The notes under the pieces: generated by a model
The model's database searches: none
What the model was told of the DNA's origin: nothing
The model's input: only the letters and a program-made list of their open reading frames with translations
Source of the DNA: Thermococcus celer Vu 13 = JCM 8558
GTDB lineage: Archaea; Methanobacteriota_B; Thermococci; Thermococcales; Thermococcaceae
Assembly (NCBI RefSeq): GCF_002214365.1
Contig: NZ_CP014854.1
Coordinates: forward strand, 1,785,092 to 1,849,091
Reading direction: 5' to 3'
Length of the DNA: 64,000 nucleotides
In this document: positions 1-64,000 of the stretch, piece after piece
How the letters are laid out: every line of letters starts with the position of its first letter
Numbering within the stretch: the first letter of the stretch is position 1
Program-made: the position numbers and the translations under genes

Positions 1-171
1 TCTCTGGGGCTTGGACTATCGGTCGTTGAGATCCTGACGGTCGTGGCCATGGGATACACCTTGTCCATCGGTCTCGGCGTCCTCTTCCTTGTTATCCTCG
101 CTGCAGGGGCTTTACACTACCTACTTGGAAGTCTCGGCTCACTCTGGGTCTATCTCGGGCATTCCCCCTGA
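1..171 (+). CDS. C-terminal end of a membrane protein (partial)
   Basis: The frame is open from the first base and ends at TGA 169-171, giving 56 residues. They are almost wholly hydrophobic (Leu, Val, Gly and Ala rich) and would form about two membrane segments. The start lies outside the window, so the family cannot be named. The next gene is on the opposite strand and converges on it with only 16 bases between the stops, which supports a real gene end here. Confidence 0.6.
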   Translation, partial: SLGLGLSVVEILTVVAMGYTLSIGLGVLFLVILAAGALHYLLGSLGSLWVYLGHSP

Positions 172-187
172 ATAAACGCGGAAAAGC

Positions 188-565
188 TCAGTCCAGCTCA
201 ACCCCGTTCCCATCTTCCTCCTCGGTGAGCTCCCTTATCTCATAGACCTTGAGGGGAACCTTCTTGAGGGCCTTTCCGATGACGGCCTTGGCTATCCTTT
301 CGGCGTGCTCGACGGTCTGGGCGTTGTAGACCTTTATCGTCAGGTACATCCCGACCAGGCCTACGGAACCCACCACGAAGGCGCTCTCGAAGTGGGCCCC
401 GCAGACGGGGCACTGGGAGTAGCCTATCTCGACCCTCACGAAGTCGAGCTTCTCCTTGTTGAGGGCCTTGGCGACCTTGCTCACGGCGACGTTTATCGCG
501 TCCTCGCTCGTCTCGACGTCCCTCACGATAATCGGTGCCTCCAAAACGACCACGTAGTCTCCCAT
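188..565 (-). CDS. DUF555 / UPF0212 family small zinc-ribbon-like protein
   Basis: A protein of about 125 residues that I recognise as the archaeal UPF0212 (DUF555) family, whose function is unknown. It carries one CPVC motif near residue 53, typical of half of a zinc site, and an acidic C-terminus. The frame opens at a GTG nine bases upstream, but GAGGTG sits across that position and is correctly spaced for the ATG at 565, so I start there. It lies 10 bases after the DUF357 gene on the same strand, so the two are probably cotranscribed. Confidence 0.8.
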   Translation of the reverse strand: MGDYVVVLEAPIIVRDVETSEDAINVAVSKVAKALNKEKLDFVRVEIGYSQCPVCGAHFESAFVVGSVGLVGMYLTIKVYNAQTVEHAERIAKAVIGKALKKVPLKVYEIRELTEEEDGNGVELD

Positions 566-575
566 AGCTCCCACC

Positions 576-863
576 TCAACCGAAGGCGAACAGCCTGTCG
601 TCCTCTCCCCTGAAAACCCCCAGCCTTACGCCAGCATCTATAAAACCGTGGGCGTAGTTGAGCGCGGCGAAGGCGGTGACGTAATCACCCCTCTCGTAGT
701 AGTACCTCGCGTCCTCAAAATAGCTCCTCGCCATGGTCAGGAAATCGTCCGCAACGCCCCTCAGAAGGCTCTTCTCGTGGACGGCTATCTCAAGGGTCTC
801 CAGCGCTTCGGCGGTGATTTTAAAGTACTTCTGGAGCTTTTCCTCGGTTATCTCCCGTCCCAC
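576..863 (-). CDS. DUF357 family protein
   Basis: A 95-residue, all-helical-looking protein resembling the DUF357 family: an N-terminal helix rich in Glu and Lys, then a YYERGDY...ALNYAHG repeat-like helix pair similar to a HEPN/TPR hairpin. The start is GTG with a GAGGCGAG ribosome site upstream. No biochemical role is established that I know of. Its close partner downstream is the UPF0212 gene, and both look like small housekeeping proteins of Thermococcales. Confidence 0.75.
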
Positions 864-944
864 CGGTCTCGCCTCAGGGTTGGTTACGGGGGAGTCTTAT
901 AAACCTTATCCCGCCCCCGGGCTCTCACCCTTTAGGGATTTTTA

Positions 945-1110
945 GAAAAAGCTTGACCAACGGCCTTTCCCAAAAGGCTGGTGAAAAATATCCCTTCTTT
1001 TAAAAAGTTGGAGCGTGATGGTGTGCGTTCTAAAGTTAGGGAATGAAAGGAGGATTAACGTTAAGACCTGCTATTAAACTGGTTTCACTTTTGTTCTGGC
1101 GCCCTTCGGG
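945..1110 (-). repeat. tRNA-downstream repeat, module B (copy 1, tRNA-Arg)
   Basis: The stretch 1050-1106 is nearly identical to the reverse complement of 40958-41012 and of 41400-41455, and partly matches 53847-53870. The shared core includes GATTAACGTTAAGACCTG, then a GTTTCACTTTTGTTCTGGCGCCC block. Upstream bases 945-1040 are a looser match to 41020-41105. It lies just 3' of tRNA-Arg. Read in the direction of that tRNA it has the same orientation as every other copy of the module. No gene fits this 300-base gap. Confidence 0.8.
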
Positions 1111-1131
1111 GGTTTGAGAGTACAGAGAGAT

Positions 1132-1150
1132 AAGGGGGCGGAGCCCCCTT
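1132..1150 (-). terminator. GC-rich hairpin downstream of tRNA-Arg
   Basis: A perfect inverted repeat, AAGGGGGC - GGA - GCCCCCTT, begins 12 bases past the 3' end of the leftward tRNA-Arg. It could stop or define the tRNA transcript. Archaeal termination usually relies on T-runs rather than hairpins, so the role is inferred from position only. Confidence 0.35.
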
Positions 1151-1161
1151 GTCTTTCGTTA

Positions 1162-1237
<76 letters not shown>

Positions 1238-1242
1238 TCGGA

Positions 1243-1273
1243 AGTGTTTTAAGCTGGGGTAAAATAAAGCTTG
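1243..1273. promoter_or_regulatory. Overlapping divergent promoters for tRNA-Arg and the dcd-like gene
   Basis: The 47-base gap holds two TATA-like boxes. On the minus strand AAGCTTTATTTTA (about 1261-1273) lies 25-30 bases before the tRNA. On the plus strand GTTTTAAGC (about 1245-1253) lies 32-40 bases before the ATG at 1285. The two promoters therefore occupy the same DNA and may interfere with each other. Assigned by position and AT content only. Confidence 0.5.
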
Positions 1274-1284
1274 CGGTGATTTAG

Positions 1285-1755
1285 ATGATGCTGCCGGACT
1301 GGAAGATCAGGGAGGAGATTCTAATCGAGCCTTTTAACGAGGAGTCCCTTCAGCCCGCGGGATACGACCTGCGCGTTGGGAGGGAAGCCTACATAAACGG
1401 AGAACTGATCGACGTTGAAACCGCCGGAGGAATATCGCTCCCGCCGAAAACGTACGCCCTCGTTCTGACCCTCGAGCGGGTTAAACTCCCCGTGGATGTA
1501 ATGGGTGACATGAAGCTCAGGAGCAGTCTCGCCAGGGAGGGGTTAATAGGCTCGTTCGCTTGGGTTGACCCAGGCTGGGACGGTAACCTCACCCTCGCCA
1601 TCTACAACGCATCTGATAAACCCATCGAGCTCGCCTACAGGGAGCGCTTCGTGCAGATGGCCTTCGTTCGGCTGGAGGGGCCCCCCAGGAACCCCTACCA
1701 GGGGACATATCAGGGAAGCCAGCATCTTGCACTCTCGAAGAGGAAGAGAAAATAA
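1285..1755 (+). CDS. dCTP deaminase / dUTPase-fold protein lacking the usual catalytic Glu
   Basis: A 156-residue protein of the dCTP deaminase/dUTPase superfamily, which normally makes dUTP from dCTP for thymidylate synthesis. Visible motifs: QPAGYDLRVG near 23-32, RSSLAREG at 79-86 (phosphate-binding Ser and Arg), and a VDPGWDGNLTL strand at 94-104. In E. coli Dcd the corresponding strand is VLEFYN, whose Glu (E138) is catalytic. Here it reads LAIYN, with Ala105 at that place, so dCTP deaminase activity is uncertain. As I recall, Pyrococcus homologues also lack the Glu. Start: GCGGTGATTTAG precedes two ATG codons; the first is used. Confidence 0.75.
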   Translation: MMLPDWKIREEILIEPFNEESLQPAGYDLRVGREAYINGELIDVETAGGISLPPKTYALVLTLERVKLPVDVMGDMKLRSSLAREGLIGSFAWVDPGWDGNLTLAIYNASDKPIELAYRERFVQMAFVRLEGPPRNPYQGTYQGSQHLALSKRKRK

Positions 1756-2089
1756 CCATTCCCCAAACCCTTTTATCTTTTTCAAGGCGTATCACGGCAG
1801 GGTAATGTAGCTTGAGGCCCATCGCGGGTTCATGACCAAGTTGCAATTTATATTGCGGGCCTATTTTGAATAGGAGGCACCACCCGGGTACGGCCCCCCT
1901 TACCATGTCTGACCGTTAATCCTTTATCTATCCTCTCGAATGCCGACGAAAATAGGTTTCTCAATAAGTCGATGGAACTCAAGGGCGAACGGGCCGTCTA
2001 ATCGACGCAAATGGCCCCATTTACCGAAAGGTTTATATACCTCCAATTCCCTAAAAAATACCGAAAAACCCTTCCTGGAGGTGTTGTGA
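1756..2089. other. Intergenic region before the histone gene, with an extra promoter-like site
   Basis: A 334-base gap without a convincing gene. Besides the histone promoter it holds a second TATA-like box, AATTTATATTG (about 1845-1855). About 25 bases further on comes a GC-rich stretch (1872-1900), then CTGA at 1909-1912. This could be a short non-coding transcript, since GC-rich islands in this position are typical of hyperthermophile ncRNAs. I could not fit a C/D, H/ACA or riboswitch pattern with confidence. Confidence 0.3.
2021..2041 (+). promoter_or_regulatory. Histone gene promoter (BRE + TATA)
   Basis: A strong archaeal promoter: purine-rich BRE CCGAAAGG directly followed by TTTATATAC (2032-2040). 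The centre lies about 55 bases before the histone ATG, leaving a 5' leader of about 25 bases that contains the GGAGGTGTT ribosome site. Confidence 0.8.
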
Positions 2090-2293
2090 ATGGCTGAGTT
2101 GCCGATTGCCCCGATTGACAGGCTTATAAGGAAGGCTGGCGCCGAGAGGGTCAGTGAGGAGGCCGCCAAGGTTCTCGCCGAGTACCTTGAGGAGTACGCC
2201 ATCGAGCTCAGCCGCAGGGCCAAGGACTACGCCATGCACGCCGGCAGAAAGACCGTTAAAGCCGAGGACATCAAGCTCGCCATCAAAGAGTGA
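2090..2293 (+). CDS. Archaeal histone
   Basis: A 67-residue histone-fold protein that binds and wraps DNA as dimers and multimers. It starts MAELPIAPIDRLIRKAGAER, the classic HMf/HPy-type N-terminus, and ends with the conserved GRKTVKAEDI loop and short helix. It has no tails. The ribosome site GGAGGTG lies 7 bases before ATG 2090. It has its own strong promoter and stands alone, as expected for an abundant chromatin protein. Confidence 0.96.
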   Translation: MAELPIAPIDRLIRKAGAERVSEEAAKVLAEYLEEYAIELSRRAKDYAMHAGRKTVKAEDIKLAIKE

Positions 2294-2357
2294 ACGCCCT
2301 TCTCTTCTTGATTTTTGTATCATCAGATTTTTAAGCGATCTCTTCTAACGCCGGTAC

Positions 2358-3632
2358 ATGCCCGAGATAGCAGTCAGGATGACAAAGCGTAACCACAACG
2401 CCTTCGTTCATCTACTCGGTGCCCTCGAGAGTCAGGGCTTCGACCTGAGCGAACTTCTGATAACCAGGGATTTTCGGGAGATACTCCAGGCGAAACCAAA
2501 GGTCGTCCTCTACTCCTTCCTCACGGAGGAGGTATGGGGCCCCCTGACGGAGGAGGTGAAACTGCTGAAGGAGAGGGGGGCTCTTCTCATTGCCGGAGGC
2601 TACCACGCAATAGCGATGCCCAAACATACCCTCAACCGGCTCGGTTTTGATATAGCCGTTATCGGGGAGGGAGAGGAGGTCCTCTACCGCCTCTTGACCA
2701 CGCTCAAGAAGGCCCGTTATCGGATCACGAAGGAACTCCTCAACATCAGGGGGCTGGCCTTCCACCTCAACGGCGACTTCGTCTTCACGGGCTTCGCCAG
2801 GGTTGAGGACTTCTGGCGCTTTCCCCCATACCCCGAGAGCGTTCGTCTCATCTCCCCGATAGAGATAAGCCGCGGGTGTCCCTTCGGCTGCTACTACTGC
2901 CAGACCCCCTACATCAAGGGCTTCAGGATGAGGCACAGGCCGATAGACCAGATAGTCAGGTACTCGCGCAGGATGCGGGACATGCGCTACATAACCCCAA
3001 ACGCCTTCGCCTACGGGAGTCCCGGGGCTATTCTGAGGCTCGACAAGCTTGAGGCCCTCCTCAAGGCCCTCCAGCCACTGAGGAAGGAAGGTAGAAGGCT
3101 CTTCTACGGCACGTTCCCGAGCGAAGTTCGACCGGAGTTCGTCCTCCCGGAGACGCTTGAACTCCTCGTGGACTACGCGGACAACAGGAGACTGGCCATC
3201 GGGGCGCAGAGCGGGGACGACGCCATGTTGAAGGCCATGCACAGGATCCACAGGGTTGAACACGTCCAGCGGGCGATTGAGTACATGCTCGAGTACGGCT
3301 TCGAGCCCGTGGTGGACTTCATCGTCGGTCTGCCAAACGAAACGGAGGAGAGTCAGGAGAAGAGCATCGAGCTTATGAAGTGGGTGATATCAAAGGGCGG
3401 AAGGGTTCGGGCGCACTACTTCATGCCCCTTCCAGGAACGCCATGGGCGCGTTGCAAACCGAGTCCCCTTAGTGATGAGATGAAGCGCTTTCTGGGGAGG
3501 ATGGCGGCGAAGGGTAAAATAGAGGGCTCCTGGGGCAACCAGATCGAACTCTCGAGGAAGCTCCAGAGACTCATCGAGGAGTTCTACGAGGAGCCGATGA
3601 GTCACACGGTACCGGTTCGCAGCGTGTGCTGA
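2358..3632 (+). CDS. B12-binding / radical SAM protein, TIGR04013-like
   Basis: A 424-residue protein with a cobalamin-binding Rossmann-like N-terminal domain (about 1-125, with GALLIAGGYHA) and a radical SAM barrel carrying the cluster motif RGCPFGCYYCQTP near 173-185. The IVGLPNET segment near 318 is typical of these barrels. By family it is probably a methyltransferase of unknown substrate; I recognise it as the archaeal MJ_1487-like (TIGR04013) group. The ribosome site is weak and transcription probably begins at ATTTTTAAGCG (about 2330), so the mRNA may have almost no leader. It stands alone between histone and Toprim genes. Confidence 0.8.
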   Translation: MPEIAVRMTKRNHNAFVHLLGALESQGFDLSELLITRDFREILQAKPKVVLYSFLTEEVWGPLTEEVKLLKERGALLIAGGYHAIAMPKHTLNRLGFDIAVIGEGEEVLYRLLTTLKKARYRITKELLNIRGLAFHLNGDFVFTGFARVEDFWRFPPYPESVRLISPIEISRGCPFGCYYCQTPYIKGFRMRHRPIDQIVRYSRRMRDMRYITPNAFAYGSPGAILRLDKLEALLKALQPLRKEGRRLFYGTFPSEVRPEFVLPETLELLVDYADNRRLAIGAQSGDDAMLKAMHRIHRVEHVQRAIEYMLEYGFEPVVDFIVGLPNETEESQEKSIELMKWVISKGGRVRAHYFMPLPGTPWARCKPSPLSDEMKRFLGRMAAKGKIEGSWGNQIELSRKLQRLIEEFYEEPMSHTVPVRSVC

Positions 3633-3706
3633 TATAGGCAGGAACCCGTCAAAAATGGTCCAATAAACTTATAACCCCCCGCTTTGGTTACCTAAATGAC
3701 GGCGAT

Positions 3707-4108
3707 ATGTACGCCGAAAACTATAAAAGATTCCTGGAGCTTATAGATAAACTGCGAGAGTTTGAGGGAGCCCTCATTGTGGAGGGCCCGCGAGACGAGG
3801 TGGCTCTGAGGAATCTGGGGGTCAGAGCGGAGATAATAAGGCTCTCACGCCTCCCGTTAACGGAAGTTGCGCTCATCGCGTCATCCCATAAAGAGGTCAT
3901 GATACTTACCGACTTCGACAGAAAGGGCGAGGAACTCGCGGGAAAGCTCCTCCGTTATCTGGAGGGTTATCCCTGCAGGGTTGATTCAGAGACGCGCAGG
4001 GAGCTCAAGAGGATAGCGAAGAAGGACATTAAGGGGATTGAAGAACTCTACGGTCTTTACCTTAAGGTCGTCTCCGTTTCTGGCCCCCACTTGGAGGGGA
4101 TTCGATGA
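3707..4108 (+). CDS. Small Toprim-domain protein (UPF0292-like)
   Basis: A 133-residue protein that is essentially one Toprim domain: ALIVEGPRDEVALRNLG (21-37) supplies the catalytic-type Glu and MILTDFDRKGEEL (about 65-77) supplies the DxD acidic pair for metal binding. Family members resemble the nuclease core of RNase M5 and primases, but no substrate is established. A TATA-like ACTTATAA (about 3666-3673) lies close upstream. It lies directly before dnaG, itself a Toprim protein, and could act with it in nucleic-acid processing. Confidence 0.8.
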   Translation: MYAENYKRFLELIDKLREFEGALIVEGPRDEVALRNLGVRAEIIRLSRLPLTEVALIASSHKEVMILTDFDRKGEELAGKLLRYLEGYPCRVDSETRRELKRIAKKDIKGIEELYGLYLKVVSVSGPHLEGIR

Positions 4109-4182
4109 AGAGGAAGAAGACAGTGTTGCATCATATTTTGGCCGAAAAGGGGAAGTTTGAAAAACGGAAAGAGGGTGATGGT

Positions 4183-5502
4183 ATGTCAGCCAAAGATGAG
4201 TTTGGAACCACCAAATACGTAATCTACGCGGAGTTTGAAGCGAACGGAATCGTTGAAAGGCCAGACGTCGTCGGTGCAATCTTCGGCCAGACCGAAGGCC
4301 TTCTCGGTGATGATCTCGATTTGAGGGAACTTCAAAAGACCGGAAGGATCGGGAGGATAAGGGTTGAGGTTCACACCAAGGCCGGAAAGACCTACGGAAC
4401 GATAACCGTTCCATCGAGCCTCGACAGGGTCGAGACGGCCATACTCGCGGCGGCCCTCGAGACAATCGACCGCGTTGGGCCCGCCGAGGCCAGTATAAAG
4501 GTTCTCCGCATCGAGGACGTCCGCGCCACCAAGAGGAAGTACATCATAGAGAGGGCCAAGGAGATACTCGAGGGGCTCATGGAGCAGGAGATACCCGAGA
4601 CGCAGGAGCTTACGGAGGAGGTCAAGAAGGCGGTCAGGGCGAAGGAGCTGATAGAGTACGGCCCCGAGAAGCTCCCGGCCGGCCCACACGTGCCGTTCTC
4701 CGACTCAATAATCGTCGTCGAGGGGAGGGCCGACGTCCTCAACCTGCTCAAGCACGGCATAAAGAACGCCATAGCCGTCGAGGGAACCTCCGTTCCCGAG
4801 ACCATAATAAAGCTCAGCAAGGAGAGGATAGTCACCGCCTTCACCGACGGCGACCGCGGCGGGGAGCTCATCCTCAAGGAGCTCCTTCAGGTTGCGGACG
4901 TTGACTACGTTGCCCGGGCCCCGGAGGGCAAAGAGGTCGAGGAACTCACAAAGAAGGAGATAGTGAAGTCCCTCAGGAGCAAGGTTCCGGCGGAGCAGGT
5001 CATAACCGAGATATTCTACAAGGGAAGGAACTTCTACGATGTCATCCGGGAGAAGGAGAGGGAAAAGAAAAAGGAAGAGCACGCTGAGGTCAAATCGCAC
5101 GCGCCTGCCTCCACTCAGGTTCAACACGCGGTAAAGGCAAAGGAAAGGAAGCCGCAATCTGAACTCCAAAGTGAGGAGCGTATCATCAAGCCAATAGGAG
5201 GGTCAAAATCGGGTGAGTTCCACGGGTTCGAAGAGTTCATAGAGAGGGTCAAGACCTCCAACGAGTCAACGGCGCTCCTCCTCGATAAGGACAGAAGGGT
5301 CATCGCTGAGATACCCGTCAGGGAGCTCACCAACAGGCTCAGGGAGCGCAAGGACGTCCACGCCGTCGTGTTCAACGGCGTTATAACCCAGCGCCTCATA
5401 GACACCGTCAGCGAGAGCGGTGTTAAGTACCTCGTTGGCGCAAGGAAGTACAACGTCGTCAGGAGGCCGATAAACCTCAAGATAGTCACCTTCGCGGAGT
5501 AA
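4183..5502 (+). CDS. dnaG: Archaeal DnaG primase-like protein
   Basis: A 439-residue archaeal DnaG, associated in archaea with the exosome and poly(A)-rich RNA tailing and with primase activity. Order: an N-terminal archaeal DnaG domain with the KTGRIGRIRVE segment, a Toprim domain (about residues 170-260) with IIVVEGRADVL and AFTDGDRGG, then a long charged linker and a C-terminal alpha/beta domain. The frame opens at ATG 4105 inside the preceding gene, but GAGGGTGATG precedes ATG 4183 and the family begins MS-KDEFGTTKYV, so I start there. The 26-residue extension is probably untranslated. Confidence 0.93.
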   Translation: MSAKDEFGTTKYVIYAEFEANGIVERPDVVGAIFGQTEGLLGDDLDLRELQKTGRIGRIRVEVHTKAGKTYGTITVPSSLDRVETAILAAALETIDRVGPAEASIKVLRIEDVRATKRKYIIERAKEILEGLMEQEIPETQELTEEVKKAVRAKELIEYGPEKLPAGPHVPFSDSIIVVEGRADVLNLLKHGIKNAIAVEGTSVPETIIKLSKERIVTAFTDGDRGGELILKELLQVADVDYVARAPEGKEVEELTKKEIVKSLRSKVPAEQVITEIFYKGRNFYDVIREKEREKKKEEHAEVKSHAPASTQVQHAVKAKERKPQSELQSEERIIKPIGGSKSGEFHGFEEFIERVKTSNESTALLLDKDRRVIAEIPVRELTNRLRERKDVHAVVFNGVITQRLIDTVSESGVKYLVGARKYNVVRRPINLKIVTFAE

Positions 5503-5583
5503 CTCCGCACCTTTTCTCCATTCTTAACAAGGCTTGGGACTAACTTTATAACCACTTCCGCCCTTCCCTCCCCGGTGGGGAGA

Positions 5584-7302
5584 ATGAACGTGGAGGAACT
5601 CGTACTGAAGTACGCGCTCATGAACGCTTACGCCCACGGCGGTAAAGCCAATCCCAAGGCGGTTATCGGGAAGGTTCTGGGCGAAAACCCCGGGCTCAGA
5701 CCAAAGGCGAAGGAGATAATTCCCCTCGTGAACGAAATCGTTGAGCGGGTCAACGGCATGAACCTCGAGGAGCAGGAGGCCAGGCTGAGGGAGGTTTACC
5801 CTGAGTTTTTCGAGGAGAAGAAGACCAGGAAAGGGGAGAAAAAAGGCCTTCCGCCCCTTCCCAAAGCCGAGAAGGGAAAGGTCGTTACCCGTTTCGCCCC
5901 CAATCCCGACGGTGCCTTCCACCTGGGCAACGCGAGGGCCGCCATCCTGAGCCACGAATACGCGAGGCTCTACGGCGGAAAGTTCATACTCCGCTTCGAT
6001 GACACTGATCCGAAGGTCAAGAGGCCGGAACCGGTGTTCTACGACTGGATAATCGAGGACCTAAAATGGCTCGGCTTCAGGATAGACGAGGTGCACATCG
6101 CCAGCGATAGACTGGAGCTGTACTACAGATACGCGGAGGAGCTAATAAAGGCCGGAAAGGCCTACGTCTGCACCTGCAAGCCCGAGGAGTTCAGGGAGTT
6201 TCGCGACAGGGGCATCGCCTGCCCCCACAGGGACGAGCCCGTTGAGGTTCAGCTCGAGCGCTGGAGGAAAATGCTAAACGGGGAGTACAGGGAGGGAGAG
6301 GCCGTCGTCAGGATAAAGACCGACCTGAAGCACCCGAATCCCGCCGTCCGGGACTGGCCCGCTTTAAGAATAATCGACGACCCCAACCACCCGAGGACGG
6401 GCAACAGATACCGCGTCTGGCCGCTCTACAACTTCGCCTCCGCGATAGACGACCACGAGCTCGGCGTCACCCACATCTTCCGCGGCCAGGAGCACGCCGA
6501 GAACGAAACGAGACAGCGCTACGTCTACGACTACCTCGGCTGGGAATACCCCGTCACGGTTCACCACGGGAGGCTCAGCATAGAGGGCGTGGTGCTCAGC
6601 AAGTCCAAGACGAGGAAGGGTATTCAGGAGGGCAAGTACCTCGGCTGGGACGACCCGAGGCTGGGAACCATCCGCGCGCTGAGGAGGCGCGGCATAAGGC
6701 CCGAGGCGATAAGGGAGCTCATCGTAGGGGTCGGCCTCAAGAGGAGCGACACCACCGTGAGCTGGGACAACCTCGCGGCGATAAACAGGCGCATCATCGA
6801 ACCCATAGCCAACAGGTACTTCTTCGTGGCGGACCCTGTGCCCATGTACGTGGAGGGCTACGATGGGGAGTTCATCGCGGAGGTACCGCTCCATCCGGAC
6901 CACCCGGAGAGGGGCGTCAGGAAGCTTAAATTTGAGCCAGGGAAACCGATCTATGTCTCCAGGGACGATATGGAACTGTTCAAGCCGGGCTCCTTCGTCC
7001 GCCTGAAGGACCTGTTCAACGTCGAGGTAATCGAGGCGGGTGAAGGGGGAATAAAGGCAAGGTTCCATAGCGTCGATTACGAGGTGGCCCGGGAGAACCG
7101 CTGGAGGATGGTCCACTGGGTCACCGAAGGAAAACCCTGCGAGGTCCTCGTTCCCGAGGGGGATGAGCTGGTAATAAGGAGGGGGCTTCTGGAGAGCGAC
7201 GCAGAAGTGAGGGTCGACGACGTGGTTCAGTTCGAGCGCTTCGGCTTCGTCAGGATAGACGAAGTTGGGGAGAAGGTCGTGGCGGTGTTCGCCCACAGGT
7301 GA
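5584..7302 (+). CDS. gltX: Glutamyl-tRNA synthetase (archaeal type)
   Basis: A 572-residue class I aminoacyl-tRNA synthetase charging tRNA-Glu. The N-terminal 100 residues form the archaeal/eukaryal helical extension. The ATP site follows: APNPDGAFHLGNAR (the HIGH motif, near residue 105-118) and LSKSKTRKG (the KMSKS motif, near 340). The C-terminus is the beta-barrel anticodon domain of the GlnRS/archaeal GluRS type. The frame opens at GTG 5575, but GGTGGGGAG is the ribosome site for ATG 5584. A CTTTATAACC promoter lies about 40 bases upstream, separating it from dnaG. Confidence 0.95.
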   Translation: MNVEELVLKYALMNAYAHGGKANPKAVIGKVLGENPGLRPKAKEIIPLVNEIVERVNGMNLEEQEARLREVYPEFFEEKKTRKGEKKGLPPLPKAEKGKVVTRFAPNPDGAFHLGNARAAILSHEYARLYGGKFILRFDDTDPKVKRPEPVFYDWIIEDLKWLGFRIDEVHIASDRLELYYRYAEELIKAGKAYVCTCKPEEFREFRDRGIACPHRDEPVEVQLERWRKMLNGEYREGEAVVRIKTDLKHPNPAVRDWPALRIIDDPNHPRTGNRYRVWPLYNFASAIDDHELGVTHIFRGQEHAENETRQRYVYDYLGWEYPVTVHHGRLSIEGVVLSKSKTRKGIQEGKYLGWDDPRLGTIRALRRRGIRPEAIRELIVGVGLKRSDTTVSWDNLAAINRRIIEPIANRYFFVADPVPMYVEGYDGEFIAEVPLHPDHPERGVRKLKFEPGKPIYVSRDDMELFKPGSFVRLKDLFNVEVIEAGEGGIKARFHSVDYEVARENRWRMVHWVTEGKPCEVLVPEGDELVIRRGLLESDAEVRVDDVVQFERFGFVRIDEVGEKVVAVFAHR

Positions 7303-7403
7303 GGATCGTTTGAGCTACCAATTCCAATTCTATTCTTTTCGTTTAACCCTTAAAAGTCCCATAAAATCAAGAGACGGCAAGAAAAAAGAAATAGTGAAAG
7401 AGG

Positions 7404-8696
7404 TCAGGCTTCCTCCGGCCGTGCGGGGAGCAGGGCATCCCCAACGAGGCCAAAGCCAACGATGATTATTGCGAGCAACGCAGAGGCTATGTAAATTCCG
7501 CCTGCCTTGAAGGTCGTTATCAGGGCGTAGAGGCCGCCCAGCACGAATAGCAGGGCCGCGAGTACTCCTGCACCCATTGCCATCGGGGTTCTCTCCCTCG
7601 AGGCCAGAACCGGCCAGAGCTCGTACAATGACGTGAAGAATATTGAAACAGTTACCGCCTTGAGGGCCATATCCGCTATTGAGGGCGGGGAATCAAGGAT
7701 TCCAATGGCGAGCGCGGTTCCTATAAGGTATGTTGCCGCCCTGTTCCTCCCCGTTTTGAGCATTGACTGGATTATCTGGAGTCCCACCTCCGAAGCGGGG
7801 AGGAGACTGGTGAGTCCCGCAAAGAATATGGACGTCGCTATCAGGATGAGCAAAACCGGATAGTCTTTGAGGATGGTGGGCAACGCCCCCATGAACGCGA
7901 TAGCCCCTTCATCCCCGCCGTAGACGTACTCCAGAAGCCTATCGGGGGTTGAGGGAGCCACGGCGTAAACAAGTATGAGGGTCGAGAGAAGCCCGACGAT
8001 GAACTGTAGAAGTATCCCCGTCCCGACTATCAGCCTTGGGTTGAACCTCTCGTTGAGGAAGCTCCCTATCATCAGGTAGAAGGCGAACCCAAGGCCAACC
8101 CCGTATCCTGCCCTCAGCGCGGCGTCCCTGATCATGTCCAGGCTCGGAGAAGTCCTTGCGACGAGCATGTGTTTGGCCATTCCAAGGAACGTGGCGTTCT
8201 CGGGGATCTGGATCTTGAAGGCTATTGCCGTCACTATAACGGCAACGACGAGGAACAGAGAGCCAACGGCCATTATGGCGAAGGACTTCTCCTTGGCGCG
8301 TGTGAGAACCAGGAATATCAGTGCAAACATCAGCAACTTCGCGATTAACCTGCCCACGGTTCCGGTTCCGACGAAGGGGGCCAACAGGCTGAGCATCGTG
8401 TTGGCGGTGTAATAGGACAGGAAGAGGATCACGATGGTAAGTATGGCGACTATCATCGCCCTCCTCTGGATGAGCTTGTGGTAGAGCTCAACGAAGTAAT
8501 ACCCCGATTTCATCACCGTCTCCGTCTCCAGTATGGCCACGTACGCAAACAGCGCCAGGAACAGCACGTGCACTATCAGCCCCGTGAGACCGTACTCAAG
8601 CCAGAACTGCGGGAAGAGGCCCAGGGTTCCTACTCCGGTGGCGAAACCCGCCACCAAGAAGATCATGTAGACCGTCCACTTTTTAATCTCCTCCAT
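7404..8696 (-). CDS. Divergent sodium:neurotransmitter-symporter-like membrane protein
   Basis: A 430-residue protein with about 10-11 membrane segments. The first helix reads VAGFATGVGTLGLFPQF, aligning with the NSS/LeuT signature [14 protein letters not shown], so I place it in that superfamily. It is a distant member: LeuT Asn21, Asn27 (a Na+ ligand) and Arg30 (the outer gate) are Phe, Thr and Leu here, so substrate and ion coupling cannot be inferred. Start: GGGGGTGAGGATA precedes ATG 8696; the longer frame to 8741 lacks a ribosome site. It is transcribed in the same direction as, and downstream of, the phosphorylase gene. Confidence 0.65.
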   Translation of the reverse strand: MEEIKKWTVYMIFLVAGFATGVGTLGLFPQFWLEYGLTGLIVHVLFLALFAYVAILETETVMKSGYYFVELYHKLIQRRAMIVAILTIVILFLSYYTANTMLSLLAPFVGTGTVGRLIAKLLMFALIFLVLTRAKEKSFAIMAVGSLFLVVAVIVTAIAFKIQIPENATFLGMAKHMLVARTSPSLDMIRDAALRAGYGVGLGFAFYLMIGSFLNERFNPRLIVGTGILLQFIVGLLSTLILVYAVAPSTPDRLLEYVYGGDEGAIAFMGALPTILKDYPVLLILIATSIFFAGLTSLLPASEVGLQIIQSMLKTGRNRAATYLIGTALAIGILDSPPSIADMALKAVTVSIFFTSLYELWPVLASRERTPMAMGAGVLAALLFVLGGLYALITTFKAGGIYIASALLAIIIVGFGLVGDALLPARPEEA

Positions 8697-8840
8697 TATC
8701 CTCACCCCCAGCTGGATTTTACGTACCCCATTGGTGCACAACGGTTAAAAGGGTAACTCTCCATTCCGTAATGTATCCAAGATGGGTTGAATCCCCAAGT
8801 TTTATCACCGGGTTTGCAGAGACCATAAAATAGTAAAAAG

Positions 8841-11351
8841 TTACGGGGAAGAGGGTGGATCGAGGTTAACCCACCTGATCAGGCCGAGGAGGAACCTGTG
8901 GGGAAGCTTCTCGTGGTGCGGGTAAACCCTGAGCGCGTAGTGCCAGCACGGGTCGCCGAGGTGCCTCAGCACCGTTCCCTCGTAGGTGTAGAGCCACCTG
9001 TCCTCATCAAGCCTTTTTGGATGCCTCAGCTCGATGATGTGAGGGTTCTCGATATAGTAACCCTCTGCCTTCACCCCGTAGTAGAGCTCCACCTTTACAT
9101 CCTCCGGCTCCAGCCCATCGAGGTACAGCGTGACGTCAAGGCCACTTCCGTCGTCCCTCAAGTTGATGTTCTCTATCTTCACCTTGCCCCAGGACGCGGT
9201 AACGCGGTCCTTCCACGCGGCTATCTCCTTAGTACCCCTGTAGTTCTCCCTCGTCAGCCAGATGTGGTTGCTCATCGCCTTGGAGTAGAAACGGTCCATG
9301 TACTCCTTAACCATCCTGTGGGTGCTGAAGCGAGGGGCTATGCTCTTGATGCTCTCCTTCATCATGTATATCCATCTCTCGCGGTTGGAGTAGTAGGTGG
9401 GGATTATCTCCTTCTCGAGGAGGTCGTAGAGAGCTTGAGCATCCTTCGCATCGTCGGCCTCGGTTTCGGGTTCGGTCGTTTCATCGCCGATGACCCAGCC
9501 GTTCTTGCCGTTGTAGCCCTCGACCCACCAGCCGTCGTAGATGCTCGCGTTGAGGACGCCGTTGAGTCCCGCCTTCATGCCGCTCGTTCCACTCGCCTCC
9601 ATCGGCCTCCTCGGGTTGTTGAGCCACACATCAACCCCGGCCACCATGAACCTCGCGCTACCCATGTCGTAGTTCTCCAGAACGAATATCCTGCCCCTGA
9701 ACTCCGGCATCTGGCTGACCTCGTAGACCCGCCTGAGGAACTCCTTTCCGGCCTCGTCCATCGGGTGCGCCTTTCCACCGAAGACGAGATAGACGGGCCT
9801 TTCGGGGTTGTTTAGGATCCTCTTCAGCCTCTCAAGGTCCGTGAAGAGGAGGGTGGCCCGCTTGTATGTTGCGAAACGCCTGGCGAAACCGATTATAAGA
9901 GCGTTCTCGTCCATCTCGGGCAGGGGGTCATCGATTCCAAGGCGCTCGTTCCGCCTCAGGACCTTTCTCCTGAGGAGCTCTATGAACCCCCTCTTCGCCT
10001 CGAGGTGCGCCTCCCAGAGTTCCTCGTCGGGAATCCTCTCAACGGCGTACCAGATGCCTTCGATGTTGGTGTGTTCCCTCCAGACCTTTCCGAGGTAGCG
10101 GTCAAAGAGCTTCCTCATCTCGTTGTGAACCCACGTCATGGTGTGGATTCCGTTGGTTATGCCCTCGATCGGTATCTCGTCGAGCGGAACCTCCGGCCAG
10201 AGGTCCTTCCACATCCTCTTGCTGACCTCCGCGTGGAGTTTGCTCACGCCGTTAACGTAGCTCGACGTCCTGATGGCGAGGAGGGTCATGTTCAACTGGT
10301 CGCCTTCCCTCCCGAGTTCCAGAAGTTCTTCCCTTCCCTCGAGGAACCTGGAGAGACGTTTCTTTACCTCCTCAATCGGGAACCTGTCGTGACCAGCTGG
10401 AACGGGCGTGTGGGTGGTGAAGACCGTGGTTCCCCTGACGAGGCTGAGGGCCTCGGTGAAGGTCAGCCCCTCCTCCATGTACCAGATCATCCTCTGGAGG
10501 TTCGCGAAGGCGGGGTGCCCCTCGTTGAGGTGGACAACCCCGGGCTCTATCCCGAGGGCCTTGAGCAGTCTCATGCCGCCGATTCCGAGGAGTATCTCCT
10601 GCTTTATCCTCTTGTCCATCTCCGCGTTGTAGAGGTAGTCGCACACCGTCCTGTCCTCAGGCCTGTTCTCGGGCACGTCCGTGTCGAGGAGGTATATCCT
10701 CACCCTGCCAACGATGACCTCGAAGGCCCTCGCGTAGACGATTCTATCCTCTACGGGAACCTCCACCAGCAGGGGCCTTCCGTCCCTTCCGAGGACGGGC
10801 TTGATGGGCATCTCCTCCGGTTTGTACTCCGGAAAAACCTCCCTCTGCCTTCCATCTTTGTCTATCTCCTGCCTGAAGTAGCCGTGCTTGTAGAGGAGGC
10901 CTACGGCTATGAAGGGCAGTCCGAGGTCGCTCGCGGTCTTAACGTGGTCCCCGGCGAGGATTCCCAGGCCGCCGGAGTAGATGGGCAGGCTCCGGCTTAT
11001 CCCGTACTCCATGCACAGGTACACTATGGGCTTGTCCCACTTGGGGTAATTCGTGGAGAACCACGTAGAGGAGGGGTTCATGTAGGCCTCGAACTGGTCC
11101 ATAACGAGCTCGTATAGGTTCATGAAGTTGTCGTCCCTGAGGAGCTCGCGGAAGCGGCTCCGGGGAACGTCAAGGATGAGTTTAACGGGGTTCTTGTGCT
11201 CCATCCAGAGCTCGGGGTCGATGTACTCCCAGAGCTTCGTGGCACGTCTGTTCCAGCTCCACCAGTAGTTGTAGGCAAGCTCCGCCAGGTCCTTCAGCGG
11301 ATGGGGAAGCTTCTCCCTGATTACATCCTGGGTATTGAAAACCTCTGCCAT
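8841..11351 (-). CDS. malP: Maltodextrin (alpha-glucan) phosphorylase
   Basis: An 836-residue glycosyltransferase family 35 enzyme that phosphorolyses maltodextrins to glucose-1-phosphate in the cytoplasm. The PLP site is visible in EASGTSGMKAGLNGVLN near residue 590-606. The N-terminal half has EYGISRSLPIYSGGLG, typical of the short archaeal/Thermotoga-type phosphorylases (about 840 residues). ATG 11351 follows GGGTGATTGCC; the frame to GTG 11360 includes that ribosome site. A TGM-like operator lies between the TATA box and the start, suggesting repression by a TrmB-type regulator when maltodextrin is absent. Confidence 0.93.
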   Translation of the reverse strand: MAEVFNTQDVIREKLPHPLKDLAELAYNYWWSWNRRATKLWEYIDPELWMEHKNPVKLILDVPRSRFRELLRDDNFMNLYELVMDQFEAYMNPSSTWFSTNYPKWDKPIVYLCMEYGISRSLPIYSGGLGILAGDHVKTASDLGLPFIAVGLLYKHGYFRQEIDKDGRQREVFPEYKPEEMPIKPVLGRDGRPLLVEVPVEDRIVYARAFEVIVGRVRIYLLDTDVPENRPEDRTVCDYLYNAEMDKRIKQEILLGIGGMRLLKALGIEPGVVHLNEGHPAFANLQRMIWYMEEGLTFTEALSLVRGTTVFTTHTPVPAGHDRFPIEEVKKRLSRFLEGREELLELGREGDQLNMTLLAIRTSSYVNGVSKLHAEVSKRMWKDLWPEVPLDEIPIEGITNGIHTMTWVHNEMRKLFDRYLGKVWREHTNIEGIWYAVERIPDEELWEAHLEAKRGFIELLRRKVLRRNERLGIDDPLPEMDENALIIGFARRFATYKRATLLFTDLERLKRILNNPERPVYLVFGGKAHPMDEAGKEFLRRVYEVSQMPEFRGRIFVLENYDMGSARFMVAGVDVWLNNPRRPMEASGTSGMKAGLNGVLNASIYDGWWVEGYNGKNGWVIGDETTEPETEADDAKDAQALYDLLEKEIIPTYYSNRERWIYMMKESIKSIAPRFSTHRMVKEYMDRFYSKAMSNHIWLTRENYRGTKEIAAWKDRVTASWGKVKIENINLRDDGSGLDVTLYLDGLEPEDVKVELYYGVKAEGYYIENPHIIELRHPKRLDEDRWLYTYEGTVLRHLGDPCWHYALRVYPHHEKLPHRFLLGLIRWVNLDPPSSP

Positions 11352-11365
11352 GGCAATCACCCGTG

Positions 11366-11382
11366 TATCATTATGGGTGATA
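11366..11382. promoter_or_regulatory. TGM-like operator of the phosphorylase gene
   Basis: TATCAT-N5-GTGATA matches the Thermococcales glycolytic motif TATCAC-N5-GTGATA at 11 of 12 positions. It lies between the predicted TATA box (about 11400-11408, minus strand) and the start codon, overlapping the expected transcription start. In Thermococcus, glycolytic genes with the motif on this side of the TATA box are repressed by Tgr/TrmBL1 without maltooligosaccharide (established). That it does so here is inferred. Confidence 0.75.
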
Positions 11383-11391
11383 CGTGTTCGG

Positions 11392-11410
11392 GGTCGACCT
11401 TAAAAAGCCT
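11392..11410 (-). promoter_or_regulatory. malP promoter TATA region
   Basis: On the minus strand GGCTTTTTAAGG, a BRE/TATA-like element, lies about 50 bases before the start codon. A transcript would begin near 11375, inside the TGM-like operator. Assigned from sequence and spacing. Confidence 0.55.
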
Positions 11411-11450
11411 GCCGCTCGGCGTTTGACGAAAAAGAGATGAAAAGAGGGGT

Positions 11451-13325
11451 TCACCCCTCGAGGGCGAAGGGGCTTATGTAGTCCCCGTACCTCTCCCTCG
11501 CCTCAAGGAGACGCCTCCTCTCCTCCTCAAGGACCTCGAAGAGCTCCCCGGGGACGTCCTTAACCTGCTCGCGGTATATCCTCTCTATCCGCTCTATCTT
11601 GGCGAGCAGCTCCGGAACCCGTATCGTGAACTGCTTCTCGTAGTCCTCCCTCGTGTACTCCTTGTTGAGAACCTCCCTGAAGAGTCTCCTCAGGTCCTCG
11701 TACTTCGGGATGTAACCGATGGGCGTTTCTATCGCGTCGACGTCCCCGTGAACCCTGAGCTCCATCCACTTGAGCCAGACGCCCTTGTCGAGCTTGCGGT
11801 TGAGCCAGTTGCCCTCCTCGTCGCGGAGGAAGTAGTTGACCGCGAATATCTTCGGTGCCTTCCTGAGCTTTTCGCCGAAGCGTAGGTAGTTCTCTATGTA
11901 CTCACCGAGGTGGACGCTCATGAAGTCGAGTATGGCCATGGCGTTGAACTGCCTGACGCCCTCCCTGCCGAGCGTCGCGGCCGTCGTCTCGCTCTCGAGC
12001 GAGGCCCCCATTGTGATAACGCCGTGCTTCCAGTCGAAGGACTCCCTGACCGGTGGCCAGGTGTCCCTGTCGCGGCCGCCGAATATCATTCCGCCGAGCT
12101 CGACGCCGCATGGAGCTTCGAGGGCCTCCATGTCCACGTTCGGGAAGTGCTCGAGGCTAACCGTGAAGCGGGCGTTCTTGTGACTGGGCGGTATCTCGTT
12201 CCCTTCAGCGTCCCTCTTGCCCCTCCACCATTTTCCGCTGTGGTTCTCTCCCTCGTCCGGTATCTCCACGCCCATATCGTTCCAGTAGGGCTTCCCGTCC
12301 TTGACGAGGACGTTGGAGAAGATTATCTCGACCGGGGAGTGGAGGACCTTCCAGATGATGGGGTCGTCCTCCGGGTTGACGCCCTGGATTATACCGAAGA
12401 CGCCCTTCTCAACGTTAGCCGCCCTCGCGACGCCGTTGAAGGGGACTATGAAGCTCAAATCGTCGCCGACTATGTTCTCCCAGCTTATCATGGCGGTGGA
12501 GGTCTTCCCGCACATGCTCGGGTAGGCCCCCGTGAAGTACGTCTTCCTGCCGTTGGGGCCGTTGACGCGCATCAGGAACATGTGCTCGCTCAGCCAGCCC
12601 TCCCTAACCGCCTTGGCTATCGTCAGCCTGAACGCTGGCTTCTTGAGTCCTATTGTGTTCCCGCCGTACTGGGTGTTGACGGAGTAAACGGTCTCCTCCT
12701 GAAGGTCTATGTAAATCCGCCTCTTATCGAGGTTCTTGCTGGTCTTCCTCTCGTCGAGCTCCCCTGCCGAGTGGACGAAGCGGAAGAAGTCCGCGTTTCT
12801 CCCAAGGCGTTTGAACTCCTCGTAACCCTTCCTGTAGAGGATGAACTCGGAGTGGGCCACGTAGGCGGAATCGGTTAGCTGGACGGCCGGAATCGTGAAA
12901 ACCGAGTTCCTCGGTCCGAGGACGAAGAAGCACACGAAGAGCTCCTTGCCCTTCATTATTCCCTTCATGAGCTCCCTTATCTCCCTCAGTCCCTCCTCCC
13001 TGTCCTTCGTGTTCAGGAAGGGGATCTCCTTTCCACCGGGAACGAGGATCCTCGTGTTGGCCTTGTCCCTCGCCTGGTCGTAGTAGTTGTCGTAGTGGAC
13101 GGTGTGGTTAGGTGTCTCCAAAGGCTTCTCCTCGCCGTAATAGAGGGCCTTCCAGCGGACGTAGTTCTCGTCCCCCTCACCGTCGGTGCACACGAAGACC
13201 CTATCCGGCTCGAGCCACTCTATCCACCCCGCCAGAAACTCGTGGAGTTTGGGGTTATCTATCGCCCTTATCTTTTCGAACTGCTCCCTATCGAGGAGTT
13301 TTTCAAGCCTCTCGAGGGCGTTCAT
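11451..13325 (-). CDS. pckA: Phosphoenolpyruvate carboxykinase (GTP)
   Basis: A 624-residue GTP-type PEPCK, which converts oxaloacetate and GTP to PEP at the entry to gluconeogenesis. Visible: the P-loop-like FTGAYPSMCGKTSTAM near 266-281 (with the reactive Cys of GTP enzymes) and the downstream GGRDRDTWPPVRESFDWKHG segment. Length fits the family (about 600-620). Start: GGAGGCGATGTT precedes ATG 13325; ten more in-frame codons upstream lack a ribosome site. It lies upstream of malP in the same direction, 99 bases away. I found no TGM operator upstream of this gene. Confidence 0.95.
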   Translation of the reverse strand: MNALERLEKLLDREQFEKIRAIDNPKLHEFLAGWIEWLEPDRVFVCTDGEGDENYVRWKALYYGEEKPLETPNHTVHYDNYYDQARDKANTRILVPGGKEIPFLNTKDREEGLREIRELMKGIMKGKELFVCFFVLGPRNSVFTIPAVQLTDSAYVAHSEFILYRKGYEEFKRLGRNADFFRFVHSAGELDERKTSKNLDKRRIYIDLQEETVYSVNTQYGGNTIGLKKPAFRLTIAKAVREGWLSEHMFLMRVNGPNGRKTYFTGAYPSMCGKTSTAMISWENIVGDDLSFIVPFNGVARAANVEKGVFGIIQGVNPEDDPIIWKVLHSPVEIIFSNVLVKDGKPYWNDMGVEIPDEGENHSGKWWRGKRDAEGNEIPPSHKNARFTVSLEHFPNVDMEALEAPCGVELGGMIFGGRDRDTWPPVRESFDWKHGVITMGASLESETTAATLGREGVRQFNAMAILDFMSVHLGEYIENYLRFGEKLRKAPKIFAVNYFLRDEEGNWLNRKLDKGVWLKWMELRVHGDVDAIETPIGYIPKYEDLRRLFREVLNKEYTREDYEKQFTIRVPELLAKIERIERIYREQVKDVPGELFEVLEEERRRLLEARERYGDYISPFALEG

Positions 13326-13504
13326 AACATCGCCTCCGATGGGAGTTGGTCTCACTCTTAAAAATCCTTTGTCGTCCTGACCGGCGCAAATTGAAACATC
13401 GACCGCTGGTCGTCATAGTTAAAGCAATTTAATCCACCATATTGCCAAAATGACGGCCCAAGGAAATCCCGTGATTGTTGAGCGACGTTTCTTCATCCCT
13501 GCGC

Positions 13505-13527
13505 AAAGTATATTAACCGGTGGTGAT
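13505..13527 (+). promoter_or_regulatory. Promoter and ribosome site of the NDP-sugar pyrophosphorylase gene
   Basis: CAAAGTATATTAACC (TATA about 13508-13515) is followed by GGTGGTGAT at 13517-13525, 10 bases before ATG 13536. The leader is therefore very short. The preceding 180 bases back to pckA hold nothing else that I can recognise. Confidence 0.55.
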
Positions 13528-13535
13528 ATACTACG

Positions 13536-14633
13536 ATGGTGCGCGTAATGAAGGCGGTGGTTCTTGCAGGTGGCAGGGGCACGAGGCTCCTTCCGCTGAC
13601 TGTCTACAGGCCAAAGCCGATGATACCCTTCTTCAACAGGCCGCTGATGGAGTACATCGTTCAGAAACTTGCCGAGACCGGCGTCGATGAGATATACGTT
13701 CTTGTCGGATACCTGAAGGAGCGCATAATGGAGTACTTCGGGGACGGGAGCAAATGGGGGCTCGAGATCCACTACTCGGACAAGGACAACGTGAAGCTCG
13801 GCACGGCGGGGGCCACCAAGAAGGTAGCGAGGGAAATGGACGAGGCGTTCTTCGTCGTCTCAAGCGACGTGCTCACGAACCTTGACTTAAAGGCCCTCTA
13901 TGACTACCACCACGAGAAAAAGGCCCTCGCGACGGTAGCCCTATCGGAGGTGGACGACCCAACACAATACGGCATTGCGATAATCAACGAAGACGGCAGG
14001 ATCCTCCGCTTCAAGGAGAAGCCAAAGCCGGAGGAGGCCTTCAGCAACCTCGTCAACGCGGGCATCTACGTCTTCGAGCCCGAGGCCTTTGACCTGGTTC
14101 CGAAGGGAAAGAACTTCGACTTCTCCAGGGACCTCTTCCCCCGGATGCTCGAGAACGATCTGCCCCTCTACGGGTTTCCGTTCAGCGAGTACTGGAACGA
14201 CGTCGGGAGACCATCGAGCTACCTTCAGGCTATAGAGGACGTCTTCCTCGGCAGGTTGCACCTACCGGGCCTCAGAACGGAGGGCCTCAAGGGCAACCTC
14301 GAGTACGGGGGAGCGCTCGTGACGGGAAAACGTTGCATACTGAGGAAACCCGAGATAAGGGGCTTCGCCGTTCTCGGCGATGAGGTGGAAATCGGCAGAA
14401 ACGTTAAAATAGAACGTTCGGTGATATTCTCGGGGGCGGTCATAGGGGAGGGCACCGAGATCAAGGAGGCCATAATAGGGGAAAACGTCCGCATCGGCAG
14501 GGGTGTCCTCGTACAGCCGGGTAGCGTTATAGGCGACAACACGCTCATCGAGGACTTCAGCAAGATAGGCTCCAACGTTAAGATATGGGTGGAGTCAAGG
14601 ATAGGTGGGGAGAGTATAATACTCCCGGATTGA
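13536..14633 (+). CDS. NDP-sugar pyrophosphorylase with C-terminal beta-helix (mannose/glucose-1-P nucleotidyltransferase)
   Basis: A 365-residue sugar nucleotidyltransferase forming an NDP-sugar from NTP and a sugar-1-phosphate. The N-terminal Rossmann-like domain shows LAGGRGTRLLPLT (9-21), RPKPMIPFFNRP and FKEKP (near 155). The C-terminal third (about 250-360) is made of hexapeptide repeats (VIGEGTEI, IIGENVRIGRG, VIGDNTLI) forming a left-handed beta-helix. The layout is that of GMP-mannose/glucose-1-phosphate enzymes; the sugar cannot be decided. It lies 10 bases before a mutase-like gene, a pair that is fused in some other organisms. Confidence 0.85.
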   Translation: MVRVMKAVVLAGGRGTRLLPLTVYRPKPMIPFFNRPLMEYIVQKLAETGVDEIYVLVGYLKERIMEYFGDGSKWGLEIHYSDKDNVKLGTAGATKKVAREMDEAFFVVSSDVLTNLDLKALYDYHHEKKALATVALSEVDDPTQYGIAIINEDGRILRFKEKPKPEEAFSNLVNAGIYVFEPEAFDLVPKGKNFDFSRDLFPRMLENDLPLYGFPFSEYWNDVGRPSSYLQAIEDVFLGRLHLPGLRTEGLKGNLEYGGALVTGKRCILRKPEIRGFAVLGDEVEIGRNVKIERSVIFSGAVIGEGTEIKEAIIGENVRIGRGVLVQPGSVIGDNTLIEDFSKIGSNVKIWVESRIGGESIILPD

Positions 14634-14643
14634 GGTGGTGGAG

Positions 14644-15351
14644 ATGGAAGTGTACCATTCCCAGAGTTTCAACCCCGAAGAACTCGCCCTCCTTGGAAGG
14701 GCGATAGGAACGATATCCCACGGAACGATAATAGTTGGAAGGGATGGCAGGGCCATATCCAGGTACGGAAAGCGTGCCATGGTAGTTGGAATAGTCAGCA
14801 CGGGCTCAACCATAATGGACGTCCGTCTGATTCCGCTTATAGCGCTGAAGGACTTCGCCATGAGGAAGGGTCTCCCGCTGGCGTACGTCTACTACCACGG
14901 TGGGGTCAGGGTTTACGTGAGCGGGCTCGACACCGAGGAGATCGACGCCATACTGCAGAGCAGGAACTTCATAGAGGCCCAGCCCAACGACATCGGCGCG
15001 ACGGTCTATTACCCGAACGCCCTCGACGACTTCCTCCACGAGGTCTTCAAGCACTACAACTTCCGGGTTGAGGGCAAGGCCCTGGTTGACGCCATGAACA
15101 CCCCTGCAGTGCTCTTCTTCCCGCGTATGAGCGACCACTTCGGCTTCGAAACCGAGCTGATAAACGACATGATGACGAGCTACATCCCGCCGAAGCCCAA
15201 GGAGGTCTTCCTCCACAAGCTCGGGAAGGGCGACTACGACTTCGGACTGCGCTTCAGGCCCGATGGCATCGTCGAGTTCTACCGGGAGGGTGAGGAACTC
15301 GAGTTCGGTAGCGTGTGGAAGCTCCTCGACCACATGAAGAAGAGTCTTTGA
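14644..15351 (+). CDS. Shortened phosphohexomutase-like protein without catalytic serine
   Basis: A 235-residue protein that I read as the first two domains of the phosphomannomutase/phosphoglucomutase fold. IIVGRDGRAISRYG (about 24-37) matches the domain I VVGRDGR motif. The later ALVDAMNTPAVLFFPRMSDHFGF segment matches the domain II start (VVDxxNGxG...lG). Where active mutases have TASHNP this protein has a YYHGGVRVYV strand, so the phosphoserine loop is gone. Domains III and IV are missing too; full enzymes have about 450 residues. It is therefore probably not a mutase but a structural or regulatory partner of the pyrophosphorylase. ATG 14644 follows GAGGTGGTGGAG. Confidence 0.55.
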   Translation: MEVYHSQSFNPEELALLGRAIGTISHGTIIVGRDGRAISRYGKRAMVVGIVSTGSTIMDVRLIPLIALKDFAMRKGLPLAYVYYHGGVRVYVSGLDTEEIDAILQSRNFIEAQPNDIGATVYYPNALDDFLHEVFKHYNFRVEGKALVDAMNTPAVLFFPRMSDHFGFETELINDMMTSYIPPKPKEVFLHKLGKGDYDFGLRFRPDGIVEFYREGEELEFGSVWKLLDHMKKSL

Positions 15352-15441
15352 ACCGTTTACCCTTTTTACATATCGGAATCCCCGGGAGAAAAGGGTTAAA
15401 AGGGGCGATCCCAATCCTCGTTCGTTTTGGGGGTGGCATCT

Positions 15442-16065
15442 GTGGGAGCGTTCATAGTCATGGAAGGCATCGATGGCGCGGGTAAATCAACGCAGGCAAG
15501 GCTTTTGGCGAAGTGGTTCGAGGATAAGGGTTACGAAGTGATCCTTACGAAAGAGCCAACCGATACAGCCTTTGGGAAGCTGATAAGGAGGCTCGTTCTA
15601 ACGGGTGGTAAAGAGGGAATAATCGACGGTTCAAGGATAAGCCACGAGGCGGAGGCACTTCTGTTCGCCGCCGACAGGGCGGAGCACGTTGCGAAGCTCA
15701 TAAAACCTTCCCTCGAGGCGGGTAAAATCGTCATATCCGATCGCTACTTCTACTCGTCCCTCGCTTACCAGTGGGCCCGGGGCCTCGACCTCGAGTGGTT
15801 GATCGACTTGAATCGTTTCGCCGTTCGGCCGGACATCGTGATCCTCCTCGACCTACCAGTCAAGGAGAGCATGAAGCGCATCAACGGGAGGAGCATAAAG
15901 AGCGAGTTCGATAAAATAGCGGAGCTCCAGAGGAGGGTGCGCGAGAACTACCTCAAGCTGGCGGAGCGCTTCCCGGAGATGAGGATAGTGAACGCCCTCG
16001 CGAGCGTCGAGGACATCCACAACGACATAGTTGCGCTGGTCGAGCACGAGCTCTTCAAGGATTAG
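15442..16065 (+). CDS. tmk: Thymidylate kinase
   Basis: A 207-residue kinase phosphorylating dTMP to dTDP. P-loop GIDGAGKST lies at residues 9-17, the [11 protein letters not shown] motif (the DRY/H site binding dTMP) near 95-105, and a short lid with Arg residues near 135-145. GGGGGTGGCATCT is the ribosome site for GTG 15442; the frame to TTG 15427 lacks one. The upstream GGGTTAAAAGG (about 15393-15403) could be its TATA element. Confidence 0.93.
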
Positions 16066-16171
16066 GGGTCGGCCAGTGCCAGTCTCTTCATCAAGCTCCG
16101 ACCGGTAAACGCTCTTCATCCCCCCTCCATCCTCGGCGGACCCTTTTTAAAACCTTGGCATCGACTTCCTC

Positions 16172-16231
16172 CGGCCGATGACGAGCGTTAGCCACGCTGA
16201 GCGGTGAGGAGAAGAGGGTTAGCCGAGGCCG
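16172..16231 (+). ncRNA. Candidate C/D box guide sRNA
   Basis: In the 213-base gap after tmk all parts of an archaeal C/D sRNA are present in order: terminal stem CGGCC (16172-16176), C box ATGACGA (16178-16184), a 12-nt guide, D' box CTGA (16197-16200), spacer GCG, C' box GTGAGGA (16204-16210), a 12-nt guide, D-like box CCGA (16223-16226) and the closing stem GGCCG. Both guides have the 12-nt length typical of Pyrococcus sRNAs. The C, C' and D boxes each differ from consensus at one base. Targets for 2'-O-methylation were not identified. Confidence 0.6.
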
Positions 16232-16278
16232 TTCTCGTGATTCAAAGGTGAAAAGAAAGCAGATCGAATAAAAGGGTA

Positions 16279-17160
16279 TCACAGAAACCTCCCGAGGAAC
16301 TCCCCGACCTTCCTTTTCCACTCCTCGGGGTGGAGCTTCAGCGTCCTGACGTGGGGGGCGTCCGTCACCCAGAGCTCGACGTTCCCGTTTACGCTCCTGT
16401 TCCGCTCGTAGAACTCCCTCACTTCCTCCACCTTCACGAGGGGGTCTTTCTCGCCGGCTATCAGGAGGAGGGGCTTCCGCACCCTATCCGCGTACTCAAC
16501 CATGTTCAGCTCCTTCGCCCCGCTGAAGAGCTTCGTGAATGGCTTGACGAAGTTGTAGAGCCCCTCGGGAAGGCTGGCGAAGTACCTCAGTCCCCTCGCG
16601 CCGGTTCTGTCGAGGTAGATCGGAGGGCTGTCGGCCACTCCACAGCAGACCCCCTCGATCTCCGCGAGGGAGCGTATCGTGACTACCGCCCCCATGGAGA
16701 ACCCGACGAGAGCGACCCTACGTGCCTTTTCCGGGTGGTTCTCCATCAGCCATTTAACGGCCGCCTTGACGTCGAGGAGCTCCTTCTCGCCAACCGTCGT
16801 GTACTTCCCCTCGCTCTCGCCGTGTCCCCTGAAGTCGAAGGCCAGGACGTTGTAACCCTCGTTGAGGAGGAACTCCGTCGTCTGTTTCATGTAAACGTCG
16901 TCCCACCTGCTCCTCGTGTAGCCGTGGAGCGGAAGAACGGTTTTATCACTTCCTCCCTCTATCCACCAGCCCCTGAGCTTAAGACCCTCCTCCGTTGTGA
17001 ACTCGACGTTCTCGTAGTCAAAGCCGAGGTCCTTTGGCGTCCAGTCACCGACGAAGCGCTCCGGCTTGGTCATCTTGTAAGCCACGAAGGCCGAAAAGCC
17101 GAGGAAGGCCAGGAAAAGCAACAGGATTACGACGAGTATAATCCAGATGATGGCCATCAT
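16279..17160 (-). CDS. Membrane-anchored alpha/beta hydrolase
   Basis: A 293-residue protein. Residues 3-28 are one long hydrophobic anchor; the rest is an alpha/beta hydrolase domain probably facing outside. Motifs: PLHGYTRSRWDD (oxyanion-hole region), FDFRGHGES, nucleophile elbow VGFSMGAV near residue 150-157, GEKDPLVKVEE (acid Asp) and TDAPHVRT (catalytic His). It resembles bacterial YqkD/BEM46-like hydrolases of unknown substrate. Two tandem ATGs follow GAGGTGAGTG; either could start. It lies in the same direction as two MFS genes upstream. Confidence 0.82.
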   Translation of the reverse strand: MMAIIWIILVVILLLFLAFLGFSAFVAYKMTKPERFVGDWTPKDLGFDYENVEFTTEEGLKLRGWWIEGGSDKTVLPLHGYTRSRWDDVYMKQTTEFLLNEGYNVLAFDFRGHGESEGKYTTVGEKELLDVKAAVKWLMENHPEKARRVALVGFSMGAVVTIRSLAEIEGVCCGVADSPPIYLDRTGARGLRYFASLPEGLYNFVKPFTKLFSGAKELNMVEYADRVRKPLLLIAGEKDPLVKVEEVREFYERNRSVNGNVELWVTDAPHVRTLKLHPEEWKRKVGEFLGRFL

Positions 17161-17209
17161 CACTCACCTCGTTCAAAATCCACCTTAATGAAAAAGAAAT
17201 AAAAAGTAT

Positions 17210-18538
17210 TTAACCCTTCTCCGCGTTCCCCTCGACGTCGAGGTTCTTCATGTACCATATCATCGGCATCGCCAGGAGGACGAGCAGGGCCCCTATGGGG
17301 AAGAGCACCCTGTAGTTCCCACCGGCGAGGTCGACTATCGCACCGCCTATGACCCCCGCGAGCAGGACCGGAAGCGAGCGGGTGGCCTCGAAGAAGCCGT
17401 AGTAGCGCCCGGTGAAAGCTTCCTTCTGGAATTTTGTGAGCAGGTCGCCGATTACCGGGTAGGACGCCGCCATGAGAACTCCCCACCCGATTCCTGCCAC
17501 CCCGAGGGCGATGACTATCTGGGTCTGGGTCGTTATGAACCATCCCCAGAGCTGGGGAATCGCAAATATCAGGCCGCCGAGGATTATGCTCAGGCGTCTT
17601 CCGAGTTTATCGTAGATTATGCCCCCAGGCAGGGCACCGATGAGGACCGTGACGTTGAAGAGGGCCATGAGGTAGAGACCGAGCGAGGTAACGGCCTTCA
17701 CGTTCTCCTCCGTGGCCGAACCGTGGAGTATGTAGGCCAGTATGCCGTAGAGGAAGATGCCTATGAACTCGAAGCTCATCCACCATAGGGTCTGGGCGGT
17801 GTAGAACTTGAGGAAGTCCCTCTTCTCCACTATGCTCCGGAGGTACGCCCCCAGATTCTCGTTTTCCTCTATTTCGGGAGCTTTTGGTTCCTTAACGATG
17901 AAGTACACGAAGAGGGCCGCCCCGATAAGGAAGAGGGCGGTTACGAGGAAGGGTATCCTGAGGTAGGGGGTCTGCGCCAGGGCCTTTATTCCCTCGCTCT
18001 CCCCGGTCTCGGCCACGGCCTTCGCTATAAGAAAGCCCGCGAGGCCGAAGAGGAAGAGGTTACCCGCCCACTCGAGCAGGGTTATCACGCCGCTCGCCTT
18101 CCCCCTCTGCCCGCTCTCCACGGTGTCGGGCATCAGGGCCCTGTACTGGGCGGTGTAAAGGTGCATCGACAGGTAGAAGAAACCGAGGGTCAACGCAAAC
18201 CCCCAGAGGGGCACCCCCATCGCGTAACCGGTGTATATCATCAGCGCCGCGATTCCAGCCAAGAGACCCCCGGCCATTATGAACGGCCGCCTCCTCCCGT
18301 GCCTCGATTTGAGGGTATCGCTGTAATAGCCCAGGAGCGGCGGCACGAACAGACCTATGAAGCCCTCCATGGCCAGTATGGTTCCCTTAACAAACGCCGA
18401 ACCGGTGTAACTGGAGAGCAACGGGAAGGAGAGTCCCTTGTTGAGGGCCCAGCCGACACTCCTGCTGAAGCCCAGAAGGGCGAGACCGAGAACAACACCC
18501 CAGCTGAATCCCTTTCGCTCCAAAGGTACCACCTCCAT
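17210..18538 (-). CDS. MFS transporter, SLC45/GPH-like
   Basis: A 442-residue, 12-helix major facilitator. The loop after helix 2 reads GYYSDTLKSRHGRRRPFI, the MFS motif A in the form typical of the sugar (SLC45/GPH-like) branch, and a second copy, YDKLGRRLS, follows helix 8. It is probably a proton- or ion-linked solute carrier, possibly for sugars. An ATG at 18538 exists, but GGAGGTG lies inside the first codons, six bases before TTG 18523, so the true start may be that TTG. It forms a tandem pair with the next MFS gene, both reading left. Confidence 0.8.
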   Translation of the reverse strand: MEVVPLERKGFSWGVVLGLALLGFSRSVGWALNKGLSFPLLSSYTGSAFVKGTILAMEGFIGLFVPPLLGYYSDTLKSRHGRRRPFIMAGGLLAGIAALMIYTGYAMGVPLWGFALTLGFFYLSMHLYTAQYRALMPDTVESGQRGKASGVITLLEWAGNLFLFGLAGFLIAKAVAETGESEGIKALAQTPYLRIPFLVTALFLIGAALFVYFIVKEPKAPEIEENENLGAYLRSIVEKRDFLKFYTAQTLWWMSFEFIGIFLYGILAYILHGSATEENVKAVTSLGLYLMALFNVTVLIGALPGGIIYDKLGRRLSIILGGLIFAIPQLWGWFITTQTQIVIALGVAGIGWGVLMAASYPVIGDLLTKFQKEAFTGRYYGFFEATRSLPVLLAGVIGGAIVDLAGGNYRVLFPIGALLVLLAMPMIWYMKNLDVEGNAEKG

Positions 18539-18608
18539 TATTTGTGTGTCTATGTCCAGGAGAGTTTTAACGTTTTGGTATACGTTCCAGAGCTAAAAAA
18601 TGAAAGGT

Positions 18609-19946
18609 TCAGTCCATGTCGGGGACGTAGTCGAGCGCATCACCGCGGTACCTGACGACGTCGCCCCTCCTGACGAACTGCATGGCTATCGCCGCCAGGA
18701 TGAAGAACGTTACCGCGAAGGGTAACAGCGTCCTGTAGCCGATGAGGTCGAGGAAGGCTCCGGCCAGCGGTGGCGCAACGAGGTTGGCCGCCTGGCTGAA
18801 GAAGTAGTAGAGTCCCGTGTAACCGCCGAGCTTCTCCTCCGTGGTCATGTCAACGACCATGGGCAGGGAGTTCACGTTCACCATGGCCCATCCCAGGCCC
18901 CCCACAAAGAAGAGCCCCATGAAGGTCATCACTACGGGGTCGGTTAGGGAGCTGGAGCCGGGCTTCTGGCTCTCCCCGACGAGGTAGGCCCCTATCAGTA
19001 TGACCACCACCAGCATGAGTCCGAGCGTTATCGTCCTCCTCCTGCCGAGCCTTGCGCCGATGAAGCCCGCGGGAATCGCGAATATCATGAAGCTGAGGGA
19101 GAAGGTGCCGAGCATGAAGGCACCGGTGCTCTCCTCGATGCCGAGGTGGTACTTGGCGTAGCTCGTGAAGAACGTCTCCAGCGAGTTGAACGCTATGAAC
19201 CAGAAGAATATCGCGAGGAGTATGGCCAGTAAACTCCGCTCGTGGCTCGCGAAGACGTCCTTGAGGTTCTCTTTGAGCTCTCCGAAGCTCTTGTGGGACG
19301 TCTCCGAGAGGAGTTTCTTTATCTTGACCTTCTCACCCGGAACGCGGTACTCCTCGGGCTCGGGGACGAAGAGGACGACGAGCAGGTTGGCGAGGAGCAT
19401 CACCGCCGCACCGAGGTAGAAGGGGTAGGCGTAGTTGATGTCGTAGAGGACCTTACCGCCGAAGTAGGCTAAAAGGGCCCCAAGGCCGCCCATGAAGTTG
19501 ATTATACCGTTGGCCTGGCTCCTCTTCTCGCTCGGGGTTATGTCGGGCATGAAGGCGATTACCGGGGAGCGGAAGAGGGCCATGAAGAAGTTCATGAAGA
19601 TTATCGTGCCCATAAAGAGGGCGAGGTTCTCGTGTGCCCTTGAAACCGGTATTAGCGCGAACATTATCGCAGCGGAGGGTGCACCGAGGAGTATGTAGGG
19701 CTTTCTGCGCCCCAGCCTCGTCCGCGTCATATCGCTCAGCGCACCTAAGAACGGGAGCAGGAGAACCGCGAAGAGGTTGTCTATCGTCATGATGAAACCG
19801 GTCACGGTCTTGCTGAGGTGGAACGTGTCCTGCAGGAATATCGGTATGTAAGCGTTGTAGAGGGCCCATATTATGCTTATTCCGAAGAACCCAAAACCGA
19901 GGATGAATATCCTTGAATATTTGAACTCCAACCCGTTCACCCCCAT
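18609..19946 (-). CDS. MFS transporter, second of a tandem pair
   Basis: A 445-residue, 12-helix major facilitator with GALSDMTRTRLGRRKPYILLG (motif A) after helix 2 and ARLGRRRTI after helix 8. It is the same broad sugar-carrier-like type as its neighbour 70 bases downstream, but the sequences differ clearly, so it is not a recent duplication. As with the neighbour, the ribosome site GGGGGTGAAC lies just after the ATG and fits TTG 19934 better. It is divergent from the glycerophosphodiesterase pair, so the two groups share one 80-base promoter region. Confidence 0.8.
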   Translation of the reverse strand: MGVNGLEFKYSRIFILGFGFFGISIIWALYNAYIPIFLQDTFHLSKTVTGFIMTIDNLFAVLLLPFLGALSDMTRTRLGRRKPYILLGAPSAAIMFALIPVSRAHENLALFMGTIIFMNFFMALFRSPVIAFMPDITPSEKRSQANGIINFMGGLGALLAYFGGKVLYDINYAYPFYLGAAVMLLANLLVVLFVPEPEEYRVPGEKVKIKKLLSETSHKSFGELKENLKDVFASHERSLLAILLAIFFWFIAFNSLETFFTSYAKYHLGIEESTGAFMLGTFSLSFMIFAIPAGFIGARLGRRRTITLGLMLVVVILIGAYLVGESQKPGSSSLTDPVVMTFMGLFFVGGLGWAMVNVNSLPMVVDMTTEEKLGGYTGLYYFFSQAANLVAPPLAGAFLDLIGYRTLLPFAVTFFILAAIAMQFVRRGDVVRYRGDALDYVPDMD

Positions 19947-20028
19947 CCCGTAGTGGGTTTTATCAACGGGAAGAATAGCCGGACGAAACTTTTAAGGCTT
20001 GTGAGTTCATTTCTGAGCGGTTGAACAT

Positions 20029-20781
20029 ATGACAACTATGAACAGTGGACGGCCGGTAATCCTCGGGCACAGGGGGTTCAGGGGCCCCATCGAGAACACC
20101 CCGACCGCTTTCAGGCGCGCCCTCCGCTACGCGGACGGGATAGAGTTCGACGTTAGGGTTACGGGCGACGGGAAGGTTGTGATCCACCACGACGATACCT
20201 TTTGGTCGAATGGTTCGCGGTACAGGTTAAGGGACCTGAGCATTGCGGAGCTGAAGAGGCTACACCCGCTCGGGAGCATGGTCCCGACGATGGAGAGGGT
20301 TCTGAAGGAGTTTTCAGGTGCCCTATTCGATGTGGACGTCAAGGAGCCCGAGGCCGTCGAAGGTGCCCTCAAAATCGTGGAAAGACAGGGGGCAACCGAA
20401 CGGGCGGTTTTCTCGGCCGACGACCCCGGGATAACTAAAACCCTCCTCAGGGAGTGCCCCGACTGCAGGGTCGGTTTCTCCGTAATCGGTTACCCCTCCG
20501 TTCCTTGGATAGCACGGTTCAGGGGCCTCCACTCGATTCACGTTCCCATCGATGCGGTCTCCTACGTCGGTTACCGGCCGCTGGTGGTTCTTCTGCGGGC
20601 CCTTCGGAAACGCGGCCTGAGGATCTACCTGTGGAACTACATGATGGACGAGCTGACATGGGTTCCGAGGTTTTTGCCCTCTGTCGATGTCGTTATCTCC
20701 GACGACCCGGCGAGGCTGAGGAAAACTTTTTACGCCGGCGGTGTATCCGGAAGGGGCGATGCACATGTGGGAGAGGGATAG
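20029..20781 (+). CDS. Glycerophosphodiester phosphodiesterase (first of two)
   Basis: A 250-residue GDPD-family TIM barrel that cleaves glycerophosphodiesters to glycerol-3-phosphate (or the archaeal sn-1 form) and an alcohol. Catalytic residues are visible: [13 protein letters not shown] (12-24, His and Arg plus Glu-Asn), [11 protein letters not shown] (metal Glu/Asp), HHDDT (catalytic His) and VDVKEP (Lys). There is no signal peptide, so it acts in the cytoplasm. The TATA-like AAACTTTTAAGG lies about 40 bases upstream. Its 3' end overlaps the start of a paralogue. Confidence 0.87.
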
Positions 20782-21511
20782 GGTTATCGTCCTCGGACAC
20801 AGGGGTTACATGAGCCACTACCCTGAGAACAGCCTTCTGGCTTTTAGGAAGGCCATTGAAGCAGGAGCGGATGGAATCGAGCTGGACGTCTGGCTCACGC
20901 GGGACGGGGAAGTAGTCGTCATGCACGACGAGACCATAGACCGGACGAGCAACATGAGTGGAAAGATAAAGGAGATGACGCTGGAGGAGCTTAAGGGGGC
21001 CGACATCGGGATGGGCGAGAGGATCCCGACCCTCGAGGAGGTCTTCGAGGCCCTTCCCAAGGATGCGCTCGTCAACGTCGAGATCAAGGACCCGGATGCG
21101 GTTGAGAGGGTCGCCGAAATCGTGGCCTCCAGCAACCCGGAGAGGGTGATGGTGTCCTCCTTCAACTTGGACGCGCTCAGGGAGTACAGGAAGCAGGACG
21201 ATACCACCAGGATGGGCCTCCTCATAGAGCGCGAGGAAGTCGTTCCGATGGTTCCTAAGCTGAAGGAGGAGCTCAACCTCTGGTCGATAAACGTTCCGGT
21301 TGAGGCCATCTACATGCTCGGGCTCGAGAAGACCATTGGGGCCCTCCAATGGGCGCGCTCCATTGGGCTTAAGGTCGTCCTCTGGTCGGGGAACGACGCC
21401 CTCTTTTACAGGGACGACAACCTGGCCAAACTCAAGGGCCTCTTCGAGGGGGTCATAACCGGCGACGTCGAAAATATGGTGGACTACCTCAAAGGCCTTG
21501 GACTGAGGTAA
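20765..21511 (+). CDS. Glycerophosphodiester phosphodiesterase (second of two)
   Basis: A 248-residue GDPD paralogue with [35 protein letters not shown] and NVEIKDPD, all standard catalytic and metal residues. It is closer to the bacterial UgpQ consensus than the upstream copy, which has IENT and a shortened HHDDT-FW loop. Start: GGGGCGATGCAC precedes ATG 20765, so it overlaps the previous gene by 17 bases and translation is probably coupled. Confidence 0.87.
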
Positions 21512-21552
21512 AACCTTTTAAGGTTCTTTTCTTTACTTCTTCTGGTGTGAGT

Positions 21553-21720
21553 ATGCGCTGGCGTCCGCTCCTTGTTGCCATCGGGAACCTCTATCCTGAC
21601 GGGCTCGTTTACGTTCTCGACGGTTGGAAAGTTCAAAGCGCCTCGAACTTCTGGAGGAATATCCTGAGGTCTGTCTTGAACGGCTCCTTCGCGCGCTCTA
21701 TCTCCTCGTTGAGGAGCTGA
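21553..21720 (+). pseudogene. Short orphan frame with promoter and ribosome site, possible gene remnant
   Basis: After GDPD there is AACCTTTTAAGG (a TATA-like box), GGTGTGAGT and ATG 21553, opening a 55-residue frame beginning MRWRPLLVAIGNLYP. The first 27 codons look coding, but from 21633 the frame runs antisense through the small convergent gene and has no independent support. I read this as the intact 5' end of a gene whose body was lost by deletion or rearrangement. It could instead be a genuine short protein. Confidence 0.3.
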
Positions 21721-21833
21721 ACGAAGTTCTCCTCGTCCGTTGACTCATCCCAGAGGCGTTTTACGATGTTTTCGAGCTTCTCGTAGTATTCAACGTAGGG
21801 TCTCGCCTCGAAGAGGGCCTCCTCCAGTTTCAC
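21633..21833 (-). CDS. Small conserved-looking charged protein next to PrsW-like protease
   Basis: A 66-residue, highly charged and probably helical protein (LEEALFEARPYVEYYEKLENIVKR-like pattern). I do not recognise its family. The GTG start overlaps the TGA of the PrsW-like gene (GTGA), with GGGGGGATGGGAT as ribosome site, so it is translationally coupled to that gene and may act with it. Confidence 0.65.
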   Translation of the reverse strand: MKLEEALFEARPYVEYYEKLENIVKRLWDESTDEENFVQLLNEEIERAKEPFKTDLRIFLQKFEAL

Positions 21834-22537
21834 ATCCCATCCCCCCTTTTGAACCAGTAGTACCAGAAGCGGGACGCGTCCTCCAGCTGACCGAGTATCA
21901 GGAACTGGCGGAGTATAGCGGTGTTGATGAGTATCAGAAGTATCAGGATGATGTTGTATGCGGGAACCGCTGTGCTAAGGAACGCGAAGTAGTCCCAGGT
22001 TATGTGGAGCAGCATCGCGAGGCTGAAGTAAGGCACGAGTGAATACGCCCTCCCCTCGGCCTTCAAACCGTAGCCAACGCCGATTATGGCGCTCCAAGTC
22101 GCGTGGGCGAAGGGGGTGAGGAAAGCACGCACAACCGTCACGGCAACGCCGTATCCCATACCGTAAAGGAAGTTCTCGGTGGTGGCGAACCCAAGGCCGG
22201 CGGCGACGCCGTAGACGAGGCCGTCCATTATACCGTCCATCTGTCCCGCCTTGAAGGGCCAGGCTATCGCCAGCGCTTTTGCCGGCTCCTCAACGAGTCC
22301 CGCCACGAGCGCGACGTAAAAAGCGGTCAGCGGGAGAATTGGCTTCACTATGCCGCCGAGGGTGAGGAAGCTTTCAAGGAGATAAGCGATTCCAACGGAG
22401 AGAGTCCCTCCGAGCACGAACGTCCCAACAACGTACCTCCTCGGCTCGGGCTCGTATTTGTCGGCGTGGTAAAAGTACCACAGTATAATCAGGGCCGGAG
22501 CGTATGCGAAGAACAGCAAAACGCTTAGCACGTCCAT
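21830..22537 (-). CDS. PrsW-family intramembrane metalloprotease-like protein
   Basis: A 235-residue membrane protein with about 7-8 segments. PrsW-type signatures are present: LVEEPAKAL near 82-90 (the EExxK motif), GLGFATTEN (about 114-122), PFAHATW (near 143) and LLHITWD (near 178), giving the Glu and His residues thought to hold zinc. Bacterial PrsW cleaves anti-sigma factors; archaea lack those, so the substrate is unknown. GGTGAAGTGATCA precedes ATG 22537. It is coupled to the 66-residue gene downstream. Confidence 0.85.
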   Translation of the reverse strand: MDVLSVLLFFAYAPALIILWYFYHADKYEPEPRRYVVGTFVLGGTLSVGIAYLLESFLTLGGIVKPILPLTAFYVALVAGLVEEPAKALAIAWPFKAGQMDGIMDGLVYGVAAGLGFATTENFLYGMGYGVAVTVVRAFLTPFAHATWSAIIGVGYGLKAEGRAYSLVPYFSLAMLLHITWDYFAFLSTAVPAYNIILILLILINTAILRQFLILGQLEDASRFWYYWFKRGDGM

Positions 22538-22580
22538 TGATCACTTCACCAAAGAAAATTGGGGTTGAAGATTTAAAGGT

Positions 22581-23345
22581 TTAGCATTCGCTGAACAGTT
22601 CCTCCATGTCAAGTCCCTGGCCCTCCAGATAGCTCACGAGAGGCTGAGGGGGCTCGACGGAGGCCGAATTGATGCCGCTTATTTCTATTTTAATCTCGTC
22701 AACCCAGCGTTCATTGTCCTTCGTGTAGTACGCCCTTTGAAGTATCTCAACAGGGATTAGATCCCGGGTCAGCTTTACCGTCACGGTGCCGCTGTAGTCT
22801 TTTTCGGTTCTCCCTTCACTCCAGAGGGTGTGGTTAACGGTGATGAGGTAGTAGTCCCCTTCGGCTGTTACCGTTGCGTTTTCGAGGGGAAAGCCCCTCC
22901 AGAGGTTATCAAGGAGGGTGGAGTTAAGTTCGGGACCCTTTCCTTTTTCATAACACGAGAACTGCCAGTTCACGAGACCGCTCCTGTTGGTCAGCGTGAC
23001 GAATCCCGCCTTAGTCGTGTAGTAGTATACTTCATAGACCAGCTTTCCGGTCCTACTGGCGACGGTGATCGAGGATTTCATCTCGTTTTTCTTATCTATG
23101 GCGACTTTGGAATGGAGCGCTGCGGTAAGGTTGGTCCCGTTGTAGGTCTTGATGTCCATGACGTATTCATAGCTTTCTATTCCGGCAACCGCACTCTCAA
23201 GCTGCCCTTTCGTAAAAGGCAGGCTTCTGGTCGTGGTTGTCGTCGGGCTATTTCCACCCCCGCTTCCGCCACCGGAGATACACCCTGACACCAGGACCGT
23301 GAGAACGAGAAGCACGCCGATGATTCCCATGTATCCCTTTCTCAT
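22581..23345 (-). CDS. Secreted lipoprotein of unknown function
   Basis: A 254-residue protein with a signal peptide and lipobox VLVSGC at about residues 17-22, then a Gly/Ser/Thr linker (TTTTTRS). The mature domain is rich in beta strands, N-glycosylation-type NxT/S sites and aromatic residues, similar in style to LolA/LppX-like lipoproteins of Thermococcales. No catalytic motif is visible. GGGTGGTATA precedes ATG 23345. It stands alone between PrsW-like and phosphoesterase genes on the same strand. Confidence 0.75.
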   Translation of the reverse strand: MRKGYMGIIGVLLVLTVLVSGCISGGGSGGGNSPTTTTTRSLPFTKGQLESAVAGIESYEYVMDIKTYNGTNLTAALHSKVAIDKKNEMKSSITVASRTGKLVYEVYYYTTKAGFVTLTNRSGLVNWQFSCYEKGKGPELNSTLLDNLWRGFPLENATVTAEGDYYLITVNHTLWSEGRTEKDYSGTVTVKLTRDLIPVEILQRAYYTKDNERWVDEIKIEISGINSASVEPPQPLVSYLEGQGLDMEELFSEC

Positions 23346-23391
23346 TATACCACCCGGAGGTAGTTGGGCTCCCGGTATTAAAAGGTTGGCA

Positions 23392-24072
23392 TCAGATAGA
23401 ACTTAAAGCCCTGCTCAGGTCTCTTAACCTACCAAAATCGAGAAGTTCCTGATCAACGGGAACCAGAACCCGCGCGCTGGCGGGATCGTACTCACGAAGG
23501 AACGGCGATACTATCTCCCTTAGAACGTCGTTCCCGTAGGCCCACGGACTGAAGGCCGGGAGAACCACCAGTTCCTCACCCATCAGGAAGACCGGAACCT
23601 TGACAATGGCCCCAACCTCGTCCCTGAGCCTTATCGCGGGATGCTCGTGGCCGATTATGAAGCGCTCCCCCTCCACGAGCTTATGACCGTGGACCAGCTT
23701 CCATCCTTTTAATTCGAGCTCATCGACGACCTCAACGCCCAGTTCCCTCAACCAGAGCGTCCCGACGTCGTGGTTGCCCCGGACGAGGACGATCTCCTCG
23801 ACCATCGGCGAGACCTCCTCCACGAAGGCCCTGAGTTCCTCCTTCTCGCGCCACTCCGGGACGAAGGAGTGCTTGAGGTCGCCGTCGATTACCAGTCTCT
23901 TCGGTCTCTCCGCCCTCAGGAGTTTCTTCAGGTTCGCGACGACCTCGTGGAAAACCCTCGGGAGGTAAAAACCTTCCCTCGCCATGCTGACCTCGTAGCC
24001 GAGGTGGAGGTCCGCTACGACGAGCGCGTTTCCAAGTCTGAGCGCCTTTCCGGGGAGGGGTACCGGTTTCAT
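23392..24072 (-). CDS. Archaeal SbcD-related metallophosphoesterase (TIGR00024-like)
   Basis: A 226-residue calcineurin-like phosphoesterase. Metal motifs in order: VADLHLGYE (19-27), IDGDLKHSF (62-70), LVRGNHDVG (about 96-104) and IGHEHPAI (near 140). Family members are single-domain archaeal proteins related to SbcD/Mre11 but without the Rad50-linked regions; the function is unknown. In bacteria the relatives sit beside Lhr helicases in a DNA repair system, but no such helicase is visible here. The start ATG 24072 has no clear ribosome site. Confidence 0.82.
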   Translation of the reverse strand: MKPVPLPGKALRLGNALVVADLHLGYEVSMAREGFYLPRVFHEVVANLKKLLRAERPKRLVIDGDLKHSFVPEWREKEELRAFVEEVSPMVEEIVLVRGNHDVGTLWLRELGVEVVDELELKGWKLVHGHKLVEGERFIIGHEHPAIRLRDEVGAIVKVPVFLMGEELVVLPAFSPWAYGNDVLREIVSPFLREYDPASARVLVPVDQELLDFGRLRDLSRALSSI

Positions 24073-24162
24073 GTGCTCGAGTTCGAGGTTCAGCTTTTAA
24101 GTTTTGTTAGGGTAACCGAAAGGGTTTTAAATCTGCCACCAAGTAGACAACGGTGAGTAAAA

Positions 24163-24447
24163 ATGCCCTACCTTGGTTTCGCGAGGAGCCCCCACGGGCC
24201 GGTTAAAACGTACGAACTCGTGCTGGACGAACTCAGGAGGAGGGGTTTCTCCATAAGGTTCTCGAAGCACCACTGGGCCGGCGATTTGCCCTTCGGCTTG
24301 ATAATGGCCGAAACGGACAGGGGGGACGTCGCCGTGAGGTGGGCCCTTGGAAAGGAGTTCAAACTGGAACTTGAGGAAGTGGATAGGGAGACGTACGACG
24401 AGTTCGTCGAGGACACCCTCGAGTACACCAACGCAGACTCCGATTAG
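24163..24447 (+). CDS. Small conserved protein, function unknown
   Basis: A 94-residue mixed alpha/beta protein beginning MPYLGFARSPHGPVKTY. I recognise no named family. It has a well-placed promoter (GGGTTTTAAATC, about 24121-24132) and ribosome site (GGTGAGTAAAA before ATG 24163), so expression is likely. Its stop overlaps the convergent HAD gene by four bases. Confidence 0.65.
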   Translation: MPYLGFARSPHGPVKTYELVLDELRRRGFSIRFSKHHWAGDLPFGLIMAETDRGDVAVRWALGKEFKLELEEVDRETYDEFVEDTLEYTNADSD

Positions 24448-25112
24448 CCTCTCTTCACCCTCTCTATGACGTCGAAAAGGCTCCACAGGTCCCGTATCAC
24501 GTGCAGGCGGGGAATCAGAGCGAGCCGCTCACGGTTCTTCTCGACGAACCTCGCGCTGAAGGGGAAGTAGTACCAGACGTACTCCGTGTTCTCGTCGCCG
24601 TGGCCCACGAAGCGCCAGGGCTTGTCGTCCACCCAGATGAACGTGTCGTTCCCGTATTTGCTCCGGACGAGGTCAAAGGCCTCCGCTATCGTCATCTCCC
24701 TCCCGAAAACGATGACGTCGTCGAAGAGGTCGTAGATGCCCATCATCTTGAGCCTCTTAACCTTCATTCCATCTATGAAGTCCTCGGCCGAGAAGGAGAT
24801 TACCGTGTGGCCCTCCTCCCTAAGCTTCCTCAGGAGCTCGGGGGCATCGTCTATCGGTTTGCTGAGCCTCGCCCTCTCCTCGAACCAGGCCTCGAAGAAC
24901 TTCGTCCTCAGGAAGAAGGGGGGCCTTGACGTCTTCCTGTGGCTTCCAAAGGTTGGTCTCTCGAAGTAGTTCTCGATCCCCGTTAGGGCCTTCGCCCAGA
25001 GCCCCTTGAGGGGTAGCCAGGGGTAACGCTTCTTCAGAGCCCTGAGGAAGGCCTCCTCGATGCACGAATAGGTGTCGGCCAGCGTTCCGTCGAAGTCGAA
25101 GGCGATTATCAT
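24444..25112 (-). CDS. HAD-family hydrolase
   Basis: A 222-residue haloacid-dehalogenase-type phosphatase. Motif I is AFDFDGTLADT (4-14, nucleophile Asp), motif II is ISFSAEDF (Ser, about 105-112), and WVDDKPWRF near 170 gives the acidic motif IV pair. The cap region (20-90) is long and aromatic. Substrate unknown. It reads convergently into the 94-residue gene and is divergent from gcvPA. Confidence 0.8.
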   Translation of the reverse strand: MIIAFDFDGTLADTYSCIEEAFLRALKKRYPWLPLKGLWAKALTGIENYFERPTFGSHRKTSRPPFFLRTKFFEAWFEERARLSKPIDDAPELLRKLREEGHTVISFSAEDFIDGMKVKRLKMMGIYDLFDDVIVFGREMTIAEAFDLVRSKYGNDTFIWVDDKPWRFVGHGDENTEYVWYYFPFSARFVEKNRERLALIPRLHVIRDLWSLFDVIERVKRG

Positions 25113-25162
25113 GGCGATCCCACCCTAAGTGTCCTGGCGGCCTTTAAACTTTTACCACGGCA

Positions 25163-25177
25163 CAAAGCATATATGGG
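25163..25177 (+). promoter_or_regulatory. gcvPA-gcvPB promoter
   Basis: CAAAGCATATATGGG gives a TATA element centred near 25171, about 55 bases before ATG 25227, preceded by a purine-rich stretch suitable for a BRE. No glycine riboswitch-like fold is evident in the short leader. Confidence 0.6.
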
Positions 25178-25226
25178 TTGGACCCTAACATTCAACGAGC
25201 ATCTTAAAGTTTAGAGGGTGATGGGT

Positions 25227-26567
25227 ATGGGAAAACACTACATACCGAACTCCGCCGATAGGGAGGAGATGCTAAAAGAAATGGGGCTCTCCTCCATCGA
25301 AGAGCTCTTTTCGGACGTTCCCAAGGGGATGGTTAAGGAGTTCAACCTGCCCGAGGGAAAGAGCGAGTACGAGGTCTTTCTCGAGCTCAACGAGGTCCTC
25401 TCCAAGAACCGAACAGTCCTCGAGATGCCCAGCTTCCTTGGAGCGGGCACGTACTTCCACTACGTTCCGGCGCACGTTAGGTACCTCATCGAGAGGAGCG
25501 AGTTCCTCACCGCCTACACTCCCTACCAGCCGGAGATAAGTCAGGGAATGCTCCAGGCGCTCTTCGAGTACCAGAGCCTCATAGCCGAACTCGTGGGCCT
25601 GCCGATAGTTAACTCCTCGATGTACGACTGGGGAACGGCCATGGCCGAGGCGGCCCTGATGAGCGCCCGCGTAACAAAGAGAAATAAGTTCGTGGTGCCG
25701 AGACACCTCAGCCCGGAGAAGAGGCGGATCCTCGGAACGTACACGACGGGCCCCGGGCTCGAGGTCGTGGAGGTTCCGTGGAACGAGAGGGGTCAGATGG
25801 ATCTCGAGAAGCTTAAGGAAGCGGTCGAGGGCGCGGCCGGCGTCTACGTCGAGGTTCCCAACTTCTTCGGCCTACTCGAGGAGGACGTCAGGGAGATAGG
25901 GGAGATTGCCCACGAGGCCGGGGCGCTGTTCGTAGTTGGCGTCGACCCGACGATACTCGGCATCGTCGAGGCCCCGGGAGAGCTCGGCGCCGATGTGGTC
26001 GTCGGCGAGGCCGCCTACTTCGGCAACCCCATGAACTTCGGAGGACCGAGGGCTGGAATCTTCGCGACGAGGAACGACAGGAAACTCGTCCGCCAGATGC
26101 CCGGAAGGATAATAGGCATGACCAGGACCGCCGACGGAGAGAGGGCCTTCGTGATGACCCTCCAGACGAGGGAACAACACATCCGCAGGGCGAAGGCCAC
26201 CTCCAACATCTGCTCGAACGAGGCCCTCGTGGCCGTCGCGGCCGCGATTCACCTGGCCACCCTCGGGCCGAAGGGACTGAGGGAGCTCGGTGAGACGGTA
26301 CTAAAGAACACCGCCTACCTCAAGAAACGTCTTAGTGAGATCGCGGAGGTTCCCTTTGAGGGCGTTAACTTCAAGGACGTCCTCCTGAGGTTCGAAAAGC
26401 CCTACGGGAAGATACACGAGGCCCTTTTGGAGAGAAACATCCACGGCGGCTACTACGTGGGAGAACACTTCCCGGAGCTCGGCGAGAGCGCCCTGTTCGC
26501 CGCCACGGAGACTACGAAGAAGGAATGGATCGATGCGCTCGTAGAGGCCCTGAAGGAGGTGGCCTGA
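25227..26567 (+). CDS. gcvPA: Glycine dehydrogenase (decarboxylating) subunit 1
   Basis: The 446-residue N-terminal half of the split P-protein of the glycine cleavage system; together with GcvPB it decarboxylates glycine and passes the aminomethyl group to H-protein. It begins with the P-protein N-terminal MGKHYIPNS-type segment, and [19 protein letters not shown] (near 72-90) is a typical block. GAGGGTGATGGGT precedes ATG 25227; the longer frame to GTG 25218 covers the ribosome site. The stop directly abuts gcvPB. No gcvT or gcvH genes lie nearby. Confidence 0.95.
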
Positions 26568-28076
26568 ATGTTCCGCCAGGCTAAGTGGGACGAACCCCTT
26601 ATCTTCGAGCTCTCCCGCGCGGGGAGGGTCGGCTACACACTTCCGAAGCCGATCGAGGACGTTGAAGTTGAAATTCCAGAGAAGCTGAGGAGGAAGAGCC
26701 CGCTCGACCTTCCGGAGCTGAGCGAGCCCGAGGTGGTGAGGCACTACACGCGCCTTAGCGAGATGAACTACGGCGTCGACAGCGGCATCTACCCGCTCGG
26801 CTCCTGCACCATGAAGTACAACCCCAAGATAAACGAGGAGATGGCCAATCATCCCGGCGTTGCCTACGTCCACCCCTACCAGGATGAGAGAACCGTTCAG
26901 GGAGCGCTTAAGGTGATGTGGGAACTGGAGCAATGGCTCAAGGAGATAACCGGGATGGACCGCTTCACCCTCCAGCCGGCCGCGGGTGCCAACGGGGAGT
27001 TCACGGGCGTTTCAATAATAAGGGCCTACCACATCGACAGGGGCGACACGGAGAGGACGGAGATGCTCGTTCCCGATTCCGCCCACGGAACGAACCCGGC
27101 GAGTGCCGCGATGGCCGGCTTCAAGGTCGTCGAGATACCCTCGAACGAGAACGGGACCGTTGACCTTGAGGCCCTCGAGAGCGCGGTGAGCGAGAGAACC
27201 GCGGGTTTGATGCTCACCAACCCCAACACCCTCGGCATCTTCGAGGACGAGATACTCGAGATAGCGAGGATAGTCCACGAGGCCGGCGGCCTCCTCTACT
27301 ACGACGGGGCAAACCTGAACGGAATCCTCGGCAAGGTTCGGCCCGGCGACATGGGCTTCGACGTCGTCCACCTTAACCTCCACAAGACCTTCTCGACGCC
27401 CCACGGCGGCGGCGGTCCCGGAAGCGGGCCCGTTGGCGTTAAGGACTTCCTCAAGGACTACCTCCCGGTGCCCCTCGTGGGCTACGACGAGGAGAACGAC
27501 CGCTACTACCTCGACTACGACGTCCCCAAGAGCATAGGAAAGGTGAAGGAGCTCTACGGCAACTTCGCGGTTATGGTCAGGGCGTTGACCTACCTCAAGG
27601 TTATGGGGGCCGACGGGCTCAGGGAGGCCAGTGAAGTTGCTGTTCTCAACGCCAACTACATCGCCAAAAAGCTCAAGGGGACAAAAGGTTACGAGTTGCC
27701 TCACAAGGAGCTCAGGAAGCACGAGGTCGTGTTCTCCGCGGAGCCTATGAAGAGGGAGACGGGCGTAAAGGCCCTTGACGTGGCGAAGAGACTGCTCGAC
27801 TTCGGCCTTCACGCGCCGACGATATACTTCCCGCTGATAGTCCATGAGGCCCTCATGATAGAGCCCACGGAGACAGTCAGCAGAGAGGAGCTCGACGCCT
27901 ACGTAGAGGCTCTGAGGAGGATAAGTGACGAGGCATACAGCAACCCCGAGATCGTTAAGGCCGCCCCCCACAACACCGCCGTGAGGAGGGTGGACGACGT
28001 CATAGCCGCCAAGAGGCCGATAATAACGTGGCGTATGTACAGGGAGCTGGGGGAGAAGGGGGATATTGATATTTGA
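26568..28076 (+). CDS. gcvPB: Glycine dehydrogenase (decarboxylating) subunit 2
   Basis: The 502-residue C-terminal half of the glycine decarboxylase P-protein, a PLP enzyme. The cofactor lysine is in [18 protein letters not shown] near residue 268-285. Other blocks include GSCTMKYNP (near 80) and [16 protein letters not shown] (about 170-185). GGAGGTGGCC is the ribosome site inside the end of gcvPA and the ATG directly follows its TGA, so the subunits are translated together in equal amounts. Confidence 0.95.
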
Positions 28077-28137
28077 GGGGGTTATACCCCTCCCCCACGT
28101 TTTTAATGCGCTGTTAAAAGGCATTCAATCGTCAAAA

Positions 28138-28240
28138 GCACGTTAACGGCGAATTCAAGATTAACCCTTTTAGAAGCAAACACGCCTCAAAATCACCCAA
28201 AAAGAGAATCACAACCTTTTGATCAACTTTTTCCAAAAGT
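28138..28240 (-). repeat. tRNA-downstream repeat, module A (copy at tRNA-Thr TGT)
   Basis: Nearly identical to 54009-54096 and to the reverse complement of 41112-41206; the shared block includes CGTTAACGGCGAATTCAAG, CTTTTAGAAGCAAACACG and GAATCACAACCTTT. This copy has a 4-base deletion relative to the other two, so any reading frame through the module is not conserved. It begins about 20 bases past the 3' end of the leftward tRNA-Thr and has the same orientation relative to that tRNA as the other copies. The rest of the gap from gcvPB holds no gene. Confidence 0.85.
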
Positions 28241-28258
28241 TTGAACGGGCTGTTGGTG

Positions 28259-28335
28259 TGGAGCCCCGGGCGGGATTTGAACCCGCGACCGGCGGATTAC
28301 AAGTCCGCCGCCCCACCAAGCTAGGCTACCGGGGC
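28259..28335 (-). tRNA. tRNA-Thr (anticodon TGT)
   Basis: A 77-nt cloverleaf on the minus strand with acceptor GCCCCGG, anticodon stem GGCGGA/TCCGCC around loop CTTGTAA, T-loop GTTCAAATC and encoded CCA. It reads ACA codons. No intron. It is divergent from the tRNA-Asn/Met pair. Confidence 0.95.
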
Positions 28336-28355
28336 ACGCTTTTAAGGAGACCGAA

Positions 28356-28370
28356 CGGAAATATAAAGTT
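28356..28370 (-). promoter_or_regulatory. tRNA-Thr promoter
   Basis: On the minus strand AACTTTATATTTCCG forms a TATA box about 25 bases before the mature 5' end, the usual spacing for archaeal tRNA genes. Confidence 0.6.
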
Positions 28371-28390
28371 TTCTCTCAGATCTCGCCACC

Positions 28391-28404
28391 GTAAATTTTA
28401 TAAA
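28391..28404 (+). promoter_or_regulatory. tRNA-Asn/tRNA-Met promoter
   Basis: AAATTTTATAAATCC forms a TATA element centred near 28397, about 35 bases before tRNA-Asn. The next tRNA follows after only five bases, so one promoter probably serves both. Confidence 0.6.
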
Positions 28405-28432
28405 TCCCCCGGTATTCCCTACATTGGGTCGT

Positions 28433-28508
28433 GCCGCCGTAGCTTAGTCGGTAGAGCGCCGGACTGTTAATCCGGCGGTCCCCGGTTCGAGTCCGGGCGG
28501 CGGCGCCA
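28433..28508 (+). tRNA. tRNA-Asn (anticodon GTT)
   Basis: A 76-nt cloverleaf: acceptor GCCGCCG pairs with CGGCGGC, discriminator G, encoded CCA, and anticodon loop CTGTTAA between CCGGA and TCCGG. It reads AAC and AAU codons. Confidence 0.95.
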
Positions 28509-28513
28509 CCAGA

Positions 28514-28591
28514 GGGCCCGTAGCTCAGCCTGGTCAGAGCGCGCGGCTCATAACCGCGTGGTCGGGGGTTCGAAGCCCCCCGGGCCCACCA
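28514..28591 (+). tRNA. tRNA with CAT anticodon (elongator Met or Ile2)
   Basis: A 78-nt cloverleaf with acceptor GGGCCCG/CGGGCCC, anticodon loop CTCATAA, T-loop GTTCGAAGC and encoded CCA. CAT is carried by initiator Met, elongator Met and the modified tRNA-Ile2 that reads AUA. It lacks initiator features, so it is elongator Met or Ile2; I cannot decide from sequence alone. It follows tRNA-Asn by five bases. Confidence 0.92.
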
Positions 28592-28594
28592 TAT

Positions 28595-28625
28595 CAACCC
28601 TTTCTTGCGAAAGCGTTGACGGAAA
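28595..28625 (+). repeat. tRNA-downstream repeat, module D (copy 1)
   Basis: These 31 bases, beginning CAACCCTTTCTTGCGAAAGC and ending GACGGAAA, are identical to 40840-40870. Both copies begin four bases past the CCA of an unrelated tRNA (CAT here, Pro there), so the identity is not a tRNA duplication. Confidence 0.85.
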
Positions 28626-28714
28626 AGGATGATTCTTTTTTCAAGGAACAGTTTAAGGGTGTTTGCTAAAGATAAAGACTGCTCTTGGGTTTTGAATTCA
28701 CTCTTCTTAAGAAA

Positions 28715-28790
28715 GCTTTTATGGTGGGGTTTGCTCTTGAATAGCGCTCCGAAGGGGCGCGAAAGACTGTAAACCCCTTGAATTTGCTCC
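28715..28790 (+). repeat. tRNA-downstream repeat, module C (copy 1)
   Basis: Resembles 41205-41280 and the reverse complement of 53945-54008. The shared part is GGGTTTGCTnTTGnATAGCGCTCC, a hairpin GCGCTCC-GAA-GGnGCGC, and the tail AAACCCCTTGnATTTG. It lies downstream of the CAT tRNA in the same orientation relative to the tRNA as the other copies. The surrounding 28626-28836 holds no recognisable gene. Confidence 0.75.
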
Positions 28791-28836
28791 TTTTTCGTCG
28801 TGCACTACGGGGATGTAAGAAGAAAAGGGATTGGAC

Positions 28837-28854
28837 GTCCGCCCGGGGGCGGAC
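28837..28854 (-). terminator. Hairpin at the end of the ribosomal operon
   Basis: A perfect inverted repeat GTCCGCC-CGGG-GGCGGAC lies 14 bases past the stop of the leftward rpl12 gene, followed on the minus strand by the pyrimidine-rich TCCCTTTTCTTCTT. It probably ends or protects the operon transcript. Confidence 0.5.
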
Positions 28855-28868
28855 AAAAGAAAGGGGGT

Positions 28869-29186
28869 TCAACCGAAGAGGGCGCCGAGACCTGCGAGGG
28901 CCTCCTCCTCGCTGGCCTCCTCTTCCTCTTCTTCCTCCTCTTCCTGGGCCTCCTCGGCCGGAGCCTCAGCGGCCGGAGCGGCGGCAACGGCCACCGGAGC
29001 GGCAACCGGCATGGCGGCCTTCTCGATGACCTCGTCGATGTTGACGCCCTCAAGGGCGGCAACGAGGGCCTTTATCCTTGCCTCGTCGGGGCTAACACCG
29101 GCGGCCTCAAGGACAGCCTTAAGGTTCTCCTCCGTTATCTCCTTACCAGCGGCGTGGAGCAGCAGAGCGGCATACACGTACTCCAT
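28869..29186 (-). CDS. rpl12: Ribosomal protein P1 (archaeal L12)
   Basis: The 105-residue stalk protein recruiting translation GTPases. It begins [18 protein letters not shown], has an Ala/Pro hinge, a run of Glu, and the conserved C-terminal tail [10 protein letters not shown] that is also present at the end of the neighbouring L10. GGAGGTGCGAAAA precedes ATG 29186. It is the last gene of the leftward ftsZ-to-rpl12 operon. Confidence 0.96.
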
Positions 29187-29256
29187 TTTTCGCACCTCCA
29201 ATCATCTTCATTTTCATCCATTTCACACGTTTGGGGATACGAGGGAAACGGAAAGT

Positions 29257-30276
29257 TCAGCCGAAGAGCGCGCCCAGTCCCGCGAGCGCGTCCTCCTCGG
29301 AAGCTTCCTCCTCTTCCTCTTCTTCCTCCTCAGCCTCCTCAACTTTCTCCTCCTGAGGCTGAGCGGCAACGGCTATTTGTGCCTGCTGGTTTAAAAGCTC
29401 TTTGGTCTTCTCGTCGAGCAGCTCCTCGGGCAACTGCTGTGCTATGAGCAGGACGGTTCTGATGGCCCTGCCGAAGATGTCCTCAACCGTCTCCGGTGTG
29501 ATGTATCCGGCCTCAACGGCAACGTTCTTGGCTCCAAGGAACGCCTTCTGGATGATGGCCTCGATGGTCTGGCTCGTCGGATAGGCCGTGTTGACGGACA
29601 GGTTGAAGGCGTGCATGTACGCCTGCTGGAGCATGTTGATGTACTCGCTCTCGTCTATCGCGAGGACGTCCGGCGTGTAGACGATCCCGTCCTCGTAGGC
29701 CGCGAGCAGGTTGAGACCGACCTCGAGCGGCTCTATGCCGAGGGCGTTTAGTATCCTGGCTAACTGGTCGGTTATGACCTCGCCGGCCTTGAGGACGGTG
29801 TAGTCCTTCTGGATGCTGACCTTACCCTTCTCTATCCTCGCGGGTATGCCAAGGGCCTGCATCTCACCGACGAGTGGACCGGGTGAGATTGAAGTTGGGC
29901 CCGCCGGGATCACAACGTCCCTGGGAACCGCGACACCGGCCTTCGCAGGAGCGGGGGTCTTGCTCTCCTCAAGGAGTTTGTAGAGCTTGAAGGGGTTCAT
30001 CTCGGTGGCGAGGATTCCAGCCCCTCCCTGGATGTGGTCGATGAGCTTTTCGAGGTCGGGGTTGTTGAGTTCCTGGGCGGCCCTCCTTATGGCGAGCTCT
30101 ATGAGGGTGTTCCTGCTGACCCTGAGGAGCGCCTTTCCGCGGAGCTTCTCACGCATCTTGCTCAGTGGATAGGCCGGGACGTTGGCAACGTCAACGAGCG
30201 CTATCACTGGGTGGCTCTTGATGATGTTGACGAGCTCTTCAACCTCCTTCTTCTTCCACTCGGCTACGTGGGCCAT
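29257..30276 (-). CDS. rpl10: Ribosomal protein L10 (archaeal P0)
   Basis: A 339-residue stalk base protein that binds 23S rRNA at the N-terminus and three L12 dimers through C-terminal helices. It starts [15 protein letters not shown] and ends in a Glu-rich segment plus the shared GLGALFG tail. GAGGTGAGGGAG is the ribosome site for ATG 30276. It follows rpl1 by five bases and precedes rpl12 by 70, the conserved order. Confidence 0.96.
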
Positions 30277-30281
30277 CTCCC

Positions 30282-30932
30282 TCACCTCTCCACCTTAACT
30301 GCCGGCCCCATGGTGGTCTTGATGTACACTGACTTCACCTGGTTCTCGCCGCGCTCCAGCTTGTTGACGATGGCGTTGAGAACCGCCTCGGCGTTTTCGG
30401 CCAGTTTCTCGTCGTCCATGTCCTCGGTTCCTATCCTGGCGTGAACGACGGGGTTGTTCTTGAGCTGCAACCTGACGGTCTTCTTGAGCCTGGCGACTAT
30501 GGGTTCGAGGTTGGTCATGGTCGGTGGAACCACCTGTGGCATCTTGTTCCTCGGACCCAGGTAGCGACCGAGGTACCTACCGATCTTCGGCATCAGCGGT
30601 GCGGCCGCTATGAAGAAGTCGTAGTTCTTCGCCAGTTTCCTTGCCTGCCTTGGGTTCTTGGCGAGTTCTTCGAGTTGCTCTCCACTAATCACATCGAGCC
30701 CGAGCTTTTTAGCCGCCTCGGCAACGGCACCATCAGCGATGACCGCGATCTTGGGCTCCTTCCCACGACCGTGGGGCAGCACAACCTCGAGCTTGAACCT
30801 GTTCTCCGGCTTGCGGAGGTCTATATCCTTGAGGTTGACTGCCATCTCGACGGTCTGTGTGAAGTTGCGCGGCTTAGCCCGGGCCTTCGCCTCCTTCACC
30901 GCTTCCACGAATCTCTGCTTTTCAAAGGCCAT
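30282..30932 (-). CDS. rpl1: Ribosomal protein L1
   Basis: A 216-residue protein of the mobile L1 stalk that helps release deacylated tRNA. It starts [16 protein letters not shown]. The [18 protein letters not shown] segment near 125-142 is the L1 rRNA-binding signature. GGAGGGCTTCGA precedes ATG 30932; eleven upstream in-frame codons have no ribosome site. In some archaea L1 represses its own operon by binding the mRNA; I did not find a clear copy of that site here. Confidence 0.95.
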
Positions 30933-31011
30933 TCGAAGCCCTCCATTCCTTTTTGATTTGAGCAACGAAAAGTCAAAGATGCGTAAAAGGAGGGATTTTT
31001 AAACTTTTCCC

Positions 31012-31500
31012 TCACTCCTCTTTTGCGAAAATCTCGTCGTAAACGCCCTCGTCAATCTCCTTCTGGACTTCCCTGGGGTCTTTGCCCTCGACGGTGACGC
31101 CCATGCTGAGGGCGGTGCCGATGACCTCCTTCGCCGCGGCCTTGAGGTCAGCGGCGAGCATCTGGTCCGCCTTGGCCTTCGCTATTCTGATGACCTGCTC
31201 CATGGTTAGGTTTCCAACGGGGCTGTGAACCGGTTCACTGGAACCCTTGGGAACGCCGAGCTCTTTCTTGATGAGCTGGCTAACCGGTGGAACACCAACC
31301 TCTATCTCGAAGGTCTTCTTTTTGGGATCCGTAACGATGATCTTGACGGGAACCTGCATGCCCGCGAAGTCCTTCGTGGCCTTGTTTATCTCGTCGACGA
31401 CCTGCTTGACGTTGAGCCCGAGCGGACCGATTGCCGGACCGAGCGGTGGTCCAGGTGAAGCCTTTCCTCCCTCAACGAGCACCTCAACAACCTGTGGCAT
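31012..31500 (-). CDS. rpl11: Ribosomal protein L11
   Basis: A 162-residue protein of the GTPase-associated centre. [21 protein letters not shown] opens the N-terminal domain with the Pro-rich linker, and the C-terminal domain binds the 23S rRNA. GAGGTGAGAAAG precedes ATG 31500. It lies 26 bases after spt5 on the same strand. Confidence 0.95.
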
Positions 31501-31526
31501 CTTTCTCACCTCTGTCCTTTGACCGT

Positions 31527-31985
31527 TCACTCCTTCCGGCGTTTGCTTATAAGTCTAACGTATTCGCCCCTCACCGTGACCGGTATCGGGACGACCGAAC
31601 CTATGAGCTCGACGACTATCTCGTCCTTGGCCTCGTCAACCCTCGTGACCTTTGCCTTCTCGCCTTTGAAGGGCCCGGAGATGAGCTCGACTATGTCACC
31701 GGGCTCGAAGCCGCTCACGGCAGGCTTCTCCTCGAGGAAGTGCTCTATCTCCCCGAACTTAACCTCACCGGGAAGGGTGCCCTTCGCGTGCCTTATGCCT
31801 CTGATAGCCTCGTCAACGGCACTCTTGCTGGGCGCCTCGACGAAGATGTAACCCTTCACCTTCGACGGAGCGAGTACCGCGTAAACGGGCAGGTTGTAGG
31901 TTTTAACCTTGCTGTATATTAGCTTGGCCGTGGTCTCCTCCTGGCCGACGGTGACGCGCACTGTGAATATCCTGCCGTCGCTCAT
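31527..31985 (-). CDS. spt5: Transcription elongation factor Spt5
   Basis: The 152-residue archaeal NusG/Spt5: an NGN domain (residues 1-85) that clamps RNA polymerase with Spt4, and one KOW domain ([21 protein letters not shown], about 93-113). GGGTGATTGAA precedes ATG 31985. It follows secE, the order found from bacteria (secE-nusG-rplK) to archaea. Spt4 is not in this window. Confidence 0.95.
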
Positions 31986-32005
31986 TTCAATCACCCGTTG
32001 CCGGT

Positions 32006-32191
32006 TCAGGAACCGGTGATCAGGTAGCCGATAAGGCGAATCACAAGACCTATAAGACCGATCAGGGTCATTCCAATGCCCGTGATCTTCGTTGCAAGCT
32101 TAAACTCCTTCATACCGGGCTTTTTTGTGACCATTAAAACCCTCCGCGACTCCGCGAAGAAGTTTTTAAGCTTTTCCATGTTCGTTGCCAC
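32006..32191 (-). CDS. secE: Preprotein translocase subunit SecE
   Basis: A 61-residue single-span membrane protein (Sec61 gamma) of the protein-conducting channel. An amphipathic helix with [11 protein letters not shown] is followed by one hydrophobic helix (about 38-58). GGAGGGGTGACGAGG puts the start at GTG 32191 (reading [12 protein letters not shown]). The ATG at 32179 is an alternative start. The open frame to 32200 is less likely because its first codons are the ribosome site. Confidence 0.92.
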
Positions 32192-32227
32192 CCTCGTCAC
32201 CCCTCCAAATTTTGAAAACGAAAGTCG

Positions 32228-33349
32228 TCAAAGCTCCTCAAGGTCGAGCTTAATAATCTTTCTCTCCCCCTCCTCCAGGGGATACTGGCTCTCCTCCTCC
32301 GCAACCGCGTAGGGCGAGCTGACGCCGGTGACCACTATCAGTATCCTTATCATCTTCTCGAGTTCTTCATCGAGCTGGATGCCCCAGATGACCTGCGCCT
32401 CCGGATCGAGTTTGCTCGTGACGAGCTCTATTACCTGCTGGGCCTCCTCGAGCTTGACGTCGCTTCCGCTGATGCTTATGAGGGCGCCCTTGGCACCGCT
32501 TATGTCGACGTCAAGGAGCGGGCTGTTCAGCGCCTGCTGGGCCGCCTCGAGGGCCCTCTTCTCGCTGTCGCTCTCGCCGATTCCTATCATGGCGACGCCG
32601 CCGTCCTTCATGACGGCCCTGACGTCGTTGAAGTCGAGGTTGACCAGCCCGGGCTTGGTGATGAGCTCGGTGATGCCCTTGACGGCCTGAACGAGTATCT
32701 CATCGGCGACCTTGAAGGCCATGTGGATGGGCAGGTTTGGAGCGACCTCCATGAGCTTGTCGTTGGGGATCACTATGACGGTGTCGCTGTTCTTCCTGAG
32801 CCTCTCGAGACCGTACTCGGCGTTCTTTATGCGCCTTATGCCCTCGACGGTGAAGGGCAACGTGACGACCGAGACGGTTAACGCTCCCATCTTCTTGGCC
32901 ATCTCGGCAACCACTGGAGCGGCACCCGTGCCCGTTCCGCCGCCGAGACCGCACGTGATGAAGACCATATCGGCGCCTTCAAGGGCCTCTCGTATGTCCC
33001 TTTCGTTTTCCCTCGCCGCTTCCTCACCCATCTTTGGGTTGTTTCCGGCCCCGAGACCCCTCGTCAGCTCCTTACCGATGAGTATCTTCTTGTGGGCGCG
33101 GATCTTGAGGAGATCCTGGGCGTCCGTGTTGACGGCGATTATCTTCGCGCCCTGTATGCCAACCTGCATCATCCTGTTAACGGTGTTACAGCCGGCACCG
33201 CCGACACCAACGACATAGATCTTGGCCTGTATCTGCTCCAGGATCTTCTTGAGCTCCTCATCAACGTCCGTCTGGGGAACTTGGACCTCCGGAGCCTTGG
33301 TGAGGTCGGCAGAGGTTCTTTCGATGGCATCTTCAATCAGCTTCAACAT
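32228..33349 (-). CDS. ftsZ: Cell division GTPase FtsZ
   Basis: A 373-residue tubulin-like GTPase forming the division ring. It has an archaeal N-terminal extension, then [15 protein letters not shown] (about 46-60), the tubulin signature [12 protein letters not shown] (near 130-141) and [11 protein letters not shown] in the second domain. GGAGGGTGGAAGG precedes ATG 33349. It is the first gene of the operon leading into secE, spt5 and ribosomal proteins, an arrangement that could tie division to growth rate. Confidence 0.96.
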
Positions 33350-33393
33350 CCTTCCACCCTCCGGGCAATTTAACACCCTTTCCACTTTCAGGC

Positions 33394-33410
33394 AGGTGGT
33401 ATATAAGTTT
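33394..33410 (-). promoter_or_regulatory. Promoter of the ftsZ-secE-spt5-ribosomal operon
   Basis: On the minus strand AACTTATATACCACC gives a strong TATA box centred near 33402, about 50 bases before the ftsZ start. The region between this gene and dtdA contains no other obvious promoter for the operon. Confidence 0.75.
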
Positions 33411-33469
33411 AGCTAAGGGCGAATGCTGATTTTTAAATCCCGCTTAACATCTTTAAAGATTTCGATTGG

Positions 33470-34288
33470 TCAATCCCTGATGAACTCCAGCCCCAGTTCT
33501 TCGGCGAGGGTTCTGGCCATCTGCCTGGTTTCGCCCCTGCTACCCTTCCAGTCGACGTATATGGCCTCAACCCTTTCCACGGTTCTCTCGATCGCTTTAA
33601 GAACCAGCTCCTTCTTAAGCGGGTGGGCGTATTTGGGGGCGATGTGACCGAAGGCGATGTCCGTTTCGAGTGCCCTCCTCGTCTGTTTCGGCGCGTAGTG
33701 CCCGCCCCCGATTCCAACGGCAACTGGGAAGCTGGCCTTTTTGTAGTTTTTAAGCACGTGAACTATCGTCTCGGCTATTATCTCCCCTGCCCTGTCGATT
33801 ACCCACTCCTCCTCGCTTGAGCCTATCTCGATGAAGAAGCTCGGCACTTCCAGCTCGCTCGGGCCGTGGTGGGTGGCTTCATAGCAGACCAGCCATCCGA
33901 GGTCGTTGAGCTCGTTCATCTTCAGCAAAGCGAGCTTCATCGCACTCGGCTGGGCTACAGCGAGGCTCTCGTCTTTCCCGCCGTACATCGCCTTGCCCCA
34001 GTTCCCCGTTACGTGAACGGTTAACGCCGGCAGTTTCTTCTTGCTCGAGTGCCTGGAGGCGAAGGCTATGATCTCGGGCTTGAATCCAAGCTGCTTCTCA
34101 ATTTCATGATCAAGATTGTCATAGTAAATCATCTCATCATTGGTTGTCAGGATTATTGTTTTTCCGTTTTGATAGAGGGAATTTCCATCAAAAATTCTCT
34201 CACCCTCTTTAAATCCGAAATTCTCTATAAGCTTCCTCTTAATATTCATGGATGCTGGATCCACTTTGGTCGTCATTATCACATTCAT
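33470..34288 (-). CDS. dtdA: D-aminoacyl-tRNA deacylase (archaeal/plant GEK1 type)
   Basis: A 272-residue proofreading enzyme that removes D-amino acids from tRNA. Family signatures: [21 protein letters not shown] (near 138-158) and [12 protein letters not shown] (about 205-216). Start: [13 protein letters not shown] at ATG 34288, with TGTGGGGA upstream; the frame to 34339 adds 17 hydrophobic codons without support. The N-terminal third is noticeably richer in AT than the rest, adjoining the AT-rich transporter island. Confidence 0.92.
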
Positions 34289-34446
34289 CGGCTGTCCCCA
34301 CATTGAACTGGGAAACAGAATAAAAAGGTTTGCCCTCAAGTCGACATTATATTGTCAATAATTGTGGAGATTTTTTCGAAAATTCTGAAAATTTTGCATT
34401 TCTCTGTCGAAACCCTAACATTTATTCGCTTGTAAAACTTTACAAC

Positions 34447-34461
34447 CGTAAAATATATAAC
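34447..34461 (+). promoter_or_regulatory. TAXI-TRAP cassette promoter
   Basis: CGTAAAATATATAACTG is a clear TATA box (about 34451-34459) with an upstream purine patch, about 65 bases before the first cassette gene. The 200 bases before it are AT-rich and show no other feature. Confidence 0.6.
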
Positions 34462-34523
34462 TGGGGGTAGGGCTATAGTATAGATATAGGTAAAATCAAA
34501 AACGATTGCGAGGGGAGTGGAAA

Positions 34524-35522
34524 ATGAAGTGGAAAATTTTGGGAATAATATTTGTTTTGGCCCTTGGTTTGGTTGTTTCGGGCTGCACACAACAAGGAGG
34601 AACCACAACCAGCTCCGTCGAAAAGACAAAAATCACAATATACACCGGCGGCACAAGTGGTGTATACTTCCCACTTGGTTCTAAGTATGCAGAGCTCCTA
34701 ACAAAATACGGTACGGTTGTAAGTGCGGAGGCAGTTACAAGCGGTGCAAGTGTTGCAAATGCTAAAGCCATTGCGGATGGAAACGCCCAAGCTGCCATCC
34801 TGCAAAACGACGTTGCATACTATGCATACAATGGATTGTACATGTTCGATGGCAATCCCATAAAGAAGTTAAAGGGTGTTGCCGCGTTATATCCCGAAAC
34901 AGTGCAATTTGTGGTTAGAGCTGACAGTGATATCAAGAGCCTGGAGGACTTAAAGGGTAAAAAAGTGGCTATCGGTGCTCCTGGAAGCGGTACAGCCGTT
35001 GCAGCCGAGCAGGTTCTTAAAGCAGCAGGTGTCTGGGACAGCATTGAGAAGGTCAATCAGAAATTCAGCGAAGCAGCCCAAAGCTTAAAGCTCGGTCAGG
35101 TCGATGCGGCGGTTATAGTTTCGGGAATTCCAACTCCTGCAGTTAACCAAATCGCAGTCCAAACACCGGTCAGAGTCCTTCCGATCTCGGATGACATATT
35201 GAACAAGCTCAAAGGTGAGGGATACATATTCTACGTTAGACAGATGGTGCCGAAGGGGACGTACAACGGTGTTGACGCGGATACACCAACAGTCGCCGTT
35301 AAAGCCATGCTCGCGGTGAGCGCTGATCTTCCGGATGATGTTGTCTACGAAATGACCAAAATACTCTATGAGCACGTTGAGGATCTGAGAGCCGTTCACC
35401 AGAAAGCTAAACTGATAAGCCTTGACACAGCGCTGGATGGTATGAGCATACCTCTCCACCCAGGAGCCATTAAGTACTACGAGGAAAAGGGATTAACAAT
35501 ACCAAGCGAACTTAAAGGGTGA
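34524..35522 (+). CDS. TAXI-family TRAP transporter solute-binding lipoprotein
   Basis: A 332-residue extracellular binding protein of the TAXI type, delivering a solute (often a carboxylate such as glutamate or oxoglutarate) to the TRAP permease. Signal peptide and lipobox VVSGC lie at about 16-20. The domain begins ITIYTGGTSGVYFPLG, the TAXI hallmark, followed by AVTSGASVANA and GAPGSGTAV. ATG 34524 follows GGGGAGTGGAA. Codon use is AT-richer than in neighbouring genes. Its stop overlaps the next gene (GTGA). Confidence 0.92.
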   Translation: MKWKILGIIFVLALGLVVSGCTQQGGTTTSSVEKTKITIYTGGTSGVYFPLGSKYAELLTKYGTVVSAEAVTSGASVANAKAIADGNAQAAILQNDVAYYAYNGLYMFDGNPIKKLKGVAALYPETVQFVVRADSDIKSLEDLKGKKVAIGAPGSGTAVAAEQVLKAAGVWDSIEKVNQKFSEAAQSLKLGQVDAAVIVSGIPTPAVNQIAVQTPVRVLPISDDILNKLKGEGYIFYVRQMVPKGTYNGVDADTPTVAVKAMLAVSADLPDDVVYEMTKILYEHVEDLRAVHQKAKLISLDTALDGMSIPLHPGAIKYYEEKGLTIPSELKG

Positions 35523-35974
35523 AGTTCTTGAACAGACCCTTTTATTTTTTTATTCTGGCATTTTTTCTCATGATCCTTTTTCCCGTTAATGTACTCATCG
35601 TTAGCGACGGGAATTCATCTCATGACTATATTCTGGGGGAAAAGAACATCACAATCTTCTACATACACAGCGTTGAAAGAAGCGAAATATACGAGGGGTT
35701 GAAAGTTAACAGGACAGGGATCTATGCCGTCGAAATGAAATGGAAGGACTTCGGTGCAGGATTACCCGAGGACATTCAATACATGGAGAACGGCTACTAT
35801 GTGAAGAAAATCAACATATACCTCGGAAAGAGTCTGGATTTCTGGTTTATCCCCCTTAATAGGGCTCAAATAAGCGTTGATGGTTCTATTATCTTCGCCC
35901 CAAAAACGGAAACACTTATGAAATTCGAAGTGAAGAGATGTTTATTAATACAAGCTCTGTTAGGGAGGTGCTGA
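35519..35974 (+). CDS. DUF1850 protein of the TAXI-TRAP cassette
   Basis: A 151-residue protein with one N-terminal membrane segment and an outside domain. IHSVERSEIYEG and EMKWKDFGAGLPED are the DUF1850 signatures. DUF1850 genes commonly lie between TAXI binding proteins and fused TRAP permeases, and it is probably an accessory subunit. The frame begins with GTG overlapping the previous stop, but GGGTGA also fits TTG 35528 as start. Confidence 0.85.
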   Translation: MKFLNRPFYFFILAFFLMILFPVNVLIVSDGNSSHDYILGEKNITIFYIHSVERSEIYEGLKVNRTGIYAVEMKWKDFGAGLPEDIQYMENGYYVKKINIYLGKSLDFWFIPLNRAQISVDGSIIFAPKTETLMKFEVKRCLLIQALLGRC

Positions 35975-35975
35975 G

Positions 35976-38282
35976 ATGGAAGAGATAAAAGAGATGGAAG
36001 AAGAAAAAGTGGAAGTCGTTTTGGAAAGAACGAGAACTTTATCCCCCAAACTGGAGATGCTAATAAGAATTGCAGCCGTCCTGATTGGTATCTATGAAAT
36101 ACTCTTCATATTCAACTTCAACTACACTCTCTACGATTTATTCTCGAGATTGGGGGTAAACATCGGCATCTTGAAGATCACATTTCAGAGCAAACAGGGA
36201 GAAGCTTTTGTGCTGGCCATGATACTCTTGATCACGTACGTCCTCTATCCTTTTAGGAAGCGGGAGAAGGAGCTCAAAAAAGTACCAGTTTATGACTACC
36301 TGCTCGTAATCCTAAGCTTGATCTCAATGTTTTACCTCTTTGCGGTCTACAACAGGTATGCAGAGTTCGCTGAGGTCTACATGCAGGATGTTATATTTGG
36401 AATCCTCGCAATAATCCTCGTGCTCGAGGCCACAAGAAGGGTTTTGGGATGGGTCCTGCCCTCCGTGGTGGTGGTGTTTTTAATATATGGAATCTACAAA
36501 GTTGGGTTCAACTGGGTGCGCTTCACCCAGCAGCTCTACTTCGATGAGGGAATATTTGGAATTCCCCTCTTCGTCATGACAATCTACGTCTTTGCCTTCG
36601 TGTTCTTCGGGGCATTCCTCCTCAAGATAGGGGTGAGCGATTATATCACTGAGTTTATGATATCCCTCTTTGGCGCCCGTCCCGGAGGTCCAGCTAAATC
36701 CGCCGTTGTTTCCAGTGGGCTTATGGGTACGGTGAGTGGTTCGAGTGTTGCGAACGTTTTGACCACCGGAACTTTCACAATACCCCTAATGAAAAAAGCA
36801 GGGTATCCCAAAGAAATCGCCGGGGCTGTGGAACCCGTTGCATCCACAGGAGGTCAGTTAATGCCCCCAATTATGGGTGCGGCGGCTTTCATCATGGCGG
36901 AATTTTTGGGGGTACCCTACAATAAGCTCATCATCGCTGCGGTTCTTCCAGCTCTGGTTTACTACTCGGGTGTTTACTTGTTCATAGACCTCGAAACAAA
37001 GCGTCTTGGACTAAAGGGAATGCCCAGAGAGAACTTTGCATCCCTCAGATACTTCGTGAGGAAACTCTACATACTCTCGCCCATACTCGTCATCACTGTG
37101 GCACTCGTCTGGGGAATAGCCCCCCACATATCGGCAATCTCATCCCTGGGAATAGCCATCTGGGTCTCATGGATTGCAAAGGACAAGATAGAAGGGCATG
37201 AACTGTTCTATGTTGGTGTAGCGTCCCTTACAACGGTGCTTATGTTCACAGGGAAAGGGATAGGAAAGCCCGTGGCACTGGTTCTCCTGCTGCTCGCTCT
37301 CATCCTCGTCGGCCTATCCTTTGTCTCAAACTTAACGAAGAGGAACGAAAAGCTCTACATAAGCCTGCTGTTCATACTATTCATTGCAATGACAAAATAT
37401 CTGGGCATGAGGAAGGAGCAGATACTTCTGATGACAGGAGTTCTTGGGATAGTCTTCTCGCTGATAGTGGGCTACTTCTCAAAGACTGAGGAAGGAAGAA
37501 AAATGTACTCGGCGACCTATGAATCCATGATAGACGCTGGAAAGACGAGCACAAGCGTGATGTTAGCCGCTGCAAGTGCCGGTTTAATACAGGGAGTTCT
37601 CACCATGACGGGGCTCGTGACGAGCTTGGGCTACAAGCTGGTCTCACTGACCGCAGGGAACCTATGGCTCCTGCTCCTCCTAACAATGGTGTTCAGCCTG
37701 ATACTCGGTATGGGTGTCCCCACAACGGCTAACTATATTATCACATCTTTAGTCGCCGCACCTGCAATCTATAACGCCGTCCTGGGATTACAGCCCTACA
37801 GCTCCCCCGTACCCGGCTTTGGAACTCCAATAGCCCTCCTAGCAGCACACTTCTTCGTGTTCTACTTTGGAATTTTAGCAGATATAACACCTCCCGTAGC
37901 TCTGGCGTCCTATGCGGGCTCTGCCCTAGCGGGAGGGGACTTCTGGAAGACAGCCCTAAACGCGGTTAAGTACGCCTTGGCGGGGTACATTGGACCGTAT
38001 ATATACTTCACCCACCCGGAGATGTTCCTGATAACGGTCTCAAAGTGGAATCCAATGATGATCGGTAAGGTGCTCTACTACCTCGTGGCGACGCTCTTCG
38101 TCATGTACCTGCTGGCCATAGCACTGACCGGCTTCTACCGCACCCACCTCAAGCCCTGGATACGCGGAGTGGTCGGCATCCTCGGGCTGGTCGGCGTGAC
38201 CCTGAACCCCATAGCCGTAGGAGCGGGGATCGTGGCCTGGCTCGGCCTGAAGTTCTACGGCAAAAAAGCCAGCACTTCGTGA
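35976..38282 (+). CDS. TRAP transporter permease, fused 4TM/12TM (TAXI type)
   Basis: A 768-residue membrane protein with about 18-20 segments, fusing the small (DctQ) and large (DctM) TRAP permease subunits. SGLMGTVSGSSVANVLTTG (near 248-266) and the later LGMGVPTTANYI (about 577-588) are DctM pore signatures. It drives ion-coupled uptake of the solute caught by the TAXI protein. GGAGGTGCTGAG precedes ATG 35976. The last 200 bases return to the GC content of the host genome. Confidence 0.93.
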   Translation: MEEIKEMEEEKVEVVLERTRTLSPKLEMLIRIAAVLIGIYEILFIFNFNYTLYDLFSRLGVNIGILKITFQSKQGEAFVLAMILLITYVLYPFRKREKELKKVPVYDYLLVILSLISMFYLFAVYNRYAEFAEVYMQDVIFGILAIILVLEATRRVLGWVLPSVVVVFLIYGIYKVGFNWVRFTQQLYFDEGIFGIPLFVMTIYVFAFVFFGAFLLKIGVSDYITEFMISLFGARPGGPAKSAVVSSGLMGTVSGSSVANVLTTGTFTIPLMKKAGYPKEIAGAVEPVASTGGQLMPPIMGAAAFIMAEFLGVPYNKLIIAAVLPALVYYSGVYLFIDLETKRLGLKGMPRENFASLRYFVRKLYILSPILVITVALVWGIAPHISAISSLGIAIWVSWIAKDKIEGHELFYVGVASLTTVLMFTGKGIGKPVALVLLLLALILVGLSFVSNLTKRNEKLYISLLFILFIAMTKYLGMRKEQILLMTGVLGIVFSLIVGYFSKTEEGRKMYSATYESMIDAGKTSTSVMLAAASAGLIQGVLTMTGLVTSLGYKLVSLTAGNLWLLLLLTMVFSLILGMGVPTTANYIITSLVAAPAIYNAVLGLQPYSSPVPGFGTPIALLAAHFFVFYFGILADITPPVALASYAGSALAGGDFWKTALNAVKYALAGYIGPYIYFTHPEMFLITVSKWNPMMIGKVLYYLVATLFVMYLLAIALTGFYRTHLKPWIRGVVGILGLVGVTLNPIAVGAGIVAWLGLKFYGKKASTS

Positions 38283-38328
38283 ATTTTCTTTTTTATCAAC
38301 ACTTTCTATACGTTTCCGCTTTAAGGTA

Positions 38329-38499
38329 TCAAGAATTGAGGGTTTGGTTTAGCTCCTTTATTATCTCCCTGGAGGTTCTCTCGTTCTGTTCTGAGATTGA
38401 CTTTGAGAGTCTCATGAGTATCCGGATGACCATAAGGGCTATCACCAGGGCGGCGGCCAGCATGAAGAGGTACTCAACGGCGGCCTGAGCCCGCCTCAT
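38329..38499 (-). CDS. 56-residue class III signal peptide protein (pilin-like)
   Basis: A short gene beginning MRRAQAAVEYLFMLAAALVI: basic residues, then QAAVEYLF, the Q-x-x-x-E-Y-L-F motif of archaeal class III signal peptides, then a hydrophobic helix. A FlaK/EppA-type prepilin peptidase would cut before the Gln. The tail is a charged coiled-coil-like helix, so it may be a minor pilin or a small membrane-anchored subunit. GGGTGGAGTT precedes ATG 38499, and ACTATATTAACC (about 38533-38544, minus strand) is a promoter. Confidence 0.75.
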   Translation of the reverse strand: MRRAQAAVEYLFMLAAALVIALMVIRILMRLSKSISEQNERTSREIIKELNQTLNS

Positions 38500-38586
38500 A
38501 ACTCCACCCCCGGGTCATTTTAAGTAACTAATGGTTAATATAGTTTTTGCCTGGAGCGGAGGATGCAAAAGAAAAGGGATAACGCC

Positions 38587-39795
38587 TCAGTAGAGCATAA
38601 CCTCGAAGCCGAGCTCGCTCAGCAGATCGGCCAGCTCCTCAGCGTCCACGTACACCAGCAGGTGGTGGTTCCCGAGGGTGCCGTCTATGAAGTCTATGGC
38701 ATCCTCCACCCGGAGCTTTACCTGCGTCCTGCAGCGAAAGTCGCTGTGCTCAACCCCGAGGACCTCCACGCCGGCAACAACCGCCTTCCTCCCGCGTATC
38801 TTCAGCAGGCTGGCCCTTCCCTTAGGCATCTGAACGGCGACCCCAACACCCATCCCGCTCTCGAAGTGCGACCTTAGCGTGTACCGCCCTATCAGAGGGG
38901 CCGTGCAGTGGGCGAGGATCACGTGGTTCTCGTCGTAGTCGGCCACGTTGCCCATGAAGGCGGGTTTGTCGAAGAAGCGCCTCGCTATCATCATCCCGAG
39001 GAGGGAGTTGAGCTCACCCTCGCAGGCCGCCGGAGTTCCCTCCGCGTTGAACATGGCCAGCGCCAGGCAGGGGGTGGCCTTGAGCTTTCCAATCAGGTCA
39101 AAGCAACCGATGGTGAAGCCGTCGAGCTTGTAGTCCTCCAGTATTCTCTTTATCGCGAGGTATATCCGTCCGGCCTTTACGAGCTCCTCCCGCTGGGGTT
39201 CCCTTATCTCAACGGCCCTTCCAACGATTCCCTCCACGGCCTTCCAGCCTTCCGCATCGGTGGTGGCATCGTAGTACTCGTAGAACTTCTTGAGACTTAT
39301 CCTCGTGTAGGGGAGCTCGAACCTCTCGTTGATGAGCCACGGCGAGATCCTCCCGATTAGGCCGATGCGCATGCGGAGGAACTTATCCAGAACCTCCTTC
39401 ATGTCGTCGTAGCCGAGGAGCGCGGCCTTGAGTTCGTTGAGGCCCTTTACCAGCGTGGACGGCACGAGTCTCTCCCTGAAGTACTCCCTGAGCTCTATCC
39501 CCGCGGCCATTGAGTTGTTGAACGGGTCACCGTAGATCACGATGGGCCTTCTGTAGATGGAGAACTCCTTGAGGACCCCCTCCGTGCCTCCCGTCAGAGG
39601 GTACAGGACTATCGCGTCCACCTCGTTGAAGTTGACCTCCTCTTTGGCCTCTTTGAGGTCCCCCTTGGTTGAGACGAAGAAGCCACCCACCACATCGAAC
39701 TCCCTCGCGAGGGCCGTCAGGAACTCCGAGGCTTTCTTCTCAAAGGACTTTGGATCAGCGAGTTCGCTGACTCCAAAAACGACTCCGACCTTCAT
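38587..39795 (-). CDS. L-fucose/L-arabinose isomerase-like protein
   Basis: A 402-residue protein of the FucI/AraA-like superfamily. The N-terminal half is Rossmann-like (VDAIVLYPLTGGTEG near 60-75, IVIYGDP). The C-terminal half has TIGCFDLIGK and AACEGELNSLLGMM, which match the metal-binding Glu/Asp segments of fucose isomerases. It is shorter than true FucI (about 590) and its substrate is unknown. GGGTGAAAGC precedes ATG 39795. It stands alone, divergent from the HARP gene. Confidence 0.72.
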   Translation of the reverse strand: MKVGVVFGVSELADPKSFEKKASEFLTALAREFDVVGGFFVSTKGDLKEAKEEVNFNEVDAIVLYPLTGGTEGVLKEFSIYRRPIVIYGDPFNNSMAAGIELREYFRERLVPSTLVKGLNELKAALLGYDDMKEVLDKFLRMRIGLIGRISPWLINERFELPYTRISLKKFYEYYDATTDAEGWKAVEGIVGRAVEIREPQREELVKAGRIYLAIKRILEDYKLDGFTIGCFDLIGKLKATPCLALAMFNAEGTPAACEGELNSLLGMMIARRFFDKPAFMGNVADYDENHVILAHCTAPLIGRYTLRSHFESGMGVGVAVQMPKGRASLLKIRGRKAVVAGVEVLGVEHSDFRCRTQVKLRVEDAIDFIDGTLGNHHLLVYVDAEELADLLSELGFEVMLY

Positions 39796-39854
39796 GCTTT
39801 CACCCAATAGTTTTAAACTTTGGGCCTAAATAAGCTTGTGGTGGTAGCGTGACA

Positions 39855-40451
39855 ATGCGGTTCGTCCTCGATACGAGCATCTTCGTCAATCCCGAGGTCA
39901 GGGATAGGTTTGGCGCCTCACCCACTGAGGCCATGAAAACTTTTCTGGACTATGCCGGAAGGCTCTTTGGAAGGGTCGAGTTCTACATGCCCCCCGGCAT
40001 CTACCGCGAGGTCGTGCACTTCGTCGATGAGGAGGAACTCCTACCCGGGATTGAGCTCTACATAATCAAAAAGCCCCCCAACGTTCACGACATCAGGATC
40101 CCAGCTTTCGTGGTTTACGAACTCATTGAGGACGTGAGGAGAAGGATAGATAAGGGCCTTCGCGTTGCTGAAAAGGCCGTCCGGGAGAGCGTGGTTGAGA
40201 CGGACAACGTGGACAAGATAATCCAGAAGCTACGCAGGAACTATCGGAGGGCACTTCGTGAGGGCATCGTTGACAGCAAGGAGGACTTCGAGCTCATCCT
40301 CCTCGCCAAGGAGCTCGATGCTACCATCGTATCCGCCGACGTTGGAATCCTCACGTGGGCCCAGAAGATGGGCATCAAGTGGGTAGACGCCGCGAACTTC
40401 AGGGAACTGCTCGAGGGCCTCGTGAAGAAGCTGGGAGGGAAAAATTTATAA
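39855..40451 (+). CDS. HARP: protein-only RNase P (RNA ligase partner / UPF0278 family)
   Basis: A 198-residue PIN-domain protein matching the 'RNA ligase partner' family, now known as HARP (homologues of Aquifex RNase P), which trims 5' leaders of tRNA precursors. It begins MRFVLDTSIFVNPEVR (first PIN Asp); other acidic residues are in SKEDFELILLAKELDATIVSAD (about 139-160), and the C-terminus is WAQKMGIKWVDAANF. A helical insertion (about 85-125) is the family's multimerisation region. Start ATG 39855 rather than GTG 39849, by family N-terminus. Its stop codon lies inside the TATA box of the tRNA-Thr gene that follows. Confidence 0.88.
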   Translation: MRFVLDTSIFVNPEVRDRFGASPTEAMKTFLDYAGRLFGRVEFYMPPGIYREVVHFVDEEELLPGIELYIIKKPPNVHDIRIPAFVVYELIEDVRRRIDKGLRVAEKAVRESVVETDNVDKIIQKLRRNYRRALREGIVDSKEDFELILLAKELDATIVSADVGILTWAQKMGIKWVDAANFRELLEGLVKKLGGKNL

Positions 40452-40453
40452 AT
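40438..40453 (+). promoter_or_regulatory. tRNA-Thr (GGT) promoter overlapping the HARP stop
   Basis: GAAAAATTTATAAATGCC gives a TATA box at 40442-40451. The last HARP codons (AAT TTA TAA) are part of it, about 30 bases before the tRNA. Confidence 0.65.
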
Positions 40454-40477
40454 GCCAATCTGCATGCTATCATCGAC

Positions 40478-40554
40478 GCCCCGGTGGCTCAGCCTGGTGG
40501 AGCGGCCGCTTGGTAAGCGGCAGGCCGCGGGTTCAAACCCCGCCCGGGGCTCCA
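40478..40554 (+). tRNA. tRNA-Thr (anticodon GGT)
   Basis: A 77-nt cloverleaf with acceptor GCCCCGG/CCGGGGC, anticodon loop TTGGTAA between GCCGC and GCGGC, T-loop GTTCAAACC and encoded CCA. It reads ACC and ACU codons. It lies 26 bases after the HARP gene. It is one of the two tRNA genes here with no A-D repeat module directly downstream. Confidence 0.95.
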
Positions 40555-40758
40555 TTCTAACAGGCTTTCGAAGAAGTTCTCAGCGATTTTCTGGTTTCTG
40601 TGAGGTCCATCCTTCTTAGAAGGGGAGTGTCGTTGGAGGGGGCCAATAAACACACGATACAGTCCCTTCAGCATCCGTTTGAGTTGCAGAGTACCCTTCT
40701 TGAAATCCAGCCGAGCGAAAAGCTTAATAAGGAACCCTTTAACCCACTACCGCGGCAT

Positions 40759-40836
40759 GGGGCCGTGGGGTAGCTTGGTCCATCCTGCGGGCTTTGGGAG
40801 CCCGTGACCCGGGTTCGAATCCCGGCGGCCCCACCA
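40759..40836 (+). tRNA. tRNA-Pro (anticodon TGG)
   Basis: A 78-nt cloverleaf with acceptor GGGGCCG/CGGCCCC, anticodon loop TTTGGGA between GCGGGC-type stems, T-loop GTTCGAATC and encoded CCA. It reads CCA codons. The TATA-like element GCTTAATAAGG lies near 40721-40731. Confidence 0.95.
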
Positions 40837-40839
40837 TAG

Positions 40840-40870
40840 CAACCCTTTCTTGCGAAAGCGTTGACGGAAA
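40840..40870 (+). repeat. tRNA-downstream repeat, module D (copy 2)
   Basis: Identical over 31 bases to 28595-28625, and again beginning four bases past the tRNA CCA. It contains the small hairpin TTGCG/CGAAAGCG. Together with the modules that follow it fills the gene-free 710 bases between tRNA-Pro and the Nre gene. Confidence 0.85.
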
Positions 40871-40949
40871 GAGTACGTGCGGTTTTAAAGTTCGATGTTT
40901 TAGCGTGGATTAACGTTTAACTTGTCCATTTTGCAGGGTTTCCTGCCCA

Positions 40950-41050
40950 CAAGGCGCCCTTCGGGCGCCAGAACAAAAGTGAAACCAGTTTAATAGCAGG
41001 TCTTAACGTTAATCCTCTTTCACCAACCCAACTTTAGAGCGCACGCTCTC
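40950..41050 (+). repeat. tRNA-downstream repeat, module B (copy 2)
   Basis: Begins with the perfect hairpin GGCGCCC-TTC-GGGCGCC (40953-40969), then AGAACAAAAGTGAAACCAG and TAGCAGGTCTTAACGTTAAT, and ends near AACTTTAGAGCGCACGCTC. It matches 41394-41470 directly and 1025-1106 and 53821-53870 in reverse complement. It is followed by the inverted repeat AAGCTTTT-TCT-AAAAGCTT (41088-41106). Confidence 0.85.
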
Positions 41051-41107
41051 GTTCCACCCTCTTATTAGAAGGGGCCACCTTTTGCTCAAGCTTTTTCTAA
41101 AAGCTTG

Positions 41108-41285
41108 AAAAAAGTTCGATCAAAAGGTTGTGATTCTTTTTTTAGGCGATTTTGAGGCGTGTTTGCTTCTAAAAGGGTTGTTCAATCTTGAATTCGCCGT
41201 TAACGTGGTCTTGGTGGAGGGTTTGCTTTTGGATAGCGCTCCTTTGGAGCGCGGGGGAATCCTAAACCCCTTGGATTTGGTCATT
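41108..41285 (+). repeat. tRNA-downstream repeat, modules A + C (tRNA-Pro copy)
   Basis: Module A (41112-41206) matches 28138-28240 and 54009-54096 in reverse complement. Module C (41208-41280) carries hairpin GCGCTCC-TTT-GGAGCGC. The A-then-C order and the spacing are the same as at tRNA-Leu, so A+C is one composite unit. A 73-codon frame (41130-41351) crosses it and resembles a frame in the tRNA-Leu copy, but it has no ribosome site and is broken in the tRNA-Thr copy, so I do not call it a gene. Confidence 0.85.
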
Positions 41286-41391
41286 TTAATCTTGAATTCG
41301 GAGTTCAATGGCCGTTTGAGGGTGCAAACACCAACGGAAGGAGCTCTCTAACGAAATCACCATTTTTTCGCCAGCCTTTTCCCAAAAGGCT

Positions 41392-41475
41392 GCAAGGCGC
41401 CCTTCGGGCGCCAGAATAAAAGTGAAACCAGTTTAATAGCAGGTCTTAACGTTAATTCCCTTTCACCACCCAACC
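41392..41475 (+). repeat. tRNA-downstream repeat, module B (copy 3)
   Basis: A second module B in the same gap, again with GGCGCCC-TTC-GGGCGCC and GTGAAACCAGTTTAATAGC, about 440 bases after copy 2 and in the same orientation. Direct repeats this close could recombine and delete the A+C unit between them. Confidence 0.85.
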
Positions 41476-41547
41476 TGAGAGTCCCTGTAAAAACTCGTGT
41501 TTGGTGACCACAACAGACATAAATACCCCCAGGCTTACCAGCATTCG

Positions 41548-42831
41548 ATGAGCACCCCAATCTTCAACTCGAAGCTCTGTGCGATCTGCAAGGGCAGGAA
41601 GCTCCTATGCGGCAGGCCAACCTGCCCTATCCTCGAGCGCTTCAGGGTAGCCAGAGCCGTCGAGAAAAAACTCAACAAGCGTCACCTCTTCGGCTCTTCG
41701 CCGCCAAGCATCTTCGTTGGAGAGTACGGTTACCCAAAGGTTCGGATAGGCCCCCTCGTGCCCCCCATCGAGGGCAACACGGACTACCTCGACAACCCGC
41801 TGAAGTGGGAGGATAAGACGATAAGGGACGTACTCCATTACCGCTCCCTCCTGGTGATGGGCGAAACGAGGGCCGACGTTAACATTCGGAGAAGCGGGAG
41901 GCTGTTGAGCGAGGTTCAGGAGTTGGCCATGTCGATAAAACCCGTTGACAGCGAGATACTCCTGAAGAGGAAGCCCGTCCTCAGAGTCCTACCGAGCGAG
42001 TTCGCGCCGCCCCTGGGCCCGAAGGCCGAGCTCCTCGATTTCGAGCTCACCGAGAACCCGAGGATACCGAGGAGGACGGACTACGTTGTGAGCGATGAGC
42101 TGAAGGCGGAGCAAGCCATAATGCGCCTCTACAATTGGGGCTTCGACGAATACTACATAATAAGGCTCCTCTCGGCCGGGCTCCTCGGGATTAACAGGAA
42201 ACTCGTTCCCACGAGGTGGAGCATCACCGCCGTGCAGGACACGATAGGAAAGAACCTTCGGAGGGAGGTCGTCCTCTATCCACCCATCAACGATTACGAG
42301 GTCTACTTCCACCGTTTCCTCGGAAACCGCTACGCCGTTCTCCTGATGCCTGAGGGCTACGCCTTCGAGCTCCTTGAGGTGTGGCTTAAGGGTTCCCTCT
42401 TCGGCGCGGGCGAGCCGAGCGTGATACACGACTACGAGGACTTCCGGGGGAGGAGGGAGTACGTGAAGGAAACCGCCGGGGCCTACTACGCCGCCCGTTT
42501 GAGCGTTCTCGAAGCGCTCAGGGCGAGGAGAAGGAGTGCGAGGGTGGTCGTCTTCCGCGAGGTAACGCCGGAGTACTACGCTCCCGTGGGAGTCTGGCAG
42601 ATAAGGCTGGGTGTTAAGAAGGCGATGGGCAACGTGGTGGGCCGCTTTGAGACCCTTGGAGAGGCGCTCGACGCGGTGAGAAGGCGTCTCGAGCATCCGT
42701 TAGAGAGGTACCTTGAGAGAAGCTACGTCCTCGGAAGCCTCGCGAGGCAGAAGACATTGGACCAATGGCTCGGAAGGAAGTTATACCGCATCAACGAAAA
42801 GGAAGGCGGTGACCATCCCGCTGATTTGTGA
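41548..42831 (+). CDS. Nre-family DNA repair protein with PCNA-binding tail
   Basis: A 427-residue archaeal Nre protein (DUF650/DUF651), implicated in repair of DNA damage together with PCNA. An N-terminal zinc-type cluster CAICKGRKLLCGRPTCP lies at about 10-26. Near the C-terminus QKTLDQWL (near residue 410) is a good PCNA-interacting (PIP) box. I start at ATG 41548 (MSTPIFNSKLCAIC); the frame extends 17 codons upstream, but CATAAATACC (about 41518) looks like the TATA box, so the mRNA would be nearly leaderless. Confidence 0.85.
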   Translation: MSTPIFNSKLCAICKGRKLLCGRPTCPILERFRVARAVEKKLNKRHLFGSSPPSIFVGEYGYPKVRIGPLVPPIEGNTDYLDNPLKWEDKTIRDVLHYRSLLVMGETRADVNIRRSGRLLSEVQELAMSIKPVDSEILLKRKPVLRVLPSEFAPPLGPKAELLDFELTENPRIPRRTDYVVSDELKAEQAIMRLYNWGFDEYYIIRLLSAGLLGINRKLVPTRWSITAVQDTIGKNLRREVVLYPPINDYEVYFHRFLGNRYAVLLMPEGYAFELLEVWLKGSLFGAGEPSVIHDYEDFRGRREYVKETAGAYYAARLSVLEALRARRRSARVVVFREVTPEYYAPVGVWQIRLGVKKAMGNVVGRFETLGEALDAVRRRLEHPLERYLERSYVLGSLARQKTLDQWLGRKLYRINEKEGGDHPADL

Positions 42832-42864
42832 TCGCCTCAGGCCTAAACCGTAGGGGGTTTTGGA

Positions 42865-43983
42865 ATGAGGAGGAAGCTCGCGCTCATAAGCCTCGACGGA
42901 AACGGGGTCTACAACCTGAAGCACATGCCCTTCCTGAGCGAGTTGATCGAGGGGGGAAGCTTCAGCGTCGTGGACTCCATCTTCCCGACGCTGACGGACC
43001 TGGTGCACACGAGCGTGATGACGGGGGTGTGGCCCAGGGATCACGGCGTCGTCGAGAACGGCTACTACGACCGCCTCAGCGACAGGAAGGTCAACTTCTA
43101 CGAATACGAGGTCGCCTTCAACCCGCACAGGGTGATAAACGCACCGACCATCGTCGACCTGCTTCGGGCAAGGGGGATCAGGACGGCCAGCGTTTCCGGT
43201 TATACAATGCCCCCCTTCAGCGGAACCGACGTGAGGATCTTCCCGCCCTTCTTCGCGAACGATAAGCTCTATCGGGAGCACGGAAGGGACTGGAAGAAGG
43301 ACCTGTGGGTTCTGAATTCGGCCCTCTACCTCCACGAGGAGTGCAGGCCGGACCTGATTCTGGTTCACTTCGCATCGATAGACGGCATGAGCCACGACCA
43401 CGGGCCGTTGAGCGAGGGTTCCCTCAGGGCGGTGGAGACCGTTGATGGGGCTTTGAAAACCCTCTGGGAACGGTTAAGGGACGAGTACGCCTTCGTAATC
43501 TTCGCCGACCACGGACAGGAGAGGGTTCACACCTGGGTCAACCTCAGGACCTACCTCAGGAAACACGGGATAGAAACGCTGAGGGTTTCCTCGGGAGGCG
43601 GCGTCCACGTCTACCTGAAAAATCCGAACGAGGCCGAGGATGCCTTCCAGATCCTGAGGAGGGCGCCGGGGGTCGAGAGGGTCTTCTTCCGCGAGGATCT
43701 GGAGCACCTCAACACACCGAAGGGCGGCGAGCTTGTAGTCTCGGCGAAACCCGGTTACTGGTTCTGCTCTCACCGGATGTGCAGGGGGATAAAGGGCGTG
43801 AGCCACTGGGTTAAGGGCATGCACGGTTCAATGAACGAGCCTGATATGAAGGTCCCCCTGGTTCTCTGGGGGTTCGAGAGGGTTGAGCTCAACGAGCCGA
43901 GCCTCACGGACATCGCTCCCACCGTTTTGAAGTTCTTCGGTGTGGAGAAGCCGGCCAACATGGTGGGGAAGAGTTTGATTTAG
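42865..43983 (+). CDS. Alkaline-phosphatase-superfamily phosphodiesterase / nucleotide pyrophosphatase
   Basis: A 372-residue type I phosphodiesterase. LISLDGNGVYN (metal Asp), FPTLTDLVHTSVMTGVWPRDHG (nucleophile Thr, about 42-63), HFASIDGMSHDHG (Asp/His, about 171-183) and IFADHGQERVHTW (Asp-His, near 212-224) make up the metal site. There is no signal peptide, so it is cytoplasmic; the substrate is unknown. GGGGGTTTTGGA precedes ATG 42865. It follows the Nre gene by 33 bases and may be cotranscribed. Confidence 0.85.
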   Translation: MRRKLALISLDGNGVYNLKHMPFLSELIEGGSFSVVDSIFPTLTDLVHTSVMTGVWPRDHGVVENGYYDRLSDRKVNFYEYEVAFNPHRVINAPTIVDLLRARGIRTASVSGYTMPPFSGTDVRIFPPFFANDKLYREHGRDWKKDLWVLNSALYLHEECRPDLILVHFASIDGMSHDHGPLSEGSLRAVETVDGALKTLWERLRDEYAFVIFADHGQERVHTWVNLRTYLRKHGIETLRVSSGGGVHVYLKNPNEAEDAFQILRRAPGVERVFFREDLEHLNTPKGGELVVSAKPGYWFCSHRMCRGIKGVSHWVKGMHGSMNEPDMKVPLVLWGFERVELNEPSLTDIAPTVLKFFGVEKPANMVGKSLI

Positions 43984-44068
43984 GAGAATCCGAGAAACAT
44001 CTGCCCACAAACCACGCAAAGGACGAAAATAACGGCGAAGGAATAATAACAGAGGGAAGGAACAGCCC

Positions 44069-44716
44069 TCAGCGCGAGGACTGGGCTATCCTCTCTATCT
44101 CTTCCTTCCTGCTGTAGGCGAAGCTCTTCGGATCGGCGTTGGCCGCGGCTATTATCTCCTCGGCAAGCGCCTGGGCGTAGCTCGTCTTGTTGCGGTAGCA
44201 CTTGGCGGAGGCACCGAGGGCGATGTTCTTCAATGCGATGTCGAGCCTCCTTAGCGGGGAAACGTCGACGGCCATGTGATAGCGGATTCCACCGAAGGCT
44301 ATGGTGGTGGTGTCCTCCCTCGGGGCGGAGTTCTCGATGGCCCTGACGAGAACCTGTATCGGGTTCTGCTTGGTCCTGCGCTCGATTATCATGAACGCCT
44401 CCTTGACGACCTCGTAGGCCTTCATCTTCTTGCTCATGAGGGAGCGGTGCTCGCGCCTCATGAAGTGACCGCCGGCCTTGTGGCTACTGGCGCCGCTCCT
44501 CATGACCTTGTTGATGAGGCGCTCCACGATGTGGACGTTGGCCTTCCCGAAGGCCTTCTTGGCGTGCCTTCCGTGGCTGTGAGGAAGCAAGCGGGCCTCG
44601 AGGTTTATGTACGGCCTGAGCGAGGGATCGTTGACGGTCACGTCCTCGACGCTCCACCTTCCCATGACCTTGAGCTCCTTCGGCTGATAGAAGCGCTCTG
44701 TGAGTGCCTTGGCCAT
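44069..44716 (-). CDS. rps7: Ribosomal protein S7
   Basis: A 215-residue small-subunit protein that organises the 16S head and touches the E site. It has an archaeal N-terminal extension before the core ([20 protein letters not shown] and [18 protein letters not shown]). GGAGGTGAAGGTA precedes ATG 44716. It is the last gene of the rpoH-to-rps7 operon in this window; in many archaea the elongation factor genes follow, but here the next gene is convergent. Confidence 0.96.
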
Positions 44717-44721
44717 TACCT

Positions 44722-45165
44722 TCACCTCCTCGGCTTCTCCTTCCTACCCTTGACGAGCTCCTTAAGGGAGACCCTGTTCACCTTGACGACCTTGTACCTG
44801 ATTCCAGGGATATCACCCATGGAACCACCCTTGGGACCGCCGATTCCCTCGATGATGACCTCGTCGTGCTCGTCGATGTGGTTGATGGCACCGTCACCCG
44901 GGGTGAAGGCGGTTACGACCTTTCCGTTCTTGATGAGCTGAACCCTGACGGCCTTACGCATGGCCGAGTTCGGCTGCTTTGCCTCGACGGCTATCTTCTC
45001 AAGGACTATCCCCTTGGCCTGGGGCGCGCCCTCGAGCGGGTCGCTCTTCTCCTTCAGGCGGAGGACCCTTCTCTTGTACCTTATGTCACTCCAGCGGAAC
45101 TTCTTCCTCTTGAGCTTGAGCTTTCTCCCCGCAAACTCTCCGTAAGGGGCCTTCTTTCCAGCCAT
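44722..45165 (-). CDS. rps12: Ribosomal protein S12
   Basis: A 147-residue decoding-centre protein. [20 protein letters not shown] (about 62-81) is the universal S12 signature, and [14 protein letters not shown] follows. GAGGTGATGATC precedes ATG 45165. It follows nusA by ten bases and precedes rps7 by five. Confidence 0.97.
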
Positions 45166-45175
45166 GATCATCACC

Positions 45176-45918
<743 letters not shown>

Positions 45919-45931
45919 CAACTACACCTCC

Positions 45932-47113
45932 CTACTCCCTTTTCGGTCTCAGGGGGAGATTCATTGCCAGTTTCACGGTCCCCGTACCGACGGGCACGGG
46001 CTGACCTATGAGAACGTTCTCCACGACGCCGTTGAGGGGATCGACCGCACCCCTCTCAGCGGCCTCGAAGAGATGCTGCGTGGTTATCTCGAAGGCCGCC
46101 CTGGCAAGCACGCTGGCCTTCTCCCCTACTATACCGTGCCTGCCTATCGGCCGGATGACCCCGTCGAGCGTCATCATGTCGGCGACGAGCATTATGTGCC
46201 TGACGTCGACCTCGAGACCCTGCTCCTCCATGGTTTTTAGTATTTCATCGATGATGGCGTTTCTCGCGGCCTCGATGCCGAGCACCTCCGCGATCTCACG
46301 AATGTCGTTGGTCCTCGTCCTCGTGGGATCAACGCCCGGAACCTTGAGGACCTGCTTGAAGTTGGAGCCCTCGGTGCGGATGATGTACTCTCCCGTCTTG
46401 CTGTCCTTTGTTATAACGGTCTTTCCGACGCGCGAAAGACCCTTAAGGCGGTGCTTTTTAACCTTTTCGGCGAGTCTCCTCAGGCTGGAGATCTTACCGA
46501 CCTTCTTTGGACGCATTATGACGGTGTAACCGTCGACTTCGAATTCGGCGCTTTTGAACGAGCTCTCCAGCTTTCTCTGGATCCTCTCCATGTCGAGACC
46601 GGCCTTTTCAAGCCTCTCGGGGTCGATCTCAACTATGAACTCGAAGTTGAGGATGTCTATGGTGGTCTCCCTCGCGAGGTTCTCAAGGCTCGTACCCTCG
46701 ATGCGCCTCGCAACCTCAAGGGCCTTCTCCCTATCGTAGCGGTGCTCCTCGTCGAGGTAGACGGTCATTATCGGCGTGGAGGGGTTCTTCCTCGCATCGA
46801 CTATTTCGATGATCCTGGGCAGACCGAGGGTGACGTTTATCTCGGCGACACCTGCGTAGTGGAAGGTGTTTAGGGTCATCTGCGTTGAGGGCTCGCCTAT
46901 CGACTGGGCCGCGACAGTTCCTATGGCCTCTCCGGGCTCTATGAGGGCTTTCTGGTACTCCTTAACGGTTTCGTCTATGATGGCCTGAACCTCGGCCTTT
47001 TTGAGCTTGTATTTTTTGTTGTACTCTATGAGCTTGGCATAGAGCTCCTCCTTGATGTTGTCCGGAAGCTCGGCCTTGTCAACCATGCCCTTGATGGTTT
47101 TTGCGGCGACCAT
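45932..47113 (-). CDS. rpoA2: DNA-directed RNA polymerase subunit A''
   Basis: The 393-residue C-terminal part of the largest subunit (Rpo1C), containing the bridge/trigger-loop end and jaw. GEAIGTVAAQSIGEPSTQMTL (about 57-77) is the trigger loop, and the jaw and C-terminal cleft follow. GGGGTGAGGTAA precedes ATG 47113. It lies five bases after rpoA1. No intein is present. Confidence 0.97.
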   Translation of the reverse strand: MVAAKTIKGMVDKAELPDNIKEELYAKLIEYNKKYKLKKAEVQAIIDETVKEYQKALIEPGEAIGTVAAQSIGEPSTQMTLNTFHYAGVAEINVTLGLPRIIEIVDARKNPSTPIMTVYLDEEHRYDREKALEVARRIEGTSLENLARETTIDILNFEFIVEIDPERLEKAGLDMERIQRKLESSFKSAEFEVDGYTVIMRPKKVGKISSLRRLAEKVKKHRLKGLSRVGKTVITKDSKTGEYIIRTEGSNFKQVLKVPGVDPTRTRTNDIREIAEVLGIEAARNAIIDEILKTMEEQGLEVDVRHIMLVADMMTLDGVIRPIGRHGIVGEKASVLARAAFEITTQHLFEAAERGAVDPLNGVVENVLIGQPVPVGTGTVKLAMNLPLRPKRE

Positions 47114-47118
47114 TTACC

Positions 47119-49836
47119 TCACCCCTTTCCCCTCAATTTGAGCAGGGTTCTCAGAACCACCCTGTTGACGTCGATCGTTTTACCTTTCCAGCTCCTCATT
47201 GGATCTATCCCATCCTCACCGTACCTGAACTGGACGATGATTCCGGTGGGATCCCTGACGGTTCCGTCGTACTCCACCTTGAGGTCCTGAAGGGCGTTTA
47301 TGAGACGGCGCTGCATGTAACCGCTCTGGGCCGTTCTAACGGCGGTATCGACGAGTCCCTCGCGTCCACCCATGGCGTGGAAGAAGTACTCCTGAGGTGT
47401 TAATCCGCTCTTGTAGGAGTTGATGACGAATCCCCTCGCCCTCGCTCCGAGATCGCCGGGCTTGAAGTGCGTCAGAACCCGCTCGCGGTAACCCCTGTAG
47501 AGCCTCTTACCGCGGATGGACTGCTGACCGAGCATGGCGGCCATCTGGGTGATGTTGAGTATCTTACCCCTCGCACCGGTCTTGGCCATTATGACGGCGT
47601 GGTTGCTCATACCGAGATAGCGCTCGGCGACCTTACCGGCGTTGTCACGCGCCTCGGCGAGGGCAGCCATAATCTTGCTCTCCAGCGTTTCCTCGAGGGT
47701 CTTACCGGGTATGGGCTCAAGCTCGCCGTTTCTGTAAGCTTCGATGAGCCTGTTGACCCTTTCCTCGGCCTCCCGAATTATTTCCCTGATCCTGTCAAGG
47801 GCCTCGGTTGGAAGGTCTTCGTCGTCTATCGCCGTTGTAAAGCCCTTGTGGGTTATGACCCATATGGCCAGCTTGGTTACCTGGTCGAGGAACTGCCTCG
47901 CCCTCTCCACACCGTACTCCCTCACGATGATGTCGAGGAGCTTCCCGTCCTCCCTTCCGTAGGCCGTCTTGTCTATCGCCCCGCTGAGGAGTTTGCCGTT
48001 GAGGATGTAGGTGAAACCGTCGTAGGCGAGGGCCCTGACCTCCTCCTCATCCGGGATCAGCTTCTCCTCTATGAGCTTCTCGAGGGCCTCGCACCGCCCA
48101 GGCTCGTCGCAGAGCTTGTTGCGGTACCAGATGGTGAGGTCTTTCGGCAGGAGGAGGGAGAAGATGGTCTTTCCGCTCCAGAGTTCGACCCCGTTCTCAA
48201 CTTTATCCGGCTCGGGAAGCCTATCTACGTCAACGCCCGCGAACATGAGCATCTGCTCCACTTCGGTGCGCTCGAAGTAGGCCCCCTCCCGGGTTAAGAG
48301 GTACCCGCCGGAGATGTGATCCTGGATTCCGGCTATGAGCGGTCCACCGTAACGCGGCGAAATTATGTGGTTCTGAACCTCCATGAGTATCTTTGCCTCC
48401 GCCTGCGCCTCCTCCGTCTGCGGGACGTGGAGGTTCATCTCGTCACCGTCGAAGTCCGCGTTGTAGGGCGGGCAGACGGAGAGGTTGAGGCGGAAGGTCC
48501 TGTAGGGCATCACCCTGACGCGGTGGGCCATGATGGACATCCTGTGGAGGGAGGGTTGCCTGTTGAAGAGCACCACGTCGCCGTCGAGGAGGTGCCTCTC
48601 AACCGTCCAGCCAATATCGAGCTTTTCAGCCACGGTTTCGAGGTTGTTCTCCATGAGGCGGATTCTCCTCCCCTCGGGGTCTATGACGTAGTTCGCCCCC
48701 GGGTACTTCTCCGGCCCGTTGAGGACCATCTTCCTGAGCTTCTCGAAGTTGAACTCGGTGACCTTTTCCGGAACGGTGAGCTCCATGGCGATGGCCATCG
48801 GAACGCCGACCTCGTTGATGCTTATCATCGGATCGGGGCTGATGACCGTACGGGCGGAGAAGTTGACGCGCTTACCGCTGAGGTTGCCCCTGAAACGACC
48901 CTCCTTGCCCTTGAGCCTCTGGGAGAGGGTCTTCAGCGGCCTCCCGCTCTTGTGCTTGGCCGGCGGAATTCCCGAGGTCTCGTTGTTGATGTAGGTGGTA
49001 ACGTGGTACTGAAGGAGGTCCCAGAGGTCCTCGATGATCAGCTGGGGGGCGCCGGCCTCGATGTTGGACTTGAGGCGGTTGTTGATGCGGATTATGTCGA
49101 CGAGCTTGTGGGTAAGGTCGTCCTCCGCTCTGATGCCGCTCTCGAGGGTTATGGACGGCCTCATCGTAACCGGCGGAACAGGCAGAACCGTGAGGACCAT
49201 CCACTCGGGCCGGGCCTTCTCCGCGTCGAGCCCGATGAGGGGCAGGTCCCTGTCGGGTATCTTCTCGAGCCTGTCCCTCACCTCGCTGGGCATCATCCTG
49301 TGCTTGTACTCGTTGCCCTCCTCGTCCTTTCTGAGCTCCCAGTAAACCGTTGGCCTCTCGAACTTTATGGGGAACTGGGGGGCCCCGCAGTGCGGGCAGA
49401 CCATCCTCTCCTTCGCCTTCTTGTGTATCTCCTTGATGAGCCTGTCCTTGGCCTTCTTCCTGTTGCCCGTGACCTCAAACTTGTGGAAGTACTCCTCTAT
49501 CTCCTCGTCCGTTAGTTTTATCCTCCCGCACTCGCGGCAGGTGCTCTCCAGAACCCTGTGGATGGTCTTGGCGAATCCGACGTGGATCACGGGTCTGGCG
49601 AGCTCAACGTGACCGAAGTGACCGGGGCATTCGCCGGCCCTGGCCCCGCAGGTTTCGCACCTGAGGCCGGGGTCTATGACGCCGAGCCTCTTGTCCATGA
49701 GGCCGCCCTCAATCGGATAACCATCCTCGTCGTACGTGTCCGGAACGGTTATCTCGGCCGCGCTCATCTTTCTGATTTCCTGGGGGGAGAGGATTCCGAA
49801 GTCGATACTTCCGATGACCTTCTTTATCGACTGCAT
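47119..49836 (-). CDS. rpoA1: DNA-directed RNA polymerase subunit A'
   Basis: A 905-residue catalytic subunit (Rpo1N). Zinc motifs CETCGARAGECPGHFGH (near 60-76), a CRECG and CPHCG pair, and the active-site loop YNADFDGDEMNLH (about 450-462) with three Asp residues binding Mg2+. GGTGTGATCGCC precedes ATG 49836. It follows rpoB by five bases. No intein is present. Confidence 0.98.
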   Translation of the reverse strand: MQSIKKVIGSIDFGILSPQEIRKMSAAEITVPDTYDEDGYPIEGGLMDKRLGVIDPGLRCETCGARAGECPGHFGHVELARPVIHVGFAKTIHRVLESTCRECGRIKLTDEEIEEYFHKFEVTGNRKKAKDRLIKEIHKKAKERMVCPHCGAPQFPIKFERPTVYWELRKDEEGNEYKHRMMPSEVRDRLEKIPDRDLPLIGLDAEKARPEWMVLTVLPVPPVTMRPSITLESGIRAEDDLTHKLVDIIRINNRLKSNIEAGAPQLIIEDLWDLLQYHVTTYINNETSGIPPAKHKSGRPLKTLSQRLKGKEGRFRGNLSGKRVNFSARTVISPDPMISINEVGVPMAIAMELTVPEKVTEFNFEKLRKMVLNGPEKYPGANYVIDPEGRRIRLMENNLETVAEKLDIGWTVERHLLDGDVVLFNRQPSLHRMSIMAHRVRVMPYRTFRLNLSVCPPYNADFDGDEMNLHVPQTEEAQAEAKILMEVQNHIISPRYGGPLIAGIQDHISGGYLLTREGAYFERTEVEQMLMFAGVDVDRLPEPDKVENGVELWSGKTIFSLLLPKDLTIWYRNKLCDEPGRCEALEKLIEEKLIPDEEEVRALAYDGFTYILNGKLLSGAIDKTAYGREDGKLLDIIVREYGVERARQFLDQVTKLAIWVITHKGFTTAIDDEDLPTEALDRIREIIREAEERVNRLIEAYRNGELEPIPGKTLEETLESKIMAALAEARDNAGKVAERYLGMSNHAVIMAKTGARGKILNITQMAAMLGQQSIRGKRLYRGYRERVLTHFKPGDLGARARGFVINSYKSGLTPQEYFFHAMGGREGLVDTAVRTAQSGYMQRRLINALQDLKVEYDGTVRDPTGIIVQFRYGEDGIDPMRSWKGKTIDVNRVVLRTLLKLRGKG

Positions 49837-49841
49837 GGCGA

Positions 49842-52800
49842 TCACACCCTATCAACCAGTTTGAGAGACGGCCTTATTCCCATCGCCTTCAGCTCGTCCA
49901 GCAGTAGCTTGAAGGCGTAGCTCATCTCCACCTTGCTTATCCTCTCTTCCTCTCCGCAGACGGGGCAGTAGACCTTTCCCCTACGTTTGTCTTCCAGGGC
50001 TATGTGTCCGCAGTTCTCGCAGACCCACACCTCTGTCTTATCGCTCTCCTCAAGGAGACGTTCTATGAGCAGCATAGCGGCGCCGTGGCCGATGAGGACG
50101 TCGCGCTCCATCTCACCGAACCTGAGACCGCCCTCGCGGGCCCTTCCCTCGGTCGGCTGCTTGGTGAGAACCTGAACAGGTCCCCTGCTCCTCGCGTGCA
50201 TCTTGTCCGCGACCATGTGGTGCAGTCTCTGGTAGTAGATGACACCGACGAATACGTCCGCCTCGAGCCTCCTACCTGTGATGCCGTCGTACATTACCTC
50301 CCTTCCGCTGTGTTTGAAGCCGAGCTCCTCGAGCTCCTTCCTGAGCTTCTCCTCCGGTTCTCCGATGAAGGCGGTGCCGTCAACGCGCCTTCCTTTAAGC
50401 GATGCCACCTTCCCGCCTATTGCCTCTATGAGCTGTCCAACGGTCATACGGCTCGGGATACCGTGCGGGTTGACTATTAGATCGGGAACTATTCCGCTCT
50501 CCGTCCAGGGCATGTCCTCCTGCGGGACGATGAGGCCGATGACACCCTTCTGTCCGTGCCTCGACGCGAACTTGTCACCGAACTCCGGGATGCGAAGATC
50601 CCTCGTGGTAACCTTCACGAGCTTTGTTCCGTCGCCGGTCTCGGTGATGATGACCTTGTCCACAACACCCGTCTCGCTCGGCCTGACGGTGAGGCTGGTC
50701 TCGCGCCTCTCCTGCAGGATTATGCCTCCGAGACCGCTCTGCTCCTCAAGGAACCTCGGAGGTGAGGTCCTTCCAACGAGGACGTCCTTGCCATTAACCT
50801 TTGACTCCGGAAAGATTATGCCGTCCTCGTCGAGGTGGCGGTAGTAACGCTCACCAAGGTAACCCTGTATCGTTGGGTCCGGGATCTCGAAGCGGTCGGT
50901 CTGACCTCCGAGGTACCTCTTCTCCTCGGCCTCGTAGGTTCTGAAGAAGGTCGAGCGGGCCAGCCCGCGCTCTATCGAGGCCTTGTTCATTATTATCGCG
51001 TCTTCCATGTTGTACCCCGCGTAGCTGAGAACCGCGACCACGAAGTTCTGACCGGCGGGCCTCTCCTCGAAGCCGACGGCCTTCATGATCCTCGAGTTGA
51101 CGAGGGGAACCTGCGGGTAGTGCATCAGGTGACCCCTCGTGTCAACGCGGATCCTGAAGTTCGCCCATCCAAGACCGAGGCTCTGCTTGGCCATGCCTGC
51201 GCCGTAGGTGTTACGCGGAGCCGCGTTGTGCTCGGGATAGGGAACGAGTGAGGCTGGGATACCGAGTATCGCCGCGGGCATGAGCTCGAGATGGGTGTGC
51301 TCCTCGGTTACCTCCCATGGCCAGGTGGCGACGAGGGCGTTCTCCTCCTCCTCGGCGTCGAGGTACTCGATGACGCCCATCTTGACGAGGTCGCTCCAGG
51401 TTAAGCTTCCGTTCTTTATCGCCTCGACGTGCTCTCTGGTGAGCTTTGGCCGACCGTTCTCCACTATGATAAGCGGCCTCCTGACCCTGCCGTCATCGCT
51501 GTTGACGTATATCTCCTTGACATCCTCATCCTGGTAGAGGGCAACGTTTATGATGTCGCTTATCTTCCCGCTTCTCCTGTCGGTTCGTATTCTGTTCACG
51601 AAGCCCTCCCCATCCTCCACGGTTCCAACGAGAACGCCGTTAAGGTAGAGGCGCCAGAGGTCGGGGTTTGGTCTCCTCTCCTCTATCGGAACGACTCCGA
51701 GTCTCTCCAGGTATTCCCTGACCTCCTCCTCTGGAACCCCGGTGGTTATCTGGGACATGAGGGCGAGGTTCTTGACGAGACCGCAGTTCGGACCCTCGGG
51801 GGTCTCGGTCGGACATATCCTGCCCCAGTGGGTTCCGTGAAGGTCACGGGCCTCGAAATGCGGCTGTTCCCTGCTGAGCGGCGAGGTGACGCGCCTGAGG
51901 TGGGAGAGCGTCGATATGTAGTTCGTCCTGTCCAGCAGCTGGCTCACACCGGTTCTGCCACCGGGCCACGAACCCGTCGCGAGGGCGTGCTCGATCCTCT
52001 CGCTGAGGACGTCGGGCCTTATGGAGTTCCTAACGAAGCGCTGGATGTTCTCGAAGGTGTAGCGCTCGCCCTTCCTCTGGTAGGTCTTTGTCATCTGGTA
52101 CTGCATGTCCTTGACGAGCTGACCGAAGGCGACCCTGAAGAGGTCCATGAGCAGGTCGCCCGCGAGCTTGAGTCTCTTGTTGGCGTAGTGGTCCTTGTCG
52201 TCCTCGCCGCGGAGACCGAGGGAAAGCTCAAGAACCCGGAGAGCCATCATACCGAGGTAGTAGGCCTTTGCCTTCCTGTCCTTCTCCTCAACGCCCATGT
52301 GTGGCAAGAGGTTGTTGTCAATGATGTTCTGGGCCCTTCTGAGCCTGTACTCCTTCGGCTGGCCGGGCAGGGATAGTTTTCCAATGTAGTCGAGGGCCTC
52401 CTCCTGAGTCGTTACGTCGCTCGCGTCCTCGAGGTTGTCGAAGAGAACGTGCTGTATGCGCGGGTCGTCGCTCACGGCCTCCACTATCTCCCTGTCGCTG
52501 AGGAGGCCGAGGGCGCGCATGACGTAGACGAACTTAACCGGCCTTGGAACGTTCGGGAGTTTGACGTAGAGGATGCCGTCCTTCCTCCTCTCAACCGTGA
52601 TTAGGGCCCTGTACCCGTGCCTGTAAGAGAAGCACTTGGCTATTATCCTGTTCTGCCGCTCATCCCTCTCCACCAGCGTCTTGTTCGGGGCGAGGTCCTC
52701 GATGGAAACTATAACCCTCTCGGAGCCGTTGACGATGAAGTATCCTCCGGGGTCCTTTGGATCCTCACCGAGCTTTATGAGCTCCTCATCGCTGAGGCCG

Positions 52801-53210
52801 TAGAGGCGGCAGGCCTTGGATTTGAGCATTATCGGGAGTTCACCGATGCGAACCTCAACGGCTTCCTGGGAAACACCGTTGACGACGGGAATGAGCTCAA
52901 GGTAAATGGGAGCAGAATAGGTCAGGTTCCTGATCCTCGCGTCCATCGGGTAGAGGGGCTTTCTCTGCCCCTGCGCCTCCTGGAACTCGGGCTCGCCGAG
53001 GCGAACCTTCCCGAACTTGACCTCAAAATCGGGGATGTCCGGCTTGACCCCACCGAACTCGTCTATGACCTCCTGCATTCCGTGGTCGATGAAGGCGTTG
53101 TAAGAGTCAAGATGCTGTCTGACGAGGCCCTTCTCCTTCCAGTAAGCCTCCATAACGAGCCAGAGATCGTCGGGAGTAACATCAACAACGGTCGGTCCTC
53201 TCGATGCCAT
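49842..53210 (-). CDS. rpoB: DNA-directed RNA polymerase subunit B
   Basis: A 1122-residue second-largest subunit (Rpo2) in one piece; in methanogens and some other archaea it is split. [15 protein letters not shown] (near 890-905) is the Rpb2 signature, and the C-terminal zinc site is CENCG...CPVCG (about 1069-1094). GGGGTGAGATT precedes ATG 53210. It lies 17 bases after rpoH. Confidence 0.98.
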
Positions 53211-53227
53211 AATCTCACCCCTCAGAA

Positions 53228-53476
53228 TCAGTCCTCAACCACCAGACGATAGTAGTAATAGTACCCTGCCGTCCGGCTCTTCCTTTTGATCTCAAGAACG
53301 TCACCGGGCTTTGCACCCAGGGCCACCACGGCCGGGTCCGAAGCCTTGATCTGGGGAAGCTGGGAAATCTGGATCCTGTATCTCCTCAGGAGCTCCTTCG
53401 TCTCCTCCTCGCTGAGTATCCTGTGTTCAGGAACCAGCTCGTGAGCGAATATATCAAACTCTTTTTTCGTCGCCAC
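53228..53476 (-). CDS. rpoH: DNA-directed RNA polymerase subunit H
   Basis: The 82-residue Rpb5-like C-terminal domain (Rpo5), with [13 protein letters not shown] and the [10 protein letters not shown] segment. The reading frame extends seven codons upstream, but those cover the AAGGGGGC ribosome site, and the family begins MA-KKEF, so GTG 53476 is the start. It is the first gene of the operon running through rpoB, rpoA1, rpoA2, rpl30e, nusA, rps12 and rps7. Confidence 0.94.
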
Positions 53477-53532
53477 CGAGAATTGCCCCCTTAACATTTT
53501 TAAGAACGATTATCACTACCTCCCCCTGCGGG

Positions 53533-53552
53533 TTTCGGTATATAAGCTTTTC
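53533..53552 (-). promoter_or_regulatory. Promoter of the rpoH-rpoB-rpoA operon
   Basis: On the minus strand CGAAAAGCTTATATACCG is a strong BRE plus TATA element, 60-75 bases before the rpoH start. A plus-strand TTTATATCGG (about 53577-53586) and ACCTTATAAATG (about 53660-53671) also look like promoters, but no convincing gene follows either. Confidence 0.75.
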
Positions 53553-53820
53553 GAGTGACAACTCGCTCAGAGGGGTTTATATCGGTTACGAAAAGTTTAA
53601 GAACCTTCTTCCATCCAAAAAGCTACTCTGATGCACTTTTATGTTCACCACCATCGAGAAAACCTTATAAATGTCCCACCATGGTTTGAAATTCAAACAC
53701 ATCGAAAGAGACACCCATTGGGCTTTAGCACCCGGAAAGTTCTCCAAAACGGTCTTTGGAAAAAGGCCTGCGAAAAGGGTGTTTTCTTTAGAAAATTATT
53801 TAGAAAATTTGGGAAATAGA

Positions 53821-53895
53821 GGCGTGCGCTCTAAGCTGGTAAGGGGAAGGGGATTAACGTTAAGACCTGTTACTGAACAGAAGTCCCTTCCGTTG
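53821..53895 (-). repeat. tRNA-downstream repeat, module B (degraded copy, tRNA-Leu)
   Basis: GCGTGCGCTCTAAGCTGG and GGATTAACGTTAAGACCTG match the other B modules, but the GGCGCCC hairpin end is replaced by GAACAGAAGTCCCTTCC. CCGTTGGTGTTT at 53890-53901 then matches the junction sequence 41321-41334 in reverse complement. It lies at the far side of the A+C unit, as copy 3 does at tRNA-Pro. Confidence 0.75.
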
Positions 53896-53939
53896 GTGTT
53901 TATGCCGTCAAAAGGCGTTTAAAACTCGAATTCGAGAGT

Positions 53940-54100
53940 AAAAGGCCAAATTCAAGGGGTTTTCAATCTCCCGCGCTCCGAAGGAGCGCCATCCAAAAGT
54001 AAACCCTTTATCAATAACACGTTAACGGCGAATTCAAGATTGGATAACCTTTTTAGAAGCAAACACGTCTCAAAATCGCCCAAAAAAAGAATCACAACCT
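53940..54100 (-). repeat. tRNA-downstream repeat, modules A + C (tRNA-Leu copy)
   Basis: Module C (53945-54008, with hairpin GCGCTCC-GAA-GGAGCGC at 53973-53989) and module A (54009-54096) are the reverse complement of 41112-41280, in the same order and spacing. Read from tRNA-Leu the order is A, C, B, the same as after tRNA-Pro copy 2. With module B it occupies most of the gap between rpoH and tRNA-Leu. Confidence 0.85.
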
Positions 54101-54129
54101 TTCCGCCAGCGCTTTTTAAAAGGGCTGAA

Positions 54130-54217
54130 TGGTGCGGGGGCGGGGATTTGAACCCCGGAACCCCTACGGGAGTGGATCTTGAGTCCACCGCCTTTGACCA
54201 GGCTCGGCAACCCCCGC
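54130..54217 (-). tRNA. tRNA-Leu (anticodon CAA)
   Basis: An 88-nt class II tRNA on the minus strand with acceptor GCGGGGG/CCCCCGC, anticodon loop CTCAAGA between GGTGGA and TCCACT, a long variable arm (CCCGTAGGGG), T-loop GTTCAAATC and encoded CCA. It reads UUG codons. Confidence 0.95.
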
Positions 54218-54249
54218 TCGCGCGGGTTCGAGAATAATGACCCCAACCT

Positions 54250-54264
54250 CGCTTATAAATTTAA
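54250..54264 (-). promoter_or_regulatory. tRNA-Leu promoter
   Basis: On the minus strand TTAAATTTATAAGCG gives a TATA box centred near 54256, about 40 bases before the tRNA 5' end. Confidence 0.55.
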
Positions 54265-54311
54265 CCCAGAAAGTCCGGCCAAAAAACCGGTACAAATGAA
54301 GAGAAAAGACC

Positions 54312-54995
54312 TCAGCGTTCCATCTTCCTGACGCCGTCTTTGGTACCAACGAGAACCACGTCGGCTATGTCGGCGAAGATGCCGTTCTCGACGACTCCGG
54401 GGATATTGTTGAGCTCTATCTCGAGGTCGAGCGGGTCGTCTATGCGGTGGAACCTCGCGTCGAGGATGAAGTTACCGTTGTCCGTAACGACGGGCCCGTC
54501 CTTTTTACTCGCCATCCTGAGTTCCGCCTCGGCGTTGAAGACCTCTATCTCCTCGGCTATGGCACGCCATGCCGCCGGAATCACCTCTATGGGAACGGGC
54601 ATCCTCTGGCCGAGTCTCTCGACGAGCTTGCCCTCGTCAACGAGGACGAGGAAAGTCCCGGCGCGGTACTCGATTATCTTCTCCATGGTGAGGGCGGCGC
54701 CACGCCCCTTTATGAGGTTCATCTGCGGGTCAACCTCGTCGGCCCCGTCAACCGCTATGTCTATCGCGTCGACCTCGTCCAGTCCAACCACGGGGATGCC
54801 GTTCTCAATGGCGAGGAGCCTCGACTGATGGGACGTCGGAACTCCGTAGACGTCCTCGAGCTCCCCCTCCATGATGAGCTTGCCGAGGTACTCGATGAAG
54901 TACGCGGTGGTGGAACCCGTGCCGAGGCCCACCACCATGTCGTCCTCGATGAACTTTAATGCCTCCCGGGCAACCGCCCTCTTCAGTTCCTCCAT
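54312..54995 (-). CDS. rpiA: Ribose-5-phosphate isomerase A
   Basis: A 227-residue enzyme interconverting ribose-5-phosphate and ribulose-5-phosphate. GLGTGSTTAYFIEYLG (about 23-38) binds phosphate, DIAVDGADEVDPQMNLIKGRGAA (about 79-101) holds the catalytic Asp and Lys, and LVDEGKLVERLG follows. In archaea it supplies ribose from the ribulose monophosphate route. GGGGTGATCCC precedes ATG 54995. It follows a small membrane protein gene by four bases. Confidence 0.95.
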   Translation of the reverse strand: MEELKRAVAREALKFIEDDMVVGLGTGSTTAYFIEYLGKLIMEGELEDVYGVPTSHQSRLLAIENGIPVVGLDEVDAIDIAVDGADEVDPQMNLIKGRGAALTMEKIIEYRAGTFLVLVDEGKLVERLGQRMPVPIEVIPAAWRAIAEEIEVFNAEAELRMASKKDGPVVTDNGNFILDARFHRIDDPLDLEIELNNIPGVVENGIFADIADVVLVGTKDGVRKMER

Positions 54996-54999
54996 GGGA

Positions 55000-55344
55000 T
55001 CACCCCGTCACCGTCCCGTTATGAGCGAGCTGATAGAGCAGGCTCTGATTCGAGTAGAACTCGGGCTGGAAGTTGATCATAGCGGTGTAACCGAGCATGG
55101 CGAAGTAGAGCCAGAACATGAACCATCCCCAGAACGCTTTCTTAAGTATCTGGCGCTCGTCCTCGATCTCTGGGGGGAGTTCCTTTATGATGGCCATGAC
55201 GAACTTGTCGGTGACCAGGAACATGGCGAACCCTATCAGCCAGCCATACTGAACGTAAGAGGAGGCGACCCCACTAACTAAGCCACAGATGAGCCCCCAC
55301 AGATAGACCGAGAGTGAAAACTTATTCTCAAGTGTCAGCTCCAC
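55000..55344 (-). CDS. Small membrane protein, about 3 segments
   Basis: A 114-residue protein with about three hydrophobic helices (SVYLWGLICGLVSGVAS, WLIGFAMFLVTDKFVMA, FWGWFMFWLYFAMLGYTAM) and a conserved-looking charged loop ELPPEIEDERQ. The size and layout resemble archaeal EMC6-like insertase subunits, but I cannot show homology. GGTGAAGAAC is the ribosome site for GTG 55344; the frame to 55353 covers it. Four bases separate its stop from rpiA. Confidence 0.6.
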   Translation of the reverse strand: MELTLENKFSLSVYLWGLICGLVSGVASSYVQYGWLIGFAMFLVTDKFVMAIIKELPPEIEDERQILKKAFWGWFMFWLYFAMLGYTAMINFQPEFYSNQSLLYQLAHNGTVTG

Positions 55345-55393
55345 GTTCTTCACCTACGCTTAGCTTTAAAAAGACCTTTTTAAAACCTTTCCG

Positions 55394-56728
55394 TTATTCC
55401 GACAGCGTCTCCAGGAACCGCCTGCCCTTCTCTGTCAGCCGGTAGTAGATGCGCCTGCCCTTCCTGTGGGATTCCTCTATCAGGCCAAGGCTCTCAAGCT
55501 CGCGGAGGTGCTGGTAAACCGCCTGGTACTTGAGGGGCTTCTCAAGGGCCTCCCATATCTCGTAGCCGTACATGACCCTCTCGCCAAGGAGCCTGAGTAT
55601 ATCGAGCTTCGTCCCGCCCACGCTGAACCTCTCCCGCGCTTCGGAGTAGTGCCCCTTGAGGCCCGAGCTCGTCGCGATGAGCGCTATCCTGTCGTCCCGC
55701 TCGAAGTAACCCTCCTCCGCCAGCTTGAGAAGGGCCGGCACTACAACCGCCGAGGCGTACTCCGCGAAGACCCCCTCGCCTGCGAGGAGCCTCTGCCCGA
55801 GGTCGAGCTCGTCCTCGCCGACCATCACCGCGGTTCCACCGCTCTCGCGTATGGCCTCAAGCGCGAGCTCCTTCATCACCGGGTTCTTCACGTATAGCCC
55901 CAGCGCCTTCGTCGGCTCGACCCTCGGCTCGACGCCCAGAACCTCGCTCGCTATTGGCGAGCACCTCTCGGCCTGCACCGCCACGAGCCTGGGGATCTCC
56001 TCAATAACGCCGATCTCCCTCAGCTCGACGAAGCCCTTGTAGATGCCGTAGAGGTTGCTCCCGCTCCCCGTTGGAACCAGAACGTGGGTCGGGTTCAGCT
56101 CCTCCCAGAGCTCGAAGGCAAGGGTTTTCTGTCCCTCAAGGCCGATGAGGTTGCTCTCGGGGGTGACGTTGTAGAGCCCCTTTCCATCGGCGAGACCCTC
56201 TGCGTAGCTTATACCCTCATCGACGCTCTCACCGTAGCGTATAAGTTTGGCGCCGAAGGCCACTATCTGGTTCAGCTTCCCCTGTTCGACCAGCTTCGGG
56301 ACGACGGCGTAGGCGGGCCTCCCGGCCCGCGCGGCGTACGCAGCCAGAGACGCGGCGGCGTTTCCGTTGCTCGCCACGACGAAACCGTTCCGGGCGTGGG
56401 ACAGGCCGTAGGAGACCGCCACCGTGGTGAGCCTGTCGCGGAAGGAGCCGGTCGGGTTACGGGTCTCGTCCTTTATGAAGACGTTAAACCCCAGCTCCTC
56501 GCCGAGCTTTGCCCTCAGGAGGGGCGTTCCACCCTCCTTCAGGCTGATGATCTGCTCCACGCCCGGGAGGAGCTCGCGGTACCTCCAGACGCCCGGCTTT
56601 CTCTTCCTCCAGGGGGAAACGTCCACGGATTCGTAGTCGTAGCTTACCTTTAGAGGCTCACCGCAGGAGCAGGTTGGGGGGATAATTGAAGAATAGAGCC
56701 TCCCGCAGGAGGGACAGCGAACCTTCAT
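55394..56728 (-). CDS. Threonine-synthase-like protein with Arg in place of the PLP Lys, fused to a PadR-like winged helix
   Basis: A 444-residue protein. Residues 5-22 form a CPSC...CSC zinc-type N-terminus and 60-365 the PLP-dependent threonine synthase fold (KDETRNPTGSF, ASNGNAAASLAAYA, PTGSGSNLYG). The invariant lysine of the NPTGSFKDR motif is Arg97 (codon CGC, 56438-56440), so it cannot form the usual PLP Schiff base. Residues about 375-444 form a winged helix of PadR/ArsR type (VMYGYEIWEAL, VYQHLRELESLGLIEE, RRIYYRLTEKG). It is usually annotated as threonine synthase (thrC), but this copy looks like a ligand-sensing DNA-binding protein. GAGTGAGTTAG precedes ATG 56728. Confidence 0.75.
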   Translation of the reverse strand: MKVRCPSCGRLYSSIIPPTCSCGEPLKVSYDYESVDVSPWRKRKPGVWRYRELLPGVEQIISLKEGGTPLLRAKLGEELGFNVFIKDETRNPTGSFRDRLTTVAVSYGLSHARNGFVVASNGNAAASLAAYAARAGRPAYAVVPKLVEQGKLNQIVAFGAKLIRYGESVDEGISYAEGLADGKGLYNVTPESNLIGLEGQKTLAFELWEELNPTHVLVPTGSGSNLYGIYKGFVELREIGVIEEIPRLVAVQAERCSPIASEVLGVEPRVEPTKALGLYVKNPVMKELALEAIRESGGTAVMVGEDELDLGQRLLAGEGVFAEYASAVVVPALLKLAEEGYFERDDRIALIATSSGLKGHYSEARERFSVGGTKLDILRLLGERVMYGYEIWEALEKPLKYQAVYQHLRELESLGLIEESHRKGRRIYYRLTEKGRRFLETLSE

Positions 56729-56743
56729 CTAACTCACTCTCGA

Positions 56744-58690
56744 CTACTTGAGCCTTATCGCGTCGAGGTTGTTCGGGGCCCTCGTCGAGATGCCGAACTT
56801 CTTGTGGATGCTCGTCGAGAGGTCGAGGCACTTGTGGGGCTCTCCGTGGACGGTTATGACCCTCTCAGGCCTCGGCCTCAGGCGGGCGATGTAGCTGATG
56901 AGCTCCCTCCTGTCGGCGTGGCCAGAGAAGCCGTCTATGGTGTGGATCTCCATGTTCACGTTGACGACCTCCGTCTTTCCGTCCTCCCCGACGAGTGGAA
57001 TCTCCCTGAGGCCCCTCTGAACCTGCCTTCCGAGCGTTCCCTCAGCCTGGTAGCTGACGAATATCATGCTGTTCTTCGGGTCGGAGGCGAGTTGCTTGAA
57101 GTACTCCACGCTTGGCCCACCGACGAGCATACCAGAGGTGGCTATGATTATCGCGGGTTCGCCGGAGTCTATGATGTCCTGCCTCTCCCTGCTGTTGGCG
57201 ACGGGCTTGAAAATCGGGTTCAGGAAGGGGTTGTAGCCCTCGTGGAATATCTGCTCGCGCAGGCCCCTGCTGAGGTACTCCGGATAGGCCGTGTGTATCG
57301 CGGTGGCCTCCCAGATCATTCCGTCGAGGTATATCGGAACCTCCAGGCCACCGACGCGGGCGTACTCCTCGAGGACCATCATTATCTCCTGCGACCTGCC
57401 GACGGCCATCGCCGGAATCAGGACCTTTCCTCCGCGCCGTATCGTCTGGTGAATGACCTCTATGAGCCTCTTCTCCGCCTCCTCGCGCGGCATCTGGTAG
57501 TCGTTGCTTCCACCGTAGGTGGACTCCATCACGAGGGTCTCGAGGCGCGGGAACCTGCTCACCGCCGGCTCGAAGAGCCTCGTCGGGATGAACTTGAAGT
57601 CGCCTGTTATGGCTATGTTGTGGAGCCCGTTGCCTATGTGGAGGTGGACTATCGCGGAGCCGAGGATATGGCCCGCGTTGTGGAGGGTTAACCTTATGTC
57701 CGGGGCGATGTCGCGAACCTCGCCGTAGTCAAGGGTTATCGTGTGCTTTATTACCTCCTTGATGTCCCGCGGCCGATATAGAGGTTCCACGCCGTTCATC
57801 TTCTGTATCTCGATGAAGTCCTGCTGGAGGAGAACCATGAGATCCCTCGTGGGAGGCGTGGTGTATATCGGCCCGTCGAAGAGCTTGTAGCGGAACAAGT
57901 AGGGGAGCATCCCGCTGTGGTCGAGGTGGGCGTGGGTTACTATGATGGCATCGAGCAGGCCGGCGTCGAGGACGTAGCGGAACTCCGGGGCATCGAAGTG
58001 TGGAAACGCCTTCTTGGGGTCGCGGAGGGCGGCCACGTTGACGCCGAAGTCAACGAGAACATAGCTCTCGTTGGTCTGAACGAGGAGAGAACTCCTCCCG
58101 ACCTCACGGAAACCGCCGAGGCCGGTTATCCTGATCCACTCACTCTTCACCTCTGGCTTACGGTATATGTTCCTCCCGACCTGCCTGAGGAACTTCCTGC
58201 GGTCCCTGGCCTCAGCCTGGAGAACCTGCCTTATGGAGTATATGGTCTGGCTCTGAAGTGGGGGCGTTCTCACGACTCCGGGGGCCCAGTGAACCCGCTG
58301 GGTTATGAGGCGTAAAGTTTCACCGTTCTTCCCTATTACGAGTCCCGGCTTTCTCGCCTCTATCAGAACCTCCCCAACGGACGGATCAAAGCTTACGTTG
58401 GTTATCTCGGCCTCCTTGGGCACGAGCTCCTTTATCATTTCCTCGGCTTTTTCTGGGGGGAGGAGAACCTCCGGGTCGGGGCGAACGCTGATGCGCTTCT
58501 TGAGAACCTTGGCGAGGTTCCGTATCAGATCCCCGTCCCCCATTATCGCTTCGGGGTTCTTGACGTATATGACGAGTTCGGGTCCTTCAAACTCAACTTC
58601 GGTTATCCTCGCCTCCCTTGGAACCATCTGACTTATAACTGCCTGTATGTCCCGCAGTATCTTGTCAACTGAGGTTTCTCTCCTTATCAA
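56744..58690 (-). CDS. fttA: Transcription termination/RNA-cleaving factor FttA (aCPSF1)
   Basis: A 648-residue archaeal CPSF73 homologue that cleaves nascent RNA and ends transcription. It has two N-terminal KH-type domains (about 1-145, with GLVIGKNGETL), then a metallo-beta-lactamase core (THAHLDHSGMLP, about 243-254; AGHILGSA; GDFKF) and a beta-CASP domain with SGHADRREL and the final GEPHKC. GAGGTG overlaps the psmB stop and fits TTG 58690. The alternative GTG 58699 lies inside that ribosome site, although Pyrococcus homologues have a few more residues. Confidence 0.93.
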   Translation of the reverse strand: MIRRETSVDKILRDIQAVISQMVPREARITEVEFEGPELVIYVKNPEAIMGDGDLIRNLAKVLKKRISVRPDPEVLLPPEKAEEMIKELVPKEAEITNVSFDPSVGEVLIEARKPGLVIGKNGETLRLITQRVHWAPGVVRTPPLQSQTIYSIRQVLQAEARDRRKFLRQVGRNIYRKPEVKSEWIRITGLGGFREVGRSSLLVQTNESYVLVDFGVNVAALRDPKKAFPHFDAPEFRYVLDAGLLDAIIVTHAHLDHSGMLPYLFRYKLFDGPIYTTPPTRDLMVLLQQDFIEIQKMNGVEPLYRPRDIKEVIKHTITLDYGEVRDIAPDIRLTLHNAGHILGSAIVHLHIGNGLHNIAITGDFKFIPTRLFEPAVSRFPRLETLVMESTYGGSNDYQMPREEAEKRLIEVIHQTIRRGGKVLIPAMAVGRSQEIMMVLEEYARVGGLEVPIYLDGMIWEATAIHTAYPEYLSRGLREQIFHEGYNPFLNPIFKPVANSRERQDIIDSGEPAIIIATSGMLVGGPSVEYFKQLASDPKNSMIFVSYQAEGTLGRQVQRGLREIPLVGEDGKTEVVNVNMEIHTIDGFSGHADRRELISYIARLRPRPERVITVHGEPHKCLDLSTSIHKKFGISTRAPNNLDAIRLK

Positions 58691-58700
58691 AGCCACCACC

Positions 58701-59312
58701 TCACTTTAGAAGGGCCTCTATTTCTTCCCTGCTCAGCTCCCTGTACCCCTCCTCGGTCACGGTAACGAGGGTTACTCCACCACCGGTGAAGACGTCCTTC
58801 CTCGTGGCTATCTTTATCGCCCTGAGGGCGAGTTTGATTCCATCCTCAAGTTCCATACCCTCGCGATAGCCATCCTCCAGAACCGCAAAGGCGAACTCCA
58901 TTCCGGAGCCCGCCGAGGTGAACTTATCCTCCGTAACGCCCCCGGCCATGTCTATCGAGTACAGGCCCGGTTTCTCATCGTAGCCCGCTATGAGGAACCA
59001 TCCGAAGTAAGGCATGAACCTGTTGCCGTGAAGCACGTTGGAGGTTAAGGTGGCAAGGGCCCTAACGCTCATCTCCCTACCAACCTTCGCCCTGTACAGC
59101 CTGGCCTCGGCCCTCAGAAGTCTGACGAGCGAGAGGATGTCCCCAACGCTCCCGGCACCGGCCAGGGCCAGATGATCATCTATCTGGAAAACCTTGGTGA
59201 CGTTCTCCGAAAGCACCATGTTGCCGAGCGATGCCCTCCTGTCCGCTGCCAGGACGACTCCGTCCTTACATACAATGCCGACCGTGGTCGTTCCCTTTAG
59301 CTTCTCAGCCAA
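58701..59312 (-). CDS. psmB: Proteasome subunit beta
   Basis: The 203-residue catalytic 20S subunit. A short propeptide MAEKLKG is removed to expose Thr in [19 protein letters not shown]. Catalytic partners Asp (in AADRR) and Lys (in TKVFQID) and the SAGSGMEFA segment are present. The start is TTG with GGGGTGTTGTAA. It is coupled to fttA, whose ribosome site overlaps its stop. Confidence 0.95.
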
Positions 59313-59369
59313 TTACAACACCCCTGCTGGTATGTTTTTAGAATAGAAGAACCTACAGTTGGGGTTGGG

Positions 59370-59384
59370 GGAATAGTATTTAAA
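59370..59384 (+). promoter_or_regulatory. Promoter of the kinase-like/deoxyribosyltransferase-like gene
   Basis: AATAGTATTTAAAGGTT gives a TATA element near 59375-59383, about 50 bases before ATG 59428 and divergent from psmB. Confidence 0.5.
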
Positions 59385-59427
59385 GGTTTCGTCCGAAGCC
59401 CATATCTGGACGGTGCGGGGTGGTAAA

Positions 59428-60591
59428 ATGAAGGAAGTCATCCTCCTAACTGGCCCGCCCCTCAACGGGCGAGACGAGTACATAACCGAGGCGCTGAAGC
59501 TCGCGGAAGGGGAGAGCTACGCCTATTACCACGTCTTTGACTACATCCGGGAAGTCGGGAAGGAGCTGGGGGTTAAGATAACCCGGAAGAACGTCCTCGA
59601 CTTCGCCATAAGCCACCAGGATCTGATGAACGAGATACGGGATGAAGCGTTCAGTAGAATAAGAAAGGAAATAGACGAAAGCAACGAGAAGTTCCATCTG
59701 GTGTCGACCCCGAGCCTCTTCAGGTGGGGGAGCGGGAGCGTTCTGGGGTTCACGACGAGCAACTTAAAGCTGATCAGGCCGAACCGCGTTATAATAGTCC
59801 TCGACGACGTTCTGTCGGTCAGAAGACGAATCCTCAACGACCCGGAGTGGCTCGAGCGCTTCGGGAACGACCCGGAGAACATAAAGCTCACCACGCTCGT
59901 CATGTGGCGCGAGGACGCGATAAACCACGTGAAAACGCTCATCCACGAGCTGAAGAAGGAGGGTATGGAGGTTCGTTACATCCTGCAGTTCGGCATAAGG
60001 CATCCCTACGAGGTCTTCCTCGACCTGATATTCAGGGAAAGGGAGAAGCCCCTCGTGTACCTCAGCTACCCGATGACGGGCCACGAAGAGGAGTATTACA
60101 CGCGCGTCAGGGGCTTCTACGCCAAGCTGAGCGAGCACTTCACCGTCCTTGACCCCGGGGCACTGGACGACTGGTGGGTCGTCGCCGAGTACGACGCCCA
60201 GGTGAACAAAGATCCTTCAATAAGACGCATCAGGATAAAGCACCTCCTCGACGGCGAGGAGGTTGACGAGCTCGACAGGGAGGACATAGAGCAGGCGACG
60301 GACATACTCCGGAGGCAGCTCGTCGAGAGGGACTTCAACCTGGTCGACGTCAGCAAGGCTATAGCGGTCTACCACTACGCGGAGGGCGTTTCTGCCGGTG
60401 TCATCAGCGAGATGGCCGAAGCGTACAGGACTCTCGCGGCGGTGTACCTCTACTACCCCTTCGAGAGGAGGCCGAGCCCCTTCATGGAGTTCTACGGCAT
60501 GCAGAATCCCTCGCGGAGGACGATGTTCAGGGACGAGGACGAGATGATAAAGGCCATGGTGGAGGAGAGGGAGTACTGGGCGAAGGCATGA
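59428..60591 (+). CDS. Fusion of a degenerate P-loop kinase-like domain and a nucleoside-deoxyribosyltransferase-like domain
   Basis: A 387-residue protein. Residues 1-195 look like a P-loop NMP-kinase fold, but the loop reads TGPPLNGRDEY, with Arg and Asp where Walker A has Lys and Ser/Thr; LIRPNRVIIVLDDV is a Walker-B-like strand. From about 213 a second domain starts YLSYPMTGHEEEYY, similar to the Y-x-x-x-P-M-T-G strand of deoxyribosyltransferase-like (NDT/DUF4406) proteins, and ends with SAGVISEMAEAYRT, which fits the family's S-x-G-x-x-x-E substrate loop. It might act on nucleotides; the reaction is unknown. GGGGTGGTAAA precedes ATG 59428. Confidence 0.6.
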   Translation: MKEVILLTGPPLNGRDEYITEALKLAEGESYAYYHVFDYIREVGKELGVKITRKNVLDFAISHQDLMNEIRDEAFSRIRKEIDESNEKFHLVSTPSLFRWGSGSVLGFTTSNLKLIRPNRVIIVLDDVLSVRRRILNDPEWLERFGNDPENIKLTTLVMWREDAINHVKTLIHELKKEGMEVRYILQFGIRHPYEVFLDLIFREREKPLVYLSYPMTGHEEEYYTRVRGFYAKLSEHFTVLDPGALDDWWVVAEYDAQVNKDPSIRRIRIKHLLDGEEVDELDREDIEQATDILRRQLVERDFNLVDVSKAIAVYHYAEGVSAGVISEMAEAYRTLAAVYLYYPFERRPSPFMEFYGMQNPSRRTMFRDEDEMIKAMVEEREYWAKA

Positions 60592-60652
60592 GGGGCGGTT
60601 CGGGTATCGACCCCTCCGTATTTTTCAATCCTCACCGCGGACCCCGTGGGAT

Positions 60653-61237
60653 TTACCCCAGCAGGACGAGCCACATGTCTCCCCTTCTGGTATGAACGAA
60701 GAGGAAAGTCAAAGTATCTCCGTTTGAGAGGTTTAATTGAGTTGAATCTATGACAACGCAGAACGAGTCCAAGCGGAACGGGACGTACCAGTATGTAAAC
60801 GAGCCAACAACATCTTCCCCGTTGTAGACTTTAAAGTCGATTTCCTGTCCCCCTGTTGTCGTGAGGTTCCTCCGTTGCGCCCAGACGATTTTATAGTCCT
60901 TAAGCCGTGCCTCTCCGCTGAAGCTAACGTTCCAGATGCCCAGAAGGACATGCCTGTACACCCTGCCATTCATTTCAAGTGCTGTCCCATTCAGAACTGT
61001 CATGTTCAGGTATTCTCTCCCGCTACCTGGGGACAGGGGTTTCCTCAGGGTTGTGTTGCAGTTTTCAAGGTCTTTTCTGGCTCCACTGAGAAACGTCGTG
61101 ATCCCCTGCGCCAAACTTCCTGAGGGCCGAACGGATGTTTCATTAGAAGAATGGTTTGATTTATTCGGTGTGCTATCAAGGCACAGCGCGGAAACGACCA
61201 GCAGGGAGACCAGAAGAACCAGAGGGGCCTGCTTCAT
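60653..61237 (-). CDS. Putative secreted lipoprotein
   Basis: A 194-residue protein with an N-terminal signal helix ending VVSALC (lipobox-like, Cys near residue 19), then a Ser/Asn/Thr-rich linker with several NxS/T sites and a beta-rich domain. Six copies of NxT/S suggest surface glycosylation. I see no known domain. GAGGTGTGGCGTG precedes ATG 61237. Its style matches the lipoprotein at 22.6-23.3 kb, though the sequences differ. Confidence 0.65.
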   Translation of the reverse strand: MKQAPLVLLVSLLVVSALCLDSTPNKSNHSSNETSVRPSGSLAQGITTFLSGARKDLENCNTTLRKPLSPGSGREYLNMTVLNGTALEMNGRVYRHVLLGIWNVSFSGEARLKDYKIVWAQRRNLTTTGGQEIDFKVYNGEDVVGSFTYWYVPFRLDSFCVVIDSTQLNLSNGDTLTFLFVHTRRGDMWLVLLG

Positions 61238-61300
61238 CACGCCACACCTCGTTCATGCCGGACCATAATAGAGGCAGAAACGAAGAGAAAAGAGGGGAAA

Positions 61301-62560
61301 TCACTTCTTGACCCAGCCCCTGTCGAGCATGGCCTGGTAGACCCTCTGGACGGCCACGACGTAGGCGGCGTCCCTCATGTGGATGTTCTTCTCCTTATGG
61401 GTGTTGTAGACGTCCCAGAAGGCCTTGGTCATCTTCTTGTCGAGCCTCTCGTAGACCTCCTCAAGCGTCCAGTAGTAGCCGTTTATGTTCTGCACCCACT
61501 CGAAGTAGCTGACGGTGACACCGCCGGCGTTGCAGAGGAAGTCCGGGATCTGGAGGATACCCTTCTCCTTGAGGATCTCGTCGGCCTCCGGGGTAACCGG
61601 ACCGTTGGCGACCTCGGCAACTATCTTGGCCTTGATATTGTCGGCGTTCTTCTCGGTTATGACCTCCTCGATGGCCGCTGGGGCGAGGACGTCGACGTCG
61701 AGCTCGAGGAGCTCCTCGTTGGTGATGTTGGTCGCTCCCGGGAAGTCCTTGACGCTGCCGTGCTCCTTCTTCCACTTGAGGACCTCGTCGGCGTTTATGC
61801 CATCGGGGTTGTAGATGCCGCCCCTGCTGTCGCTGACGGCGACGACCTTCATGCCGTACTCCTCGCTCATGATCTTGGCCATGTAGTAACCGGCGTTACC
61901 GTAACCCTGGATGGCGATGGTCTTGCCCTTGAGGTCCATGCCGAGGGCCTTGGCGGCCTCTCTAACCGTGTACGAAGCGCCTTTGGCCGTGGCGTCTCCC
62001 CTGCCGAGTGAACCGCCGATGCTCAGCGGCTTGCCGGTGATGACGCCAAAGGCCGGGTTCTTTCTCCTCGCGATAGCCTCGTACTCGTCCATCATCCAGC
62101 CCATTATCTGAGGGGTGGTGTAGACGTCCGGAGCCGGGATGTCGGTGTATGGACCGATGATATCGTAGACGGCCCTTATGTAGCTCCTGGCGAGCCTCTC
62201 CTTCTCCCTCGTGCTGAGCTCCTTCGGGTTGACTATGATGCCGCCCTTACCGCCACCGTAGGGTATGTCAACGACGGCGCACTTCCAGGTCATCCAGGTG
62301 GCGAGGGCCTTGACCGTGCTGAGGGTCTCCTCGGGGTGCCACCTGATGCCACCCTTTGTTGGACCGCGGGCCCAGTTGTGCTGAACGCGGAAACCGGTGA
62401 AAACCTTAACGGAACCGTCGTCCATCTCAACCGGAACTGAAACCTCGAGGATCCTCATTGGCCTCTTAAGCCACTCGAGGGCCTCTTCGCTTATGTCCAT
62501 GAACTGGGCAGCCCTCTCGAGCTGCTTAACTGCCATCTCAAACGGGTCCATCTCGACCAT
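61301..62560 (-). CDS. gdhA: Glutamate dehydrogenase
   Basis: The 419-residue hexameric GDH linking 2-oxoglutarate and ammonia to glutamate, very abundant in Thermococcales. Substrate-domain motifs [19 protein letters not shown] (about 58-76) and [11 protein letters not shown] (about 98-108, catalytic Lys), and nucleotide-binding [12 protein letters not shown] (near 220-231), are visible. GAGGTGGTATGA precedes ATG 62560 and a strong promoter lies upstream. Confidence 0.97.
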
Positions 62561-62605
62561 TCATACCACCTCAGGTTTCGGTAATCTGCGATAGACCCTT
62601 AGGCA

Positions 62606-62628
62606 TTTGCATATATAAACCTTTCGCA
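62606..62628 (-). promoter_or_regulatory. gdhA promoter
   Basis: On the minus strand TTTGCGAAAGGTTTATATATGC combines a BRE (CGAAAGG) and a strong TATA box (62611-62620), about 55 bases before ATG 62560. This fits the known high expression of the gene. Confidence 0.8.
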
Positions 62629-62724
62629 AAGGAGGCAGGAGAAGGGTTAATTTTGAACAAAACGTTATGTACGGAAATTTTCGGGGAAAAGGAAATATCT
62701 ACCGAAATTTTGGGCCAAAAAGAG

Positions 62725-62736
62725 GGATGTACATCC
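62725..62736. promoter_or_regulatory. 12-bp palindrome beside a TATA-like box, possible operator
   Basis: GGATGTACATCC is a perfect 12-bp palindrome placed two bases before TTTTTTATAC (62739-62748, TATA-like, plus strand). A regulator bound here would cover the BRE position. No known Thermococcales operator that I can name has this sequence. Confidence 0.35.
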
Positions 62737-62784
62737 AAGATTTTTTATACATTGGAGAACATAAAAAGACATCACAGAATACAA

Positions 62785-62904
62785 ATGAAACCCATAGATC
62801 CCGTTGGCAGGGCCCTCAGCGAGAAGTCGGTCATCACCCATCAGATCACTCTCGTTCAAATCATCGGGCCGGTTAAACCTGGAACTGCGGGGTTAAATAC
62901 TTGA
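62785..62904 (+). pseudogene. Short orphan frame with host-like codons, possible gene remnant
   Basis: A 39-residue frame beginning MKPIDPVGRALSEKS lies about 40 bases after a TATA-like box. Bases 62795-62880 are GC-rich with normal Thermococcus codon use, while the flanks on both sides are AT-rich. No ribosome site is visible and the family is not recognised. It could be the start of a lost gene, or a short leaderless protein. The rest of the 600-base gap between gdhA and the symporter holds no clear gene. Confidence 0.25.
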
Positions 62905-63071
62905 TGGAATGCGTCCCTTCTTTCCTTTGACAACACGGTCAATATATCACCCAACAATTGTCACAATGCCGGGTCAAAGCTTACGTCTTTTGGGCGTACT
63001 GGAAAAATGGCGAGAATCCAATAGGCAGAGTTTAACGGTTAAGTAAATCGTCTTTTGTCGAAAAAGGCCAT

Positions 63072-63090
63072 CAGAAAGCTTTTTATAGAA
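63072..63090 (+). promoter_or_regulatory. Promoter of the LeuT-like symporter gene
   Basis: CAGAAAGCTTTTTATAGAA gives a BRE/TATA element (TATA about 63080-63087), leaving a leader of about 60 bases before GTG 63169. Confidence 0.6.
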
Positions 63091-63168
63091 TGCCTTGTCT
63101 TATACATAATGTCCCAGTGATATACTGGGGCGATAAAGCCCATGCATCTAAGAATGGGGGTGAATAAT

Positions 63169-64000
63169 GTGGAACAAAGGGATCAATGGGCAACTAAGAT
63201 TGGTTTGATTTTAGCGATGGCGGGCAACGCCGTCGGTCTGGGTAACTTCGTGAGGTTCCCGACCCAGGTTGCCCAGAACGGTGGCGGCGCCTTTATGGTA
63301 CCGTACTTCATAGCGCTATTCTTCCTCGGGATACCAGTGATGTGGATCGAGTGGGTCGCCGGTCGCTACGGTGGAAAGTACGGCCACGGCACGCTGGGCC
63401 CAACGTACTACCTCATGGCCAGGGAAAGCCTTAAACCGAGGAGCGCCTTCTGGTGGGGCGTTATCAGCGGTATGCTGGCGTTTTCACTGACGGTCCTCCT
63501 GAACAGCTACTACCTGCACCTCATCGGCTGGTCGGCGGCTTACTCATGGTTCAGCATAACAGGGGCCTACTTCGGCAAGAACACCGGCGACTTCTTCAGC
63601 AACTACCTCAACAACCACGGGGAGGTCATGCTGTTCTGGGGCATAACGGTCATCCTGCTGGCGATAGCCGTTGGCCAGGGCGTCAGCAAGGGTATCGAGC
63701 GCTGGGTCAAGGTAATGATGCCGTTGCTCTACATCTTCGCCATCATAATGGTCGGCTACGTCTTCGTCCTCGGTTCACCCATAGACCCCAACTGGAGCAC
63801 CATCGACGGATTCAAGTTCATCTGGAGCCCCAACTGGTCGTACCTCGGCAAGCATTTCTACACGGTCCTGCTCGCCGCCACGGGCCAGATATTCTTCACG
63901 CTGTCGCTCGGTATGGGTATCATCCAGAACTACGCCAGCTACCTCGGTCCCGATGACGACGTCGCCCTGAGCGGTCTCGCCACGGTTTCACTCAACGAGT
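63169..64000 (+). CDS. LeuT-type sodium:neurotransmitter (amino acid) symporter, partial
   Basis: The first 277 residues of an NSS-family transporter, cut by the window end. It closely follows Aquifex Leu[21 protein letters not shown] (Na+ ligands Ala and Asn of helix 1), [36 protein letters not shown] and [12 protein letters not shown] (the helix 6 substrate site). It is probably a Na+-driven importer of neutral amino acids. GGGGGTGAATAAT is the ribosome site for GTG 63169; the ATG at 63154 lies upstream of that site. Confidence 0.93.

Follow-up and report, generated by a model that had tools for sequence, protein, structure and literature searches.

The gene at positions 55394-56728 (minus strand) of the window, the 64,000-nucleotide stretch of DNA that was analyzed, likely encodes a one-component transcription factor acting as a PLP-responsive repressor of B6 synthesis and uptake; PLP binding and repression were inferred. 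The product joins a threonine synthase fold lacking the Schiff-base lysine to a C-terminal winged helix, and a palindrome at the promoters of pdxS and of a PF07155 transporter gene, hereafter the S gene, was present in the genomes that keep the regulator and lost with it.

The reading frame was open, began with ATG and encoded 444 amino acids. A PALP domain of fold type II, the putative sensor, covered residues 61-353 (55670..56548, minus strand; PF00291, E 7e-67) and was recovered by Pfam, AlphaFold2 and Foldseek. The PadR-like winged helix occupied residues 372-443 (55400..55615, minus strand); its Pfam match to PF03551 (residues 377-440, E 3e-10) scored 40.3 bits and passed the cut-off of 27. 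When an alignment of 34 relatives was supplied to AlphaFold2, the model had a mean pLDDT of 89.5, with a folded winged helix (pLDDT approximately 80) and a disordered, flexible linker at residues 359-370 (55619..55654, minus strand; pLDDT below 50). The nearest solved structures were threonine synthases (6nmx, 2d1f, 1v7c and 2zsj; Foldseek E about 7e-30 to 1e-29, 30-36% identity), and NCBIfam named the protein "threonine synthase" (PRK05638, 746 bits). The fusion of this fold to a PadR-like winged helix, as claimed in the original prediction, was thus upheld by Pfam and AlphaFold2, and the domain architecture was shown by computation.

Several short elements were conserved among the fused proteins. 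An N-terminal, zinc-ribbon-like Cys4 motif (C5-C8...C20-C22; 56663..56716, minus strand) was invariant in 34 aligned fused proteins. Within the sensor domain, the SNGN loop at residues 120-123 (56360..56371, minus strand) was equivalent to the threonine synthase Ser/Asn loop, with G122 and N123 invariant; the GSGSN loop that binds the PLP phosphate (residues 221-225; 56054..56068, minus strand) was kept in the alignment; and Thr353 (55670..55672, minus strand), corresponding to the Thr/Ser that binds PLP N1, was kept in at least 90% of the aligned fused proteins. The DNA-recognition helix was predicted from the alignment and the AlphaFold2 model at residues 401-413 (YQAVYQHLRELES; 55490..55528, minus strand), in which Q402, Q406, H407 and L411 were invariant in the 34 aligned fused proteins from two phyla.

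The PLP-anchoring lysine was replaced by Arg97 in the motif NPTGSFRDR (residues 91-99). Its codon, CGC at 56438..56440 of the minus strand (GCG on the plus strand), was confirmed by direct reading. The fused set comprised 114 distinct proteins, drawn from Thermococci and from another archaeal phylum; 113 of them had a residue other than Lys at this position (Arg in 106, Tyr in 3, Phe, Met, Ile and Leu in 1 each), and only 1 had Lys. Unfused relatives had Lys in 23 cases, plus Lys in L003 with a differing motif; the sole unfused row with Arg was a fused gene truncated at a contig end. The constant feature of the fused family is therefore the loss of Lys and not Arg as such, and the expected co-occurrence with the winged helix held in this wider form, for a non-Lys residue. 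The fused proteins with Tyr, Phe, Leu, Ile or Met at the lysine position were L185-L187, L189, L329, L330 and L378.

The fused gene was found in about 67 of 94 Thermococcaceae genomes. Every full-length Thermococcaceae orthologue that was read, with one exception, had Arg, encoded by AGG, AGA or CGN; conservation through several Arg codons ruled out a sequencing error or an isolated mutation. Arg was also present in four proteins, at approximately 40-45% identity, that belong to a different family in this class. When the DNA pattern for NPTGSFRDR was run over 396 archaeal genomes, 70 matches were obtained; apart from a single match in a different phylum, they were orthologues from this same class. 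The order of that match held approximately 25 fused proteins, and when 398 genomes of this second phylum were sampled, about 50 more were found, picked by score and not by Arg. Orthologues with Lys had been named as an observation that would refute the regulator reading, and they did exist in two genomes of one genus: a full-length copy in G002 (AAA; L045 / L105) and a fragment in G003 (AAG; L052). A third member of the genus, G001 (L049), had Arg (AGG), and the Lys copy was nested among Arg lineages on the tree, where a local reversion is the simplest and likely reading. The Lys-bearing copy still carried the winged helix and its genome still had the operators. A family defined by lysine loss with one lineage that appears to have regained Lys offers a natural test of whether losing the covalent bond to PLP makes a sensor.

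The genome that holds the window (G000; 1.87 Mb, one contig) contained three further relatives of the PLP fold, all with Lys and none with a winged helix: L002 (NPTWSFKDR), L003 (QPTGSFKDR; PRK08329, 541 bits) and L004 (NPTGTHKDR; PRK06381). A separate lysine-containing ThrC, whose presence would support the original prediction, was thereby accounted for at the level of sequence. In Thermus threonine synthase, N154, S155 and R160 hold the phosphate of the substrate, O-phosphohomoserine. The aligned residues were Thr/Glu/Gly in the fused protein; L002 kept Asn, Ser and Arg (INSDNPFRVEG), which makes it a better ThrC candidate than the fused protein and probably the true ThrC of this genome, as inferred from sequence alone. 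L002 (G000:1083885-1084943) also had Trp in place of the usual Gly ahead of SFK. Of the features of a threonine synthase, the fused protein thus retained the fold type II PALP domain but had neither the Schiff-base lysine nor the residues that hold the substrate phosphate, and it is not expected to function as a threonine synthase. The warning that a threonine synthase annotation would mislead was supported by these replacements and by the Lys paralogues; the PRK05638 label, carried by many archaeal genomes, is likely wrong in this sense, and the present reading corrects it.

A link to the threonine pathway was tried and rejected. Homoserine dehydrogenase was present in 92 of 94 Thermococcaceae genomes and thrB, above cut-off, in 35 of 94, and the presence of neither tracked the regulator. 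Despite homoserine dehydrogenase and ThrC-like genes, no thrB above cut-off was found in G000 or in 59 of the 94 genomes overall; possibly homoserine kinase has been replaced by another enzyme, or threonine is imported.

In Thermococcaceae, the palindrome TCAAGTTTTAACTTGA abutted the TATA box of pdxS and of the S gene, and it was found only in genomes keeping the regulator, with one exception (G052). Upstream of the S gene, regulator-plus genomes had TCAAGTTTTAACTTGA or TAAAGTTATAACTTGA. At pdxS the palindrome followed the TATA box, about 40-50 bp ahead of the gene, and matched at 13-16 of 16 positions in all 19 regulator-plus genomes examined. By contrast, the TATA box was kept and the palindrome gone in 11 regulator-minus genomes, where the 8-10 matches were at the level of shuffled sequence. 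G052 had the pdxS operator and no detected regulator; this genome was only 73% complete, and its regulator may be unassembled. At the S gene, 11-16 matches were obtained in 29 of 32 regulator-plus genomes, compared with 9-10 in 10 regulator-minus genomes; no clear site was seen in the remaining three of the 32 (G012, G068 and G028). In G000 itself, TCAAGTTTTTCCTTGA and GCAAGTCAAAACTTGA lay ahead of pdxS-pdxT (L296) and TAAAGTCCAAACTTGA at the S gene (L279).

The site was exclusive to these two genes. The exact 14-bp core CAAGTTTTAACTTG occurred 21 times in 47 whole genomes, 9 times at pdxS and 12 times at the S gene, with zero copies elsewhere in those genomes and zero in 15 regulator-minus genomes; approximately 0.35 copies were expected by chance at equal base frequencies. 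When 16 one-mismatch sites elsewhere were inspected for further regulon members, most lay within unrelated coding sequence. No operator-like palindrome of the TCAAGTTTTAACTTGA type that would suggest autoregulation was seen near the regulator gene in the window. Computation, without binding data, showed that the operator lies at pdxS and the S gene and that it is lost when the regulator is. Related genomes inflate the p-values in these comparisons and incomplete genomes blur absence calls; the regulator label changed at least 4 times on the PdxS tree, giving few independent co-losses.

The S gene encodes an ECF S component, assigned in G000 to PF07155 with an E-value of 2e-39. This family includes the B6 carriers PdxU and PdxU2/HmpT (PMC9997740). 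By sequence, the sole PDB relative of two archaeal S components was chain S of 4HZU, which is HmpT and is reported to carry pyridoxamine (PMC4860826). Among the substrate residues of HmpT, His84 was Lys in all archaeal S components and Glu41 was Asp or Glu. Uptake of a B6 vitamer is the likely role of the S component, as judged by its family and the operator it has in common with pdxS; the substrate was inferred. Among Thermococcaceae genomes at least 90% complete, a strong PF07155 gene was present in 52 of 52 with the regulator versus 12 of 23 without it (p 3e-7). In approximately half of the Thermococcaceae without a regulator, the S gene was present without an operator and lay close behind an upstream gene (L249-L252, L256, L258, L263, L273, L276 and L278).

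The same pairing was observed in the second phylum, where a PF07155 gene lay just downstream of the fused gene in 29 of approximately 41 loci. In the first order examined it was immediately downstream in 15 of 21 loci, followed by a fused EcfA pair and EcfT genes, and among more distant loci it was next or next but one downstream in 14 of 20. A palindrome of the type TTAAAG-N4-AACTTTA was found between the regulator and the S gene in all 15 loci of the first order, and stretches of equal length upstream of the regulator gave only background matches. TAGTATAGTTATAACTATACTA and similar sites were present between the two genes in most of the 14 more distant loci, and TATACAAGTATTTTCTTGTATA stood upstream of the S gene in a second family of Thermococci. 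The core common to these lineages was AGTT-N2-AACT (or AAG-N6-CTT), and most sites overlapped or touched the TATA box on either side. In the second-phylum order, PdxS was absent from 23 of the 25 genomes that carry the fused gene, compared with 74 of the 172 that do not (p 2e-6); a transporter supplying B6 to auxotrophs would produce such a pattern. Within Thermococcaceae alone, the presence of the regulator and of PdxS was not significantly associated (p 0.16).

A mechanism can be proposed in which the fused protein is the operator binder, although this binding, dimerization, the PLP ligand, repression and transport of B6 by the S component were all only inferred. The sensor domain retains the loops for the PLP ring and phosphate (N123, GSGSN 221-225 and T353), and when PLP is plentiful it would be bound noncovalently, with no Schiff base. 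A dimer would then place its two winged helices on the palindrome, with core AAGTTTTAACTT or AGTTATAACT, over or abutting the TATA box. This would block transcription of the S gene and, in genomes that have PLP synthase, of pdxS-pdxT, and a drop in PLP would release the operator. Repression was chosen as the sign solely because the operator sits at the TATA box. The original prediction had proposed a regulator sensing PLP, threonine, O-phosphohomoserine or a related metabolite; the regulator was supported, and the ligand could be narrowed by inference to PLP or another B6 vitamer because of the context of pdxS and the PdxU/HmpT family and because the substrate-phosphate residues were replaced.

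The predicted circuit resembles that of bacterial PdxR, a member of the MocR subfamily of GntR regulators, which regulates pdxST, pdxK and pdxU (PMC5320631). Both combine a sensor derived from a PLP enzyme with a winged helix, and both regulons comprise PLP synthase and a PF07155 B6 transporter, that of the fused protein being predicted from the operator. However, MocR proteins are bacterial and have a sensor of fold type I (aminotransferase) behind an N-terminal GntR winged helix, whereas the fused protein is archaeal, of fold type II (threonine synthase), has a C-terminal PadR-like winged helix and lacks the Schiff-base lysine. Because it departs from MocR in its sensor fold, in the order of its domains, in the family of its winged helix and in the domain of life, the fused protein is not a member of that subfamily, and the earlier comparison with MocR/GabR on a different PLP fold held as a parallel. 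With ThrC it has in common a homologous fold, the PLP loops and the N-terminal Cys4 motif seen in archaeal paralogues, but the PLP lysine is missing, the substrate-phosphate residues are replaced and the winged helix is added. The winged helix is that of PadR-like regulators (PF03551), here a C-terminal addition to an enzyme fold. The predicted target gene is in the family of HmpT/PdxU (PF07155), but the archaeal copies have Lys for His84 and an inferred substrate.

A bolder reading, which we favor by a narrow margin, is that these proteins form a regulator family of fold-type-II PLP pseudoenzymes in at least two archaeal phyla, in which loss of Lys produced a reversible PLP sensor; they would be an archaeal counterpart of PdxR of independent origin and would point to the system by which many archaea take up B6. 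The literature searched, which did not cover most subscription papers, contained no description of a PLP regulator in archaea and none that treats this fusion as a regulator. If the reading is true, this is an archaeal PLP-responsive transcription factor on fold type II, a kind not found described in that literature, and two unrelated PLP folds have been recruited to one control circuit. The PF07155 gene offers a specific candidate for the uptake of B6 vitamers by archaea, whose B6 transporters are described as mostly unknown (PMC9997740).

The closest rival to PLP repression keeps the same B6 genes and changes either the ligand, to pyridoxal, pyridoxine phosphate or pyridoxamine phosphate, or the sign, so that the apo form activates and PLP turns it off. 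This remains possible, since the presence of an operator at these two genes depends on neither ligand nor sign, and apo-PdxR of bacteria activates pdxST with PLP as anti-activator (PMC5320631). Operators on or directly beside the TATA box nevertheless fit blocking better than activation, and the kept GSGSN phosphate loop favors a phosphorylated vitamer. It is unlikely that the fused protein regulates threonine or homoserine metabolism by sensing threonine or O-phosphohomoserine. Its threonine synthase ancestry would suit such a role, as would several distant genomes in which a Lys-containing thrC and the fused gene form a head-to-head pair, with homoserine dehydrogenase alongside. Against it, the operator in G000 and its relatives marks pdxS and the S gene rather than thr genes, the equivalents of N154/S155/R160 are Thr/Glu/Gly, thrB presence does not track the regulator, and most thrC-linked fused copies also have the S gene downstream. 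Because of the head-to-head thrC in some distant genomes, a connection to threonine is still conceivable in that branch.

That another transcription factor binds the operator, with a different role for the fused protein, cannot be excluded by binding data, as there are none for the fused protein, but it appears unlikely: operator and regulator were lost together, the regulator adjoins the operator and the S gene in the second phylum, and Q402, Q406 and H407 are invariant in 34 aligned proteins. The least credible alternative is a working threonine synthase, or another PLP enzyme that dispenses with the lysine, carrying an autoregulatory domain. The whole fold and the PLP loops are kept and the curated name is "threonine synthase"; however, Lys is replaced by Arg, Tyr, Phe, Leu, Ile or Met among the fused proteins, the substrate residues are replaced, and G000 has separate Lys paralogues, of which L002 keeps N, S and R. 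A repressor responding to PLP remains the preferred reading.

The gene neighbors of the fused gene in Thermococcaceae were housekeeping genes (proteasome beta, a beta-CASP/KH nuclease, a small membrane protein and rpiA), and those in sister lineages were aminopropyltransferase, arginine decarboxylase, phosphoribosyltransferase and GINS-MCM genes; no consistent function emerged from either set. At 54312-58699 of the window, the regulator gene lies between the beta-CASP/KH nuclease gene (15 bp gap) and the small membrane-protein gene, which is followed by rpiA. Ribose 5-phosphate is a substrate of PdxS; the rpiA linkage was limited to part of the family. A search of plasmids returned only distant relatives, below 60% identity. 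The fused gene was divergent from or near a Lys-containing thrC at L382, L385, L388 and L390, and also at L386, L394 and L396, and three of these loci also had a homoserine dehydrogenase gene nearby; the arrangement may be a relic of a tandem thrC duplication from which the fused gene arose. In six distant genomes, an AIR-synthase/PurM-like gene (PF00586/PF02769) followed the S component (L389:4468-5550, L380, L387, L391, L393 and L397), and its product could be a kinase of B6 or of another vitamin.
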